Assembly: GCA_024336345.1 (NCBI GenBank)
Contig: JANFOG010000003.1
Span: 1,556,501 to 1,620,500, forward strand
DNA: 64,000 nucleotides
Direction of reading: 5' to 3'
From: Mariannaea sp. PMI_226
Lineage: Eukaryota > Ascomycota > Sordariomycetes > Hypocreales > Nectriaceae
A program made the position numbers and the translations under genes. The notes below the pieces were generated by a model that saw only the letters and a list, made by a program, of their open reading frames with translations, was not told the DNA's origin and ran no database searches. This document shows, one piece after another, positions 1-64,000 of this stretch; within the stretch, counting starts at the first letter, position 1; each line of letters opens with the position of its first letter.

Positions 1-71
1 TAGACACCCGATCTCGGGCTTGCCCTCCGTACATTGTCGTATGGACTTAGAGCCACCTATTTTTAGTGCTC

Positions 72-1501
72 TCAGTGACGAGTGCAGCGATACATGACAC
101 TCTGACCGCCCTGGAGGCGAGCGCTGAGGCCATGGCTGGTCTTGGTGACCGACTTGCCCAAGACGTCCAGGCACTTGTATGAGCCAGAAACTCCAAGGTC
201 CTTCAGAGTAGCGGACACAGTGATGCTCTCCGAAGAGTCAGCATAGTTAGCGAGAACAGCGATGAATTCGCCAGAACGCGAAGGACCAGCGATCCAAGCA
301 TTCTGATCCATCCAGGCATTCTCTCCGGAGCCAGGGTTTCTTGGCTGCATGGGAAAGTTGGCAGTAAACTCAGCCGCAGACAGAGCGTCCTTGTCATTCA
401 GGAGCTTGAGACCTTCTTTTGTGGGCTGCGTCAAGTCATCGCCAATGTTCATCTCAGCTGAGCTTCCAATCCAATGAATAAGGACTGACTTGCGTTGGTC
501 CAGAGTCAATCCGCTCAAGGTCTCGTTGTTAAGGACATACATGGTGTCGAGGTTAGGGTGGCTGCCAATAGTGTCGTAATAAGCGACAGCATCGTTGATC
601 CAGCTCAAATACTCCTTGAGAGTTCGGATCACATTTGACCAAGAAGTGAAGGGAATGCTGTACGTTTGGATATCCTGGTCAACTCTCATAGAGTCGGCAT
701 TAGCACGCCAGATGTCAAAGTAGTGCTTGTCGTGGTGCTCAAGCTTCCAAGAGATGGCCAGAGTGATCTTGCGACCGGATTTCTTAATCGCCTTCTGCCA
801 CATGACGACTTCCTGGCTCTCATCAGGGGGAAGACCGGCATTGTTGTCGTTGGATCCGGGGGTGATAAAATCCAGCTTGACATAGTCAACGCCCCTGGTG
901 CCTCGCGTTAATAACCCAACACGGTCGACGTTTCGTGGCATCAAAAAGAAATAAGAACATACCATTGAGCAAACTGCTTCGCATTGGAGTCGAACCATTT
1001 CTGTGTATCAGGGTGCTCATAGTTGAAGTTGCAGCGGGCAAATGCATAAGACCCATTGCAAATATCCTGGATCTTGGTGTTCGTTCCCGCAATGGTCTTG
1101 TCGAGATCCTTCAAGAAGGCACCAGGAACAACATAGACACCAATCTTCAAGCCCTTTTTGTGAAGATATGTGGCGAAGTTGGGAAGGTCGAACTTCTCTG
1201 GGTCATAGAGAATGCGACCGTGGTCATCGCCATAATCACCAATAGACCAACCCGAATCTAGGCCACAAAGCTTGTAGTTGCTGTGAAGATCGCTTGACAG
1301 ACGATCGCAGATTGGTCGCACGCCCGCCTCGTTGTAGTGATCTCCGTCCAAGTAGCCGCTGGCCTGGATACCCCAGGAATTCCACCCATGGACCGGGTTG
1401 GGCGAGCCGTCGGGGGTTTTACCGATCTGAATCACCTTCAACTTGCTGGCCGAGGCAGTAGCAGCAAGGAGGGCCGAAGTGAACAAAGATAATTGAACCA
1501 T
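72..1501 (-). CDS. Secreted GH27 alpha-galactosidase
   Basis: Two exons (963-1501 and 72-894) joined over a 68-bp intron (895-962, donor GTATGT, acceptor CAG) give 453 residues. The ATG at 1501 was chosen because a typical signal peptide follows directly (MVQLSLFTSALLAATASAS); the open frame reaches further upstream but without a signal. The mature N-terminus has the GH27 hallmark NSWG. The intron falls inside the Trp codon just before GVDYVKLD, where Asp188 is the expected nucleophile. RVDQD near residues 250-254 fits the R-x-S/D-x-D acid/base motif, with Asp254 as the donor. A C-terminal beta domain follows. The family removes alpha-1,6-galactose from galactomannans and raffinose sugars outside the cell. 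Length and motif order are complete. The substrate and paralogue group cannot be told from sequence. Confidence 0.93.
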
Positions 1502-1616
1502 CTTTACCAATGGGAAGGTTGAAACGCTGGCGGTGCGAGGGGAGTACCAAAAGACCCTGCGTTTTTTAGTCTTTACACTTCTGTCCATTCGCAAAAGGTG
1601 ACAGATTCCATCCGCA

Positions 1617-1630
1617 CTTTATATATAGTA
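1617..1630 (-). promoter_or_regulatory. TATA-box-like element of the alpha-galactosidase gene
   Basis: The complementary strand reads TACTATATATAAAG about 120 bp upstream of the chosen alpha-galactosidase ATG. Position and sequence fit a TATA box. No transcription start can be seen. Confidence 0.5.
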
Positions 1631-1872
1631 GCCTATGGCTTCTAAAAGCTTGGAACAACCCCCGTCACCAAACATCGTGAGATCGACCTGCGGGGTTGTG
1701 TCAAAAGTCCTTGAGACGGTCAGCTAAGCAGACCAGGATTGACTCCAATTTACCCACATCGGGGGCCATTCGGTGAAAAACTCGGCAGACGATTTGCGCC
1801 GGTATACGAACCACAAGCTAAAGCAGCCTGACAGGAGCTCTGTTACGGCCGGATGCGCTGGTAGCATAGCAT

Positions 1873-1954
1873 CCCCGCGGGGCCCCGGATGGCCTGGAAG
1901 AGAATGGGGAAATATTCGGGCTCCCAGCTATTAGAACTTGTCGCGGGGCCCCGG
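1873..1954. promoter_or_regulatory. Cluster of CRE1/CreA-like sites
   Basis: Two copies of a GGGGCCCC-containing palindrome lie at 1873-1886 and 1943-1954. Each holds the SYGGRG core bound by the glucose repressor CreA/CRE1 on both strands (GCGGGG at 1877-1882 and 1943-1948, with reverse-strand copies). They are 370-450 bp upstream of the alpha-galactosidase start, and such genes are often under carbon catabolite repression. That this cluster regulates the gene is inference. Confidence 0.4.
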
Positions 1955-2690
1955 ACAGGGAAATGGGGAAATGGGGAAATGCTCGGGGCCAACTTGTACG
2001 GTACAATAAATACCGTCTTGGCAGAAATAAGCGTTAGAAAGATCCCAGCCTCGGACTATTTACATGGGGTTAGTCCTCCGCCCACCTTGACATCTTCAGC
2101 ATCTTCTCCAGTTCCAAACTACTACAGTACTCATGAAAACCCGACCTGTTGGGAGACTACAGAACTTATGCATTGGAATTCGTAATTTATGAGAGTAGAC
2201 TACCCCGAATTCCTTACCCTAGCAGCCGTCCATTTGTGATGTCCGCCTCCTTCGTTTCAGTACTTACTCCAATTCCAGAGCGCAAGTCCATTCATATCAG
2301 ATCACACCATGAAAAATTAATGTTCCTCTACAATACCTAGCTTCGTTTTCGGTTGCGCGTTTACACTAGAAAGTAAATGTATGCCTCTATTTTTTGTATT
2401 TGGCAAAAGGAGTTGCGGTCATTGTGTTCATTGACATGCTCTCAGCTCTCAGCAACACAATGCTGCGTTTGCTGTTACTTGACGCAAGAATCATGCGATG
2501 GCTTCCGCTCGCCAGCCTCGATGCTATTCTACCTATAGTACAGATGTCGTCTTCGTACAAATATACATTCCCCGCTGTTCCCGTGATCACCCCTGCCGCC
2601 ATCGTGCTGTGACTCCTTATAGGCCAGCCCTGTCCAGATCGTACACACACACACACACACACATTCTTCACAAACATAAAGAACTCGAAA

Positions 2691-3778
2691 TCAGCGTCTG
2701 TCCTTCTTCTCGTGGCTGTCCCAGCCAGCACGCTTGGCCTGTTCTCGACGAATCCAATCCTGTTCCTCTAGATACCGTTCCATCGTCGTCACAGGGACAG
2801 TGCCCCATATCCGCCATTGTGAAGACTGATACGTCTTGTTGCTGACCTGACGTGAGAGCACCACATGCTCAACCTTCTGCTGGATCTTGGTGCTTCCCTG
2901 GATCAACTCGCCCGTTGATGCCTTGTGCCGCGTAACCTTCTGTGTCGAGAGGATGGCCACGACGGCCTGCTCGGTGTACATCTCGTTGTCGTTCGGGTTT
3001 ACGTTGTGCACCTGGTGAGCTACAACGCGTGGGTAGAAGAGACCCTTGTCGAAACTCATGACTTCGAATTTGGTGATTTCGTTGGCTGGTCGGCGGTCGA
3101 TAGCAGCAATGAGCTTCTTGCCAAAGTTGCCCAGGCAGAGCTGGTTGATTACACGCTTATCACCTGCGGCAAAACCACTGAGCATGTCAACATACATGGC
3201 CTTGGCTGTAGGCGCAATCTTTCCGCGGGCCGCCTTCCACTTCGGTCGGGTTGTCCAGTCAGGCATGGATTGAAGTTTAAACTGTAGAACCGAGAGAAAT
3301 TCGACTCCCCATTGGAATATACGGTACCATTGGTACCGGAGAAACTCAGCGGGGTTGGATGGGTATTGTGAGATAGGAAGGGATACAAAGGTGCCTGAAG
3401 ATGGAAAATACGTTAGCAGATATATTCTCAATAATTAAGCCGCATCGAGCAGCCTTCATGTTAATTCAATTGATTGAATTGATCTAATTAACACCCCCAC
3501 TCACCAGGAAATACTGGGCCGCCACCAGATCGAAAGTATTCATCGTTTGCCTTCTTCTGGATTTGTGTCATCGTCTCCATGTCGGTCTTTTTGGAGCCTT
3601 CACGAGCCATCTTCTCCATTTCTCGAGTCATCTTGCCCATTGAAGGCATAGAAAATGCCCTCACGAATTGGATACGGGCGGTGCCCTGGATACATGGGCG
3701 AAGAGCCAGCGCGGACGAAGCGCGGGCGCCAGGGCGCAGGAGACGGGCGGCGGACATTGTGATGGACGGCAGGGCCAC
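2691..3778 (-). CDS. Mba1/MRPL45-like mitochondrial inner-membrane ribosome receptor
   Basis: Exons 3505-3778 and 2691-3394, separated by a 110-bp intron (3395-3504), give 325 residues. The N-terminus is Ser/Arg/Ala-rich without acids (SAARLLRPGARASSALALR), a typical mitochondrial presequence. A Lys/Glu-rich helix (MTREMEKMAREGSKK) follows. The C-terminal half has the Tim44/Mba1/MRPL45-like pattern, including WKAARGKIAPTAKAMY and a run ending in SQWRIWGTV. Yeast Mba1 docks mitochondrial ribosomes at the inner membrane for co-translational insertion. Animal MRPL45 is a ribosomal subunit of the same fold. The family call rests on overall pattern, not on a catalytic signature. An internal Met at 3757 (MSAARLL) is an alternative start. 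Confidence 0.75.
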
Positions 3779-4364
3779 GGCGATGAGATCGAATTGGCCG
3801 TATACAAAAGGACAGTTCTGGTCCGAATTACCGGCGTCACAAGGGCCTTGTCGAGCTTCCGAGCTGGAGCCTCCTTCTCATGATGGCAATTGCGGGAAGA
3901 ATTTCTGAAGCCGAATGATTTTCGATTAGCGGGTTAATGATGTTCCGTTTGTTCCTGGCACATGGCTTTTTTTATCCAAATTTGGCACCTCTGGCTGTGA
4001 CAAAAAAGCTACGAATTATCTCTGCATGAGTCAGCGGTAGCCTGACCTTTTATTTAGTCGCCTTCATGGTGGGGTATCGTACTTGCCGCATTTTGGTACA
4101 GGGTGCCATGTGCCAGATTGAGTACCTTGAGAAATGATTCGCTTTGAGAAGTTCCATCAACCATCTTCACAAAACGTCATATCTCCAGCTGGCAGAGCAA
4201 CTAACAATTTGCCTAGCACCCCTCCTAAAACCTCATGCGAATAGCACACTGGTGAGCCAATCCGGCTCCATGACGGAGAATTTGCCCAAACTTGACCCCC
4301 GTTCTAGACCACTAGTTGTCTCCGGGGCCTTCCTACTCTCTCTCCCTCTCCCCTTCTGCCCGTC
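3779..4364. promoter_or_regulatory. Divergent intergenic region, mba1-like / CIA30
   Basis: This 586-bp segment separates two divergently transcribed genes for mitochondrial proteins and must hold both promoters. There is a pyrimidine-rich stretch just upstream of the CIA30 start (about 4330-4360), common before fungal start sites. No specific factor site is claimed. Confidence 0.5.
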
Positions 4365-5229
4365 ATGAAGGCTTCACAGCTTCTCCTCTCCAAGGGTTTC
4401 CTTGGTCGGAGCATGGAAGAGCTGAAGCGCAGAACGCAAATTGGTAAGCACCTAAAAGACTTCTCCCTTTTCTGGTCGCTAACATGACCCAGCTGTGAGC
4501 TTTGAAGCGATCAAGGGCGCTTCAGCTCCTCGGCCTCTTTACGACTTCAACACTCCTGAAACCGTTCGAGACTGTATCCGAATGTCTGACAGGTCCATCG
4601 GTGGCTTCTCCGAGAGCAACTTTGACCTGATCACATCTGACAAAAGTGCGAATGATGTCTCGCACTCGCCCTCTACGAAATTCTCCTCCAGCTCCGCCTC
4701 TGGGGCTCCTTCATCCTACGCTCGTTTCCACGGAACTATCTCAACTCGCCTACCCACCTCTCGTCCAGACGTCCAAAGAACCGGCTTCGCCGGCTTCCGT
4801 ACTCCCGACCAACGCCCCACCATGTTCGGCCGCGCTGTATGGGACATCGACCCATACGCCTACCTCGCCCTGCGCATCCGATCCGATGGCCGCGCCTACC
4901 TGATCAACGTCCAGACAGAGAGTGTCGAGCCCTCTGACCTGCACCAACACCGCCTGTTTGCCAAGCGGCCTGGCGAGTGGGAGACGGTGATGGTGAAATG
5001 GAACGATATGGTGCGCACCAATCACGGTTTCGTCGTAGAACCACAGACCGAGATGCTCCGCCAGAGAGTTCTGACTGTCGGCATCGGCTTGACAGACAGA
5101 ACGGAAGGGCCTTTTGAGCTGTGTATTGAAAGAGTGTGGGCCACAAATGATCCGAGCGAGGCTGAGCCTACTGAGCATTCGGACTTAGGCGAGCTGAGGA
5201 ACCGCAAAGGGGAAAGGATTCGGTGGTAG
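4365..5229 (+). CDS. CIA30 / NDUFAF1-type complex I assembly factor
   Basis: Exon 1 (4365-4443) encodes a short N-terminus starting MKASQLLLSKGFLGRS. A 49-bp intron (4444-4492, GTAAGC...CCCAG) follows, then exon 2 (4493-5229); total 271 residues. The start is the only ATG that splices in frame into the conserved LYDFNTPETVRDC motif typical of the CIA30 domain (complex I intermediate-associated protein 30). The domain fills residues 35-250, including SFSESNFD-like and GFAGFRTPD segments and the C-terminal VGIGLTDRTEGPFELCIE strand. The family helps assemble the membrane arm of mitochondrial NADH dehydrogenase. CIA30 is a recurrent neighbour of the MAT locus in Pezizomycotina, which agrees with its place here. 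Confidence 0.88.
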
Positions 5230-5481
5230 TAAAATAAGGATTTGGCAGCTTTTTAGTATTTGTCACTTTGGCGTACGCAAAGGTGTTGGGGATATGATAT
5301 CAAGGTTGTCATGAAAATGTATACTGATTAAACTGGTGCTTGCGGTGAAGAGCAACCATCTAGACTTGTTGAGCACCTACCGCCGCGCCCCTGTATAAAA
5401 TAAAGCAGAACTTCGGAAGGCTTCAACGCCACGCTCATCATCCGTCCGACCTTTGTATTTATGGTATTCATCCATCATGAT

Positions 5482-7945
5482 TCATTCATCTCCAAGGCGG
5501 TAAGCGTCGGCCTTCTCCTGCAATTGTAGGTATGTGGCTGCACAGTCGGCAGCCAACTTCTTATCCCCAGATAGCTTCATAATCATGGCTTTTTTGGCCA
5601 TCAATTGGCACTGTTGTTTGATGTCTTCGAGACGGGAATAATAGGTAAACGCCTTCTGCACGGCGTCGAGGGCCTCAGTCATGTACTTACCGCGCTCTTT
5701 CGACTTGGGTGCCTGTTGTCCAGCAAGACCCATTTTAGCGTCGATGAGGAGAGTGTACAGCTGGGCTGTGATGGAGACTCCATCCGATTCGAGAGACCGC
5801 GGGATGACGGTCAGCAGAAGATGGGATGCCGCCTCGAACTCACCCAGTGATACAAGCACATTGGCGATGGCGCCAACAGCTTGCCAGAGCGAAGGAATGA
5901 TGCGTGTTCTCCAAGCAATGCTGGCCGCTCGCATGGCGGTGGTAAAGCCCCGAAGTGGTCGTCCGCACCTGTCTAGGAGCGCCGCCTTCAGTAACAGCAG
6001 CCTGACCCGATAGGCGACGTCCTTCTTGTCCTCTCGCAATCTCGTCATCATAGCATCGATCTTTGCAGTGGCTGCTTGGAGATCGCCACGGCGCGTCAGA
6101 TAGTCAATGTGAAGTGTATCGAAAGTAAACGTGATTTCAGGCTCCAAATCATCATTATTGGATTGCATGACCAGGGAAACCAGCCCCTCTGCTCGCTCAA
6201 GATCGTCATGAACCAAACATCTTCTCAGTTGAATGATGTTGCGATACTTGTGCCAGTATTGCCTAGGCATCCACGACCTCATTGAGTTCTCATCTAAGGA
6301 CTCCAGTGTCTTTAAGGCTTCGTCATATTTTCCACAGCTCATGAGCTGCATCGCAATGCGACTACTCACCTTGAGCTCGTCGTCAAAGATGCAATATCCT
6401 ACATGACACTGCAGAAAGATGTCGTTCATCATGTTGCCCAGTGTCGAAACTCCCAGCCGGTCCCAAAGAGCGGACAACATGGACAGCTGCGAGCCGAACA
6501 TATTCTTGAGATTATTCTCAACAATGACTTGCGAGCTCCGGAACACGTACTCCCACGCCGTTGCCACACTGTCGCCGGAAACCAGGCCGAGGTTGGCTTC
6601 GCTGAGAAGCACAGAACTCCAGAGCGTCCACATGCCCGTCTCCTTGGCCTTGACGCGCAGGAACGCGAGACTATCCTTACCAGTCCCGAGCAAGCTTTGT
6701 GACTCTAGATGACGAACCAGGGACGGATGAGCTCGACCAAAGTGAAACAACCAGTTCAACGCAAAGTTGAGGCAGGTCATGTCATTGTTCTCTCTTGCCG
6801 TCGTGACCGTTTCAAGCATCGAGGTTACGGCATCCTTATAGCAGCCAAAGTCAGCTTGTAACACGGCCAGGTTCATCAAGGCGTATTGGTAGAATAGGCG
6901 GTCTCTGTTCTGCATCGTGTAATCGAAATACTGGTGAAGGGAATCGAAGGCTGTGGGGTAATCGCCTGCTCTCCAGGCGTCAAGGAAGCTGGCCTTAGTT
7001 AGCGCTAGATTATGCAGTCGCCGTTATATCCGTCAACGAACCAGAGGTAATGTGTGAGACTGGGAATTATATGGCTGTCATTTAACAGGTCATGGAATTG
7101 ATGCCGGATCTCCAGTGGTACTCTATTTCCATATTCTGAGACCTGTTAGGTTTGAATCGCATTGCAAAAAATATCTCGAACTTACTCTGCATCTGCGCAA
7201 TCTGGAACTCTAGAAGAATCTCAATGTCATCGGTGGTGACAGGTAATGTGCTCGTTCTGTCTCCTTCGAGTATGTCACCGTACACCACCGATACTAGATC
7301 CATGGTCCCCTTCCGTTCCCATCCCTCTTTCTCGCCAAGGAGTACGACGTTGTCAAAGCTCAGGCGCTCAAATCCCGGGATCTTGCGCTTTAAATAATTG
7401 GCTGTAGGTTGTCGATATCGGACGAAGCTTTTCCACAGCTCTGCGCCATCATGAAACTGAAGCCGCTGATACTCCAGACATGCTCTGCGGATGAAGAGGC
7501 CAAGCGGCGACCCTGGTGATAATTTGATACCCTCTTCTTCTGTGAGTTCGCCCATTTCCGCCAGTCTATCCCTCTCCTCTTTCGTCCAAGCGAGGACATG
7601 GGGCAAATTCTCGAAAAATGTCTTGAAGGCGTGTAGCGAGTTGACGTCCCAAAGCTTTGTAAGGAACTCATCCCATAATGTTCGACCAGGCGCGCCCGCG
7701 TGAAACGGCCGGCCCCCCAGTAGCTTCTCGAAATCCTTGATGGTGATGATTAGGCCAACCGTTCGCTCGGCCTTGCTCCACCTTGACGTTTGATCTGCCG
7801 AATTCTCGGTAGGGGAACGCTCCATGAGGTGAGAAATAACGAAGGAGAGCACTGGCAAGGTGGCCTCACTGGGCACATTGCCTTCTGTGTAGAGCTCCAC
7901 AAGCACAAGCAGGCAGGCCTTTGCCGGGTTCAAATAACGCGACAT
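5482..7945 (-). CDS. apc5: Anaphase-promoting complex subunit 5 (Apc5)
   Basis: Three exons (7186-7945, 7042-7135, 5482-6988) give 786 residues. Intron 1 is 50 bp (7136-7185). Intron 2 is 53 bp (6989-7041) with the less common donor GTTCGT and a GCTAAC branch point 10 nt before the acceptor. The 94-nt middle exon was recognised because only one frame gives the Apc5-like run EIRHQFHDLLNDSHIIPSL, and it restores phase on both sides. The N-terminus (YLNPAKACLLVLVELYTEG) and the TPR segment around YFDYTMQNRDRLFYQYALMN are characteristic of ANAPC5. Further TPR-like helices follow to the end. Apc5 is a scaffold subunit of the APC/C ubiquitin ligase in the nucleus. It lies on the apn2/cox13 side of MAT, as in many relatives. 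Confidence 0.92.
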
Positions 7946-8759
7946 CTTTATTGGGCTTCAGTATACCCAATTTCCACTTTTGTATGGACCAAAGTCCTGC
8001 AGCAGACGACGGTCTATATGATAACCGACTCAGCTCATTTGATATGGTTATCAGCGACTGTGACGGGATCAATACGCGTTCCCGGCGCTTTGCCGGCGAT
8101 GAAACCCTCGAAAACAGAATACGGAAAATCCAGACTTCCAGAACTATAAATCTTCTTCGTTCAAATAAGGGAGCTGAGAAATAAGCAGCGGAGATGGATA
8201 AAAAAAAAAAAAAGGAAAGGAAAGGAAAGGAAACAGGGAAAAAGAAGGAGTTATTGACAGTGAACGGAGAGTTTTATCAGACGTTCAATAGCAATCAAGT
8301 TCAGAGCGTTCTTGCAGTCTAAAACTGAACAATACAGTGAGATAGCCCTTCCAGCCGGCGTTACCTCGGCAAATCTCCGGTATGACACAACATCACCTTA
8401 GCTCCCTTACACACCAAAATGATATCAGAACAAACTGGTATTGCCCAACAGTATAGAGCAGCTTGTATTCTCAATTGCAACAGTTCGAGTATCGAGGCCC
8501 ATTTGGAAAACTGCTGAGGAACAGGATCTGTACGTGGTTGCAGAATTACTGCCTATCCAGCAGCCCCGAATCACATCAATCTCACAAGCTTCTAAGCGAA
8601 AGCCTAACATTTCCCCTCATCAAAAATTACATGCATCATCGAAAGTATAGTTGCAACAACACAAATTAGTCAATTCGAGTCTAGGAAACATGTACAATGT
8701 GCCTCGCGAGGTAGCGGTCCATCAATTGTCAGGCGCGTAGCCCAAGTCATACTTCCAGC
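7946..8759. other. Intergenic, apc5 promoter and cox13 3' side
   Basis: It holds an A12-14 tract followed by four GGAAA repeats (8198-8233), which look like simple sequence. Small open frames lack recognisable similarity. Confidence 0.6.
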
Positions 8760-9517
8760 TTAGGCAACCTTGTTGGGGTTGTGGTAGTTGACCTTGTCGT
8801 TCCAGCTAGAAGAAAATTATTAGCAATCATGTACGTCGAGAGGGCGTCGTCGATTTGAGCGACGGATCGGAATAGCTTCGAGTCGCTCGACGACTATGGA
8901 GGGAAACTTACAAGAGAGTCTATTATGCCATTAGAAGCTTATCATACAATCAATTGGGTTGGGTATGTCAACTCACCTTGTCACCATCACCCCATTGGTA
9001 GTTCTTGGTTCGGATGTTCTGGTAAGGATACTCAGTGCGCTCCTCCAGAGGAGGCATGTGGCTCCAGTGGTCCCAATGCTCGTTCCACAGCCAGTAGGCG
9101 TTGGCACCAGCAATTGCGAGGGCAGGGATAACACCGCTTTATTCATGTTAGCAATATTCAATTGTGTCCACGGCCGTGGGGTTGATAGAGGTGGTCCTGG
9201 AACCTCCAGTCGTCCGAGTGCCCGAAATCGACGCAGGTAGGTAATTCACTCAATGGTGGTAGGGGTACGCACTAAGAAATCTTCTTCCAGAGCTCTGCGC
9301 ATCATTAGTAGTGAACTCAATGGAATCAATTGGGCTCTCTGAGCTCTAAAGTCTTCATCTACTCACCAGTAGTTCCTCGGGCGTGTTCCTTGATGTGCTC
9401 ACGTTCCTTGACGAAGGCGTTGTCGGTAGCAGAGCTGGCGAGACGGCGCTGAGCAGGAGCGCGGAGCTGCGCAGCGAAGCGCGGGACGGTGCGGGCAATC
9501 TGTCGGGCAGCAGACAT
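8760..9517 (-). CDS. cox13: Cytochrome c oxidase subunit 6A (Cox13)
   Basis: Five exons: 9367-9517, 9273-9294 (22 nt), 8977-9136, 8912-8919 (8 nt) and 8760-8805; product 128 residues. Introns are 72, 136, 57 and 106 bp, all GT-AG. The joined protein has a mitochondrial presequence (MSAARQIARTVPRFAAQLR). It continues through LWKKISY, one membrane helix (IPALAIAGANAYWLW), the subunit VIa signature NEHWDHW, and a C-terminus DKTLFWNDKVNYHNPN. The 8-nt microexon supplies Thr, Leu and part of Phe in that last motif; without it the conserved LFW cannot be made. The subunit sits in complex IV of the inner membrane. It lies head-to-head with apn2, the usual arrangement at MAT. Confidence 0.95.
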
Positions 9518-10089
9518 GGCGGGCGAGGTTGATCGTGGAGGTATTAAGAGAGAGCAGCAAGTTTGTGAGATCAGGTCATTCTGAATTGAGGTCGGCTAGA
9601 ACCGCCGATCAATGACACCTTAATTATGAGGCACTAATTTCTTTATCCTGTGATCCATAAACACGTGACCTCGTGCCATCCGCGCGAAACTCTTTGAAGG
9701 CAGCCTCGCGAGCGGGGCGCGAACGTCATTCAAGTCTGCAACGACCTTGAGTCCTTGAAAGCGCATTTACGCGCGCAGGTTTGGAATGTGAGACGTAGAA
9801 TCGGCTTGCATGAACAACTGCTTTCTTTCGCGCGGGTAAAGAGCCGAATAAAAAGCCTTATTGGCCTCTTTTCTCCTGCCAATGCCTCAGTCCCGTCTTA
9901 GGGCTAAGTTCTCTTGTGCTTCATAAGGCACAGCCTCGACACACTCGTCTACCAACTTCGCGATCTCCCTCTTCAACCACGAAATCTCCCTTTGAAATGA
10001 GGTGTGAAAAGTCAGGGAATTGCTCTGTTATGTTTTTGCATCTGTATCAGCCTCGCCTTGTGTAGAGAACCACAGTCCACTAAGTCGCG
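9518..10089. promoter_or_regulatory. Divergent promoter region cox13 / apn2
   Basis: A 572-bp segment between two divergent start codons. It holds several GCGCG-rich stretches (9690-9840) and pyrimidine tracts near the apn2 start. No defined factor site is claimed. Confidence 0.5.
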
Positions 10090-12206
10090 ATGCCTTTCCG
10101 GATCACAACTTGGAACGGTAAAGCCATTCTGCCCTTACCTGCTTTCAAACTTCCACTAATCAATTACTTCCAGTGAATGGCATCAGGTTCGTGTTTCTGT
10201 ACTGTTGATTACATCATCGTCTTGAGCTCTAGCTTACTTGTTTCATCTAGAAACCCATTTGGGTATCAGCCATGGAGGGAGAAGCGGACATTCCAAGTTG
10301 GTCACCTTTGCACCATCAGCTCTTGCCCCGTTTCCTAACTCATGTACTACTGCAGGCAATGTTTGAAATTCTAGAGGCGGACATTGTGGTGATGCAGGAA
10401 ACTAAAATCCAGAGGAAAGATTTGCGAGATGACATGGTTCTTGTGCCCGGGTGGGATGTCTTCTTCAGTTTACCCAAGCACAAAAAGGGTAACCATCCTG
10501 GATTCGGTCATTGACAAAATCTAACAGCACTTCTCTAGGATACTCTGGTGTTGCCATATACACACGTAACAGCACATGCGCGCCCATTCGAGCCGAGGAG
10601 GGAGTCACTGGCGTTCTGACCACCCCCAGATCCACCACAAGATACCGCGATCTTCCTCCTGAACAGCGAATTGGAGGCTATCCACGACCTGGTCAATTGG
10701 ATGGCGCCATTGATGAATCTATGTTAGACTCAGAAGGCCGCTGTGTGATTCTTGAATTCCCCGCATTTGTACTGCTTGGCGTGTACTGTCCGGCCAATCG
10801 AGATGAGTCCCGAGATGAGTTTCGCCTAGGTTTTCTCCAAGCACTGGACGTCCGGATCAGAAACCTGGCTGCAGAAGGGAAACAGGTTATCCTCATGGGT
10901 GATTTGAACATCATCCGCTCCGAAGCAGACTCGACCAACGTAATTGAGGCACTACGAAAAGACGGCATCAGTTTGGAGGACTGGATCAGTGCCCCCGCTC
11001 GTCGGCTGTTTAATCAGCTTATATTTGAAGGTGTGGTGATTGGACAAAGAGACGAAGGTCGAGAAATGCCTGTGCTCTGGGACTTATGCCGATGTTTCCA
11101 TCCTGGACGGGAGGGAATGAACACATGCTGGGATACAAAGCGAAACACACGCCCTGCCAACAATGGCAGCCGGATCGACTACGTGCTGTGTACTGACGGT
11201 ATAAAGAACTGGTTCTCATTTTCTAACATTCAAGAGGGTCTGATGGGGTCTGATCACTGTCCTGTCTTCGCCACCCTGGCAGATAGAGTGATGGTCAAGG
11301 AAGAAGAGCGAGACTTGCTAGAACTCATAAACCCTCCTGGTGTTTTCCATGATCAGCACCGTGTCCGCGCGTGGGAGCAAAAGGATCTACTTCCTTTATC
11401 TGCAAGGCTAATACCAGAATTCGACCGACGTCAGAGCATTCGCGATATGTTCACCAAGAAAGCGGCAAGCACAGATGCACGCGTGAAGTCGCCTGCTCCA
11501 ACGGAAACGGCATCTATAGGCCCCGAGTTTCGTGACGGTATGAGCAAAGCTCCGAACGACATGTCGAGCAGCACTGCAGCCACTCAGCTCATTCTCAAGC
11601 GGCCAGCAGGTGCACTCTCGCGGCCTTTGAAGAGAAGCAAGTCATCATCAGTGTCCGCTGAGAGCAAAAGCAAAGGGTCTCCAGGTCAACAAACGCTCCA
11701 GGGCTTCTTCAAACCGAAAGGCTCTGAATCTCAACAGGACAAGCCATCTATCATGGGGAGTGGACAACCTTCAAAAAACCTTTCACCACCACTCGAATCC
11801 ACAACCAGTCCATCAAAACAGCAACAGCTCGCAGCCCAGTCGTCCGGGACAGCCTCTGAGAATTTCTCGCCCAAGAACACGAAGCCCGAGGCATCTGAAA
11901 TGGTCTTTGACCCCATCCAGGCAAAGGAATCATGGTCAAGACTCCTCAGCAAGAGAGTGGCGCCTCGTTGTGAACACCACGAGCCATGCATAAGCCTCAC
12001 GACAAAGAAGCCTGGAGTTAACTGCGGTAAGTGCTTTGTTATTTCTATGTTCAACAGTAACCAACTAATTGGCCCATGCTACAGGACGCTCATTCTATAT
12101 ATGCCCTCGGCCGCTTGGCCCTTCCGGAGAGAAGGAGAAAGGATCTGAGTGGCGCTGCGGTACCTTCATCTGGAGTAGCGACTGGAATGGCTCGTCATCA
12201 CTGTAA
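10090..12206 (+). CDS. apn2: AP endonuclease 2 (class II abasic-site DNA lyase Apn2)
   Basis: Six exons: 10090-10117, 10174-10186 (13 nt), 10251-10296, 10356-10488, 10539-12026 and 12085-12206; product 609 residues. The N-terminus ITTWNVNGIRNPFGYQPW is the first motif of the exonuclease III/EEP fold and is only produced by splicing the 13-nt exon. Later motifs are QETKIQRKDL (metal-binding Glu), MGDLNI (catalytic Asp/Asn) and GSDHCPV (catalytic His). After a low-complexity linker, QTLQGFFKPK resembles a PCNA-binding box. A C-terminal GRF zinc finger follows, running from CEHHEPC to EWRCGTFIW. The enzyme cuts abasic sites and repairs 3' ends in the nucleus. It is the standard left-hand marker of MAT. 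Confidence 0.95.
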
Positions 12207-12947
12207 TATTAACTAGAATTTACGTATAGAAAAGTGATAAAGTTCCCTGCCGTTCCATTTGATCCCACTGCCACTGAAATCCTGAAAGCTCGCATTCGAT
12301 TCCATTCGACCCTAAAATCGACGCAGGCACCAAAATCGCTTGGTACATGGGACAGTTGCCCTGAACAGCCGAACTTGAACAGTCACAGTACTAGGTATAC
12401 ATAGTATCATATGTTTCACTTCCTTCCTCTCGACTTCTCCGGGCAGTAGTCGTTCAGTAACTCTACTTGGGATGTTTGTTTCAAGCGCAACCTAGGCATC
12501 AGAAGATTGCGTGTCTCTGTTGGCAGCTTGGCAACCAAAAGACATAGGTAGCACATGGGCTGTGGCTACTAGTGAATAGTGATTTGATATCAATGTCGCC
12601 CTCGGAGATCTCTGGATTTAATACTTCAATTCATTGATCAAACCATTACGCTGACATGCCTGTACTCCATCTGCCTACCACCAGTCCATGAATATATAAT
12701 CCTTAATCGTCCATACTCTCCCCATAGCCTCTGCAGTATGATTGAACTCGATACGTTGGTGATGATAAACATGTGTCGATCTCTTTTGCTTGAACTACCC
12801 TTCACTGAAACTTGGGACCCGGAGAGAAAAGTCCAGACAGGATCGAGAGACGCAAGTTAGAGCCGTATGAAAGAGGTCAAAACAAAAGCTGGGAGCCAAA
12901 GTTTAAGCGTCTCAAACTCCAGAAGAGGCTTGAGGAAAGCCTTCTCA
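12207..12947. other. Intergenic, apn2 3' side to MAT1-1-3 3' side
   Basis: The two flanking genes converge here. No coding or RNA signal is visible. It probably contains the left border of the mating-type-specific DNA, but the border cannot be placed without the opposite idiomorph. Confidence 0.5.
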
Positions 12948-13692
12948 TCACTTAATCTTCCTTCTAGGCGAGTTCCACTTGTAATTTGGATATGCGAGCT
13001 TATGTTTACGATCCTCGTCATTGGCTTTCAACTGCCACTGGGCAATGACGGAGGGAGGTTCGTTCTTCCACATCTCAGAAACGATCGTCGCTATGATGTA
13101 CATCTTAGATCTCCACAAGATAATGGCATTCGTCTGTACGACAAGGAATAGAACTCACAAATCTCTGCCGCGGTGACATTTTGATGTCTCCGCAAAATCT
13201 CCGAGGCCTTCGCCTGTCGGTACAGAATCCATCTGTTGGGGGGCCGCGGGATACGAACAGATTGCGAGGTTTCAGAATAGATGGTTGTCTCGACTTCCTC
13301 GCTGCGTGTATGGGTCGTAAATCGTTCAGAACCACCTGTAGAAGTTGGTAAGCGTTGATGGCCATATGTTGAGAAGGGAAACCCAACCAGATTCGAAGAT
13401 AAACCTGCCGTGGTTCTTGTTTTCAAGTAGGATGCCAGTATTCAGTGGAGAGAGGCGATATCTTTCAGTCCTTTCATCATGGAAGGCTTGCACTGGTTGC
13501 TCGATAACGCGACTGGGAGAGTTAGCTTTGCCTTCATGCCACTCACTGATTCGCCAGATGGCAGCCTAACCTGAAATGATCCATGATCCTCTTGACAAGT
13601 TCGATTTGAATAGAGTCGTGGATAAAAAGATGAATATGGTCACTTTCTTCGGCCATAACGAAAGTCAATGGGTACTCAGGGAGGGCTTTCAT
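12948..13692 (-). CDS. MAT1-1-3: Mating-type HMG-box protein MAT1-1-3
   Basis: Four exons (13571-13692, 13388-13512, 13159-13335, 12948-13090) give 188 residues. Introns are 58, 52 and 68 bp. The start at 13692 is the first true ATG; the open frame upstream begins with TTG. The MATA-HMG box covers about residues 110-181, from IPRPPNRWILYRQAKASEIL to EDRKHKLAYPNYKW, with SEMWKNEPP between. The third intron splits the Ser codon of the box after its first base, the same place as in the MAT1-2-1 gene nearby. The NRWILYR form and the short product match MAT1-1-3 of Hypocreales rather than MAT1-2-1. It is expected to be a nuclear DNA-binding regulator of sexual development. It is the MAT gene nearest apn2, as in related MAT1-1 idiomorphs. 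Confidence 0.88.
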
Positions 13693-14094
13693 CGTCGCGG
13701 TTAATGGTGGAAAGATAAAGAGTGATGCGAAATTAAAAGAGAATGCGGGGAATTTAGCTGACTCAAATGTTTTACGCAAGCTGCTAACAGGTGTTGGCAG
13801 CTTTTAATCTCTCTACTGTTGTAGTCGCATCCCTAAACCATTCATGGACACTTTGCTGAGACTGTATCACAGCACACTTAGCTACCAAGGTCCATTACTA
13901 CCGAATAATCAAACATGTCAAATTTACTCGTAGAAAAGGTTCATTTATGAAGATGCACGTTAGGTATTCGATTACTACCTATCTTTTTTACCGTACCATG
14001 GAAACACGTATTTGACCATTCCTGAAACGCCACTGAATGCCAAACTCTCCCTCTCAGTATAGCAGCTTTGCTAGTTCATGCTCAGGTTTTGCAC
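13693..14094. promoter_or_regulatory. Upstream region of MAT1-1-3
   Basis: A 402-bp spacer between two MAT genes on the same strand. It presumably holds the MAT1-1-3 promoter and the MAT1-2-1 terminator. No distinct site recognised. Confidence 0.4.
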
Positions 14095-15001
14095 TTAAGC
14101 CTCGACAGACTTATCCTGGGTGGCGGAGGCAGTGACAGCGGTAGCACTAGCAGAGGACTCAGCAACAACGGCAGGCTCAGTGGGAGCAAGCTGAGTAGTG
14201 ACAGGCCCGGTGCTACCAGGCTGAGCAGAGTCAGTCACAATAAGAAGAGTGCGAGCAGTCTTACGCTTCTTCTTCTCAGAAGACTTGCGAGGCTTGTACT
14301 TGTAGTCAGGATGCGCCAGCATGAGTTTCTGCTTGGTCTCTTCGGCCTTGACTTTGTATTCCATGCGAACCGCGGGGTCCTCATCCTGCCAAGCACGACC
14401 AAGGATAATGGCTAGCAATATTAGTAAATTAAATGAGGTGCTGGAGAGGCAGTGAAATACATACAGACTTCATTGTTGGTGATCCAAGGCTGAGCTTGCT
14501 TGAGGAGCTTGTGGCGGTCTCCACGGTACAAAATGTACGCATTGGGAGGGCGCGGGATCTTGACGCACTTGGTGGGAATGGCGGGCGGAACAGTCAGAGC
14601 ATGTTGAAGGTTGTCGCTTGGGCGCTTGATCCAGATGGCCTCACCAGAAGCCTCATGGTTGATAAGCATTCCAGTACCAGCAAGGAAGAAGCGAGGAGGG
14701 CCGACGAAGTAACGGTCATCGCCAGTGCCATCACGGCAGATAATGACATCCTCTTTGACATGATCCCTGTAACATTGGCACTTAGCACGACGGAGGATCA
14801 AAAATGTGAGAGTCAAACTTACATGAACTTCTTAGCAAGAAAGAACTTGGTATTTTCGTCCAGCTTTCGAACGAAACTCCCTTCAAGAGAAAGAACAAAA
14901 CCGAAGGGATGAATCTGGGTCTCAAGTTTCTCCCAAGCAGCCTTCAACTCGTCTTGGGTGAGAACCGATCCTCCAGTGACAAGACCGAGCTGAGCAGACA
15001 T
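14095..15001 (-). CDS. MAT1-2-1: Mating-type HMG-box protein MAT1-2-1
   Basis: Three exons (14823-15001, 14465-14766, 14095-14411) give 265 residues, with introns of 56 and 53 bp. The start MSAQLGLVTGG at 15001 was chosen over an upstream frame extension that has no family-like sequence. The MATA-HMG box runs from about residue 129 (KIPRPPNAYILYR) through TNNEVSIILGRAWQDEDP to AHPDYKYKPRKSS. A basic SEKKKRKTAR tail follows, then a Thr/Ser/Ala-rich C-terminus. The PNAYILYR and PxYKYxPRxSS pattern is that of MAT1-2-1. The second intron splits the Ser codon 31 residues after the IPRPP Ile, the conserved intron of this gene. It is the defining gene of MAT1-2 and encodes the a-type regulator that controls pheromone and development genes. 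Confidence 0.93.
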
Positions 15002-15994
15002 CGCGTTGTTGGTTGACGTTGATTGAATGAAATGTGTGATGTGCTCGTGAAGTTGGAAGAGAGACAAGTTGGAGGTGCAAAAAGAAAACAAAGCATTCTT
15101 ATAATGAAGCTGATTTCTGGCTGCCAGCTGCTTCGCAGCTGTCAAGCTGGAATCGGTTTATTCCAACTAGCTATTGGATAGTTCCCTTTGTCAATAGACT
15201 CAAAATGACCGTTCAATAGGCTCAATAAAGCTTAGCCAACAACTCAATAAGCCACGCCACCACCCAATAAGAGCAGAAGCAAACGCCCCGTAACTTAACA
15301 TCGGGCACTGTGTGATCGTTTGGCCAACACACACGCCCCTCTCAAGCCGCCCTCACCCCTTAGCTATTGGGTCAGTAAAGTGAGCACGTACGTAGGAGAG
15401 CAGAAAGGGGGTGGAGTTTTAATCGCCTTTGAAGACATGGCATCCACACACTAGCCAAGCATATACGCACTCCTTACATTCGGATTCGTCAGGAAAATTC
15501 AGCGGTTCAACTTCACAGCAGGCAGGCTTAGAAGGGGCCCTGAACATATTGAGAAGATGGCGTCTATTTGGAGTAAACCACCAAGTGCCAAGTCCACCCA
15601 ACCTTAGTCGTTTAGCGCGACAAGATTGGATCATTCCGTTTGAAATTCTTTTGACGTGAGCCGGCGCCATCAGGCTTATTGACAACGAACTATTGAGGGT
15701 TTGGAAAACGATAGACAGTTGGCAAATTCGATACGCAAACCCAATGTGATTGCCTTGGTTCTGACCGAGGGAAGTCAGGTAGCCTTTTGTAGTCAAATAA
15801 AACCCTCCACCTCCCACCTCTCAAAGCAAAAGTTCTACCCCCTTCATCATCGCTCAATCTCTCCCTGGAAGCATCCAGCATTCTCGTCCTTTCAATCCCA
15901 TCTTCTCTCACACATCCTTCTAACGCCTCATTCTCATTCCCATAATCTCCATCCACTAGCTCTCTTCAAACCAATTCTGCGACTTGCAATATAA
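15002..15994. promoter_or_regulatory. Divergent region between MAT1-2-1 and the MBD-like MAT gene
   Basis: A 993-bp segment with two outward-facing MAT-core genes. A pyrimidine-rich stretch (about 15800-15960, many CTC/TCT runs) precedes the start at 15995 and resembles a fungal core promoter. Overlapping small frames here do not look coding. Confidence 0.5.
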
Positions 15995-16790
15995 ATGAGC
16001 AACATGGCAGGCAGCAACCCCAACGACAATAAGACTCCCGAATCTCCAGCGGACGCCATGGCCAGCACCATGTGGAGTTTTATTTCCGGTCCAGGGCTTG
16101 ACGATATTCACAATCCACGACCAGGCGGCTTCTGGCAGGCAGACGTTGCGACTCACGACGGTTTCATCCTCAAGTACTACTACTATCCCGTGGATAATTT
16201 CGTTCTTCAGAGTACAAGTCATCACTTCCGCCCGATGCGCACTCTCGAAGAAGTCAACAAGTATTCTCAGAACTGCATCTACAGATACCGGGCCGATGAT
16301 GCCAGTAAGCTTCGTCTCACCCTGAACGCTTTGATTTTGAGTCTCCTAGTTCCAGATGTCTAACTAGATTGAATGAACAGATCTACATCCGGTCCCTCAA
16401 AATAATGAGGGTTTCCCTCCATCTGTTCCCAGTGATGGTGCTGTTCACCTCACACAACCTGCAACGTTTGAGGTTAGCTATCGCTATGATACCCCACCTG
16501 ACTTCAACACTACTGCCACAAACTCGGATCTACCGGTCTCGCCATTTCCCATGCAGACCCAGTTCATTCAACCAGGTTCCATGGTTGTCAACCAGTTCGT
16601 TCAACATCCACAGCAAGCCGGCACCCAGGCTCCCGCTTTGACATCAAATCAGAACGCCAGCTTCCACGGTCCTGCAATAGGCGTCAATCACCAGACCGTG
16701 TCTCACAACTGGGCTCAACTTCAGTTTACACCTCATAATCAGCAAAATCAAGCTGATCAGAATAATTATGCTGATCGAATGAATCACTGA
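15995..16790 (+). CDS. Unrecognised MAT-core protein with MBD/TAM-like N-terminal segment
   Basis: Exons 15995-16304 and 16381-16790 flank a 76-bp intron (GTAAGC donor, CTAACT branch point, ACAG acceptor) and encode 239 residues. I do not recognise the gene by name. Residues 42-92 (PGGFWQAD, then FILKYYYYPVDN, then FRPMRTLEEVNKY) follow the order of a methyl-CpG-binding (MBD/TAM) domain: PxGW, YYxxP, FRSxxEVxxY. The match is by eye and includes an extra loop. The rest is low in charge and Pro/Thr/Gln/Asn-rich, ending in a Q/N-rich tail. Its position divergent from MAT1-2-1 makes a sex-related role likely. Accessory MAT1-2 genes of unknown function (MAT1-2-3, MAT1-2-12 and others) are known in Hypocreales, and this may be one. 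I cannot assign it. Confidence 0.72.
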
Positions 16791-17382
16791 AGTTCCTGCC
16801 AAGCTGCTAATAAACTAATTGCCATCATCAGCCAAAGGTACTGAAGTATGCAACTCTTCTCATCATTATGTGATCTAGCTAATATCTTGCCGGGCCTGAA
16901 GACGCTGACTCGGAAGTGTATGACAATCGATCCGATTTCCATTTTATGGGTCCAATCTAAGAGTGACCGACATATGCTCAAGTGTTTGTGGAGGGGTGAA
17001 TGGAATAGTATCAGGAATTCGGGAGGGTGGACATACCACATCGCACAACATTTCAGAAACTGGATGATGGATCGTGGGGCTCGCAGGACTTCACAAGGTT
17101 TCTGAAGGAGGAGTTTGGGGGGGTTGGTTCATTTCAGTAGCTCTTCACGAACAAATTGAAACGTTATCGTTTCCACAGAATGATTCTTTGTTTCTGTGAC
17201 ATGTCTTCATTCGCCTGAGGGGGGACTCCTCTCCTTCTCTCTTGGTCAAACCAGACTCCAAAGATGGAAAGGCGAAAAAAGAACAAAATTAAACAACACC
17301 GCGATGTGTTGATATTGAATGAAAGTCAAAAGCGTTTGTTATTTATCCAGCTACCTAACTGCTTTAAGCGCTTCCCTACTCT
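16791..17382. other. Intergenic between convergent MAT genes
   Basis: The 3' ends of the MBD-like gene and the MAT1-1-2-like gene face each other here. No feature is seen beyond A/T-rich stretches that could serve as 3' processing signals. Confidence 0.5.
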
Positions 17383-18813
17383 TTACCCATTCCTGCTCTC
17401 GTCTCTGAATCCCATCTTCGAGATGATCCTCTTCAGTCGCTCGCCTAACCTAGGCACCAACGTGCTGTACACCTTCTCCTGCTCTTTTGGCTGAGCCTCC
17501 TGCTCATGGCCGACCTGCGGACGCTCAAAGGAAATGGCGTAGATGGCAACTAGCCGCGAGTTGAGTTGGTTAGCTGCGGCTGGGGACATGAAGGCCGTCT
17601 GCCAAAGCAGCGACTGCTTGCATGGCCAATCGAGGAAAGCGTCCCGAAGCACGGGCATGTCCCTCCCATGAATGATGTCGGGGTAGTCTCTAGTGTCCTG
17701 CTGATGAATATGCTTTAGATCGTGCTCCCAAATTGCACGAGGAGGTGAGGTCGAAGCTTTTGTGGGCCGTAGCTGTTGTCGACTTGGTCGCCACGAGAAG
17801 ACAGTATGGCGCCAGTCTAGCTCTTTTCCTTCCGCAATGGTGAAGCTAGTCAGCCCAGGAGGCGCTGGTTGGTCAGGGTGGAACTTGAGGAGCAGGACGC
17901 CGTGGAAGGTTTGGCCCCTCATCTGGAACGAATCCGTCAGAGCCCGACCCGCAGTTTTGTCCAAGCAGTGGTAGAGGATTTCAGCCTTGAAGGCAGCCCA
18001 CAGGAAGGATCGCAAGGCTGAGAAGGATGTGTAGATGCCAGACAGGTGACCGTCGTCGGGGAAAAACGTCGTCTTGCCCGGCACGCGGCGGAATGTGGAT
18101 GGGTTCGTGGACAAGTAGTGCTCGATAGTCCTTGCATGTTGCAGATACTCGTGCTGGATAGCCATGCCGCGATAAACCGGGGCCCCGCCTGCAACGGACG
18201 GCGACCAGGCTTGCGGCTCGGCGAGTGACCCCATCCCCATCCCCATCGCGGGCATGTCGTCGACGGCGCCGCCGCCCCCACCTCCACCACCACTACTGCA
18301 GCGGCTCGTCCACCAAGCCGTCTTCAAGCAGGAACCAGACAGCTTGATCTGCTCAATGGGCACCGGCGGTTGTGAGGAGGGACAGCAAGGGTGGCTTACG
18401 CTTGCGTACTCCCAATCCCATTGCGGGCACGCCCACCTGTCCATGACCTCTCTGCTGTGGTGCTGAATGGCATGCTCAACAAGCAAGCAGGTCCAGTCTA
18501 GCACCGACTTCTCGGTGAGAAAGGCATCGGAGAGAGAGTCGCCGCAGGTGATGTCGAAGCCCGTAAACTTGCCCCGTAGATGGGTCAGGAAGCAGTCACT
18601 AAAGATGCAAGCTGTGGTAGACAGGAAGCCGTCAACCCCGGAGGGAATCTGGTCCGCCTGATCTCTGCAGCTCGCCGACTCGAACACGCGCTCAATGGCA
18701 GCATCTGTGCAGGCCTCTCGATAACCAGCCTGGATGGTGGGAAAGGCGTCCAAGGTGAACAAGGCCCTGACCTCATCCAAGACGGCATCGTCTAGATGGG
18801 CTGGAACGTACAT
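17383..18813 (-). CDS. MAT1-1-2: MAT1-1-2-like mating-type protein
   Basis: A continuous frame of 476 codons starts at ATG 18813. I assign MAT1-1-2 from position and from a C-terminal pattern resembling the PPF/HPG region. This includes LLKFHPDQPAPPGLTSF, DWRHTVFSWRP, DYPDIIHGRDMPVLRDAF and DWPCKQSLLWQTAFMSP. MAT1-1-2 occurs only in Sordariomycetes, and its loss causes sterility in several species. Two points are odd. A perfect donor (GTAAGC) and acceptor (GAGCAG) enclose 51 bp at 18349-18399 without breaking the frame, so an intron there would shorten the product by 17 residues. A run of glycines is encoded near 18265-18295. A Met-Ser-Ala reading with a GTAAGT donor just upstream (about 18915-18935) could not be joined in frame. 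The identity is less certain than for the HMG genes. Confidence 0.7.
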   Translation of the reverse strand: MYVPAHLDDAVLDEVRALFTLDAFPTIQAGYREACTDAAIERVFESASCRDQADQIPSGVDGFLSTTACIFSDCFLTHLRGKFTGFDITCGDSLSDAFLTEKSVLDWTCLLVEHAIQHHSREVMDRWACPQWDWEYASVSHPCCPSSQPPVPIEQIKLSGSCLKTAWWTSRCSSGGGGGGGGAVDDMPAMGMGMGSLAEPQAWSPSVAGGAPVYRGMAIQHEYLQHARTIEHYLSTNPSTFRRVPGKTTFFPDDGHLSGIYTSFSALRSFLWAAFKAEILYHCLDKTAGRALTDSFQMRGQTFHGVLLLKFHPDQPAPPGLTSFTIAEGKELDWRHTVFSWRPSRQQLRPTKASTSPPRAIWEHDLKHIHQQDTRDYPDIIHGRDMPVLRDAFLDWPCKQSLLWQTAFMSPAAANQLNSRLVAIYAISFERPQVGHEQEAQPKEQEKVYSTLVPRLGERLKRIISKMGFRDESRNG

Positions 18814-21800
18814 GGGCGACTTAGTGCCCTTAACTCAGAGAAAGAGTTAGCCTTGGGGGCCCATGGCCATTGTCAATAGGCAACAATTGAACCAGAAGGG
18901 GGAAAGACAATGGACTTACGTCACGCCAGCGGACATCTACACTCTTTTTTTTTTGTGGTCTTTCTTTCTAGACTAACTAACTAGATGAGCTTGGTCTCGT
19001 CTTGACGGGTTTCGACGACCGGCGACAAGCCAGGGGGAGAAAGGGGGAAAGGTGAGGGCGACGTTGTCGACGCAAATGGAAAAAAAATGGCGAGGGAGGC
19101 TTGGGTTTATTCAAGGGCGAGATGCTTGCTCCGGGGTTGCCAAAGGGAGTGGCAGCCAGGCAGGCGACAGTGGACCATTGATGGGGTACAGAGCCCGCAT
19201 AATGTTGCCGTAGTGCAGTGTGCAGCAAACAGTATCTATTAGCGTGTGCAGGACTTGCAGATCTCATCCAGAAGGAGAATTTTGGAGAAGGGAGCCTTAC
19301 CCGCGTGCGTCCATGTGGCCGTGGTCGTTGTCGTGGTCGTGGTTGCGATTGATATCAAGCCAGGGCCACGGATTGCATCCGTCTGGTTGCCCACAATTTC
19401 CTTCCTTCTATGGCATTTCCAAATGATTAGTTATTCCTCTTCCACACTCCTCCTCGCCTCGCGCTCTCCCATCTCACCCTTCATCCTCTCATCCTCGTCC
19501 GCCTCCCAGCCAGTGCCAAAAATGCTAATCGCCCACATGCCACTTCTGACCCGCGAATAGAAAGGGCGGGGTAGTAGCCAACAGTACGTACCTTGGTACC
19601 TTGAGCATGTAGCTTTCTCTCCTCTTTTTACTTATCCCACTCCCCTTTTACACACCCCCGTCCTTCTGGTCGTTTGACATGTGCTCCACTCTCGCAACCT
19701 CGTTGGCCTTCTTATTGACAAACGAACCAACGAACCAACGAACCAACAAGCGGGCTATTTATTGAACAGTTTGGTGCTTGGTTTGCAGCTGTGATTCACC
19801 CTCGGGCTCCAAACAACAACGGCTCAATCCCTCTTGTGCCAAACGGAATTCTTATTGACGAACCACGCTCTCTAATTGGCCAGTTTGGTTTGGAGGGCAC
19901 CCCGTTTGCGCAAGGCACACAGTGTGATCCGAGACGCTTCGAGATGCGGGTGAGGGGGGTTGGATCATCATCAATATCAGCTCTGTCTGTGCGGCGGCCA
20001 GCCTCACGGCCCTCAGCGCTGCGAGGTTGGATCGAACGCAACAAATCCAGAAATCCAGGGTAACTTTCCCTTGCAGAAAAGCTTCGTGTTGGCCGATACC
20101 AACCATGCAGAGTCCCTGGTCAAGTTTCTCTTGAGTATTATCAGATGTGTCTCAGATGTGTCTTTATATTCGATATTCGTTCTGTTGCGTGAATGTTCCT
20201 GCATTTCAACAGATGCCTCACATCGCACACGCAAAATCAAGTATTTGTATCTGTCAAACTTGCGCTCGAACTGGGAATCAGCAGTGTTCAACCGGCTCCC
20301 ACGTTGTGCACTGGCCGCATGCTACATACGTAGCAGCAAGGAAACAGGAAGGGTCAAAGAGAGGAGTCGTAATGAGGAATGTGCTTCAGGGGCGCTTCTC
20401 CCGTGCGCCATGGAGGCAGGGCTTGTCTAGCTTGTGCAGAAGCCATGCCGCACTAAGGGCGATTAGGGTCCAGGCCAAAAACGGGAAGCGATTTGTCTCA
20501 ATTGAAGGTTGTGATGGTAGCAGTCAAGTAAATGGTGGTGCTCTTGTGGTGGGCCTCACATCCGCCCTACAGGGTCGGGTGATCTGCCCTCACCGATGTA
20601 CTACATACTGGGCGCTGAAGAAAGCGTTTGGGAGGTCTCCTTGAAGAGTGGCACGCAACATCGGAGATGTCATCCTTGGGGTCCAAGATGCAAGATTCAG
20701 AATGGACCACATCCCACCAATTGCGGGGGCAGCATCGGCAACGCCCTCACTATTGAAGTGGCCAACCAGGGGCTCTCGGAAATCGCCGCCGACGGAAAGA
20801 TTAAAGTACAGGCTTTGATTCGCGCTCATCCGTGCCGTCACCCACGCGCACTCTCGCCAAACGCTTGCTTTCAGCTGCAATGCAATGTGCATGCTCCAGT
20901 GGCCTTGCTCCATCCAAGAAGGACACTTCAAGATCAGGAGGGAACACGAGGACACTGGGCATCGAGAATTCAAATCGCCCAATCTGGTGATGCTTACCAG
21001 CCCCATCCTCCGCCCACGGGCAATGAAAGTTCTTTGATGTTGTGTCCTGTCTCTCCACACGGTTGCGGGTGCGCACGATAACCTCCAATTTGGATGGTAT
21101 ACACGGTTCAACATGTATGTACTCCAAGCATTCGCCAACACTTAGTTACGCGACGAAAATACATATTCCAAAATCCAGGCAGGACGTTAGTCGTTTTCGA
21201 TGAGAGGATACAAGAGGACTTTGCAGCTTATTATTTCGCTGATCTTCCATACGACATCTAAGGCCTAAAGATGCTATAACTAGTACAGGGACAGGGCAGA
21301 CAGCCAGGAAGCTGACATTGCGGGTAACAAAAACAAATTGCTTGGATTCTGCGCATTGGCGCATTGGCGTGACAGCCTATTTCTCCTTACCTAAGCCAAA
21401 AATCACTTCAACTGCCGAGTGTGGGTGGGCCAGGTCAAAACGGTGCGGGGCTCGGGAACTTGACGATCTGCCTAGACGGGGCTGAGAAGGAGCACACAAA
21501 AAGACAAGTACGTACTCAACTACTGTACTGCTGCGTGCACCGAATGTAGGTACGTGCTTCAATTAATTGGTGCTGTGGGTCTCTCCATCTCCAACGACGC
21601 CACACTGGCTGGGCTTGGAATGCGGAAGGCGGAAGACGGCCAGCATTCTTGGCAGGAAGGTTATCTACTTCATCAAGAAGAAAAGCCAGGTTGATGACTG
21701 TTGTCGTTAGTTTTCTTTTTCGCATAGCCATTTCCGAAAGTACTCACACTCCTTTACTGGCTTCAGCGAATTAGGAATGCCGAATTTTTGGTGCTTGTGG

Positions 21801-24228
21801 GAATCCTGCCGCTGAAGGTGGTGAGACTTCCGTTGGTGTAATTGGGCATCCTGTCAACACCGAATGTGCATAAACAGACCTAACCTCACCGTGATCCGTA
21901 TTTCGTGCAAAACTACTCGCTAAAAAAGAAGGCTCGACTAGAGTATTAGAAGCAAATCATGGACTAATTTTTTTACCAATATTATCATAAAGGGGATTTC
22001 ATGAAACGTCGAGGAGACGAACTAATTGCTTGTCTGCCCATTGAACCGCCTACTACCCTGTACCTACGACGTGCCTTTGTCCTGCCAGAACAGACTGCAC
22101 TAGCGATACTTTTAGTCTAGCCCGCTCTGGCTCTTGACTTGTGTGTGTGTGTGCGTGTGGCACCAAAACCCTAATCAGATAGCGAGTAATCTGTACGTTC
22201 CTTCACAATCACCAATCAGCAACACAAATTGCGACCCAATTTGACTTCCTACGTTCCGATTCGGGAGCCTCACGAGATCTATCAACCGTTATAGTGACAT
22301 AACGATAACTCCATGCACAAGGCGATTAAACTGTACAACAAATTGCCTTCACTAGCACGTGTTACTGTGCTGTAGTGCCGCAGTTCTGTTGAGAGTTCCA
22401 TTCCATGACACGCCCTACCTACTTTCCTTCAGTGAACTGGAAGGTGTATTCTAAAGACGCCTGTGACACGGACCGTTGAAGGATCGATGCGTTGCTCTTC
22501 ACACCGAGTGGCAACAAGTTCATCTGGTGATTTTGTCAGGGCGACGCCTTTTTACGACCGGTCCAATCCCGGAATCGTCATTCCAACACATTCTTCTTCA
22601 TCTCACCTCCCCGTAGCCGCCAGCCCGTTGTTCGGGATTGGATGCCAACTTTACCACCTGCCTTACCCAAGGCATAAGCGAGAAGCTGAGGTACTTGAAA
22701 ACCTACATTGCATTTCGGACGGTTCGTATTTCGTACTTGATACGCAAGCCTCCCGTTTTCTTCTTCTTAGCACTGCACTGTAAACCTTCAAAATTAGATA
22801 TAAAAATCAACCGAACTTAGTTGGATCCCATGCACAAGGCAACAAACTTGCACTCTAACTTAATGAGAATGAGACGAAAAGTGGACACGCCTTCTGCCGC
22901 AGAAGCAGCCTCAAATCGTCTACGGGGTACAGTACCCTTTGCAATGACTTGCAAGGCACACCACACCCTACATTAATAAATGAATTTCCAAGCTGGGAGG
23001 CCCGCGAACAACAGCGGAAGTATCCGGCACCGACTGCCACCGTCGGCGGGGCGGACCTGGCAGAGGGATTGTACAACATGGGAGGGCCATTGGGTTGAGC
23101 CATTGAGGTAAATCCCCTAACGCTAGATACAGAGAGAGAGAGATGGGATGGGGTCACGATCACGGGTGTGTATTGCAAAGCAGAGGCGGCGAGTCAACAA
23201 GACTATGGTGACGAAGGTGAAGGCAACTATCTTGGGGAACAAAGACAGGATAAAGAAAATATGAGACGGTGCTGGACATGAATCACACAGTTCCCTTTTC
23301 TTTCTTCCTTCCTTCCTTTCTTCTTTTCTTTCACGTATCTTGCGCAACTAATGGCCCTTCCTTAGTGCGATTTCCTTGTTGAGGCATGTCCATAATATGC
23401 TGGCTGGTCATCCACCCTCGCCTTAAGGCTAAGACGACGAAAGAGGATGCTAGGGTATGAACAGACCAAGAGTCGCTGCCAAATCCGACGAGATGGTGGG
23501 GAGGGAAAGGGAGCCAGCGAACGGTTTATTTCTGATTCAAGTGGGTGTGTCGTTGGTGTTGCGGGAGGAGAAGAGGAGAGGAGTGTGGCTGCACTAATTG
23601 ATAACTAACTGATGCAGGGTCCAGCCCGAAAAAAAAAAGAATAGACGGCTGTCTTGACCCTGGAAGCACGGCTGGGGAGAAAGGGAGGGGGAGGGGGATC
23701 GAGATTGGAGATTGGGCTGAAGCATACTAGTTGAGCTGACATGGACGCCTTTCTACTTTTTCTCGCCAATCATGGATTGTGTGGCTTGAAGCCTGTGACG
23801 ATGCCCTCACGACTAAAAACTAAAACCGCCCACCTAATAAGACATCCTCCTACTAGCACTTCACAGCGGCTCTCGCAAACTCTCGTCATCACCGACCCTT
23901 TCGTCGCAACTTGACTGAACTCTGAATCTCTCCCCCCCCTTCTTCGTGAACGCATGATGCAAAATGGCGGTGTATGTATATCACACTCACTCAGAGGAGG
24001 CGCAATAGCTTCCCTGGACGAATATATTCTTCAAAACGAGGAGCCAGAGGCCATCTCCGAAAGGAGGGATGTGAGGGGCCGCGTATTAAAGCCAATAGAA
24101 CATATAGGAGTACAGTAGTACACCTCCCCCTTTCTCCCTCACCCCTTTCCGTCCAACCAACAGCCATCGGATGGCCTGCATCAAACCCCTAGCTCCTTTT
24201 TCTTGAGCAGCGCCAACTATCCCCGCCC
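18814..24228. other. Gene-free 5.4-kb segment between MAT1-1-2 and sla2
   Basis: In other Sordariomycetes this side of MAT carries MAT1-1-1. I searched all frames by eye and found no alpha-box (no N-S-F-M-x-F-R-x-Y-Y-like run) and no convincing multi-exon gene. Frames of 150-180 codons near 20.0-21.1 kb overlap on both strands and lack recognisable sequence. The segment holds a CGAACCAA direct repeat (about 19722-19748), a GT-rich microsatellite (22141-22160) and an AG-rich tract (23130-23142). It includes the sla2 3' region. Confidence 0.6.
19722..19748. repeat. Short CGAACCAA tandem repeat
   Basis: Three consecutive copies of an 8-bp unit (CGAACCAA), the last slightly altered. Related single copies follow downstream (19858-19864). 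It is a small minisatellite with no function seen. Confidence 0.7.
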
Positions 24229-27200
24229 CTACTCTTCCTGGTAAGACAACTTTCTCATCTCTCCTAGACGATGTCGTGCTGACGCCAGCGCGTTCTCCAG
24301 TTGGAGGATCTCGACCTGTTGTTGAAAGCACTGTGTTAGCTTCTTCTAGTTCTTCCTTGGTTCTACTGGACGGGAGGTAGCCGCCGACGGCCCCCGCCTC
24401 CACGTTTGAACTCACCTGTTGCTCCATCTCCCGCACCTTGAATTCGTGCGCCCCCAGCTTCGAGTAGTCCACCTGGTCGTCCTCCTGGTTGCGTTCCTTA
24501 ATCATGCTTTGTACTTGTCGAACCAGCGCTCGGCAAGCCGCTCCCACTGCCTTGCTGGCCTGCTCCAGCTTCTCCTGGCTCTTAGACATGAAGCCGGCCT
24601 TGACACGGCTGGCCGCAACGAGTTGTGCTGTGGATGCCGCCACATCGTTTGAGGCCACGATTAGCTGCTCTGGACTGTTGCGGTTCGAGATGACGCCGTC
24701 CGCCGTCTCGATGAGTGTGTTGGTAGACGATGCCACTGCCTTGGAGGCCGAGATGAGACCTTCCGTCCACCTGTTGTTCTTCTTGTAAAAGGCCGTGCGA
24801 GACGATGATCCGCGACCGGCCTGCACAATCTCTTGCTGTGACAGAGTTGCGGCCTGGATAAGTTGAGTAATTGCGTTGGTAATGGCGGTGGCCGCGTCCA
24901 GGATCGAGTCGTGAACCTTGAGCTCGTAGGTAGAGTAGCCATCGCGAGGCTTGTTCTTGAGCTTGGCCAGTCGCGCAGCCGCTGCAGCAATGGCGTCGGC
25001 TGCCTTGCTCAGTTCCTGGTCGACAAGGTCGCCCAAATCTCCCTTCTTGTTGATGAGCTTGCCGAAGCCGGGTGCAAAGGTCTCAACGAGCTTGTTCAGC
25101 TTCTGCAGGTTCATCTGCACATCGTTGTTGCTGTTGATGACCACATCCGTCTTCTGCAGAGGATCCATTCCCTCGAGTCGGAAGCTCTGCAGTCCGCGGA
25201 AGAACTGCACCGTAGACTGCGCAGACTGTCGTGCGCCGCTCATCAGGCCGTCCGTCTTCTTGTCATCCGTTGCTAGACGTGAAAGACCCTTGGTGTTGCT
25301 GCATACATCCGCGATAGCTCCTGAAAAGACGTTGATGTTCTTGATCAGCTCGGCATGAGTGCTGTTGGGACCATCGGCGATGAAGTTGTTAAAGGAAGTA
25401 GCAAACTCCATGGCACTGGCTGATGCCTTCTCGATCTGCGAAAGAACGTATGAAGGGGATGCGTTCTGGTTACCGGCCTGCATAGATGAGTCCAGCTCGT
25501 AGAGCGCATCGTCGACACGCGCGACGCCAGCCTGGAGAACGGAGTCAATGATGTCGTTGATCTTTTCGAGGCTGGACATAATGAGAGCGTCAATTTGCCC
25601 ATCCAGAGCATGGTCCGTTTCGCCTTGATTCTGCTGGAGCTCGCTCAGCTCCAGTAGAGTCTGGTCCATGCCAGCCTTGTAGACCTCAAGCTCCTCCTCC
25701 TTTTCGCGGAGAAGCTGCTCGAGATCGGAGCCGCCGTCTCGAAGCTTTGCATGAGCATCTTCCAGAGCACGCGACTTGTTGCGGAGGGCCTCCTCCAGGT
25801 CGGCCATCTCACGGTTGTACTTGGCCAACATGGTCGAGAGCTCATTACCCTTGCTGCGCTCCAAATTGTCAGCCCGGTCCATGGCCATACGAAGCTCCCG
25901 CTTGAGCTTCTCGACCTCATCCTTGTTACTACCGCTGAGACGGTCCTTGTCGTGCATCGCACGGTCGCGCTCGCGAATCATGTCGGCCAGCTCCAGATTC
26001 TTGGTCTTGATTTCCCTCTCCAACTTCTCCCGCCGCTCGATCGCCTCTTGAGCACTCGCGGCCTTGAGTTGAACCGACTTGAACTTCTGGAGAAGATCGA
26101 GATGTTCGTGTCGAAGTTGAGAGTACAGCTTGGCTAGAGCTTCGTATTTGGTGCGCCATGTGTTCACCTGCTCCTGCAGTGCCTTGATCTGGTCATCCTT
26201 GCTCGACATCTGCTGCCCGAGGCTGTTCTGAATCTGGCCCAGCTCGCTCTCCAGAGCCTTGACACGCTGGTCGTACTGCTGGAGCATAAGTTGATCTCGT
26301 TCGTACTGTGCTCGGGCGTTCAAGTTTTCTCGCTCCAGCTCAGCCAAACGGCCTTGAGTCTGCCACTGCGCTTGCTGGGCGAGCAGTGCCTCCTGCTCTC
26401 GCTTCTGTTGCTCCATCAAAGCACGCTGCTGCTCATCAAACTCTCGTTGTGCCTGTAGCTGAGCTTGCTGCTGCGCCAACAGCGCCTGTTGCTGGCGTTC
26501 CTCAAGGACTCGTTGCTGCTCTTCATACTCGCGGTTTTGGCGATCCAGCTCGCTCTTCCAGAATTCAGACATTTCGTCTGGTTCTTCATTCTTGGGCTGA
26601 GGGAGAGGGGAGGGCTTGCGTTCAATTTCTTGCTTGGGTCGGGCGGGGAGAGCAGGGGCATCGTCGTCTTCGGCTAGGAGATTCGGGGGATCTTGAGGAA
26701 GCTTCGGGATTGTAATCAGGCTAGTAAGATATCGTAGGTTGGCGCACTCGTAGTAAAACTTGACGAGGCGGTAATGCTGAGCATTATACCGCTCCCGGAG
26801 GGGCTCCAGGGCATCGTCATCGCCAGTCACTACTAACTTTTAGTACTTTGTGATCGGTGCCACGGAATACAGCGAAGTAGACTACTGACTGGAATGCATG
26901 GCACGCAGCATGCTGGTAATAAACTTGTAGATACCATAGCTTTCCTGGACCAGAGGGACCAGTGCGGCAATGCGGCATTCGTTGTTTCCAACATTGCGGA
27001 AGTGGGAGAAGATTAGTTTTTGGAACTGCTCGATCTTATCTTGCAGCACCATAAGGTCGCTAATGGTCTCGTAACCCTCATTAGGGTCATTGATGGCCTT
27101 GAGACTAATGTATTCCTCGTATTCGAACGTGCCGTTGAACTCGGGGTGCTGGTGATGGAACGATAGCTTTGCGAGCAGGTAGTAGACGTATTCATTAATT

Positions 27201-27672
27201 AAAGGTCCGTAGCCGCGCATTCCTTCACCCGACATCCCCCGGTTGAGGCTGTCGATCCAACCGCGGTTCGCCATTGCCTCCTTCAGAGCACTGGGGTGGC
27301 CTTCCTGAAGAACTTTATGGATAGTAATAAGGGCTTTAAAGGTCTGGACTTCGTCGGCAAGGATCGGTTGACTGTTATGAGTAGGAATGTAAGCAAGAGT
27401 TGGACGCAGAATAGATTGCATCACCGGTTCGACATACACCTTGATGCCAGCCCAGAAGGCCGTGGAGGATCTGTGATCCCATGTATAAACAATACAAGCT
27501 CGGACATGCTTGCGCTTGGGGGAGATCTCTTCGGGATTTGTGGCTTTCTTAATGTTAATGGCAAGCTCCTGATCGGACCTGCGCAAAGCCAAGGTTAGCT
27601 TCCTCTCTGTGCAGCGCAACAGTGAATCAAGGCCACGAACTTGGTGTGTTCCATGCCACGCACAGCTGCCAT
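24229..27672 (-). CDS. sla2: Sla2/End4 endocytic actin adaptor
   Basis: Four exons (27641-27672, 26890-27578, 24416-26829, 24229-24315) give 1073 residues; introns are 62, 60 and 100 bp. Exon 1 is only 32 nt. The ANTH lipid-binding domain covers about residues 12-280 (ELAINIKKATNPEE, then RACIVYTWDHRSS). A long Gln/Glu-rich coiled coil follows (about 340-620). The C-terminus is an I/LWEQ talin-like actin-binding domain ending in HEFKVREMEQQVEILQLENA and RHRLGEMRKL. The last exon was preferred to reading through the intron because only splicing gives this family-typical tail. Sla2 links clathrin-coated membranes to actin at endocytic sites and is the standard right-hand marker of MAT. The ATG at 27654 is an alternative start. 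Confidence 0.95.
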
Positions 27673-28805
27673 GGTTACTGTTCTGGGCGGAAGAGCTCCG
27701 CGGGGCTATTGCAGAGAATGGTGTGTGTAAATTGTCTCTGAGGGGGAGAGGGGAGTTGCTTGTTGAGGGACGAGCCCCTGGATCTCACGATACGACAGAC
27801 GTGGTCCGACGCCGCCGGTGGGGGAAGAATGCAGAGCACAAGGAGGGTATAACAATAGGAGGACAGAAAATCAGACGGAGATGCGCCTCAAAAGTAACGA
27901 AGTGCAGTGCCCAACGCAGTGGGTTGAGTTGTCGTCAGCGGGTGACAAATAATTCAGGCTGCTTGCTTGGCCTTGAGAGTGCGACACTTGGCAGTGGCTG
28001 GACGGCGATGTAGAAATAGAGAGGCGCGCGTCATATGGGTACGTATCTCCGTTCTCCTCCCGTCGGCGAACTGCACTGAATGTGGGAACCTGCTCCTTGA
28101 GCTGCCTAACTGATGGTGGAGTAAGATATAACTACGTAATATTTCGTGGCGCGGAGCCGGTAGGAGTATTATCCGGTTGGCGAATTCGAAAAGGTAGGTA
28201 GGGGAGGTGGGCAATGATTAGTCTACAGGGCATTATTCAATTATTAGGAAATGAGAGGATTGAGAAATTTCCCAGTACATGCGATGATATACGATGCATT
28301 CACATATTACTTGCATAGAGAGGGGACGGCTGGTTAGTCTTTTAGGGCGACAGAATCAGGGTCCTAACTTAGACGATTGACTCCAATGTCTGAAAATAAT
28401 TATGAGACATGGAGCAGGGAGTAACGAAAAAGACACAGGTTTGATACCTCAACCTCATCTGCAATACAAGACATCAACTCAATGCACGCGCAGGATTTTC
28501 ATCATTCATATCCTAAGCCCCAGGTATTGGATAGTATTTGATTTGCTTTGGAAGCTGGGCCTTGGAATCAGCCAAGGCGATACACGCGGGTCAACGCTTC
28601 GGCACCAAGTAACATCGGACATATGTCACAGTAAAAATTCATCCAATAAAAGATGATAGGTATTCTTTTGTTCCCAGCGATGTCATTCGGTCTCATTGCC
28701 TATGGACATCAAAATGTAAGTCCTTGCCATGTAGAGTTCTTTCCCATCCGGACGCAACACCCCAAGCAAAAAGAAGCAAGCACCACACAATCCCACAGAA
28801 GCTTT
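27673..28805. other. Intergenic, sla2 promoter and rpl21 3' side
   Basis: Over 1.1 kb without a supported gene. The first 300 bp must include the sla2 promoter. Short open frames in the segment show no recognisable similarity. Confidence 0.55.
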
Positions 28806-29518
28806 TTAGATAGTCGTCTCGTAGGGAAGAGGGGTAACGGTCTCAGGAGGGACGTCGGTGAGGGAGACGGTGGAGGCGGGACGGGGACCAACGGGCTGGC
28901 GCTTGATCTGGACGGCGACACCGTCGGCCTTGGCCTGCTTCTTGGCGGCAGCGTTGGCCTTGACGCGCTTGAGGAAGTCCTCTCGTGATCGGGAGGGCTG
29001 GATGTGCTCGATTCGGACGTTGATGCGCTTCTCGAGGTAGCGGTGGTTCACCTTCTTGTAGATGATGACACCGACAGCAGACTTGGTGACGTTGTAGATG
29101 ACACCAGTCTTTCCGTGGTAGACCTTGAAGGGCATACTGTTATTTTCAGGTTAGCCTCCCTTGTTCCGGTACACAGTCCCAATTCATAAAATCGCAAAGT
29201 CGGTCTTTTATTGTTGAGTGTTCGCAAAGGTGTTTGGGGGAGCTGTCTTACCCCTTCTGGACGGCACCGTTGACCTTGATGTCGACGATATCACCGACAC
29301 TAAAATTGATTTAGCTTTGCTGCGTTTGAAAACTCAAGGTTTTGCGATCAAGGAACTCACTGGTAGGTCTTGAGGTAGGTGTTCAGGGCGATCATGCCCT
29401 TCTGGCGGAAGTCCCTGCTGAAGGCATACTACAGACAACATCAGTTCGAATGCTCGTCTATTGTACTCGTGATAGAACGTACGCGGGTGCCCGCTCTCTT
29501 TCCGTAGGAGTGACCCAT
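28806..29518 (-). CDS. rpl21: 60S ribosomal protein eL21 (L21-A type)
   Basis: Four exons (29483-29518, 29361-29428, 29252-29299, 28806-29136) give exactly 160 residues, the usual length of eukaryotic L21. The N-terminus [20 protein letters not shown], the central [18 protein letters not shown] and the segment [20 protein letters not shown] are family signatures. The C-terminus ends [10 protein letters not shown], as expected. Introns are 54-115 bp and start very early in the gene, typical of fungal ribosomal protein genes. It works in the large cytosolic subunit. It is divergent from rps9 across a 359-bp gap and lies next to sla2, the conserved MAT-flank order. Confidence 0.97.
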
Positions 29519-29877
29519 CTCGATTCGTTTGCTGTGAACACCGGGGAGCTGGGGTTAGTGATCGTGAGTTGGCGAAAGAGATGGTGAAGTCCTTCGATTG
29601 GTGTTGTGGATTTCGAAGGCGGCTTGTGGGAGCGGGTCTTTGGATAATCCGAAAAATTTCTCGGGCCAACACAGCTAGGGCACAGCTGCCCGCGATGTGT
29701 GGCCACCTTAGGGTTCTGCACATTTCCTCACGTGACGTGGATCCCCCAAATTAACATCCGCACAATTTCGCGTCTTGCATGCTAGAGTTGAACTCCCACC
29801 AACCATCTCGGAGAAAGTCAAGTGAGTATTATCGCCAACAGCATCTTGGACGCACATCAATTAACAAGTCTGTCAGG
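29519..29877. promoter_or_regulatory. Shared divergent promoter of rpl21 and rps9
   Basis: Only 359 bp separate the start codons of two ribosomal protein genes on opposite strands, so they probably share control elements. A GTGAGT donor at 29822 and an ACAAG just before the rps9 start could mark a 5'-UTR intron of rps9. This is inference; no transcript evidence is available. Confidence 0.55.
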
Positions 29878-30623
29878 ATGCCTCCCCGCGCCCACTCCAA
29901 GACCTCGCGTGTCCCCCGTCGACCCTTCGAGTCGGCTCGATTGTCAGTACTCACCGGCCACTGAAGCATGAGCTTGTCTCTGTTCAAGTCGATTGTGAAC
30001 TCGGAACTGACTTTATACCCAGGGACTCTGAGCTTAAGCTCGTTGGCGAGTATGGCCTCCGCAACAAGCGTGAGGTCTGGCGCGTCGGTTTGACGCTGTC
30101 CAAGATCCGTCGTGCTGCTCGGTAAGTTGCCTTGAAAGAATATTTTTTTCCTTCCTGTATATTTTCCATAAATTTTGTAACAATATCTGACCTGGAATAC
30201 TCTTTTTTTAGTCAGCTTCTTACCCTCGACGAGAAGGACCCCAAGCGTCTGTTCGAAGGCAACGCCCTCATTCGCCGTCTCGTCCGTGTCGGTGTCCTCG
30301 ACGAGTCCCGCATGAAGCTCGATTACGTCCTGGCCCTTAAGATCGAGGATTTCTTGGAGCGCCGCCTCCAGACCTGTGTCTACAAGCTCGGCCTTGCCAA
30401 GTCCATCCACCACGCCCGTGTCCTGATCCGTCAGCGCCACATCCGTGTTGGCAAGCAGATCGTCAACGTTCCTTCTTTCATCGTCCGTCTCGACTCCCAG
30501 AAGCACATTGACTTTGCTCTCACCTCTCCCTTCGGTGGTGGCCGCCCCGGTCGTGTCCGCAGAAAGAAGGCCAAGGCCGCTGAGGGCGGTGAGGGCGAGG
30601 GTGAGGATGAGGATGAGGAATAA
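29878..30623 (+). CDS. rps9: 40S ribosomal protein uS4 (S9)
   Basis: Three exons (29878-29942, 30023-30121, 30212-30623) give 191 residues, the standard length. The product starts [20 protein letters not shown] and continues [19 protein letters not shown]. The S4 RNA-binding domain is in the middle ([20 protein letters not shown], then [17 protein letters not shown]). The tail is Lys/Ala- then Glu/Asp-rich (EGEDEDEE). Introns are 80 and 90 bp. It binds 18S rRNA in the small cytosolic subunit and affects decoding fidelity. It lies between rpl21 and slu7, as in many ascomycete MAT flanks. Confidence 0.97.
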
Positions 30624-30947
30624 ATGCATCATAGTGTGCAATTCCAGCTTTCCGACGTATCGGGAGCTGTTGGGACGGGTTCATCACTTATACTGTAGGG
30701 GCATTCTCTTCATAGCTTGCGGCGTTGGCCAGAGGGAAAAAAATGCAATGATTTCGTCGAACGGTAACGACAAAAAAGGACTTTCAAGTTCACACAGATT
30801 CACGAAATTCCATGACCGTCTCAATAAAAAAAACTCCATGCCCATAAACCCATGTACTTCAGTGCACTGTCTCAAGTAAAAACAAAAATTCAGTCGCAGA
30901 TCGATGATAGTATTAGCCTAATTTTTCAGTCATCCCTACATGTGACG
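30624..30947. other. Convergent 3' region of rps9 and slu7
   Basis: A 324-bp A/T-rich gap between two converging genes. Poly(A)-like stretches suit 3' end formation. Nothing else seen. Confidence 0.5.
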
Positions 30948-32363
30948 CTATGTTAAGAGTTCGTCCTTGCCTAACATCTTCGCCATTGGATCATTCGCTG
31001 CTGTCCTCTTTCGCCTGTATTCCTCCACTTCTTCTTCTGTTACTCCATTGAGCATTTCTTCTCGACTTCGCTTCTTGGCCGCGGCATCTTCTGAGGTTTT
31101 CGCTTCCACATTATCCTTTGTTGCCTGTGCTGTTGCCTCCTCTTTTCCTTCTAACTTGTCTTCCAGTAAGTTTTCCCCACTGCGTTGCTTCTCAGCAGCT
31201 TCCCATGCCGCTTTACCCTCGTCACCTGTACAATAGCTATTCTTGACGGTGGAGTGGCAACATGCGTAGCCCCATTTGAAGCTTGACCACCAACTGCCCC
31301 AAATGCTGGTGTGATTGTTAATGAGTACATCCTCGGCGTATTTCGACTTGGCTGCTTTCCGTGGCGCTCCCTTGATCAAACCCGAATCGTCGTATTCCAC
31401 AAAATGCTCAGACTCTGTGACAGCCACACTTCGAAGAGCAGCCGGCATCGTTTGACTTCCAACGCCATAACGGTCGAGTAATAGCTTTTCTTTCTCAGCA
31501 CGTTTCGTCTCAGCCTCAGCCATCTCCTTCTTCCTGAAGAATTCTCCTGCGGTGGGATTGGCTTGAAGATGATGGTTCGTATTGCCACCAGTCTCTTGAG
31601 CTTCCCATGCATACCGCTCTGCTTTCTCAAACTCAGCAGCATCACCAGAGGCTTTCAAAAATCCATCTTCGGCAAATATAGCTGCAGCCTTATCAGCCGC
31701 GGCGCCGCCATCGACTAATGATCGTGATTTGGGGTCGTATTTGGCAGATTCGAGATCTAGGTTGATCAGGTACTTTGCCGTGTCTTCACGAATACGTAGT
31801 TGACGTGTCGCTGTGGCTTGATGCTTGCTCATGTCGACCTCTTCAGCGTACTTCTCGCCTGTATCGTTGTCATCGTCATCATCATTTCGGCCTTGTGTCT
31901 TCTTGCGCAGCTCATCCATGGCGGTGTAATCTTCTATAACTTGACGGTAATCTTTGGGGTCATATCCATTCCAGCGGTCCCTCTTGGCATCCCAGCCCAT
32001 GTTGACCGTCTGTATCACCTCGTCAGCTTGGATATCCTTGCCCGTCCACTTTGCTCCCTTGGCTCTCGGTCGGCTCAAGCAATCCTTTGCCTTGTGTGTC
32101 ATTGCGCCGCAGTTCTCGCATGCGCCCTTACGGTATTTGGTTGCTGCCGGACCCGCCTTCTTCCCTCGATCATACCACTGCGACTTCTCCTTCTTCTCTT
32201 CGCGACGCTGATGTTTCAAGTAGTCGTTGTCATCTTCGTCTCCTTCACCCGCATAGAACGGACGTCTACTAATGAACTGGGGTATGTAGACATTCTCTTC
32301 CTTGTTCGCTGGGCCAGCGCTTGTAGGTTTTGAGGATTGCATTGTGGGTCTTGAAGATTGCAT
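30948..32363 (-). CDS. slu7: Pre-mRNA splicing factor Slu7
   Basis: Intronless gene of 471 codons. A CCHC zinc knuckle lies at residues 82-95 (CENCGAMTHKAKDC, C-x2-C-x4-H-x4-C). Upstream are the Slu7 motif YIPQFISRRPFY and a basic stretch. Downstream are KWTGKDIQADEVIQ, then GWDAKRDRWNGYDPKDY, a family signature. An acidic run NDDDDDND and a C-terminal YRRKRTAANDPMAKMLG also match. The protein acts in the second step of nuclear splicing, in 3' splice-site choice. It is divergent from rev3 (612 bp apart), the conserved MAT-flank arrangement. The Met at residue 8 is an alternative start. Confidence 0.95.
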   Translation of the reverse strand: MQSSRPTMQSSKPTSAGPANKEENVYIPQFISRRPFYAGEGDEDDNDYLKHQRREEKKEKSQWYDRGKKAGPAATKYRKGACENCGAMTHKAKDCLSRPRAKGAKWTGKDIQADEVIQTVNMGWDAKRDRWNGYDPKDYRQVIEDYTAMDELRKKTQGRNDDDDDNDTGEKYAEEVDMSKHQATATRQLRIREDTAKYLINLDLESAKYDPKSRSLVDGGAAADKAAAIFAEDGFLKASGDAAEFEKAERYAWEAQETGGNTNHHLQANPTAGEFFRKKEMAEAETKRAEKEKLLLDRYGVGSQTMPAALRSVAVTESEHFVEYDDSGLIKGAPRKAAKSKYAEDVLINNHTSIWGSWWSSFKWGYACCHSTVKNSYCTGDEGKAAWEAAEKQRSGENLLEDKLEGKEEATAQATKDNVEAKTSEDAAAKKRSREEMLNGVTEEEVEEYRRKRTAANDPMAKMLGKDELLT

Positions 32364-32975
32364 GGTGGGAGGAATTGTATGGATGAAGAGGGCGTCGCTT
32401 GGAGTGTCTTCAATGGGACAGAGCTGATAAGATGAGGCAGAGAAATGGGTATTCTATAACTCGCAAAAAGAAGCCCGATAGCAGGATAGTCGAAATGGAT
32501 TTGCGACGGTCGTGGAAGGATTCCCGAGTCTAGTACGTGTGGCGGTTGAGGTGGGACGTCCAGCAAAGGAGCTGAGAGATGCAAAGGAAGGATGGATTCG
32601 ATAATGGAGCGGTGGATAACGTGAGTATTGGATGTCAAAGTCTTACGAAAAGAAGTCTCTCTCTGCTAATCCCAGCAAGAGAAGAGAGAATGTGGGCGAC
32701 TGTTTCAGACTTTTAGATGCGATGTACTCACTTGAAAGCAATGGCGCGCGGAGGCAAACAGTGATAGATAGGCTTTATCTGCACGTGACTGCGCGACGCC
32801 TGGAGGCATCAATGATATTAGCCGGCGCGTCTACCGTGCACCGTGCACTGGGTGGTATGAACCTTCAAGATTGAAACATAAACTGAGAGTGCGCATCATG
32901 ACCCTGATCGAAAGGCAAGTTTCGCATTCGTCTCTCCAGTTGACGTGGCCCTGATGGAGGCCGTTTCCGAGGAAA
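32364..32975. promoter_or_regulatory. Divergent promoter region slu7 / rev3
   Basis: A 612-bp gap between divergent starts. Open frames within it are not convincing. Contains a GTGCACCGTGCAC imperfect palindrome near 32838-32850; no known factor is assigned. Confidence 0.45.
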
Positions 32976-35900
32976 ATGGACTTGTTCCGAGTCAGATTGA
33001 ATTGTATCGACCATTACCAGGCGACGCCCACCCGCTATGATCCCCAACTTCGTAACGATATCCGACCGTCGCAAATCACGAAAGGACCCAAAGTGCCGGT
33101 TATTAGGATCTTTGGGTCGACTGAGACTGGCCAGAAAGTCTGCGCACATGTCCATGGTGCATTTCCGTACCTATACGTGGAGTATGAAGGTGGCTTAGAC
33201 CCTGATGAAGGTTAGCATCGAAACCTTGCAAGAGTGATCGAATTGTATTAACTCACGTTCAAAGTCGGCGCGTATATCTATTCGTTACACCTTTCGATTG
33301 ATCATGCACTAGCTGTCAGCTATCGACGCGATCTTTATCGCGACAATCCTAGCTACGTCGCCCGAATCACCTTGGTAAAGGGCGTTCCGTTCTACGGTTT
33401 TCATGTTGGCTACCGGTGCTTCCTCAAGATCTACATGTTCAATCCCATGGTCATGACGAGATTGGCAGACCTTTTACAGCAAGGCGCCATCATGAAGCAC
33501 AAGTTTCAACCCTACGAAGCCCATCTTCAGTACCTGCTGCAGTTCATGACTGATTACAACTTGTACGGTTGTGATTACCTGGACTCCTCAATCGTTCGGT
33601 TCCGATCTCCTGTTCCTGAATACGGCCAGGGCTCAAATTCTTCTCATGCCTGGAACGACTGGTCTATTCCGGCTGAATTAATAACCGACGACACTACTTT
33701 GCCCCGGGCGAGCCACTGCTCAATCGAAGTTGACATATGTGCCCAACATATCCTAAATCGCACCGAGGTTAAGGAGCGTGCTCTACACCATGACTTTATT
33801 GAGCGCATCAAACCTATCCCTAGTGACTTGAAACTGGTGCATAGCATGGCAGGACTTTGGAAAGATGAGACGAAAAGGCGAGCGCGGAAGATGAAACACC
33901 AGGGAAACAGCCCATTCCCTACTGAAGCTCTGGTATCCATGTCTGCAGACCCACGCGCATCGCAACCACAGGGCTGGATCCATGAAGAGGAATATCGGGA
34001 TCAGATTCGAGACTTAATTGCCACTGAGAAGGACTCCCAACATGCTCTAGAGCTCCAATTTGAGACTTTTACGAACCCTCGCCCGTTTGAAGAGGAAATA
34101 AGGACGGCGCTGCAATCTGTCGAAGATCTTTTCCCAGCAAATCTTGTACCGGCCCTCGGGCTTTCGTCACAGTATAGCCAGAAAGAGCAGGATCCTACGG
34201 GTAGCATTGATGTCGACGAGATCAAGGCCTCCCAAATAGAAGTGGATGATTTTTTCCCGGATGATTCTGATGAGGAAGCATTAACGATGCTTGCATCAAT
34301 GAACGAGAAGAGGCCCTTCAATATTGCTCCGGATAATATGAATCAGCCAACCTCAGATTCTAGATCCAGACCTGTCCCTAGCCGTGATATCCCCAGCAAC
34401 CTTGGTGATCTATTAAACATGGGAATCTGCCAAAGTGGACTAGCATCAGGAATGCTTCCCGATATTCCGCTTACTCAGGACCTTGTCCAGTTTGCGGATG
34501 CTGATGGTTTGGTATCTCGCACGCCAAAGGTCTTGCCTCCCGAGTTCTTGGATCGGATACAATCGAAACGCCCATTGTTTGAATCACCTTCTGGTCAGCC
34601 TTCTCCCAAGCGAAGCAAGCTGACAGTATTGTTTTCCGATGACCCCAAGAGACTGTCTCAAAAAGTGGGAGAGAGCCTACCCATGTCGATTTTCTCCAAG
34701 CCCCATGGACCGAGCATATCTCATCGGCCATCCCCGCGTTCCAGCCCCCTGTCGCAAACATCCATGGAAATACCTAGTTCAAATCAGACCCTTAACTTCG
34801 CAATCGTGAAGGACCAGAATAATCCCGGCATCAAGTTCAGCCTCAGTCAGCGGAGTCACCAATCGTCCTCACAGCTGAGCGAAGATGGCAAACCCAAGAA
34901 GCTCGTTTCATTTGAACCAAGCACGATTACTCCAGTTGTAGAGACTAAACCACATACTGAGCCGTTTTTATTTTCGTCCCTGCCATCATCTGCTCTCGAG
35001 GAACTTGATTTTGAAGGGGAGGCACAAGAACACGTCGTTGAAGCGTTATCAGGTAGCAAAGCCCTTGTGTATTCAATACCCCCGCCCTCTTCCTCAGAAG
35101 TTGCTTTCTCAATGCAGGAGTATGAGGTCCCTGATGTCATCTATCAGGATGCACACTACAGCAAAGAGAAGGATGTGCCCACCAGGACCAGGGAGTATGC
35201 CGGCCAAGAGTTTCGGCTCAAAGGTAATACGCTTCTATTTCTGCCCGAATTCGATTCGACGGGTACTTCTCCGGCCAATTATGGACTTAAGCAGGTTTCT
35301 GCCCGAAGCAAAGCTACCTTAAAACGCGAATATGCGCATCAGAGAAAGGTCTGCACATGGCGAGCTTGGGAATTCGCCAGTCCCCCGCCTACTTATGACG
35401 AGGTGGAAACCTGGTGGCAGAAAAAGACACAACGTTGTGAGAAGAAAGAGCCAAGTTCTAGCTACCTGGCAACCCCAAGAGATTATGTGTCGCAAATCGA
35501 CGGACCGACACCCAAGAACAAGCACGGATTTAAATACTCGCAAGCAAGGAAGTCTACGAGTGTCGAGCATGAGGCTCAGTATATGAGCACGATGAGCCTA
35601 GAAGTCCATGTCAATACCCGAGGCAAGTTAGTGCCAAACCCAGAGGAGGACGAGGTTCAGTGCATATTCTGGGCTTTGAAGTCTGATGAAACGGTGCTCG
35701 ATAGCCAACAGTCTTCGGATGATGTTGTCCAATCGGGAATTATTGTGCAGTCCCAAAACGACGAGTTGCCACGGCAAATGCGACGTCAGAATGGGATGGA
35801 CGTGATAGCGGAGATTTCCGAGCTGGACCTGATGCTTCGAATGGTTGAGGTTGTGCGATCCCACGATCCTGATATCTTAACTGGTTACGAGGTGCATGGG

Positions 35901-38105
35901 AGCTCATGGGGGTATCTCATCGAAAGGGCGAGGCTCAAATATGACTACAACCTCTGTGATGAGTTCTCGCGCATGAAGACAGAATCCCACGGAAGGTTCG
36001 GTAAAGAGAACGATAGATGGGGCTTCAACACTACCTCGACGATTCGGGTAACTGGAAGACATATGATCAACATCTGGAGAGCGATGCGAGGCGAATTGAA
36101 CCTTCTCCAATACACGATGGAGAACGTTGTGTGGCATCTACTTCACCGTCGCATTCCTCACTACGCTTGGGCAACGCTGACTAGCTGGTACACCAACGGC
36201 AGGCACCGTGATCTACATCGGCTACTCCATTACTACCGAGACCGAACCAGGTTGGATATTGAGATCCTGGAAGCGAACGAACTGGTATCAAGGACAAGTG
36301 AACAGGCTCGTCTCCTGGGAGTTGACTTCTTCTCCGTTTTCTCGCGAGGCTCTCAGTTCAAGGTGGAATCCATCATGTTTAGAATCGCGAAACCGGAGAA
36401 TCTCATGCTCGTATCCCCTAGTCGAAAACAAGTTGGTGGCCAGAATGCTCTCGAGTGTCTCCCACTTGTCATGGAGCCGCAGAGTGCATTCTATAACAGC
36501 CCCTTGCTAGTGCTTGACTTCCAGAGTCTGTATCCCAGTGTCATGATCGCATACAACTACTGCTACTCTACATTTTTGGGGCGAATCACGAACTGGAGAG
36601 GCATGAATAAAATGGGCTTCACAGAGTATGAGCGGCAGCAGGGCTTGCTGGCCTTGCTCCAGGACGAGATCAATATTGCACCCAACGGCATGATGTATGT
36701 CAAGCCTGGTATTCGCAAATCCCTCTTGGCCAAGATGCTCACGGAGATTTTGGAAACAAGAGTCATGGTCAAGAACGGCATGAAGCAGGATAAAGACGAC
36801 AAGACACTGCAACAGCTGTTGAACAATCGACAGCTTGCGCTGAAACTGCTCGCCAACGTCACCTACGGCTACACATCTGCGTCCTTTTCAGGCCGTATGC
36901 CCTGCTCGGAAATCGCCGACAGCATCGTGCAAACTGGACGAGAATCGCTCGAGAGAGCTGTTGCATTTATTCACTCGGTTGAGCGATGGGGTGCCGAAGT
37001 AGTGTATGGAGATACTGACAGCTTATTTGTGTATTTGAAGGGGCGGACAAAGGACCAGGCATTCACTATTGGCAAAGAGATTGCCAAGGCCATCACGGAC
37101 ATGAACCCTCAACCCATCAAACTGAAGTTCGAAAAGGTGTATCACCCATGCGTACTATTAGCCAAGAAACGATACGTCGGCTACAAGTATGAGAGCGCCG
37201 ACCAAGCCGAGCCAGAGTTTGACGCAAAAGGAATCGAAACGGTTCGACGAGATGGCACGCCGGCAGAACAGAAAATCGAAGAGAAGGCGTTGCGACTGCT
37301 CTTTGAAACGGCTGATCTCAGTCAGATCAAGGCGTATTTTCGACAGCAGTGCGACAAGATTATGCGCAATAATGTGTCTGTACAGGATTTCTGCTTTGCC
37401 AAAGAGGTCCGCCTCGGTACGTACTCAGACAAGGGTCGTCCACCACCTGGAGCGTTGATCAGCACGAAGCGGATGTTAGAGGACGCCCGGGCAGAGCCCC
37501 AGTACGGGGAACGCGTCCCATACGTGGTCATCACTGGCGCCCCGGGAGCACGGCTCTCCGATCGATGCGTGGCACCCGAGGAGCTTCTGAGCAATCCTCA
37601 CTGGCAGCTAGATGCTGGATACTATATCAACAAGAACCTGATCCCACCGTTGGAGCGCATCTTCAATCTTGTCGGAGCCAGCGTGCAACAATGGTACGAC
37701 GAAATGCCCAAGGTCCGGCGAGTGTACCGCCCTGCTCTCTTGACGGGGAAAAAGAGGACGCTGGAATTCTACATGAGATCGACAAACTGCCTCATATGCC
37801 GGGCCAAATTTACTCACAAGAGTAGCGTGCTTTGTCGACGCTGCCGCACCAACGTCCCGGCGTCCCTTCAAACGTTGCAGAAACGTGTGTCGACCGAGGA
37901 GCGTCGACTACAAGATGTGATGGCGATCTGCCGAAGCTGCTCGGGACTAGGGCCGTCGGAGTCGGTGAGCTGTGACAGCAAAGATTGCCCAGTCTTTTGG
38001 ACGAGAATGAGACAAAACACGAAGACACTAGAAGAAAGGCATGCAAGCGAGCCTGTCATTCAGGCGCTTACAGAAGAAGTAGATAAATTATCGCTTGAGT
38101 GGTGA
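32976..38105 (+). CDS. rev3: DNA polymerase zeta catalytic subunit Rev3
   Basis: Two exons (32976-33210, 33265-38105) with a 54-bp intron give 1691 residues. The N-terminal region (FRVRLNCIDHYQ, HVHGAFPYLYVEYEG) is that of family B zeta-type enzymes. The long middle part (about 250-750) is poorly conserved, as usual in Rev3. Motif A, DFQSLYPSVMIAYNYCYST, is near residue 1162. Motif B lies in NRQLALKLLANVTYGY. Motif C, YGDTDSLFV, is near residue 1327. Two C-terminal cysteine clusters follow, CLICRAKF...CRRCR and CRSCSG...CDSKDC (residues 1586-1655). They fit the zinc and 4Fe-4S modules that bind accessory subunits. The enzyme carries out error-prone translesion synthesis. All catalytic residues appear intact. 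Confidence 0.97.
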
Positions 38106-41095
38106 CGACGTGGTCAAGAGTAGTATGCCCATGATAACGTGTTTTTTTTTTGGGTGGAATTACCATGTTCCTTTTTTTTTTTCTTTTGTGGAAGAGAGGG
38201 AATTTACTGAGTAGATGAAAGAGTCATGAGTCAATTTTCCGCCTGTTTTATTGCGATGTATCCGCGCAGCGCTTTTTGTTTTTCTTCCTAGTTGCGGAAC
38301 CTGGAATTGAGTGTGAGGGGGCATGATATTTTGAGATGTCACCCGAAGATGAAATCTCATGCTGATACATATACTGACCCTCCCAACTAGGATATGTCTG
38401 GTACATAATAAAACATGAATTTTTGACAAGATATCCATTTTATTTATATTATTAATTACTTAATTTATTTTAGTATATGTATGTGGGCCTCAATCGAAGC
38501 CGTAGATCCGCTAGAGAAAGGTAGTTACATACCTGTACTGTAGGGTCGTGGCTGGCGGCAACAATGAGCTAATGTGATTGAGCTGGTGCTACCCTAAAGG
38601 ATGGAGCTGGTGGTCTTGGAGGAAAACAATATGAGTCGAGAAGGGTGAGTAGAATGGTAAGAGGACATTAAAGGTGCGTTATGAACATTCTAACCTCTCC
38701 TGTCGAGTGATTGGTTACATTATTTCTGTGATTACATTCGGTCTACCATCTCTGTTTGGGCTGGAATAACCGTGGACAGGAGGAAGCGAGTTTCCATGTC
38801 GTACAATAGGAGGAGACATTGCCAATGTGTAGGTAGGTACAGTAGGTGATCAACCTTGTTGGATGAATTTTGTGTCTGTCTCAACCGTCTACACCAAGAG
38901 GATACTATCTCGGCTAGTGTTGCCTGGGTAATGTGAATGATTCTATCCAGTGTAATGTCATTGATGTGGCCAGCTCTCCTTCCTGATGTGTTCTCATCTT
39001 GCCTGCTTGTGCTGGCTTAGTAACAGTGTGTGTACTGTTTAAATTACTTGGATCCCTGCAATAGCGCCTCAGTGCCACTACGAACTGTGCCATTGCAGAG
39101 AGAGCTCTGCTGACCATGGCGAATGAAATCAAGTAGGGAGTGTTGACCATCCGAATATCCAAAGTTGATCGGGACTTTTCACGATTTCCATAGTGGAGAA
39201 GTTTTGGGCCAAAAAGCCAATGAGCATCCGTTTCTCAAAAAGTTGACTTGGTCGGTGAAATTCTCTGAAAACGTAGTGGATACTATCTGCTATCAGAATC
39301 CAATGAGCGCCCCGCGGGGTTAGGTCCCTAAATTGGGATTGGTGACTCAGAACAACCAATGAGCATCGAGCAGTCAATAATCTGGAAACTCGGAGAAAGT
39401 TTGCAAATTCGTAGTGGATACCATTTTTGCTTAGAGCCAATTAACATGGTGTGTTAAAAACTCGGGGAAAGTCGACAATTTCGTAGTGGATACCCATTTT
39501 ACTCAAAGCCAATCAGAGATCAGCGGCTGAAAACAGCCAATAAGCATCAGGTAAGCAACGTGTCCACTGAAACTCGGGGAAGGTGTGTATTTTCGTAGTG
39601 GATACCACTTTTGCTCAGATCCAATCAGGGACCAACGGCTCGAATTAACCAATGACCATCAAAGTAATCAACCATCACAGGACAAAGTTGGTATCCTTGC
39701 TGTGGATACCAGTCAACTGCGTGAGAAGCGAATCAATGCCTCACAGTTTGAGAAGCCTATGAGTAAATTTGATCTGGCCAGTGATTTTCCTATTTTCCAT
39801 TGTGAAGACTTGTTCAATACTACCCGCTCATGCATGAAAAGCTGCATTAGCTACTGCTTAGTCTCATAAAACGACATTCGTTCAAAACCACCCTGCCTAT
39901 GCGTCTTCGTTCATCTTCCTGCTAATTCCGACCAGGTGGTGAGTGCTTGTTGGGTACAGGTCAGTGGTGTCTAGCTCGTAATTATGAATGACGTCCAGTA
40001 TGTGGTGGCACTTCCATTGGAATGAGGTATGCGTCGTAAGCATGCCGGCAGCCTATAGTAAGGTAGTACTGTGTAGCTCAAATCAGTGCCTGGCTTGGTC
40101 AGAAAGAAGTAGCTGAGGCAAGGTACGCACAGCAAAGGCCCCTGAGTCTTGATCACTGGTACCATACAGACAGGGCTACTGGATGTTCTTTGTCCGGTCG
40201 TAACCCACGATTGACGTTCCATTCATGTCCATCCTGTGTACAAACGGGAATTGACCAAACGCCTTCGACTGCAGCTTGACTTTGCTCGTCGTGGTGTAAC
40301 CCATTTGTCATGGCATGAGAAAAGGCCAATTCCTTAATATGGGCGTAGTTGAAGCCAGCGGCCTTGAATGCAGCCCCAGAAGACGAGACGGCATCCTAAG
40401 CCTTGTAGTTAAAAAAGGGTATTTAAGCTGTGAAAAAGAGTACTCATTTGCAACAAACCGACAGCGTAAGGTTGAATCTCCCGAGTATATCATATCCCTG
40501 AGGCTTGGAGAGCGGCATCAACTTGTGCTTTTTTTTCTTGCTGGTCCTTGTTACGCAACCTGGTCTTGTTGGGTAACAAATATGTTTCAAGAAGGGTATG
40601 GTGCTCCTCACATGTATAGATAGTAGACATTGCCATCGCCGAGTCATTGCAGGGCTGCTGAGGCTTGGCCGTTCCGCCTCTGACTTCCTTTTCCTTTGTT
40701 GAAATCAAGGCAGACGATTATAAGAGACTAGGTTCTTATTAGAAGGGTTCCTGCGTCCCCGCCATATCGCTTTTTCGCTTTAAGCTTGGGGTGTCGTATT
40801 ATGTGGACTTACTCTACAAACAGGACTTCAAACTTCTGCTTGAAAGCAAGAAACTCGCAATACAACACAAGACAAAATAATACAGCATAGCATAGAAACC
40901 ATGTTTTCTTCTCGTGTCTGGCTTTCTGCGACCTGGCTCACGGCCTGGGGTTCACAGCACACGCGTACCTCTTTGTGGGGTAACTAAAAGCAGTAGACAT
41001 AACAACGCCGCAAGGAGGTCGGTCGCATCAAAACAAAACACAAAACACGACAAGAGTCACCATCTCTCAAGATACTTTCCCACCACCTTACCAAT
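38106..41095. other. Gene-free 3-kb region with degenerate repeats
   Basis: No gene supported. Next to rev3 there are T-rich tracts (38140-38190) that could serve in 3' processing. The stretch 39150-39720 carries the degenerate repeat described separately. The remaining short frames have no recognisable product. Conserved MAT synteny ends at rev3 within this window. Confidence 0.6.
39155..39700. repeat. Degenerate minisatellite with two alternating motifs
   Basis: Motif A, consensus ACTCGGGGAAAGT, six or seven variable bases, then TTCGTAGTGGATACC, occurs at 39387-39422, 39455-39494 and 39571-39606. A weaker copy is at 39250-39283 and a very degenerate one near 39160-39195. Motif B, CCAATGAGCATC and close variants, alternates with it near 39218, 39300, 39356, 39440, 39536 and 39649. 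The spacing of copies varies (72-138 bp). Confidence 0.75.
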
Positions 41096-42357
41096 ATGGC
41101 CATCAAACAACCACACGAGTTGAACTGGAAAAACACTGACATCAGTAAGGACCGCTGCCTTCCCATCATTAATTGGGATGCTCTTCAAGACTATGCCATC
41201 TCTTTGAGGCCAGCACCGTGTGACAACGAACCCCCAACATGCAGCCTACTTCCCCAGTACAATATGGGCGGACTACATATCATCAGAATACTCCAGTTCA
41301 ACGATGGCGCCAGATGGGTCGCGCGCATACAGCTACACAGTGGCAGCGATGAATCAGCCAAACGACTTCTTCACGAGGTCCATACACTTTCTGTGATCCG
41401 AGAACATGGGCGCGTTCCAGTCCAGAGGTGTTCGGATATGAGAGTACAACTAACAATCCAGTTGGTGTTGCTTTCACCCTCATGGAATTTATCCCTGGTG
41501 ACAGTGCAATGGAATCCTTTGGAGGCTGGCACGCTCACCGTGGCAAGATTCCCTTACAATACAAGTCTAAATTCTACCATCAGGTTGCACAGATGCAGGT
41601 GAGACTTCTACAAAAGCAATCTATCTCCAACGACGAAACATTAAGCTAGCAACAGACTGACCTGGCTTCAATCAGGTTCCCTATGATAGGAAGAATCACG
41701 CAAAGAAGTAATGGTTCGTTTGCCATTGATGCTATCCCGGGCATTGGAGGACCCTTTTCCACTGCTGCAGACTATCTTGAAGCATGGGTGCAAAATGCCA
41801 AATTCCCAATGCCAGAGAAGGCCCTTCGATCGATGTTGCCACCAGATCTAGCGGATGAGTTGAACTCATCAATTCAACAGTTTCCCGCCAAACTCGCTGC
41901 CTTGGTCCGACTGATCCCGCTGAAAGATGGCCCTTTTCCACTCTATCATCCCGACCTTTTCCATAGTAACATCATCATTGATAGTGACTACAACGTCTTG
42001 TCCATCATTGACTGGGAAAATACATGTACAGTGCCATGGGAAGTCGTTCAATTTCCAATGTTCCTGGCTTCAACACCCCCTCCGATGGATCCACCGTGGA
42101 ATTACGACGACGACGGCGAGCCCATAAATCAAGAAATCCGTGAGCGTTGGAAGGAACAAAAGGATTACCTGCAGAGTGTGATGGAAGCTGAAGAACGGCG
42201 GAAGCTTGATCCTATGTTGTCTTCCACTCTAGCTAATAGGGATGTGCAGAATCTGGCCGGCGCAATCAAACTTTACCTGGACCCAGGCAAAATCGGTTAC
42301 TATTGTAAAGTACTTGATTGCTTACCCTTTGTATCAAGAGATACATTATGCAAGTAA
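41096..42357 (+). pseudogene. Phosphotransferase (APH) family protein, one-base frameshift
   Basis: The first frame starts at ATG 41096 and reads through the APH N-lobe (WVARIQL, then LLHEVHTLSVI). The family-like continuation EVFGYES...GVAFTLMEFIPGD is in another frame from about 41422. Conserved sequence on both sides and the lack of any splice pair that joins them indicate one missing base near 41421. A real 57-bp intron follows (41599-41655), and the last exon (41656-42357) carries FPMIGRI, the Brenner motif HPDLFHSN and the metal-binding IIDWENT. Fungal members of this family are mostly uncharacterised small-molecule kinase-like proteins. Apart from the shift all motifs look intact, so a recent mutation or a sequencing error are both possible. 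Confidence 0.75.
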
Positions 42358-43279
42358 AGATACATGTTATGACCTAGTTTACAACTAAAACGGACAAGAA
42401 GGTTAAAATAACATCTGATACGGCAACAATCGTTGGGCGTTGAGTCAGTGCGTGATCATATTGAGGCCTTTCGGGCAACTGGTTGCTGCATTTATCGAGT
42501 GCTCAACCTACTACTTTGCCCACTATACCGGCCAGAGAAAGACTGATCGAGACCAATCGGCCAAATTAGTGGCCGGTGTCCTCCGAGATAGCTGCGAGAT
42601 AACGAACACGAACTAGTACGATGGTATTTCGGTTGTCTGGATACCGACTCTAGCCAGAGAGTTCACAGGCATTTCGAGAGTAATCGTTCCGAGAAAATAA
42701 TGAGACATGACCACATCATTGATGACGGATATCAGTTATGAGTTAGCCTTGGGATGATAACAATACAACAGGGGACCGCAACACGAAAGATGGAGCTGAA
42801 AGACCTCTAAGTTTCAACTAACAGATAGCTACTAGGCGCCTGAGGCAAGACATGCTGGTGATGGAGATTCCAACTTTTGATCTCCAGGCCAAGATTCAAT
42901 GTGACGTTGATCGTTGCACAGAACCAACCGGGCAAGTGGTGATCTGATCCTCCGGGGCAGGCTAGCAAACATCAAGTCTAAGGTTTCCATACCAAATCTA
43001 AGTAATCAGGATACTGTGATGAGTCGAATGTGTGCACGCCAGCTCCGTTGTGGTTAACAATTATTCCAATTTCGCATACATAATACTAATTCGACTCTTA
43101 GTGTGCAACATGACAAATTTCACTTCGCGTGAACTCCATTCTTTGCTTCTCAGTACAGGCACTGGATGTGACTTAGACCTATACCAACATACCCCCAAAA
43201 AAAACCTGAAAGGAATCTCCATGATGGACAGTGTTCAGAGTCAGCGATAGGTAAGAACACAGATGCCACAGCCTACACG
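42358..43279. other. Intergenic
   Basis: No gene, RNA or repeat recognised in this 0.9-kb stretch. Confidence 0.5.
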
Positions 43280-44364
43280 TCATGTCCATAGGTTCATCTT
43301 CTCGAAAGCCCAAGCATAGTCAAACCTCTCAGCCTCAGTCATAGAGTCGAGCCTCGCCTGTGTTGGAACCTGAAACAGGCCATCCTCATCCAAGAGGCCC
43401 AGCCGCCGAAAGATGTTCATTGGTGTCCCACCATGGGTGATGCCCCAGTTCGGTTTGGCTACAAAGACATCAATGAGTAAGCCGCACACGAAGGTGTTTT
43501 TTTTAAAAAAAAATTTCATTTTTTTTTTTTGGGACAGACAAACCTCTGATGACAGATCGCCCAGTGAACAAGACGTTCAAAATGGGCTCGAGAGCCGCCT
43601 GCTTGGCGTGCTTGACAATGTTGTTCCATGTTCCTGGACCCTGCGTATCGGGCTTGGTAAACCGGGCTGGGTAGCACAAGGTTGGATATGCCGGAACGCT
43701 GCCAAACATTTCTGTCATACTGATAAGCGGCCTCTGGTGAAATTCTTCCTGCGTCTGGTCTTCTCCATCCGAGGAACGTTGCAGATTCGATTCGTCCATG
43801 GACATTTGATCATCTTGTTCGCTTGCGGGGTATGGAGGACTCAGCTGGGCAAGCTGGGCAGAGGACAGTGGGGAGCTCAGTTCGCTAGAAGATATTGTAT
43901 TGACTTGCTCGTCTTCCGGAAGTGATTGCGGCTGCTCGATCAGGAGGCTTGCATAGTTCGGGACGATACCGGATATTTCAGAGTGTGATTGGTTTGCAGC
44001 AGTTGGGGGAGAGGTTTCATCGTCAGAGGGTATTTCGATGATCTCCACGCCCGGTAGAGGGCGAGTGCCTCCTCTTGTGGATTCAGCATTTCCTTCGTCT
44101 TCAGAAGATGAACTTATCTCGATGATGTCAGGTGGAGTCTTTGCGCCAACCTGACGAGATGAGACTCCCATTCTCGTCGCACGAGATGCACCTCCCTTTC
44201 TATAAACGTCATATAGACGTCTTATTCTAGTAGCACGAGACAAACGCCTTTCTTTGTTGGCGAGAGATGAGAGGATTGCTACACCATCCCGCAAGAAGCG
44301 AGTCCGACGAATAGCAACAGCTGCGGCTCGGCGCCAAGCCATGATAGTGCTGTGCGAGGAAGAG

Positions 44365-44399
<35 letters not shown>

Positions 44400-44468
44400 G
44401 GCGGTGAAGCCAGTCCTACGTCTAAAACGTCGCAGCCGGTCACCTCTGGTGGTAGATGATGGGGCCAT
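43280..44468 (-). CDS. Hypothetical protein with twin SUMO-interaction-like motifs
   Basis: Exons 43544-44468 and 43280-43458 (85-bp intron, GTTTGT donor, TGTAG acceptor) give 367 residues. I do not recognise the family. The N-terminus is Arg-rich (DRLRRFRRRTGF) and followed by a run of about 15 serines, encoded by a purine-rich triplet repeat. Residues 43-110 are again strongly basic. Two motifs, DIIEISSSSEDE (114-125) and EIIEIPSDDE (142-151), share an IIEI core followed by Ser and acidic residues, the layout of SUMO-interacting motifs. A second half (about 230-367) looks more ordered (FGSVPAYPTLCYP, then PNWGITHGGTPMNIFRRLG). A nuclear role is plausible from basic and SIM-like parts, but is inference. 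The gene lies outside the conserved MAT flank. Confidence 0.6.
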
Positions 44469-46171
44469 GATGATCTATGGGGATACAGAATGATGGCCGG
44501 TGAGAAGAGAAGCGAAAGGCTGAGGATGGGGAATCGTATTGCTGCCTATGAGGGGTAACACTCTGGTAATAAATTGGCCACGGGCAAACAGCCGGGCCGA
44601 ATGCAGTTGTGTAACCAAACGGCGAAGTAGATGTGGTTAAACGAGCACGAGGAAAGGGTAATTGCATGTGTAGCTCGGTGATGAAGACAGGGAAGTTCTT
44701 GTTTGACGGGGTTTGGATCGTTGAACTGAACTACCCCAGGCTTCCTAAGGTGCCTAGGTAGTAGAACATGTGGATGAATCTACCATTCGAGCAAAAAGGG
44801 ATTGTCTCATGTTACGAGGCGAGGCAATGAGATAATGTAGCGTGGAAAGCGGTAGAGGAGAGACGTAAGCGACTTTCAGCTGGTTTCAATGTGATTCAGA
44901 TTGGCCGAGTTTTGTGACGCTACGAACAGTAACACAAAAATATGTTAGGGAGTGCGTAGTCATGAAAGAGTCAACATAGAATAGTGATGAATTACGAGAA
45001 CATGTGTTGGCATATGTCTGATAGGTAACCTAGCTGAGCCAAAATGAACATGTCGTCAAAAGCTGAATTATATACAAGGAGATACTTCGGTTCCATTCAC
45101 TCTTTTTCTGGTTACATTCATGGATCTTATCGAACCTAGACACCAATTCCTAGCATACCCTCCTCAGGTCCCTATTCTATACGGTTCCTGGCGATTGTAT
45201 GCTGTAAAAATAGGTTAGGTTGCCTCAGTCGAGGCTGTAAGACGCCTCCCCTCAAGTTCGATCCCCCTAAATTTTCTTTCTGTGGCCGCCATAAGTGTGA
45301 TTAGTTAGTGGTAGTTAGTAGGCGGAACAAGCACCAGCCGGAAGTGGGCGGCAGGTCAGACAGCCTCTCTAGGGACGTTGGGTTGAGTATCACTTCACCG
45401 GAGCTCATGGATGTCTGACACCAAGCAGCTGTATTAAAGCGAGAAGAAGATAGTCTAAAACGCGAAAAAAAAGAACAAAAATAAGAAAGATGAAAAGGCA
45501 AGGCTCACTCTCTATGTCAAATAACCTTTTACTGTCATCTCTATGCTTCTGCTCTCTGCTCGATAATGGAGGGTGTTGGGATACACTCCAATTGACTCCA
45601 AATGAAAAAAAAAAAAAAAACCAGATCTGCATCAGCTTGGCCACCCTTGTCAATCAATATCTTAATTAAGAAGCGGCAACAGCCGATATCTAGTGATTCC
45701 CGCACGGGATACTGTCAGAACTTCGCTTGACGGAGATGGAATTAGTGGATACGTTCTCAGCCAACAGGGGTTGGTCCGCAAGCGGTAGCGGACATCACTA
45801 GTTACGTAGGTACCTTCAGGGAGCGTAGACTGTGCACCTTAGCCTGGGTGAGCACACTACAGGGCTGATGAGGGACACGTAGAACAGTCCGGGTTGCAGC
45901 CGACAAGAGAGGAAGCGCGGGAAAACGATACAAGTACCTATTGTACTGTAATCTTGCTTCTCGTAACCAGTCTTGGTAGCACTCCACTCAGCCCGAAACG
46001 AAAAAAGAGGAAGAAAAAAGGCTGGCGGCATACAACCACTGGCCAATCAAAGCGCCCACCCCATTTCCAGAAACGACCTGGAACTGAAAGGGATTGACGA
46101 AGGGTTTGACGCTCTGGTTACAGGGTTCAACATCTAAAAAAACTCATCACTCACTCATCAAATCAGATTGG
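44469..46171. other. Intergenic upstream of tRNA-Lys
   Basis: No gene supported. It contains poly(A)-type tracts (45603-45620) and a short tRNA-like sequence at 45215-45270, reported as a finding. Confidence 0.5.
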
Positions 46172-46264
46172 GCCCGGCTAGCTCAATCGGAAGAGCGTGA
46201 GACTCTTACGAGTTACTCCGTCACAGACATCTCAAGGTTGTGGGTTCGAGCCCCACGTTGGGCT
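46172..46264 (+). tRNA. tRNA-Lys (anticodon CUU), intron-containing
   Basis: The acceptor stem GCCCGGC pairs with GTTGGGC (two G-U pairs). The D arm is GCTC...GAGC, the anticodon stem TGAGA/TCTCA and the T arm GTGGG-TTCGAGC-CCCAC. The anticodon CTT is at 46205-46207. A 20-bp intron (46209-46228) sits one base 3' of the anticodon, the canonical tRNA intron position. A T-run at 46282-46288 downstream can stop RNA polymerase III. No CCA is encoded, as expected. Confidence 0.95.
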
Positions 46265-47651
46265 ATTCCTATTCAAAGATTCTTTTTTTGGTGGTTTTTT
46301 TTGTCTTTTGTCTTGCCCACACTGCTCTTGTAAGGGGTTTCTCGTGCAGATTCGCCCACGCAATTGATCGATTGACTTCATTTACCACATCCAAGCTTGC
46401 TCGGGATCTCTTTTTGCTCTAAAAAAAGAGGATTGATTGCTGCATATTCGAACGCAGAAATGCCGTTGGTGAAGAAAATTTCAAACAAATCTGGAGTGAA
46501 TCGCCTTTTTTTTAATTGGTCCCTCGTCTACTTTATGTATGACACGGGTTCATACGACACTGCAATGGCTTTACATATTACATCCAATGAACCCAAATGC
46601 TTTTCAGTGAGGCTGGTGAGACTAACAATACAGAGGCGCAAATTGAGTGATGAAAACAGGTCGCTCGTCAAAGATTTTAGCTTGCCTGCGCCAAAAAAAA
46701 AAAAAAAAAAAAAAAAAAGACGTCCATATAAGCGAATACAATATAACAGCCTCAATGGTCACTATCAACTGCGCAGTTGAAGAGGGTAGACATCTTAGGG
46801 CCGTTGTAGGTGATCTCTGTCTGGATTGCGATCATGGATCTCTTTTGGTATTAGCTGTGGGTGGAGGACGTACTACCATCAGAATAATGGAAGAGAGCTC
46901 CACATAGCCCTCTAGCTGATTGTTGACGCGGAAATGACGGGAATGACGGGAATGTCGTCACTGGCCTGCATTGAGGATCAATCGGCCGCGCCGGGGATTT
47001 GGAAGAAATTTTACGCCTGAGGAGGGCTGGTGAGAGAAACAGAAAATACCATCTACTAGTACAGTTCGAATTCGAATATGGGTGAATGGCCGAAGAAACC
47101 TGCTGGAACTTCTGTGCAGTGTTTGAGTAATGGTCTAATGGTCGTCTTTCATCCTCAGCCGTTTAAGTTAAGAGTAAGGTATGGAGTAATATGGAGTAAT
47201 ACCTCAACATAGAATCAGAGCATTCCGATTTCAAGCCAGAACAAAACAAAATGCTTCCTGGAAGCTTAATATGTATTATTATTAACAGCTAGAGGCTTTC
47301 CTACTATTTTTAGAGGGCAGCATCAGAACCTGACTAAAAACCTAATTACTATGGCTACCGAGGTCCTGTACTTTTAATCACCTCCAGTGGCGTTACTGGT
47401 TCATTGGTCTTGATAGCGATGAAGAGTGTTGTTCATCTCAGAAATACTATTACGCAATGCTAACAATAGCAAAATTGAGTCGGGGTTTAGGTGCTGGAGT
47501 GGGAAAAAAAAAATCGTGGTTCTATTGCTAAGCTCTATTGCAATAAAGTGCGTAAACATAATCAAAGGAGACATTGCTCCTGTTTCTAATCATCCATTTC
47601 CGCGCATACGTAAACATCGTCATGTCAAAAATAAGAAATAAGACGCCGCCT
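46265..47651. other. Intergenic downstream of tRNA-Lys
   Basis: No gene supported. It contains a T-rich pol III terminator zone (46282-46303) and an A26 homopolymer (46693-46718). Confidence 0.5.
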
Positions 47652-48874
47652 CTAGTTGAGGAACTTCTTCATGCTCTCAACAGCGCCCACAATGGTCTCC
47701 TCAAGCGGTCGGAAGGTCATGCCGAGCTGCTGGGCAGCCTTGGAAGTGTCTAGGTCGTACAAGGGCACGTAAGAAGCACCTGGCTCACCCTTGGGGGTAA
47801 CATCCTGGAACTCGGGAAACTTCTCCCGGATGATGTCGCAGATGCGCTGGTAGCTGTACTGTCCACTTGTAATCAGGTAACGCTGGCCAGCGGCCTCAGG
47901 CTTCTCATAAGCCAGGACGTGAGCATCGGCAACTATAACAGGAGTTATTAATATATAAAGGGGATTTTCTCATATTCATGACTAGAGGGATAACTTACCA
48001 TCGCGGGCGTCAGCGAAACAGTGGAACCCGTCCTGGGGAACCTCCTTAGCGTAACCGCTGATGAGCTGGAAGATGTCGGCAGAGGAGGTGTTAAGGGCCA
48101 TGGGGTCATGGACACGGTGGACGACAGGTCCGTACACCATGGGGGGGCAGATGGTGCTGATGTTGAAGTTGGGCTAGTATCAAAATTAGCACCAGGCGAA
48201 CTTGTCCACGGGGGAGCATGCTTTGTTTCTTTATTACCTTCTTCTCCTCAACGTACTTCCACGCAGCCTGCTCTGCAAGAGTCTTGGAGGCCAGGTAGGC
48301 CACCACGGGGTTCAGGGAACCCTCTTCCTTGCCCGCGACAGGGTTCCAGTCCTTTTCGCTGTAAGTGTGACCAACTCGGGTTCCCTGAAGAGGGTCGACG
48401 ATGGCAGCGAAGGATGAAGTGATGACAACTCGGGTGACGGCAGAGTTGTTCTTCTGGATAGCCTCAAGAATAGAAGTGGTACCCTTGATGGCGGGCTGGA
48501 AGAGCTCATTCTCGAAGTCGGTAGCGTTGACGAGGAAAGGAGAAGCGGTATGTATAACCTAGCCCTGCGAGTTAGCGAACAGATTCATTCAGGGGTACTC
48601 TTTCAGGGGTGTGTAAAGGGTGGGGGGGTGGGAAGGAAGAACATACACCGTCGACTCCCTTGACAGCCTCGTCGAAGGCATTGGGGGCAGACATGTCCGG
48701 CACGATAGCCAGGCTCAATTGGCTGGCGAACTCTGCATGTGTCTCTCGAACATCGGCAGCCGTCTTCTCAGAACGGACCGTGCCACGGACGTTGTAACCC
48801 TTGCGGAGGAAAGCACCCACCACATGGGCGGCGACGTAACCCGAAGCACCGGTAACTAGAACTGTTTGGGCCAT
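47652..48874 (-). CDS. GRE2-like NAD(P)-dependent carbonyl reductase (extended SDR)
   Basis: Four exons (48647-48874, 48238-48558, 47999-48173, 47652-47932) give 334 residues; introns are 88, 64 and 66 bp. The N-terminus TVLVTGASGYVAAHVVGAF carries the GxxGxxA dinucleotide-binding loop. VIHTASPF and the catalytic YLASK (Y-x3-K, within VVAYLASKTLAEQ) are family hallmarks. STICPPMVYGP and ADARDVADAHVLA follow. The length matches methylglyoxal/ketone reductases of the Gre2 and dihydroflavonol-reductase-like group. Such enzymes reduce aldehydes and ketones with NADPH in the cytosol. The exact substrate is unknown. It lies in a gene-poor stretch with no partner gene nearby. Confidence 0.92.
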
Positions 48875-51829
48875 TTCGAATATACTGTTGTTTTTTTGCT
48901 GAAGTTGATATGGGGAGAAGATTAGAGCTGAAGAAAGTATCGTGATGATGATGATGGTGATAATGATGATGACGATTTGTTGTTGCTGTTATAAGTCTTT
49001 ATGTATTGAGTGTAAGAATACGGACAAATACGACAATTCGATCTTTCTTTATACGACTGCTCAACAGTGATCTTCTTATTATTAATGACGTCGCTGGCTT
49101 CATTACATATTTTCGCCGTCCTTCTCTACCTACTCAGATTACGGCCCCGCCGAAACTGGAAGACAATCCGATGAAAGGGTACTATGGTTAGCGGTCAAAC
49201 ACATTCGGAGGTTTGTGATGTCCCTCACAACTGACTAGTGGGGAAGAGAAAAAAAAATAGAACAGTCTTCAATCACATTCGTCGACTGAGATAACTCGCA
49301 CGCGATGGCAACACTTTCGCTAGCCAGACACCCATTTGTCAGCTTGAGAGAGATAACAGCACCCGACTTGAACACATTCGGCAAGCTAAAGTTCTTTTAC
49401 TTGCTGTGTGCGAGCATCCTGGCTTCGTTTTTGTGGTTGGTGCTGCGCGGAGAAATCTCATAACTTTCCCGTCATTGCCGTGCCTCCCGCTTTTCCCGGT
49501 GGAGTCGCTGTGCCCCGTCAAGCGGACCTGCACAACACTGGATAGCCATACAACAAGACTCGTTCCGACAATCTGTCCCAGTACCGTTAGTATGACAACT
49601 CGTAGCACTGGTGACAGCTTTCGTAGCCATTTCTTTTTATCGGAGACTTTGTGTTTTGGATCATTCTAGCTAAGATATTAGTCATAAATAGTCGCTCCAG
49701 TACGGATTGATGTTGCCGTCTGGCAGCAGCAATAAGTGGCCTCATGACGATGTGAAAGCAATCTTATAGTAGAGAAGTCCCGATTCTTTGTCATTGTATG
49801 ATGCGTTGCTGAACTAGAGTATTTGGGAGCGTTTGGGAATCACATCATCTCAATGCTCGACACTTCGTCACATACACTTTGTGTTACTTAAAAAGGCGGA
49901 GTCGGTAAATCCTTTTGTCTTCAAACCGCAAAAAGTTTTGCCTCACTCTTTCTCAGCATATTTTCCAATCATCATCTTGGATTGGTTTGTGAGGTCGAGT
50001 GTGATATAGCGGCAAAGGGGGATGGCGGTATCTCAACCATTGATCGACGTGGGGATATGCAACCTTTGAAATATGGCATATTTTCACATTTTTCTATCTT
50101 CTAAAGTCAATGAAAGCTAAAGAAACTAGCCCCGTAGGCAGCAGAAGTTATTATCAGCCAGAAGAGCCTCGTTTTCACCTTGAGAGGCAGGTAAAAAGTA
50201 GCGTGCGCTAACTCGCAGCGAGACGCAGTGGGCAGAGAAAAAAAAGGATGTTTGGAATGACTTGGAGAAGCGGCTTGCAAAGGGTAAACTGGCACCAGCA
50301 CACAGGTGCATATTGATTGCTATGCACCGCTCGCCCGTTCAGCTGTCGATTGTGTATCATACCTTGGTCCATCCACGGTTTGATAGATATCGATACTGTA
50401 CTGTAGGTGCCGTGCAGTACCTAAGATAGAGAGATAAGAAAAGAGCTTTATCCATACAAGCCCCATCGTTTCCTCCTTATGTCTTGAACTGTTGGTTTCT
50501 TGATACCTCTTATTATGCCCTAATCGGCCCAAGGTCAGTAGTGCTAAGGACATAGAAGACAGCGGAGGAGATTTGGCGCGAAAAAAGACTCCATAGCCTT
50601 CCCTATTGTAACGTAGTCATTTACTCACTACAGAACAACCTAGGACACATTTTTAACAGTAACGGCAGAAAGTTACACACAAGAATCATATAATTCCTTT
50701 TCCTATTTTCAACATACTCCTCATTTAAAGAAAGAAGATAGTCATCATCTTGAGACAATCTAATAGGTATCTGGCTTTTCTTTTGTTCATGGTTGAAGAA
50801 GGCTTAAGTGCATGAGACAAAAAAAAATGAAGAATAAGATGAGTCCACTATAAATATAGGCCCTAATGGATAGCTTGTATACCGATTTTATTTTAGCCTG
50901 CGCTACTAATAAGGAACCAAGCTCACTCTCACTTCGTACCCCTAGTATAGAAGTACCTTAAAACACAGAAATAGTAATGTCTGAGCAGAAGTCCGTTTGC
51001 CTTTTCGTTAGACTTTCGCCTGCCATAGGTATCTCGTTGAGCCGATCAAGCTAATAGTTTTTCTTTTATGTCCCCTTTCATTTATGTCTTTTTTCCTGAT
51101 TGCTTTGTAACTCTTTATTCTCTCTGTTTTCTTTTTTTCCTCTTTTCTTCTTCACCATTTGAGTTTGTGAATTTTGTTAATCACTCATATAAGTGCGGAC
51201 ATATATGTGAGCTAGATGTCAATGAATGAATCGTTCGCAGCTTAACCAACCTTCATTACCACCCACCCACCGACTCTAGAAAAACAGGAGCTATTCTCAA
51301 CGATGGTTGGCTGAAAGACGGGATGATGTCATGAAGTCTCGGGCATATCGGGTTCCATGACCGAGTTTCGGTTGTCTGTCCCCGAGCCAAAACAGGGTTC
51401 TCACTACACTGTAGGTTAGAAGTAAGGTAAGTAGTGTATCTTGATGTAGTAAGTGAGTAAGTCAGAGCTTCAAACTCAATGCGATTTCATCCAGTCCCTT
51501 AGCAGTCTGCACTTCCGGCCTTGCCGCACGTCCGGCCTCACCGCACGTAAATGTCTCTCCATGTTAGTCAAGGGACAAAACATCGATGTCTAGACTCTTT
51601 TTCGGGATTTCGACGCGGCATTGTGACTTTTATATCAAGTTATATAAAGGACGAATGGCTTCTCCAACGGCACAATATTATCTGGCATCACACAGCTCCA
51701 ACAACAAACAACAACCAACATTCTCGCATCATCCTTCGGTCCAATCGCAGCAACTTCAATTACACCAATTGAATTGAAGACCACAGCTAAACTACAACCA
51801 CAACCACAACTACAAGTACTATAACGAGA
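48875..51829. other. Gene-free 3-kb region
   Basis: It includes a GATGAT-type microsatellite in the upstream region of the reductase gene (48942-48975). The stretch 50600-51200 is A/T-rich. No gene or RNA recognised. Confidence 0.55.
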
Positions 51830-52678
51830 ATGCCTATCGACGCAAACTCCCATTTCTTTGACAACAATGGTGTCAAAATCCATTATCATCTATACGGGCA
51901 GGGCCCGCCATTGGTATTCGTTCACGGCCACCCAGACAACGAAATGACCTGGTCCAAGCAAATCGATGATTTTGCCAAGGACCATACCGTCATTCTTCCA
52001 TCAGTTCGAGGATACCCGCCCAGTGACGTTCCAAAGGATGAAAATGCTTATGAAGGCCATGTAATGGCAAGCGACATGGTGGCTCTTTTGGATCATCTAA
52101 AATTCGAAAAGGCCATCTTCGCTGGTGGTGATATTGGCGGTATTATCGTTCAGAAGCTCGCCTGGTATCATCCCGATCGTGTTTCGGGGCTCATCATCTT
52201 CAACACCCTCATCATGGGCACCATGATGCACCTCATCCACCACGACAAGGAGCAGCAAGAGATTTCCAAGTTCTCTGTCAAGTTCATCAACCACAACCCT
52301 GGCGATCCCTGGGACGTGGACCAGGTGGTCCGTACTATTGAGGATACTGAGTACCGGGCAGAGATCAGACAGTATCTTGCGGAATCTCCCGAATATGGCA
52401 TGTTCTACTTCTTCCGTAAGAACTACCCCGGACCCCCTTACGGTCAAAATATCGACACCTCGGGAATGCACTTTAAGATGCCATGCATCGTCATCTGGGG
52501 CATGCACGAGCCCTATTTGTCCAAGAAAATTCTCGATGGCTTCTACAATTGGTTTGATCAGTCCGCCCGGGTGGTAACGCTCCCAAACTCTGGACATTGG
52601 CCTTGGAGAGATGACCCTGTCAGGGTGAACAGGGAGATGCGATGGTGGATTACCGCACTTGAGGCCGGGCAGCTCTGA
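51830..52678 (+). CDS. Alpha/beta hydrolase, epoxide-hydrolase/haloalkane-dehalogenase-like
   Basis: Intronless, 282 residues. The oxyanion loop HGHPDN (H-G-x-P) is near residue 33 and the nucleophile elbow AGGDIGG near 98, with Asp as nucleophile. The C-terminal SGHWPWRDDP supplies the catalytic His. The Asp-type elbow sets it with epoxide hydrolases and dehalogenases rather than Ser esterases. A cap domain with HDKEQQEISKF lies between. The start MPIDANSHFFDNNGVKIHYH is typical, with no signal peptide, so it is probably cytosolic. Which epoxide or halide it acts on is not visible. Absence of introns contrasts with most neighbours. Confidence 0.88.
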   Translation: MPIDANSHFFDNNGVKIHYHLYGQGPPLVFVHGHPDNEMTWSKQIDDFAKDHTVILPSVRGYPPSDVPKDENAYEGHVMASDMVALLDHLKFEKAIFAGGDIGGIIVQKLAWYHPDRVSGLIIFNTLIMGTMMHLIHHDKEQQEISKFSVKFINHNPGDPWDVDQVVRTIEDTEYRAEIRQYLAESPEYGMFYFFRKNYPGPPYGQNIDTSGMHFKMPCIVIWGMHEPYLSKKILDGFYNWFDQSARVVTLPNSGHWPWRDDPVRVNREMRWWITALEAGQL

Positions 52679-53492
52679 ATGTAAAGAATTTACTGGCCAT
52701 TATATACGTAAAAGAAAGAAAAAAAATACATATCGATGAGATAGTGACTTAAATAGGAAATCCACCTTTTCTTCAAACATGACACTGGACCTGGATGTGC
52801 GAGCCTTTGATTAGCAATTCAGCTCCGTTTGCCCCTCTGGAAGAGGCAAACGTGCTCAACCAAAGCCAAACGAAAAATGTTACCATTGGGTCCCAGGATG
52901 CACCGCAAGAAAGATTTGTCCCTGATGGGCGAGGTCTGTCACACATTCTAACATTCTATCATGCATACAGTCGCTTTGCTCGATGAGAAGAGAAGTGAGA
53001 AGCGGTAGGCCGATCATTAGACAATAACCACATCAGAGACTGCTTCTGCTTCTAGCATAAATCAGCGTGGCTGGCTTGTTTTTCAGGTATCGTTGCAGGT
53101 CATGTGGAGAAAAGAATGGACGAGGTGATTACGATTGATCGATAGGCACCTATTACCTGCTGATTTCAGCCCCATTGAGCCCCGGTTAGTGATATTGGTC
53201 AGGGGGGATAATACTCTATCGTCTAACTCCAAAAAAAATTATGAGTGAGCGTATCTAATCAAGTTTCCTCCGTCTGCTACCGGAACTATCTGGGAATCCA
53301 GCGTTGCACTAGCTTTGAACTTCAAAGGTACTCAACCATTATTGCAGAATATTGTGTATTTTAGACAAATGGGAGGGGGTGCGCTTTTGGATACTCTCCT
53401 AATTGCATGATTTCGTGGACATTATTTCGCATATGCAGTACATCGCCCATCGTAGCCAATGCTGTGTTCCCCCATTGGAAAAAACTGGATGC

Positions 53493-53813
53493 TCATGCCA
53501 CCTGAGCCATGCCATAGACTTGACCACTCTGGTTCTTGGTATTCTCACAGCGCAGAGTCAAGTGCTCAAGCGTTGTGTCCCAGTTATGGCTGGCCTCTTT
53601 ATATTCGACTATCAGAAAATCGTACTCATATGTCGAGCTTCCTGCTCTGCATTCCTCCTTCAAGACAGTAAGATCCTGTACACTCCTCTCCCTGTTATCT
53701 TCTTTATCGACATCGTAGCCATCGTCGTTCTTGAATAGAAACCTAAGTATTCCTGTTATTGCTCTCTGAAAGAGAGTTTCGCCTGGTTCCGGATGTCTGT
53801 CAATGGCTCCCAT
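53493..53813 (-). pseudogene. Fragment of a PD-(D/E)XK-like fungal protein
   Basis: A 106-codon frame reads YEYDFLIVEYKEASHNWDTT, then a segment ending GQVYGMAQV. A D-x-h-h-h-x-E-x-K pattern like DFLIVEYK is the core of restriction-endonuclease-like folds. Many fungal genomes hold long proteins of unknown function with this core followed by a YGM(A/V)Q-like stretch. There is no upstream or downstream continuation, so it is a partial copy. Confidence 0.4.
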
Positions 53814-54085
53814 GCCTGCGGCGATTATGACAAGCGGCCATACTACACGGGTTGTGTATCTTTCTATAGAGTATGCATTAGATCATCATGGAGTTCTCGA
53901 CGTGCCCCAACAGACAAGGGAACTGGTTGAAGATCTTAAGCACCTGATGGACAGCGCAGAGGCCAAATATTGGATTGCAGGGCTGCGGCATTGGTGTGAA
54001 TATGTGGGCAATGGCATTGACAAATTGTGAGATATAATGTGTGTAGATGTATTAGGCCTGTATTCTCCTTCCTGTTATGTTGGCC

Positions 54086-54271
54086 CTAGGAGGGACTAAA
54101 TGAATACTCCAGCTCGCTCTCTCCATGTGGTTCTTCGATTTTTGATATAGCATTGAACCTGCGAATGCAGGCCATCCATTTGATTCCATCCTTAAAACAA
54201 ACCTCAATATGATACTCTATGCCTGCTATCGTAGAACTTCGTGTTGCTGTCATACCGAAGCGATGTGACAC
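54086..54271 (-). pseudogene. N-terminal fragment of an APH-family protein
   Basis: A 61-codon frame contains EYHIEVCFKDGIKWMACIRR, which fits the beta strands of the phosphotransferase (APH) N-lobe (W-hydrophobic-A-R-I). The rest of the kinase-like domain is missing. It may be a remnant related to the frameshifted gene at 41.1 kb, but the two are not close copies. Confidence 0.35.
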
Positions 54272-54975
54272 CGTGTGGTATGCCTCGGCAGGGATGACTG
54301 GCTTGAGCTAAGTGACGGGTATTGGTCGTCTCGGCCAGCTTAGTGAGCTGACAGTCTTCAGCATCTCGGCCTACAGAATCTTAGGAGTCCGCATCTAGTC
54401 AATTGAGGGGTTGGGGAGTAAGTGTGCCGAGGGAGGAGCCAGACTAATCTCGCACCGAGGGGCAGCTGCATTGCACTACAGTTTTCCAAGTAATAACTGT
54501 TAGTTAGAACCCAGATCATCTAAACGGATGAAGCCGACTTACGTGCTATGGTACGTATATACCGCATTGTTTTTATGCACATGTATAGAAAGCGCTGGCA
54601 ATATAGGTCTATCAGTGCGATATAAGTAGATAAATATCGCCAAAAAGGTGTCTCTGTTTGACTTCAATTTCATAGTAGGAAAAGGATTTGCTGTTTGATA
54701 AAAAATGGATGAATAGCTTGGTCATCGTGAAGCAGCATGTTCCATGGAAATTCTACATTGAGAGATAAAATTGGAACTGGTAGACTTCAACTTGGATATA
54801 GACAGATACGCTCAACCTAAACCTATACCAATCATCATAGCGGATGCTACTACACGTTGCCGTCGCTACTTAGGGTTTCCTATTTTTTTTTTTTTTTGTC
54901 AAGCACCAGCTCTTGTTGACCTTCCCGTGACCAATCGTTTTCGCCAGAATGCATTGAAAGCCTCCCTAGTTCGCT

Positions 54976-56485
54976 TTAAATCGAGCCGTTAAGCTTGATT
55001 TCGATCACGCTTTGGAAAGCTCCGGGTAGTTGGGAGACACTCGTAATCTCCAACCTCTCATCAACGCCCTTCACTAGATCCCTCCAATTCTGCTCTGTAC
55101 GTTCCAAAGAGTTGCAAGAGCCTAGCATCTGGAGATCCGACGAAGCACCCAAGCGGTTGAGGGTCTGGAAAGGCAGCTGAGCACCCTGTGGCGGCGCCAC
55201 GACCTCGAAGAGCAAGACGCGTGACTTCTCAGGTGTAAGCTGAGGCAGGAGACCCTTTAGAATCTTGGCAGCATCCTTGTCGGGCCAGTCGTGCAGAATC
55301 ATCTTCAGCATGTATACGTCTCCCTTGGTTTCCTGAGGCTGGAAGAAGTCATGCGGCTTGAAGCTGATGCGTGACTTGAGCTCGTCGGGGACCTTTGTGT
55401 TGAAGGACTCTTCCACCTTTGGAAGATCTTGCACGACGATTTTGACATTGGGGAAATTATTGGCAAGGTGAACGGCATCATGACCGCTGGAGCCTCCAAC
55501 CTAGGAAAATAACAAAATAGGAAATTAGCGATATGTTCTGGGCCCGTGATGTGAGATGTGTGAGAGGGGAGGGAAAGAAAACTTACATCAACAACCGTCG
55601 CGCCCCCAAGCTTCGACCAGTCATAACCTGATTTGAGAACTTCTTCAGATTTGACAGCAGAGGCAGAAGCAGCAGCTTGCATGCTCTCAGCAAATTTCGT
55701 TGCGCGATAGCCTTTCGGCTTTCCCTCGACTTCGCGGACCATGTAATCCCAGAATGATTCGAGCTGGTCCAGCTTGTCCACATTGGCCAGGGAAAATGCG
55801 GACTCGAGAACCTCGTCGCTCGGCTTGTCCTTGCCAGCGCTGAACTTGGAGAAGGCCTCAGGAAAATGGAGGGTGGCTGGTCGCATCTCCTCAAAATTGT
55901 GTCGGATCCAGGAGCTCAGAAGCTGGTTCTTGGCCGGGGCGGCTGACAAGGACGTGTGCACAATGCTGTCTGGAGCGTCGGGGGCCGGGGCGAAGACTCG
56001 GATCGCGAGGCCGTACTTGAGAAGTCGCCGGACGAGACTCTCTGGCAGGTTTACCTTTTTGGCGATCTCACTATACGTAGCCGATCCTCCCAGAGGGACG
56101 GCAGTCCAGAAACCGAACTGGTTGAAGATGTCCATTATGGAGGCATCGAAGTTGAGCTATGCGAGAAAGTTTTTCTCGAATGTTAGCTGAAAACCTCTCA
56201 CTATAGGTAATGGCTTGAAGGATCTAAGAGTGGCAAACTTACAAAGAGGGGGTTCATAAAGGAGAAATCATTTGGCCCAAGGGCAAGTCGAAACATGTCC
56301 GCAGCGGCATCCAAGAGTTGCAAGCGCGGTCCCATGAGCTCTGGAAGTTTGGGGTAATCCTCGAGGCCATCTTCCGCGAAGGAGGGTGCGGGCAGACCAT
56401 TCTTGTCAAGCAAAGCAGTTAAAGCAGTCGCCGCCTCCGATATAGTTGCGGCCAGGCTGGCCAAGGATGGATTATTGGAAGTCAT
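54976..56485 (-). CDS. SAM-dependent O-methyltransferase (COMT-like)
   Basis: Three exons (56243-56485, 55587-56156, 54976-55500) give 445 residues, with 86-bp introns. The N-terminal half is a winged-helix dimerisation domain (IMDIFNQFGFWTAVP, YSEIAKKVNLPESLVRRLL). The SAM-binding motif VVDVGGSSGHDAVHLA spans the second splice junction. LKMILHDWPDKDAAKIL carries the catalytic His of this family. The C-terminus ends SVIEIKLNGSI. Such enzymes methylate phenolic or polyketide hydroxyls in secondary metabolism. No polyketide synthase or NRPS gene lies in the window, so it is either a lone tailoring gene or at some distance from a cluster. The start at 56485 is the first Met before conserved sequence. 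Confidence 0.9.
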
Positions 56486-57742
56486 TGTTTGTTTACTGAT
56501 TGTTGAGGTTGAGATTGGGGGAGATTTTTGTTGGAGATGGCTGAGGGGATGGGGAAGTCTTTTAAGCTCAGTTAGTGAAGCCTGCAGGATACTTTGGCAA
56601 ATAAAGAGGGATGAATTATAACTATGCGAAAACGTGCTTCATACACGAAAAATGTGCTTCCAGGTTTCATTCAGGTTCCTTCGATTGCCCGCTTCGTCAG
56701 GATTGTATAAGCATACGAATTTACATTACCTATCTCAAGTATAAGCGCTAGGCGTAGCTGGGCAGGCAGTCGGCACCAGCTGAACCGGATTCCTGCATCG
56801 GGCCTGTGGCGTGCAAAGCAGATGAGAGGTGCACGCAGTCAGCTTTCCCAGCCGAGAGCCGAGTGGCTGAGAGGATTCGTTTTCCCCGCCTTTGGAGCGC
56901 CAACGTGATGCAGTCAGCACAGCATCGGCCGCCCCTACAGTACAGCTTCTTTACTCTCCAACGTAAAGTGACGAATTGGGTGTTGGGGGCTGGAGGAGCG
57001 GGGGGAGGGAAAGGGGATTAGCTTGCTTCGCCTCAAGAGACAGAGAGGGCAGACAAGGGCAGACAAGGGCAGACCTCCATGACCCTTTGATCTTTGCTTA
57101 CTTCTCCCAAAGTGTGGCGTTTGCATACTCCAATTGGTGAGAACATACTACGTAATCACATCAAATCAGGGCACCCGAACGAGTACTATCTACTATGTAC
57201 CAGTTAGTCGTGCTTTCGTAGATTCTTCGTAATTCAGTTCACATTCTGCCCCAGTAAATAAAGTTGGCCCTTAATTATTAAACGGTCATCGGGGTCCTCA
57301 AATAGTAACGCGCGCGCTACAAAGTAATAAGCTCATTATTAACATTAGGTTGCCACATGAATTACATAGTATACAACATCCTGCTAGATAATCTTGCAAC
57401 CTGAATGAATTCCATTTGATGGTTTTCTTCGCCGCGTCTACAAGCGGGAATTACTAAAATCTCACCTCATCACCCACTCTTCCAAAGCAATTTTCTTTTC
57501 CTTCTACTTACTTCTCTTTGTCATTATTGCTTTAGCGCCCACGCACATAGCACATAGTATTTGCATTACCATCCCTCAGCTAAAACAGCAGTAACCCCCA
57601 CCACAACAAGTTGGGGGTCACGACACTATACATACATACGCTGCGCCCGCCATAACTAACAATCACCGTGGTACCACGACACGATGCTCTGTTGAGCCCC
57701 GTTGACACCCATGATATTTTAACGCTCAAACAGGACCGCCTG

Positions 57743-57776
57743 CCCCCCCCCCCCCCCCCCCCCTTTTTTTTTTTTT
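57743..57776. repeat. C21-T13 homopolymer junction
   Basis: Twenty-one consecutive C followed directly by thirteen T. The exact lengths are likely to be uncertain in any assembly. Confidence 0.8.
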
Positions 57777-58590
57777 ATCACTATTTCAATTAAATCTCTC
57801 CTTAATTATAGCTTGAGCCAACTTACGCTAGCTTGCGCAAGAGAGGGAAAAAAACTCCAGTAGAATTGAGACTGGCATGATTCACAGGGACAAGAAACCA
57901 CAGGAGCCCTAATACACCCTACAGATTCTCGATTTCAGACCCAACTGGCTTTTCTCAACGATTTCTTTCTTGCTGGCTAGGTATTTTGAGATGCATAGTA
58001 CCAAATTGCAATTGATACGGCGGCACATCCACGTCCCGGCTCAATGCAGTTTCCTCCAGCCGTACCCTCCCTGTTGCCTGCTATCTTATTGCACGGCCGT
58101 GTGTTCCTCACGCACTCAGATCCAGCATGTTTTGCTGAATGATACGAAAAATCGCCAGTACGAAAAGGACAAAAGAAATTCTTTGCCCTTACAGATTATA
58201 CCCATATAGATTCTCTTGCTGTTTCGTTAATCTCTAGAGGCCCAGAAACCCTATGGCAAGCGGGTTGAATTGCTGGTAGACTCTAATAAAGACCTGCTCT
58301 TTTATGCCTTTATACCTGATGAGGTACTTGAAGCGATATGTAACTCTAGCATGCGCTCAACAATCTTCCTTCTAGAATACCACGACTGCCAAGGATCTGA
58401 CCGCTGGTCAGCCACCAATCGGGACTTGGACGACAGTATCCGGAGCGTCTGCGGGGACAATGCGGATAAACTCTCCGATGTGCGTCGCCCAAGCTCCTCC
58501 CAATCAAAGTCCACTGTCACCACCCGGTGTGCAGAATACTGCAGGATGTCATGCATGTCTCAAATTCTTCTTTTTTTTTTTTTTTTTTCA

Positions 58591-58669
58591 ACGGAACATG
58601 CCGTGAGTAAACACGGAATTTGCCGTCTGAAAAAAAACGGAATTTGCCGTGTTCAACGGAATTTGCCGT
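58591..58669. repeat. Four copies of a 14-bp palindromic motif
   Basis: ACGGAATTTGCCGT occurs at 58613-58626, 58637-58650 and 58656-58669, with a variant (ACGGAACATGCCGT) at 58591-58604. Each copy is an imperfect inverted repeat (ACGGmA...TkCCGT). Start-to-start spacing is 22, 24 and 19 bp. A T18 run lies just upstream. Confidence 0.85.
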
Positions 58670-59035
58670 GATATAACAGGGATTTTGATGTTTGTTCAGT
58701 TGCACGTGCCTTCCATGGGTGATGGTTGATGAGTGAAGAGGAGGGAGACGACATGTATGCGTCGTTGTCGGACAAGAAAATAGTGGCTCGGTGATAGCGC
58801 ACATAACGTGAGGATGATGTCCTTCAGATGGATTAAAGAGACTTTGGCCTAACAAATGAGCATTGGAAAAATAAAGATAGAGGATGGGGAGGTGCGGCGA
58901 AGGCTTGTGCCTACACTACCTAACAACTTTATTTCTCCGCGAGGTACCTAAATGATGCATGTTCAATGTATCTGTGGGCCCCACCCAGACGCTGGACCTT
59001 CCGCCTGCCGATCAGGGCCCGAGATTTACGCGTAT

Positions 59036-59075
59036 GAGGGAGGGAAGGAGGGAGGGAAGGAGGGAAGGAAGGGGG
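59036..59075 (+). repeat. GGGA/GGAA purine tract
   Basis: Forty consecutive purines built from GAGGG, AGGG and AAGG units. Several GGG runs could form a G-quadruplex or triplex. Confidence 0.75.
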
Positions 59076-61355
59076 TGCTGCTAACGAAATAAAGCACCGA
59101 CTCATCGGCGTCCCCCTAGCAATACGTCTTCAATTAATATGCTCAGAGGAGGATGGATACGTATGCATAATTTCCAAGTTCTGTGGCGTGTGTCATGCGA
59201 CTTCCAATGGCCAGCTGAGTTCCGTCTATGTTTTCATTTGTCGTCTTCCATTATCTTGCCCGAGGTCGGTCTGATGCCGCGATTGAAAGCGGCGCCTAGA
59301 GATTGATCAGTCGAGGTCTGGGACCTGAGAGAGCACCAGCACTTGTGAAGCACTCTCTGTGCAGCGCGTTGATCTATTCAGGACGAGTACGTACAAATTT
59401 TACTTGTCGTGCAATAGCGATTTGGACTGGTCATATAGAAAGATCGGAGTCAAACCGGATTTAGATTCACGCCTTCTATTAGCTCTGTCACGCGGACAGA
59501 TTTTTGATTAAAAGGAGCAGCGGTGGCTTTGTATACTGGTGCGATAGTGCAGTATCAGCAGCTGTAAACGAAGAAATCGAGATGTGAACGAGATGGGTCA
59601 ACACGCGAAGTACGGTCACAAGAGGGATGGCGAAGAGTCTGCCTTGTTCATGGCCCACATGTTGGGCTGGCCCGAGCCAGAGATCTTAGACTATTTTGCA
59701 CAGCTTTGACACGAGTTGCGTTCAGCAAAGCATCACGGCCATTTCGCGCAGAAGGCTGTGAGGCCAGCAACATGGTGCGGGTTGCGAATAGTTGTTCTAG
59801 ATGGCCAGTCATGGCGAAAGAATAGGAAGAATGAAGGTTGACTGGGTGCAAGTAGCCAAGTTGATGTTGATTTTTCAAAAGGATCGTGACAAATGGTTGG
59901 ATGTTTTGTTTGGAACGGCAAGGTGAAATTGGGCGGTTGGCGGAAGAATTTAGAGTGCAAAAAGGCGAGCTTCCTGTATTAAGAACAAGCATACAATATG
60001 GTACATTTACTTCCCCAATCATGTTTGTATTTTTTCCCTGTTAGCTTTTGTATATAGAACAGGGCTCTTTCCAGTCTCTATTTGTACAGCTCGATTGATC
60101 AATCAGCGATGTGCTGCCTTGTTGCGACTCGCATCTGTTACTACCATTCGGAACCGTGCTTGATGTTTGTCAATCTCCACGCGTTTAATCCTGGCCGGCC
60201 CAGGCCGACCATCAGGCAACTGCGCAGTGGAGAGTTAGTGGAACTACAGAGATGGCAGATGGGGATGAAGAGAATAGATCATGGAAATCTACAGCGAAGT
60301 GCATTTAGTTTTGAGGCCTTGCCCAGGTAGGAGGGTAAGATGAATTACTGTGTCCTTTGATATACGTTCAAAGATAAGCAAAGAGAATTAACTCATATCT
60401 AAAGACCATGGCTATCAACCACGTTCGAAATGAGTAGATGGGACCACTTTTTAGCAAAACTCTGGATCAGAGAAGGAGATGGATGCTTGGGATCTGAACA
60501 GAACGCGGACTGATTGACTAGAACACTTACTAGAACAAATCACTGTGGGTTCCCTAGGAACGGTCCGCTGGAGTGGCTTGAGTGGTGGGGAAGAAGAACG
60601 GAGCGGCGGGTGATGAGGGGCCCTCGCTTCCATTATGTGCAATCGGCGGTAGTAACCTTGTCAACTAGAACCGCACTGGCCTGATCTTGTCATCGAGTAG
60701 CATTCATCACTCAACCTGAAATTAAAGACAGCAAAGCTCAAACACTACTTCGAGATTCAATGTTTCGATCCAGTAGCAGACCGGGTTGAACATGATTGGT
60801 GCTGGATCATCACACACGAGTGTATGAGCTCGACGAACACATCTTTGCTCCCTTTTCGCTTCACAGTCTTGGAACCGTTCTCTTTAACCGTGCAACAGAT
60901 CCAACACCAAAATTGGCCGCAACTGCGACCTGCAGCTCCGTGTGCCTGGCATAAACCAACCGATCCCCAACGAACCAGACTCGAACGAGCCTGCTGCAAG
61001 CAACGCTTGTCTAAGCGAGGGGATGGCAAGAAAGACGGTACATACAAGGTCTCGCGAAGCTTACAAGCTGACATTTAGCCCTAGTGCCAAGGCCACACAG
61101 CTGCGCGAATATTTAGCCATCGCGGACTTATACAGCTAAGATGATTTTGGTCTGTGATTCTAAATGTTTTTTTTAATTATGTGTTATTGTGACTGTCCAA
61201 TTTCTTATGTGTCATGTAAATTAGTCTGATATCAAGGAGTATTTGACTTCGTGTATTTGAATCCGATGTGATCCTATTGCTGTTGACTGGAGTGCTATTC
61301 GGGATCCATTTCCCTTCTACCAATGAAATAACGTAAACTCATTAAACAATATTCT

Positions 61356-63463
61356 TCATGCCTCTGCCTTCTCGTAGTGAGCTGCTTCAGCCTTCAGAAC
61401 TTCCTCTCCAGTGATCGAGCCGAATCGTCTAGGAGTCCTGAGGGCGCTTGCGATGTTTTCATACAACACCGTGGCGTCTTCATTCTCATCACCGTTACCA
61501 GATTCATCCCCGGCTTCAACGATGTGCCACTTCGCCCTTTCGAACCGCTGTCGAACATAAGGAGACATTCCGACGAAACGGATATCTACATGTTTCCCCC
61601 CATATCTTTTGACGGCAGCTACCATATTTTTCAAGTGGGTCACTGCTGTGCTATCAATATGGTTTACTCGTCCAAAATCCATGATGACCACGTTTATTAC
61701 CGGCAGCGCTGAAGGATCCGTGACATTGGCTTGCTTGCGCAACCGAGCCACTCGCTTCTCCCCTACGACAGACCAGTTCCTCTCTATTTCCGGCCCGTGG
61801 CTTCCATTGTACACAGGTGCATGGAAAGTTTGGATATCATCGAGAGCCTTGGTCGTGTTGTGGAAGGCATTGGGGAAGAATAGAGACTCGTTGAAGCGGA
61901 AAATCTGGGTATCTGCCGGAATGTTTCGGGGCAAAGATCTCGACTCATCCAGAGCAAGTGCAAGTTCTGATGCGGACGCAACGCCGCCCCCCGTGGAAGT
62001 GAGTCGGGTGAATGTTTGGCGAAGCAACACGTAAACAATGTTGAAGCCTACGGCGCAGCCGATACCAACTTCAGATGAGACGAACAGCGTGACCCAAAAA
62101 GCGACCATGGAAGAAACAAAATCGCCGAAAGAGGTCTTCCAATATTTGTAAAATGTTGATGGTGGTGAAATGAGACCCCAAACGGCCGTAATGATGATTG
62201 CAGCGAGAGTTGCTTTTGGGATCCAGAAAAGTGCTCCTGTTAGCTCGTAGATGCACACGAGGACGACGGCCATGGTGACAAGTCCCGACAATGGAGACTT
62301 GACGTTGCACGCGGAGTTGACAGCCGTTCGAGACATGGCACCACCAACACCCATGGCATGGAAGAAGCTATTAAAGAAATTTGTAATTCCATAGTAGACA
62401 AGCTCTTGGCTCTGGTCTGTAGTGTAGTCGTTCTTGACAGAGAAAGCACGGCAGATGGCCGTGTGTTCGACAGCCGCTCCAATGAAGACGGCTATGCTGC
62501 GCCCTGCCACTTTCGGGATGAGATCAGGGTTTGGGAATTTTGGGGCCTGTTGGCCGCTGGACTTGACTTTGACGACGTCAAACAGGTATTCTTCTCGGTT
62601 CTTGTTGACAGCGTAGCTGACTCCAGTGAAGAGAACAAGGGTCAAGAATGCTCTGGTGATGGAGAGGAGCCACACAACTTTGTACTTGCTGCCCCATCGT
62701 TTTCCAGACTTGTCCAAAATGGTCAGAAACAAAATTCCTGTGAAGCCAATAAGGCAAGCCCAACCGTTTGCGTTGGGGAGCTCGTGAAAGATATCATGGA
62801 TCTGGGTGGCAGCGCCATCGCCGACGTTGTCCTCACCGAGGAGGCTATCCATCTGGTTGAGGATGATGGTAATAGCAATGGCGGAAATGAACCCGCTCAG
62901 AACCGGAAGGGAGATGAACTCCAGCAAAAAGCCAAGTTTGAGGAATCCAAGTGCCATGCCATACACGCCCATCATGAAGGCGGTGGCGGAAGCAATCTCA
63001 GAAGGAGTAAATTGATCCTGGAGCGCATGTACGTTTTCGGACGTGAGGAGTCCGATCAACGACGTCGGTCCGGTCGATACATCTGGTTTGGTTGCTTAAG
63101 CATATGCCGCAAGCAAGGTCATATCAATATTTGACTGTTACCTTTTGTTGTCCCCATGAAGGCATAGATTGCCGCAGGCAACCAGCTCGACATGAGGCCA
63201 TACTCAACAGGGATCTCCGCAATCTTTGCATAGGAGAGGCCCTGGGGGATCAGCATGAGGCCTATAGTCAAGCCAGCGATGAGGTCGCTGAGGATCCATC
63301 TTGGATTGTACTTGGGTAGCCAACCAATAATGGGGAACTTTTCAAGGACATATCTGCCTGATGCAGAGGGTAATGCCCTGGCACCTTCTGCTGTGAGCCG
63401 GGCAACCCGGTTCCAGGTCACGTCGGTTTTCAAGTCTGTCTTGATGTTTTCAACGAGCTTCAT
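61356..63463 (-). CDS. SulP/SLC26 family sulfate transporter
   Basis: Two exons (63142-63463, 61356-63082) with a 59-bp intron give 682 residues. The sulfate-transporter signature is split by the intron: GLSYAKIAEIPVEYGLMSSW and then VSTGPTSL after the junction. About ten to twelve membrane helices span residues 55-490. A C-terminal STAS domain follows (VVIMDFGRVNHIDSTAVTHL, then HVDIRFVGM). The protein should bring sulfate across the plasma membrane by proton symport, as in fungal cys-14/sul1 types. The length is on the short side for that clade (about 800), mainly from a compact C-terminus. Other anions are possible substrates in this family. Confidence 0.92.
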
Positions 63464-64000
63464 AATGACGATGTGTCATTGAAGGATGTGAGATTGATTG
63501 ATTGGGAGAGAAGTGGGAGTGTGGATTATAATGAAAGATCGCACGTCGGGCACGTAGTGGGACAGTTTATATCAATAAATTCAGATAAGTCAGGAGCTTG
63601 ACTAGCTACCACCCCCGGATGCATTCTTCCCGCCTGGCCACCTATTGGCATAGTGACAGGCTGCATCAACCACACCATCCTGAACATCTTTGGGGAATGT
63701 GACAGCGCCGCACTCCTGGATTCTCGAATAAATCTCGGTCTTCGGGATCGCTTACCCCTCATGAAGAGGAGGTAATCATCATCGTCGTGCTGTACGGGTT
63801 GCTCAAACGAGTATGACTTGGACTGCTTCTTGTCGTCCATAACCAATGGTACATGAAAAGGAGAAGATGGTGTAAGGTGAGATGGTGTAGGACGACTGGC
63901 GAGCGTCAGACCCTAAGCCAACTTGGCTGACCATGCCCCTGTGGAAGGTGCCTAGGCGTCTGCGAAAAGATTGGGGAATTAACTCTGGACGTATCGTACA
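63464..64000. other. Upstream region of the sulfate transporter, window edge
   Basis: It should hold the transporter promoter. A 106-codon minus-strand frame (63526-63846) lacks recognisable similarity and is not called. The sequence ends before any further gene. Confidence 0.45.

What the first reader, a model, noticed from the sequence alone, without database searches (positions are those of the whole stretch)
12948..18813. MAT locus with genes of both mating types but no alpha-box gene
Seen: MAT1-1-3 and MAT1-2-1 HMG genes and a MAT1-1-2-like gene lie in tandem between apn2 and sla2. No alpha-box (MAT1-1-1) is found in any frame. Known: in heterothallic Sordariomycetes MAT1-1-x and MAT1-2-1 lie on alternative idiomorphs; in homothallic ones they are joined, normally with MAT1-1-1. 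Inference: this is a fused locus that has lost or moved MAT1-1-1. If the fungus is self-fertile, it selfs without a linked alpha-box gene; if not, the locus is a relic of homothallism.
Basis: partly seen in the sequence, partly recalled or inferred. Interest (0 to 1): 0.88.

Follow-up and report, generated by a model that had tools for sequence, protein, structure and literature searches.

The report
MAT1-2 locus with extra HMG gene
This is the mating-type locus of a fungus (Mariannaea) that looks like an ordinary single mating type carrying one extra regulator gene, rather than a self-fertile locus that lost its main gene.

Summary
The genome is Mariannaea sp. PMI_226 (Hypocreales, Nectriaceae). 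Between APN2 and SLA2 lie, in order, an intact 188-aa HMG-box gene in the MAT1-1-3 position, an intact 265-aa MAT1-2-1, a 239-aa gene in the place of MAT1-2-9, and a 476-aa gene. The last was called MAT1-1-2-like, but it is not MAT1-1-2: it fails the MAT1-1-2 profile, has a paralog on another contig, and its model resembles ADP-ribosyltransferase folds (weak). No alpha-box was found in the window or in the 42.2-Mb assembly, and no MAT1-1-2 either, so nothing suggests that MAT1-1-1 'moved'. The simplest reading is the MAT1-2 idiomorph of a putatively heterothallic fungus that carries a MAT1-1-3-like HMG gene. MAT1-2 idiomorphs carrying MAT1-1-3 homologs are known from Diaporthe and Magnaporthe. 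Intact MAT1-1-3 plus MAT1-2-1 without MAT1-1-1 is in print for Hymenoscyphus herbarum. Open points: true orthology of the HMG gene to MAT1-1-3 (a diverged MAT1-2-1 duplicate is not excluded), and whether the fungus selfs. Known kind, perhaps unreported in Nectriaceae; modest interest.

The parts
9359..9595 (-). reading frame that holds part of COX13 (COX6A family), left flank
   Evidence: PF02046 20.6 bits over 31 residues of one exon, below its cut-off of 25
10090..12206 (+). APN2 (DNA lyase), left border gene of the MAT locus
   Evidence: PF03372 49.1 bits in the 10493-12148 frame; start and stop codon read, introns not modelled
12948..13692 (-). HMG-box gene, 4 exons, 188 aa, next to APN2: MAT1-1-3 candidate (or diverged MAT1-2-1 paralog)
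   Evidence: gene model; identical to NCBI protein of Mariannaea sp. PMI_226; PF00505 53.2 bits
14095..15001 (-). MAT1-2-1, 3 exons, 265 aa, intact
   Evidence: both halves of the HMG box match PF00505; no second copy in the assembly
15995..16790 (+). 239-aa gene, 2 exons, divergent from MAT1-2-1; MAT1-2-9 candidate by position only
   Evidence: gene model; no Pfam match at E 0.1
17383..18813 (-). 476-aa single-exon gene, not MAT1-1-2; member of a small fungal family, possible ADP-ribosyltransferase fold
18900..24080 (.). stretch without a recognisable gene or alpha-box remnant, where MAT1-1-1 would lie in a MAT1-1 arrangement; 18900-23900 has no other match in the assembly
24086..27784 (-). 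SLA2 (two long frames; its 5' end not traced), right border gene
   Evidence: PF01608 165.3 bits, PF07651 213.8 bits

Best explanation
The locus is the MAT1-2 idiomorph of a putatively heterothallic Mariannaea strain. It carries MAT1-2-1, probably a MAT1-2-9-like gene, and in addition an intact HMG-box gene of MAT1-1-3 type between APN2 and MAT1-2-1. How it most likely works: MAT1-2-1 sets the MAT1-2 identity, and the strain mates with a partner that carries MAT1-1-1. The MAT1-1-3-type HMG protein is either shared by both mating types (it lies at the APN2 edge, so the idiomorph border may run between it and MAT1-2-1) or was captured from the MAT1-1 side by an unequal exchange. Shown: gene content, intact frames, no alpha-box and no MAT1-1-2 found in the assembly. 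Inferred: heterothallism, orthology of the HMG gene to MAT1-1-3, and the exchange.
For: No alpha-box in the window and none above the cut-off in the assembly; no MAT1-1-2 match. The same genome search does find the split HMG exons of both MAT genes and both pheromone receptors STE2 and STE3, so it is not blind to split genes. MAT1-2-1 is intact and without a second copy. The supposed MAT1-1-2 is another protein family with a paralog elsewhere. Fusarium oxysporum, also Nectriaceae (recalled), has MAT1-2-1 and MAT1-2-9 in MAT1-2 (PMC13097639, passages). Nalanthamala psidii, Nectriaceae, has a MAT1-1 locus with MAT1-1-1, -2 and -3 and no MAT1-2 gene (PMC8914235, passages). MAT1-2 idiomorphs with MAT1-1-3 homologs are described in heterothallic Diaporthe (PMC5386874) and Magnaporthe oryzae (PMC8539793; PMC3583454).
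Against: Only one strain was available, so heterothallism was not observed. The alpha-box proteins used are, as far as named, Sordariales, Magnaporthales and more distant fungi; none of the 71 hits shows a Hypocreales name, and no fungal genome was at hand as a control (0 of 14 control genomes ring). An assembly gap could hide a second locus. The 188-aa protein found no relative but its own record (33 candidates only), so its naming as MAT1-1-3 is by position, size and domain.
Confidence: 0.74

Rival explanations
1. The upstream HMG gene is not MAT1-1-3 but an old tandem duplicate of MAT1-2-1, that is, a MAT1-2-specific second HMG gene. Then no gene of the other mating type is present at all. 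(This overlaps with the best explanation: the strain is MAT1-2 in both.)
For: Its HMG box scores best against MAT1-2-1 among the ten other HMG boxes of the assembly compared (139; next 135). The N-terminal halves also align (score 53; 3 of 20,000 shuffles reach it; best of 81 other proteins 45). Both genes have an intron at the same serine codon and phase of the box. Same strand, tandem.
Against: MAT1-2-1 itself scores better with a third HMG box of the assembly, at C1 (149), than with this one (139), and the box is only 26 of 70 identical, so the pair is not specially close. The shared intron is, from recall, common to mating-type HMG genes in general. The introns upstream of the box are not at the same place. 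188 aa and 265 aa are close to the lengths given for MAT1-1-3 (171 aa, Grosmannia clavigera) and MAT1-2-1 (263 aa, Ophiostoma montium) in PMC3583454.
Confidence: 0.2
2. Relic of homothallism: a once fused locus that has lost MAT1-1-1 and MAT1-1-2 and now acts as MAT1-2 or not at all.
For: A MAT1-1-3-position gene beside MAT1-2-1 and 5 kb of gene-free DNA where MAT1-1-1 would be expected. Tsui et al. discuss a homothallic ancestor as one way to explain MAT1-1 pieces in MAT1-2 loci (PMC3583454, passage).
Against: No alpha-box trace, no MAT1-1-2, no flanking repeats, GC of the gap 0.47-0.54, not AT-rich. The MAT frames that remain are intact.
Confidence: 0.1
3. Self-fertility by two HMG proteins alone: MAT1-1-3 and MAT1-2-1 together replace the alpha-box regulator.
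For: Both genes are intact; both pheromone receptors are kept. In Lachnellula, MAT1-1 isolates carry only MAT1-1-3, and an HMG x HMG system was proposed (PMC10569646, passages).
Against: No fertility data. Lachnellula keeps the two genes in separate strains. A MAT1-2 strain explains the same genes with less.
Confidence: 0.06
4. Assembly artefact joining two idiomorphs.
Against: The window is one piece of one contig, C19:1556501-1620500; the other MAT1-1 genes are not found in the assembly; the 188-aa gene, MAT1-2-1 and the gap sequence have no second copy.
Confidence: 0.02

Closest known systems
MAT1-2 idiomorph of heterothallic Fusarium and Clonostachys (Hypocreales)
   Same: MAT1-2-1 plus a second small gene (MAT1-2-9); no MAT1-1 gene in the same strain; in Clonostachys between apn2 and sla2 (PMC13097639; PMC13401452; passages)
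   Different: here an extra HMG gene lies between APN2 and MAT1-2-1, and an unrelated 476-aa gene lies towards SLA2
MAT1-2 idiomorphs of Diaporthe and of Magnaporthe oryzae
   Same: a MAT1-1-3 homolog sits in the MAT1-2 idiomorph of a heterothallic fungus (PMC5386874; PMC8539793; PMC3583454; passages)
   Different: Diaporthe also has MAT1-1-2 there; in M. oryzae the copy (MAT1-2-2) is called largely identical to MAT1-1-3 by one paper and partially homologous by another, and is not needed for mating
Hymenoscyphus herbarum MAT gene set (Leotiomycetes)
   Same: intact MAT1-1-3 and MAT1-2-1, no MAT1-1-1 (PMC10569646, passage)
   Different: another class; its authors left its sexual capability open; linkage was not stated in the passage seen
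Lachnellula MAT1-1 idiomorph
   Same: MAT1-1-3 without an intact MAT1-1-1 (PMC10569646, passage)
   Different: there MAT1-2-1 is in other strains and a MAT1-1-1 remnant is visible

Membership tests
Fused (homothallic) MAT locus of Sordariomycetes | MAT1-1-1 with alpha-box present in the genome | tested here: not met
   at most 3.7 bits in the window, 17.4 bits (below cut-off) in the assembly; no fungal control genome
Fused (homothallic) MAT locus of Sordariomycetes | MAT1-2-1 present and intact | tested here: met
Fused (homothallic) MAT locus of Sordariomycetes | self-fertility | not testable with these tools
   sequence only, one strain
Heterothallic MAT1-2 idiomorph (Hypocreales) | MAT1-2-1 between APN2 and SLA2 | tested here: met
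Heterothallic MAT1-2 idiomorph (Hypocreales) | MAT1-1-1 and MAT1-1-2 absent from the same genome | tested here: met
   limits: no fungal control genome, assembly of 25 contigs
Heterothallic MAT1-2 idiomorph (Hypocreales) | no MAT1-1 gene at the locus | tested here: inconclusive
   the 188-aa HMG gene may be MAT1-1-3; no reference sequence could be reached
Heterothallic MAT1-2 idiomorph (Hypocreales) | MAT1-2-9 beside MAT1-2-1 | tested here: inconclusive
   a 239-aa gene without known domain lies there; sequence kinship not tested
Heterothallic MAT1-2 idiomorph (Hypocreales) | isolates of the opposite mating type in the species | not testable with these tools
   one genome
MAT1-1-3 | HMG box of the mating-type kind | tested here: met
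   PF00505 53.2 bits; of ten other HMG boxes of the assembly its best matches are MAT1-2-1 (139), one at C1 (135) and one at C20 (74), the rest 59 or less
MAT1-1-3 | orthology with MAT1-1-3 of related fungi | tested here: inconclusive
   only its own record found
MAT1-1-2 (PF17043), for the 17383-18813 gene | match to the MAT1-1-2 profile | tested here: not met
   no match at E 10; P0052, which has the domain, scores 72.8 bits; direct comparison with P0052 E 0.36
ADP-ribosyltransferase fold, for the 17383-18813 gene | structural match of the predicted model | tested here: inconclusive

The most novel reading that the evidence does not exclude
A Nectriaceae fungus that completes its sexual cycle alone with two HMG regulators, a MAT1-1-3-type protein and MAT1-2-1, encoded side by side, and with no alpha-box gene in its genome: an alpha-box-free, HMG-only homothallic locus in Sordariomycetes.
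Probability: 0.06. Interest if true: 0.85.

Novelty: new member of a known kind. Interest (0 to 1): 0.3.

Why it matters
If the upstream gene is MAT1-1-3, this adds a Nectriaceae case to the MAT1-2 loci that carry a MAT1-1 gene. It would then be a simple system to ask what MAT1-1-3 does outside MAT1-1 and where idiomorph borders lie. It also warns against calling homothallism from MAT1-1-3 plus MAT1-2-1 alone. Only proof of selfing would make it surprising.

Tried and rejected
Considered and rejected: (1) MAT1-1-2 identity of the 476-aa gene. (2) An alpha-box hidden at 18.8-24.2 kb: profile search of all frames; tblastn of 71 MAT1-1-1 proteins against 8-28 kb, where of the 15 best-scoring hits printed the only two below E 0.02 are the HMG part of one composite protein (P0048) on the two HMG genes; Pfam scans of 6 longer frames there, none with a match over a cut-off. 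A 3' fragment of MAT1-1-1 without its alpha-box cannot be excluded, for lack of a near relative. (3) Direct-repeat loss of mating-type DNA as in Chromocrea spinulosa (PMC5608430, passages): of the two repeat families of 20 bases or more found, neither flanks the MAT1-2 genes. (4) Decayed, AT-rich DNA: lowest GC of any 1-kb step from 9 to 26 kb is 0.45.

Led nowhere: the protein search with the 188-aa gene returned only itself. Foldseek against solved structures found nothing at E 0.001. The separately folded domain of the 476-aa gene had mean pLDDT 48.7 and was not searched further. A first HMG comparison mixed up strands of five loci and was redone. Paper searches for Mariannaea with mating type, genome or sexual-morph terms listed 4, 1 and 3 papers; by title none treats the MAT locus of Mariannaea; none of them was opened. 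Papers named in this report were seen as passages found by term, and PMC13401452 also as abstract; none was read whole. PMC6562746 and PMC3199270 were looked at and PMC3730723 without deciding anything.
Full report
What the sequence is. The window lies in a 42.2-Mb assembly of 25 contigs, at C19:1556501-1620500. The hand-made model of the gene next to APN2 matches over all 188 residues an NCBI protein of Mariannaea sp. PMI_226, on a contig of the same length (4,370,929) as the one that holds the window's own 476-aa gene. A second NCBI protein of that strain, P0005, is encoded by the C12 paralog locus of this assembly. Mariannaea is a genus of Nectriaceae, Hypocreales.

Anatomy. From left to right: a frame with part of COX13 (minus), APN2 (plus, about 10090-12206), an HMG gene (minus, 13692-12948, 4 exons, 188 aa), MAT1-2-1 (minus, 15001-14095, 3 exons, 265 aa), a 239-aa two-exon gene (plus, 15995-16790), a 476-aa one-exon gene (minus, 18813-17383), 5 kb without a recognisable gene, and SLA2 (minus, from about 24.1 kb). 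Both HMG genes are open throughout, with GT-AG introns, and both have an intron in the same serine codon and phase of the box. The Pfam HMG score of the 188-aa product is 53.2 bits.

Alpha-box. A profile of 20 of them scored at most 3.7 bits in the 2,533 stop-to-stop pieces (15 aa or more) of the window. With each protein left out in turn, its best 60-aa piece scored 67 to 139 bits and its third best at least 44. Over the assembly, PF04769 gave no match at E 0.001 and one at E 0.04 (17.4 bits) on a 556-aa frame at C20 that has a full HMG box (49.9 bits for PF00505). Pyricularia MAT1-1-1 found nothing. The search engine does recover genes split by introns here: both MAT HMG genes, in halves, one half below the cut-off, and STE2 and STE3, each in two pieces. 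The weakness is the lack of a fungal control genome (0 of 14 control genomes ring for PF04769 and PF17043) and of Hypocreales among the named alpha-box proteins. A Nectriaceae alpha-box that scores like those of other orders would have been seen; that is inference.

The HMG gene next to APN2. Position beside APN2, length (171 aa is given for the Grosmannia clavigera MAT1-1-3 protein, and 263 aa for Ophiostoma montium MAT1-2-1; PMC3583454, passages) and a mating-type HMG box speak for MAT1-1-3. That MAT1-1-3 is the APN2-side gene in Sordariomycetes is mostly from recall. Valsa mali has MAT1-1-3 next to APN2 (PMC5386874), but there APN2 itself has moved into the locus. Against certainty: the search with this protein had only 33 candidates and returned its own record. 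Its box is 26 of 70 identical to MAT1-2-1, and its best partner among ten other HMG boxes of the assembly is MAT1-2-1 (139), closely followed by one at C1 (135); MAT1-2-1 in turn scores higher with the C1 box (149). Its N-terminal half also aligns with that of MAT1-2-1 (3 of 20,000 shuffles reach the score). An old duplicate of MAT1-2-1 is therefore a live rival.

Reading. With MAT1-2-1 intact and without a second copy, MAT1-1-1 and MAT1-1-2 not found, and both pheromone receptors kept, the strain looks like one mating type, MAT1-2, of an outcrossing fungus. In Nectriaceae the other type is documented for Nalanthamala psidii (MAT1-1-1, -2, -3, no MAT1-2; PMC8914235; family) and both types for Fusarium oxysporum (PMC13097639). 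What remains unusual is a MAT1-1-3-type gene in the MAT1-2 locus. This is known elsewhere: Diaporthe MAT1-2 carries MAT1-1-2 and MAT1-1-3 homologs (PMC5386874; PMC3583454), and M. oryzae MAT1-2-2 is described as largely identical to MAT1-1-3 and dispensable (PMC8539793) or as partially homologous (PMC3583454). The set MAT1-1-3 + MAT1-2-1 without MAT1-1-1 is in print for Hymenoscyphus herbarum, and a MAT1-1-3-only MAT1-1 for Lachnellula (PMC10569646). In the five papers listed by a search for Nectriaceae with MAT1-1-3 (two of them opened by term, PMC8914235 and PMC6568001) I saw no such case for the family, which is a limited check.

Homothallism. A fused origin is not excluded but nothing calls for it: no alpha-box trace, no MAT1-1-2, no flanking repeats, no AT-rich decay. 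Heterothallic MAT1-2 strains of other groups likewise keep MAT1-1 fragments or genes, put down to unequal exchange or, in another view discussed there, to a homothallic ancestor (PMC3583454). Whether this fungus selfs cannot be told from sequence.

The odds of the rivals overlap with the main one where both make the strain MAT1-2.

Noticed in passing
window 17383-18813 (-); assembly C12:209765-211018 and C19:1553417-1553587: A small uncharacterised fungal protein family with an HGT...YTSFSALRSFLW-type motif, a full paralog on another contig and a fragment with one stop 2.9 kb left of the window; weak structural likeness to ADP-ribosyltransferase folds.
   Followed up: partly
protein P0048 (Immersiella caudata, 382 aa): One annotated protein holds both an HMG box (63.5 bits) and an alpha-box (194.6 bits): a fused gene model or a real fusion of two mating-type domains.
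   Followed up: no
protein P0052 (Mycothermus thermophilus, 582 aa): One annotated protein holds both a MAT1-1-2 domain and an alpha-box; probably two neighbouring genes merged in annotation.
   Followed up: no
window 15995-16790 (+): 239-aa two-exon gene divergent from MAT1-2-1 with no Pfam match at E 0.1; candidate MAT1-2-9, not compared with references.
   Followed up: partly
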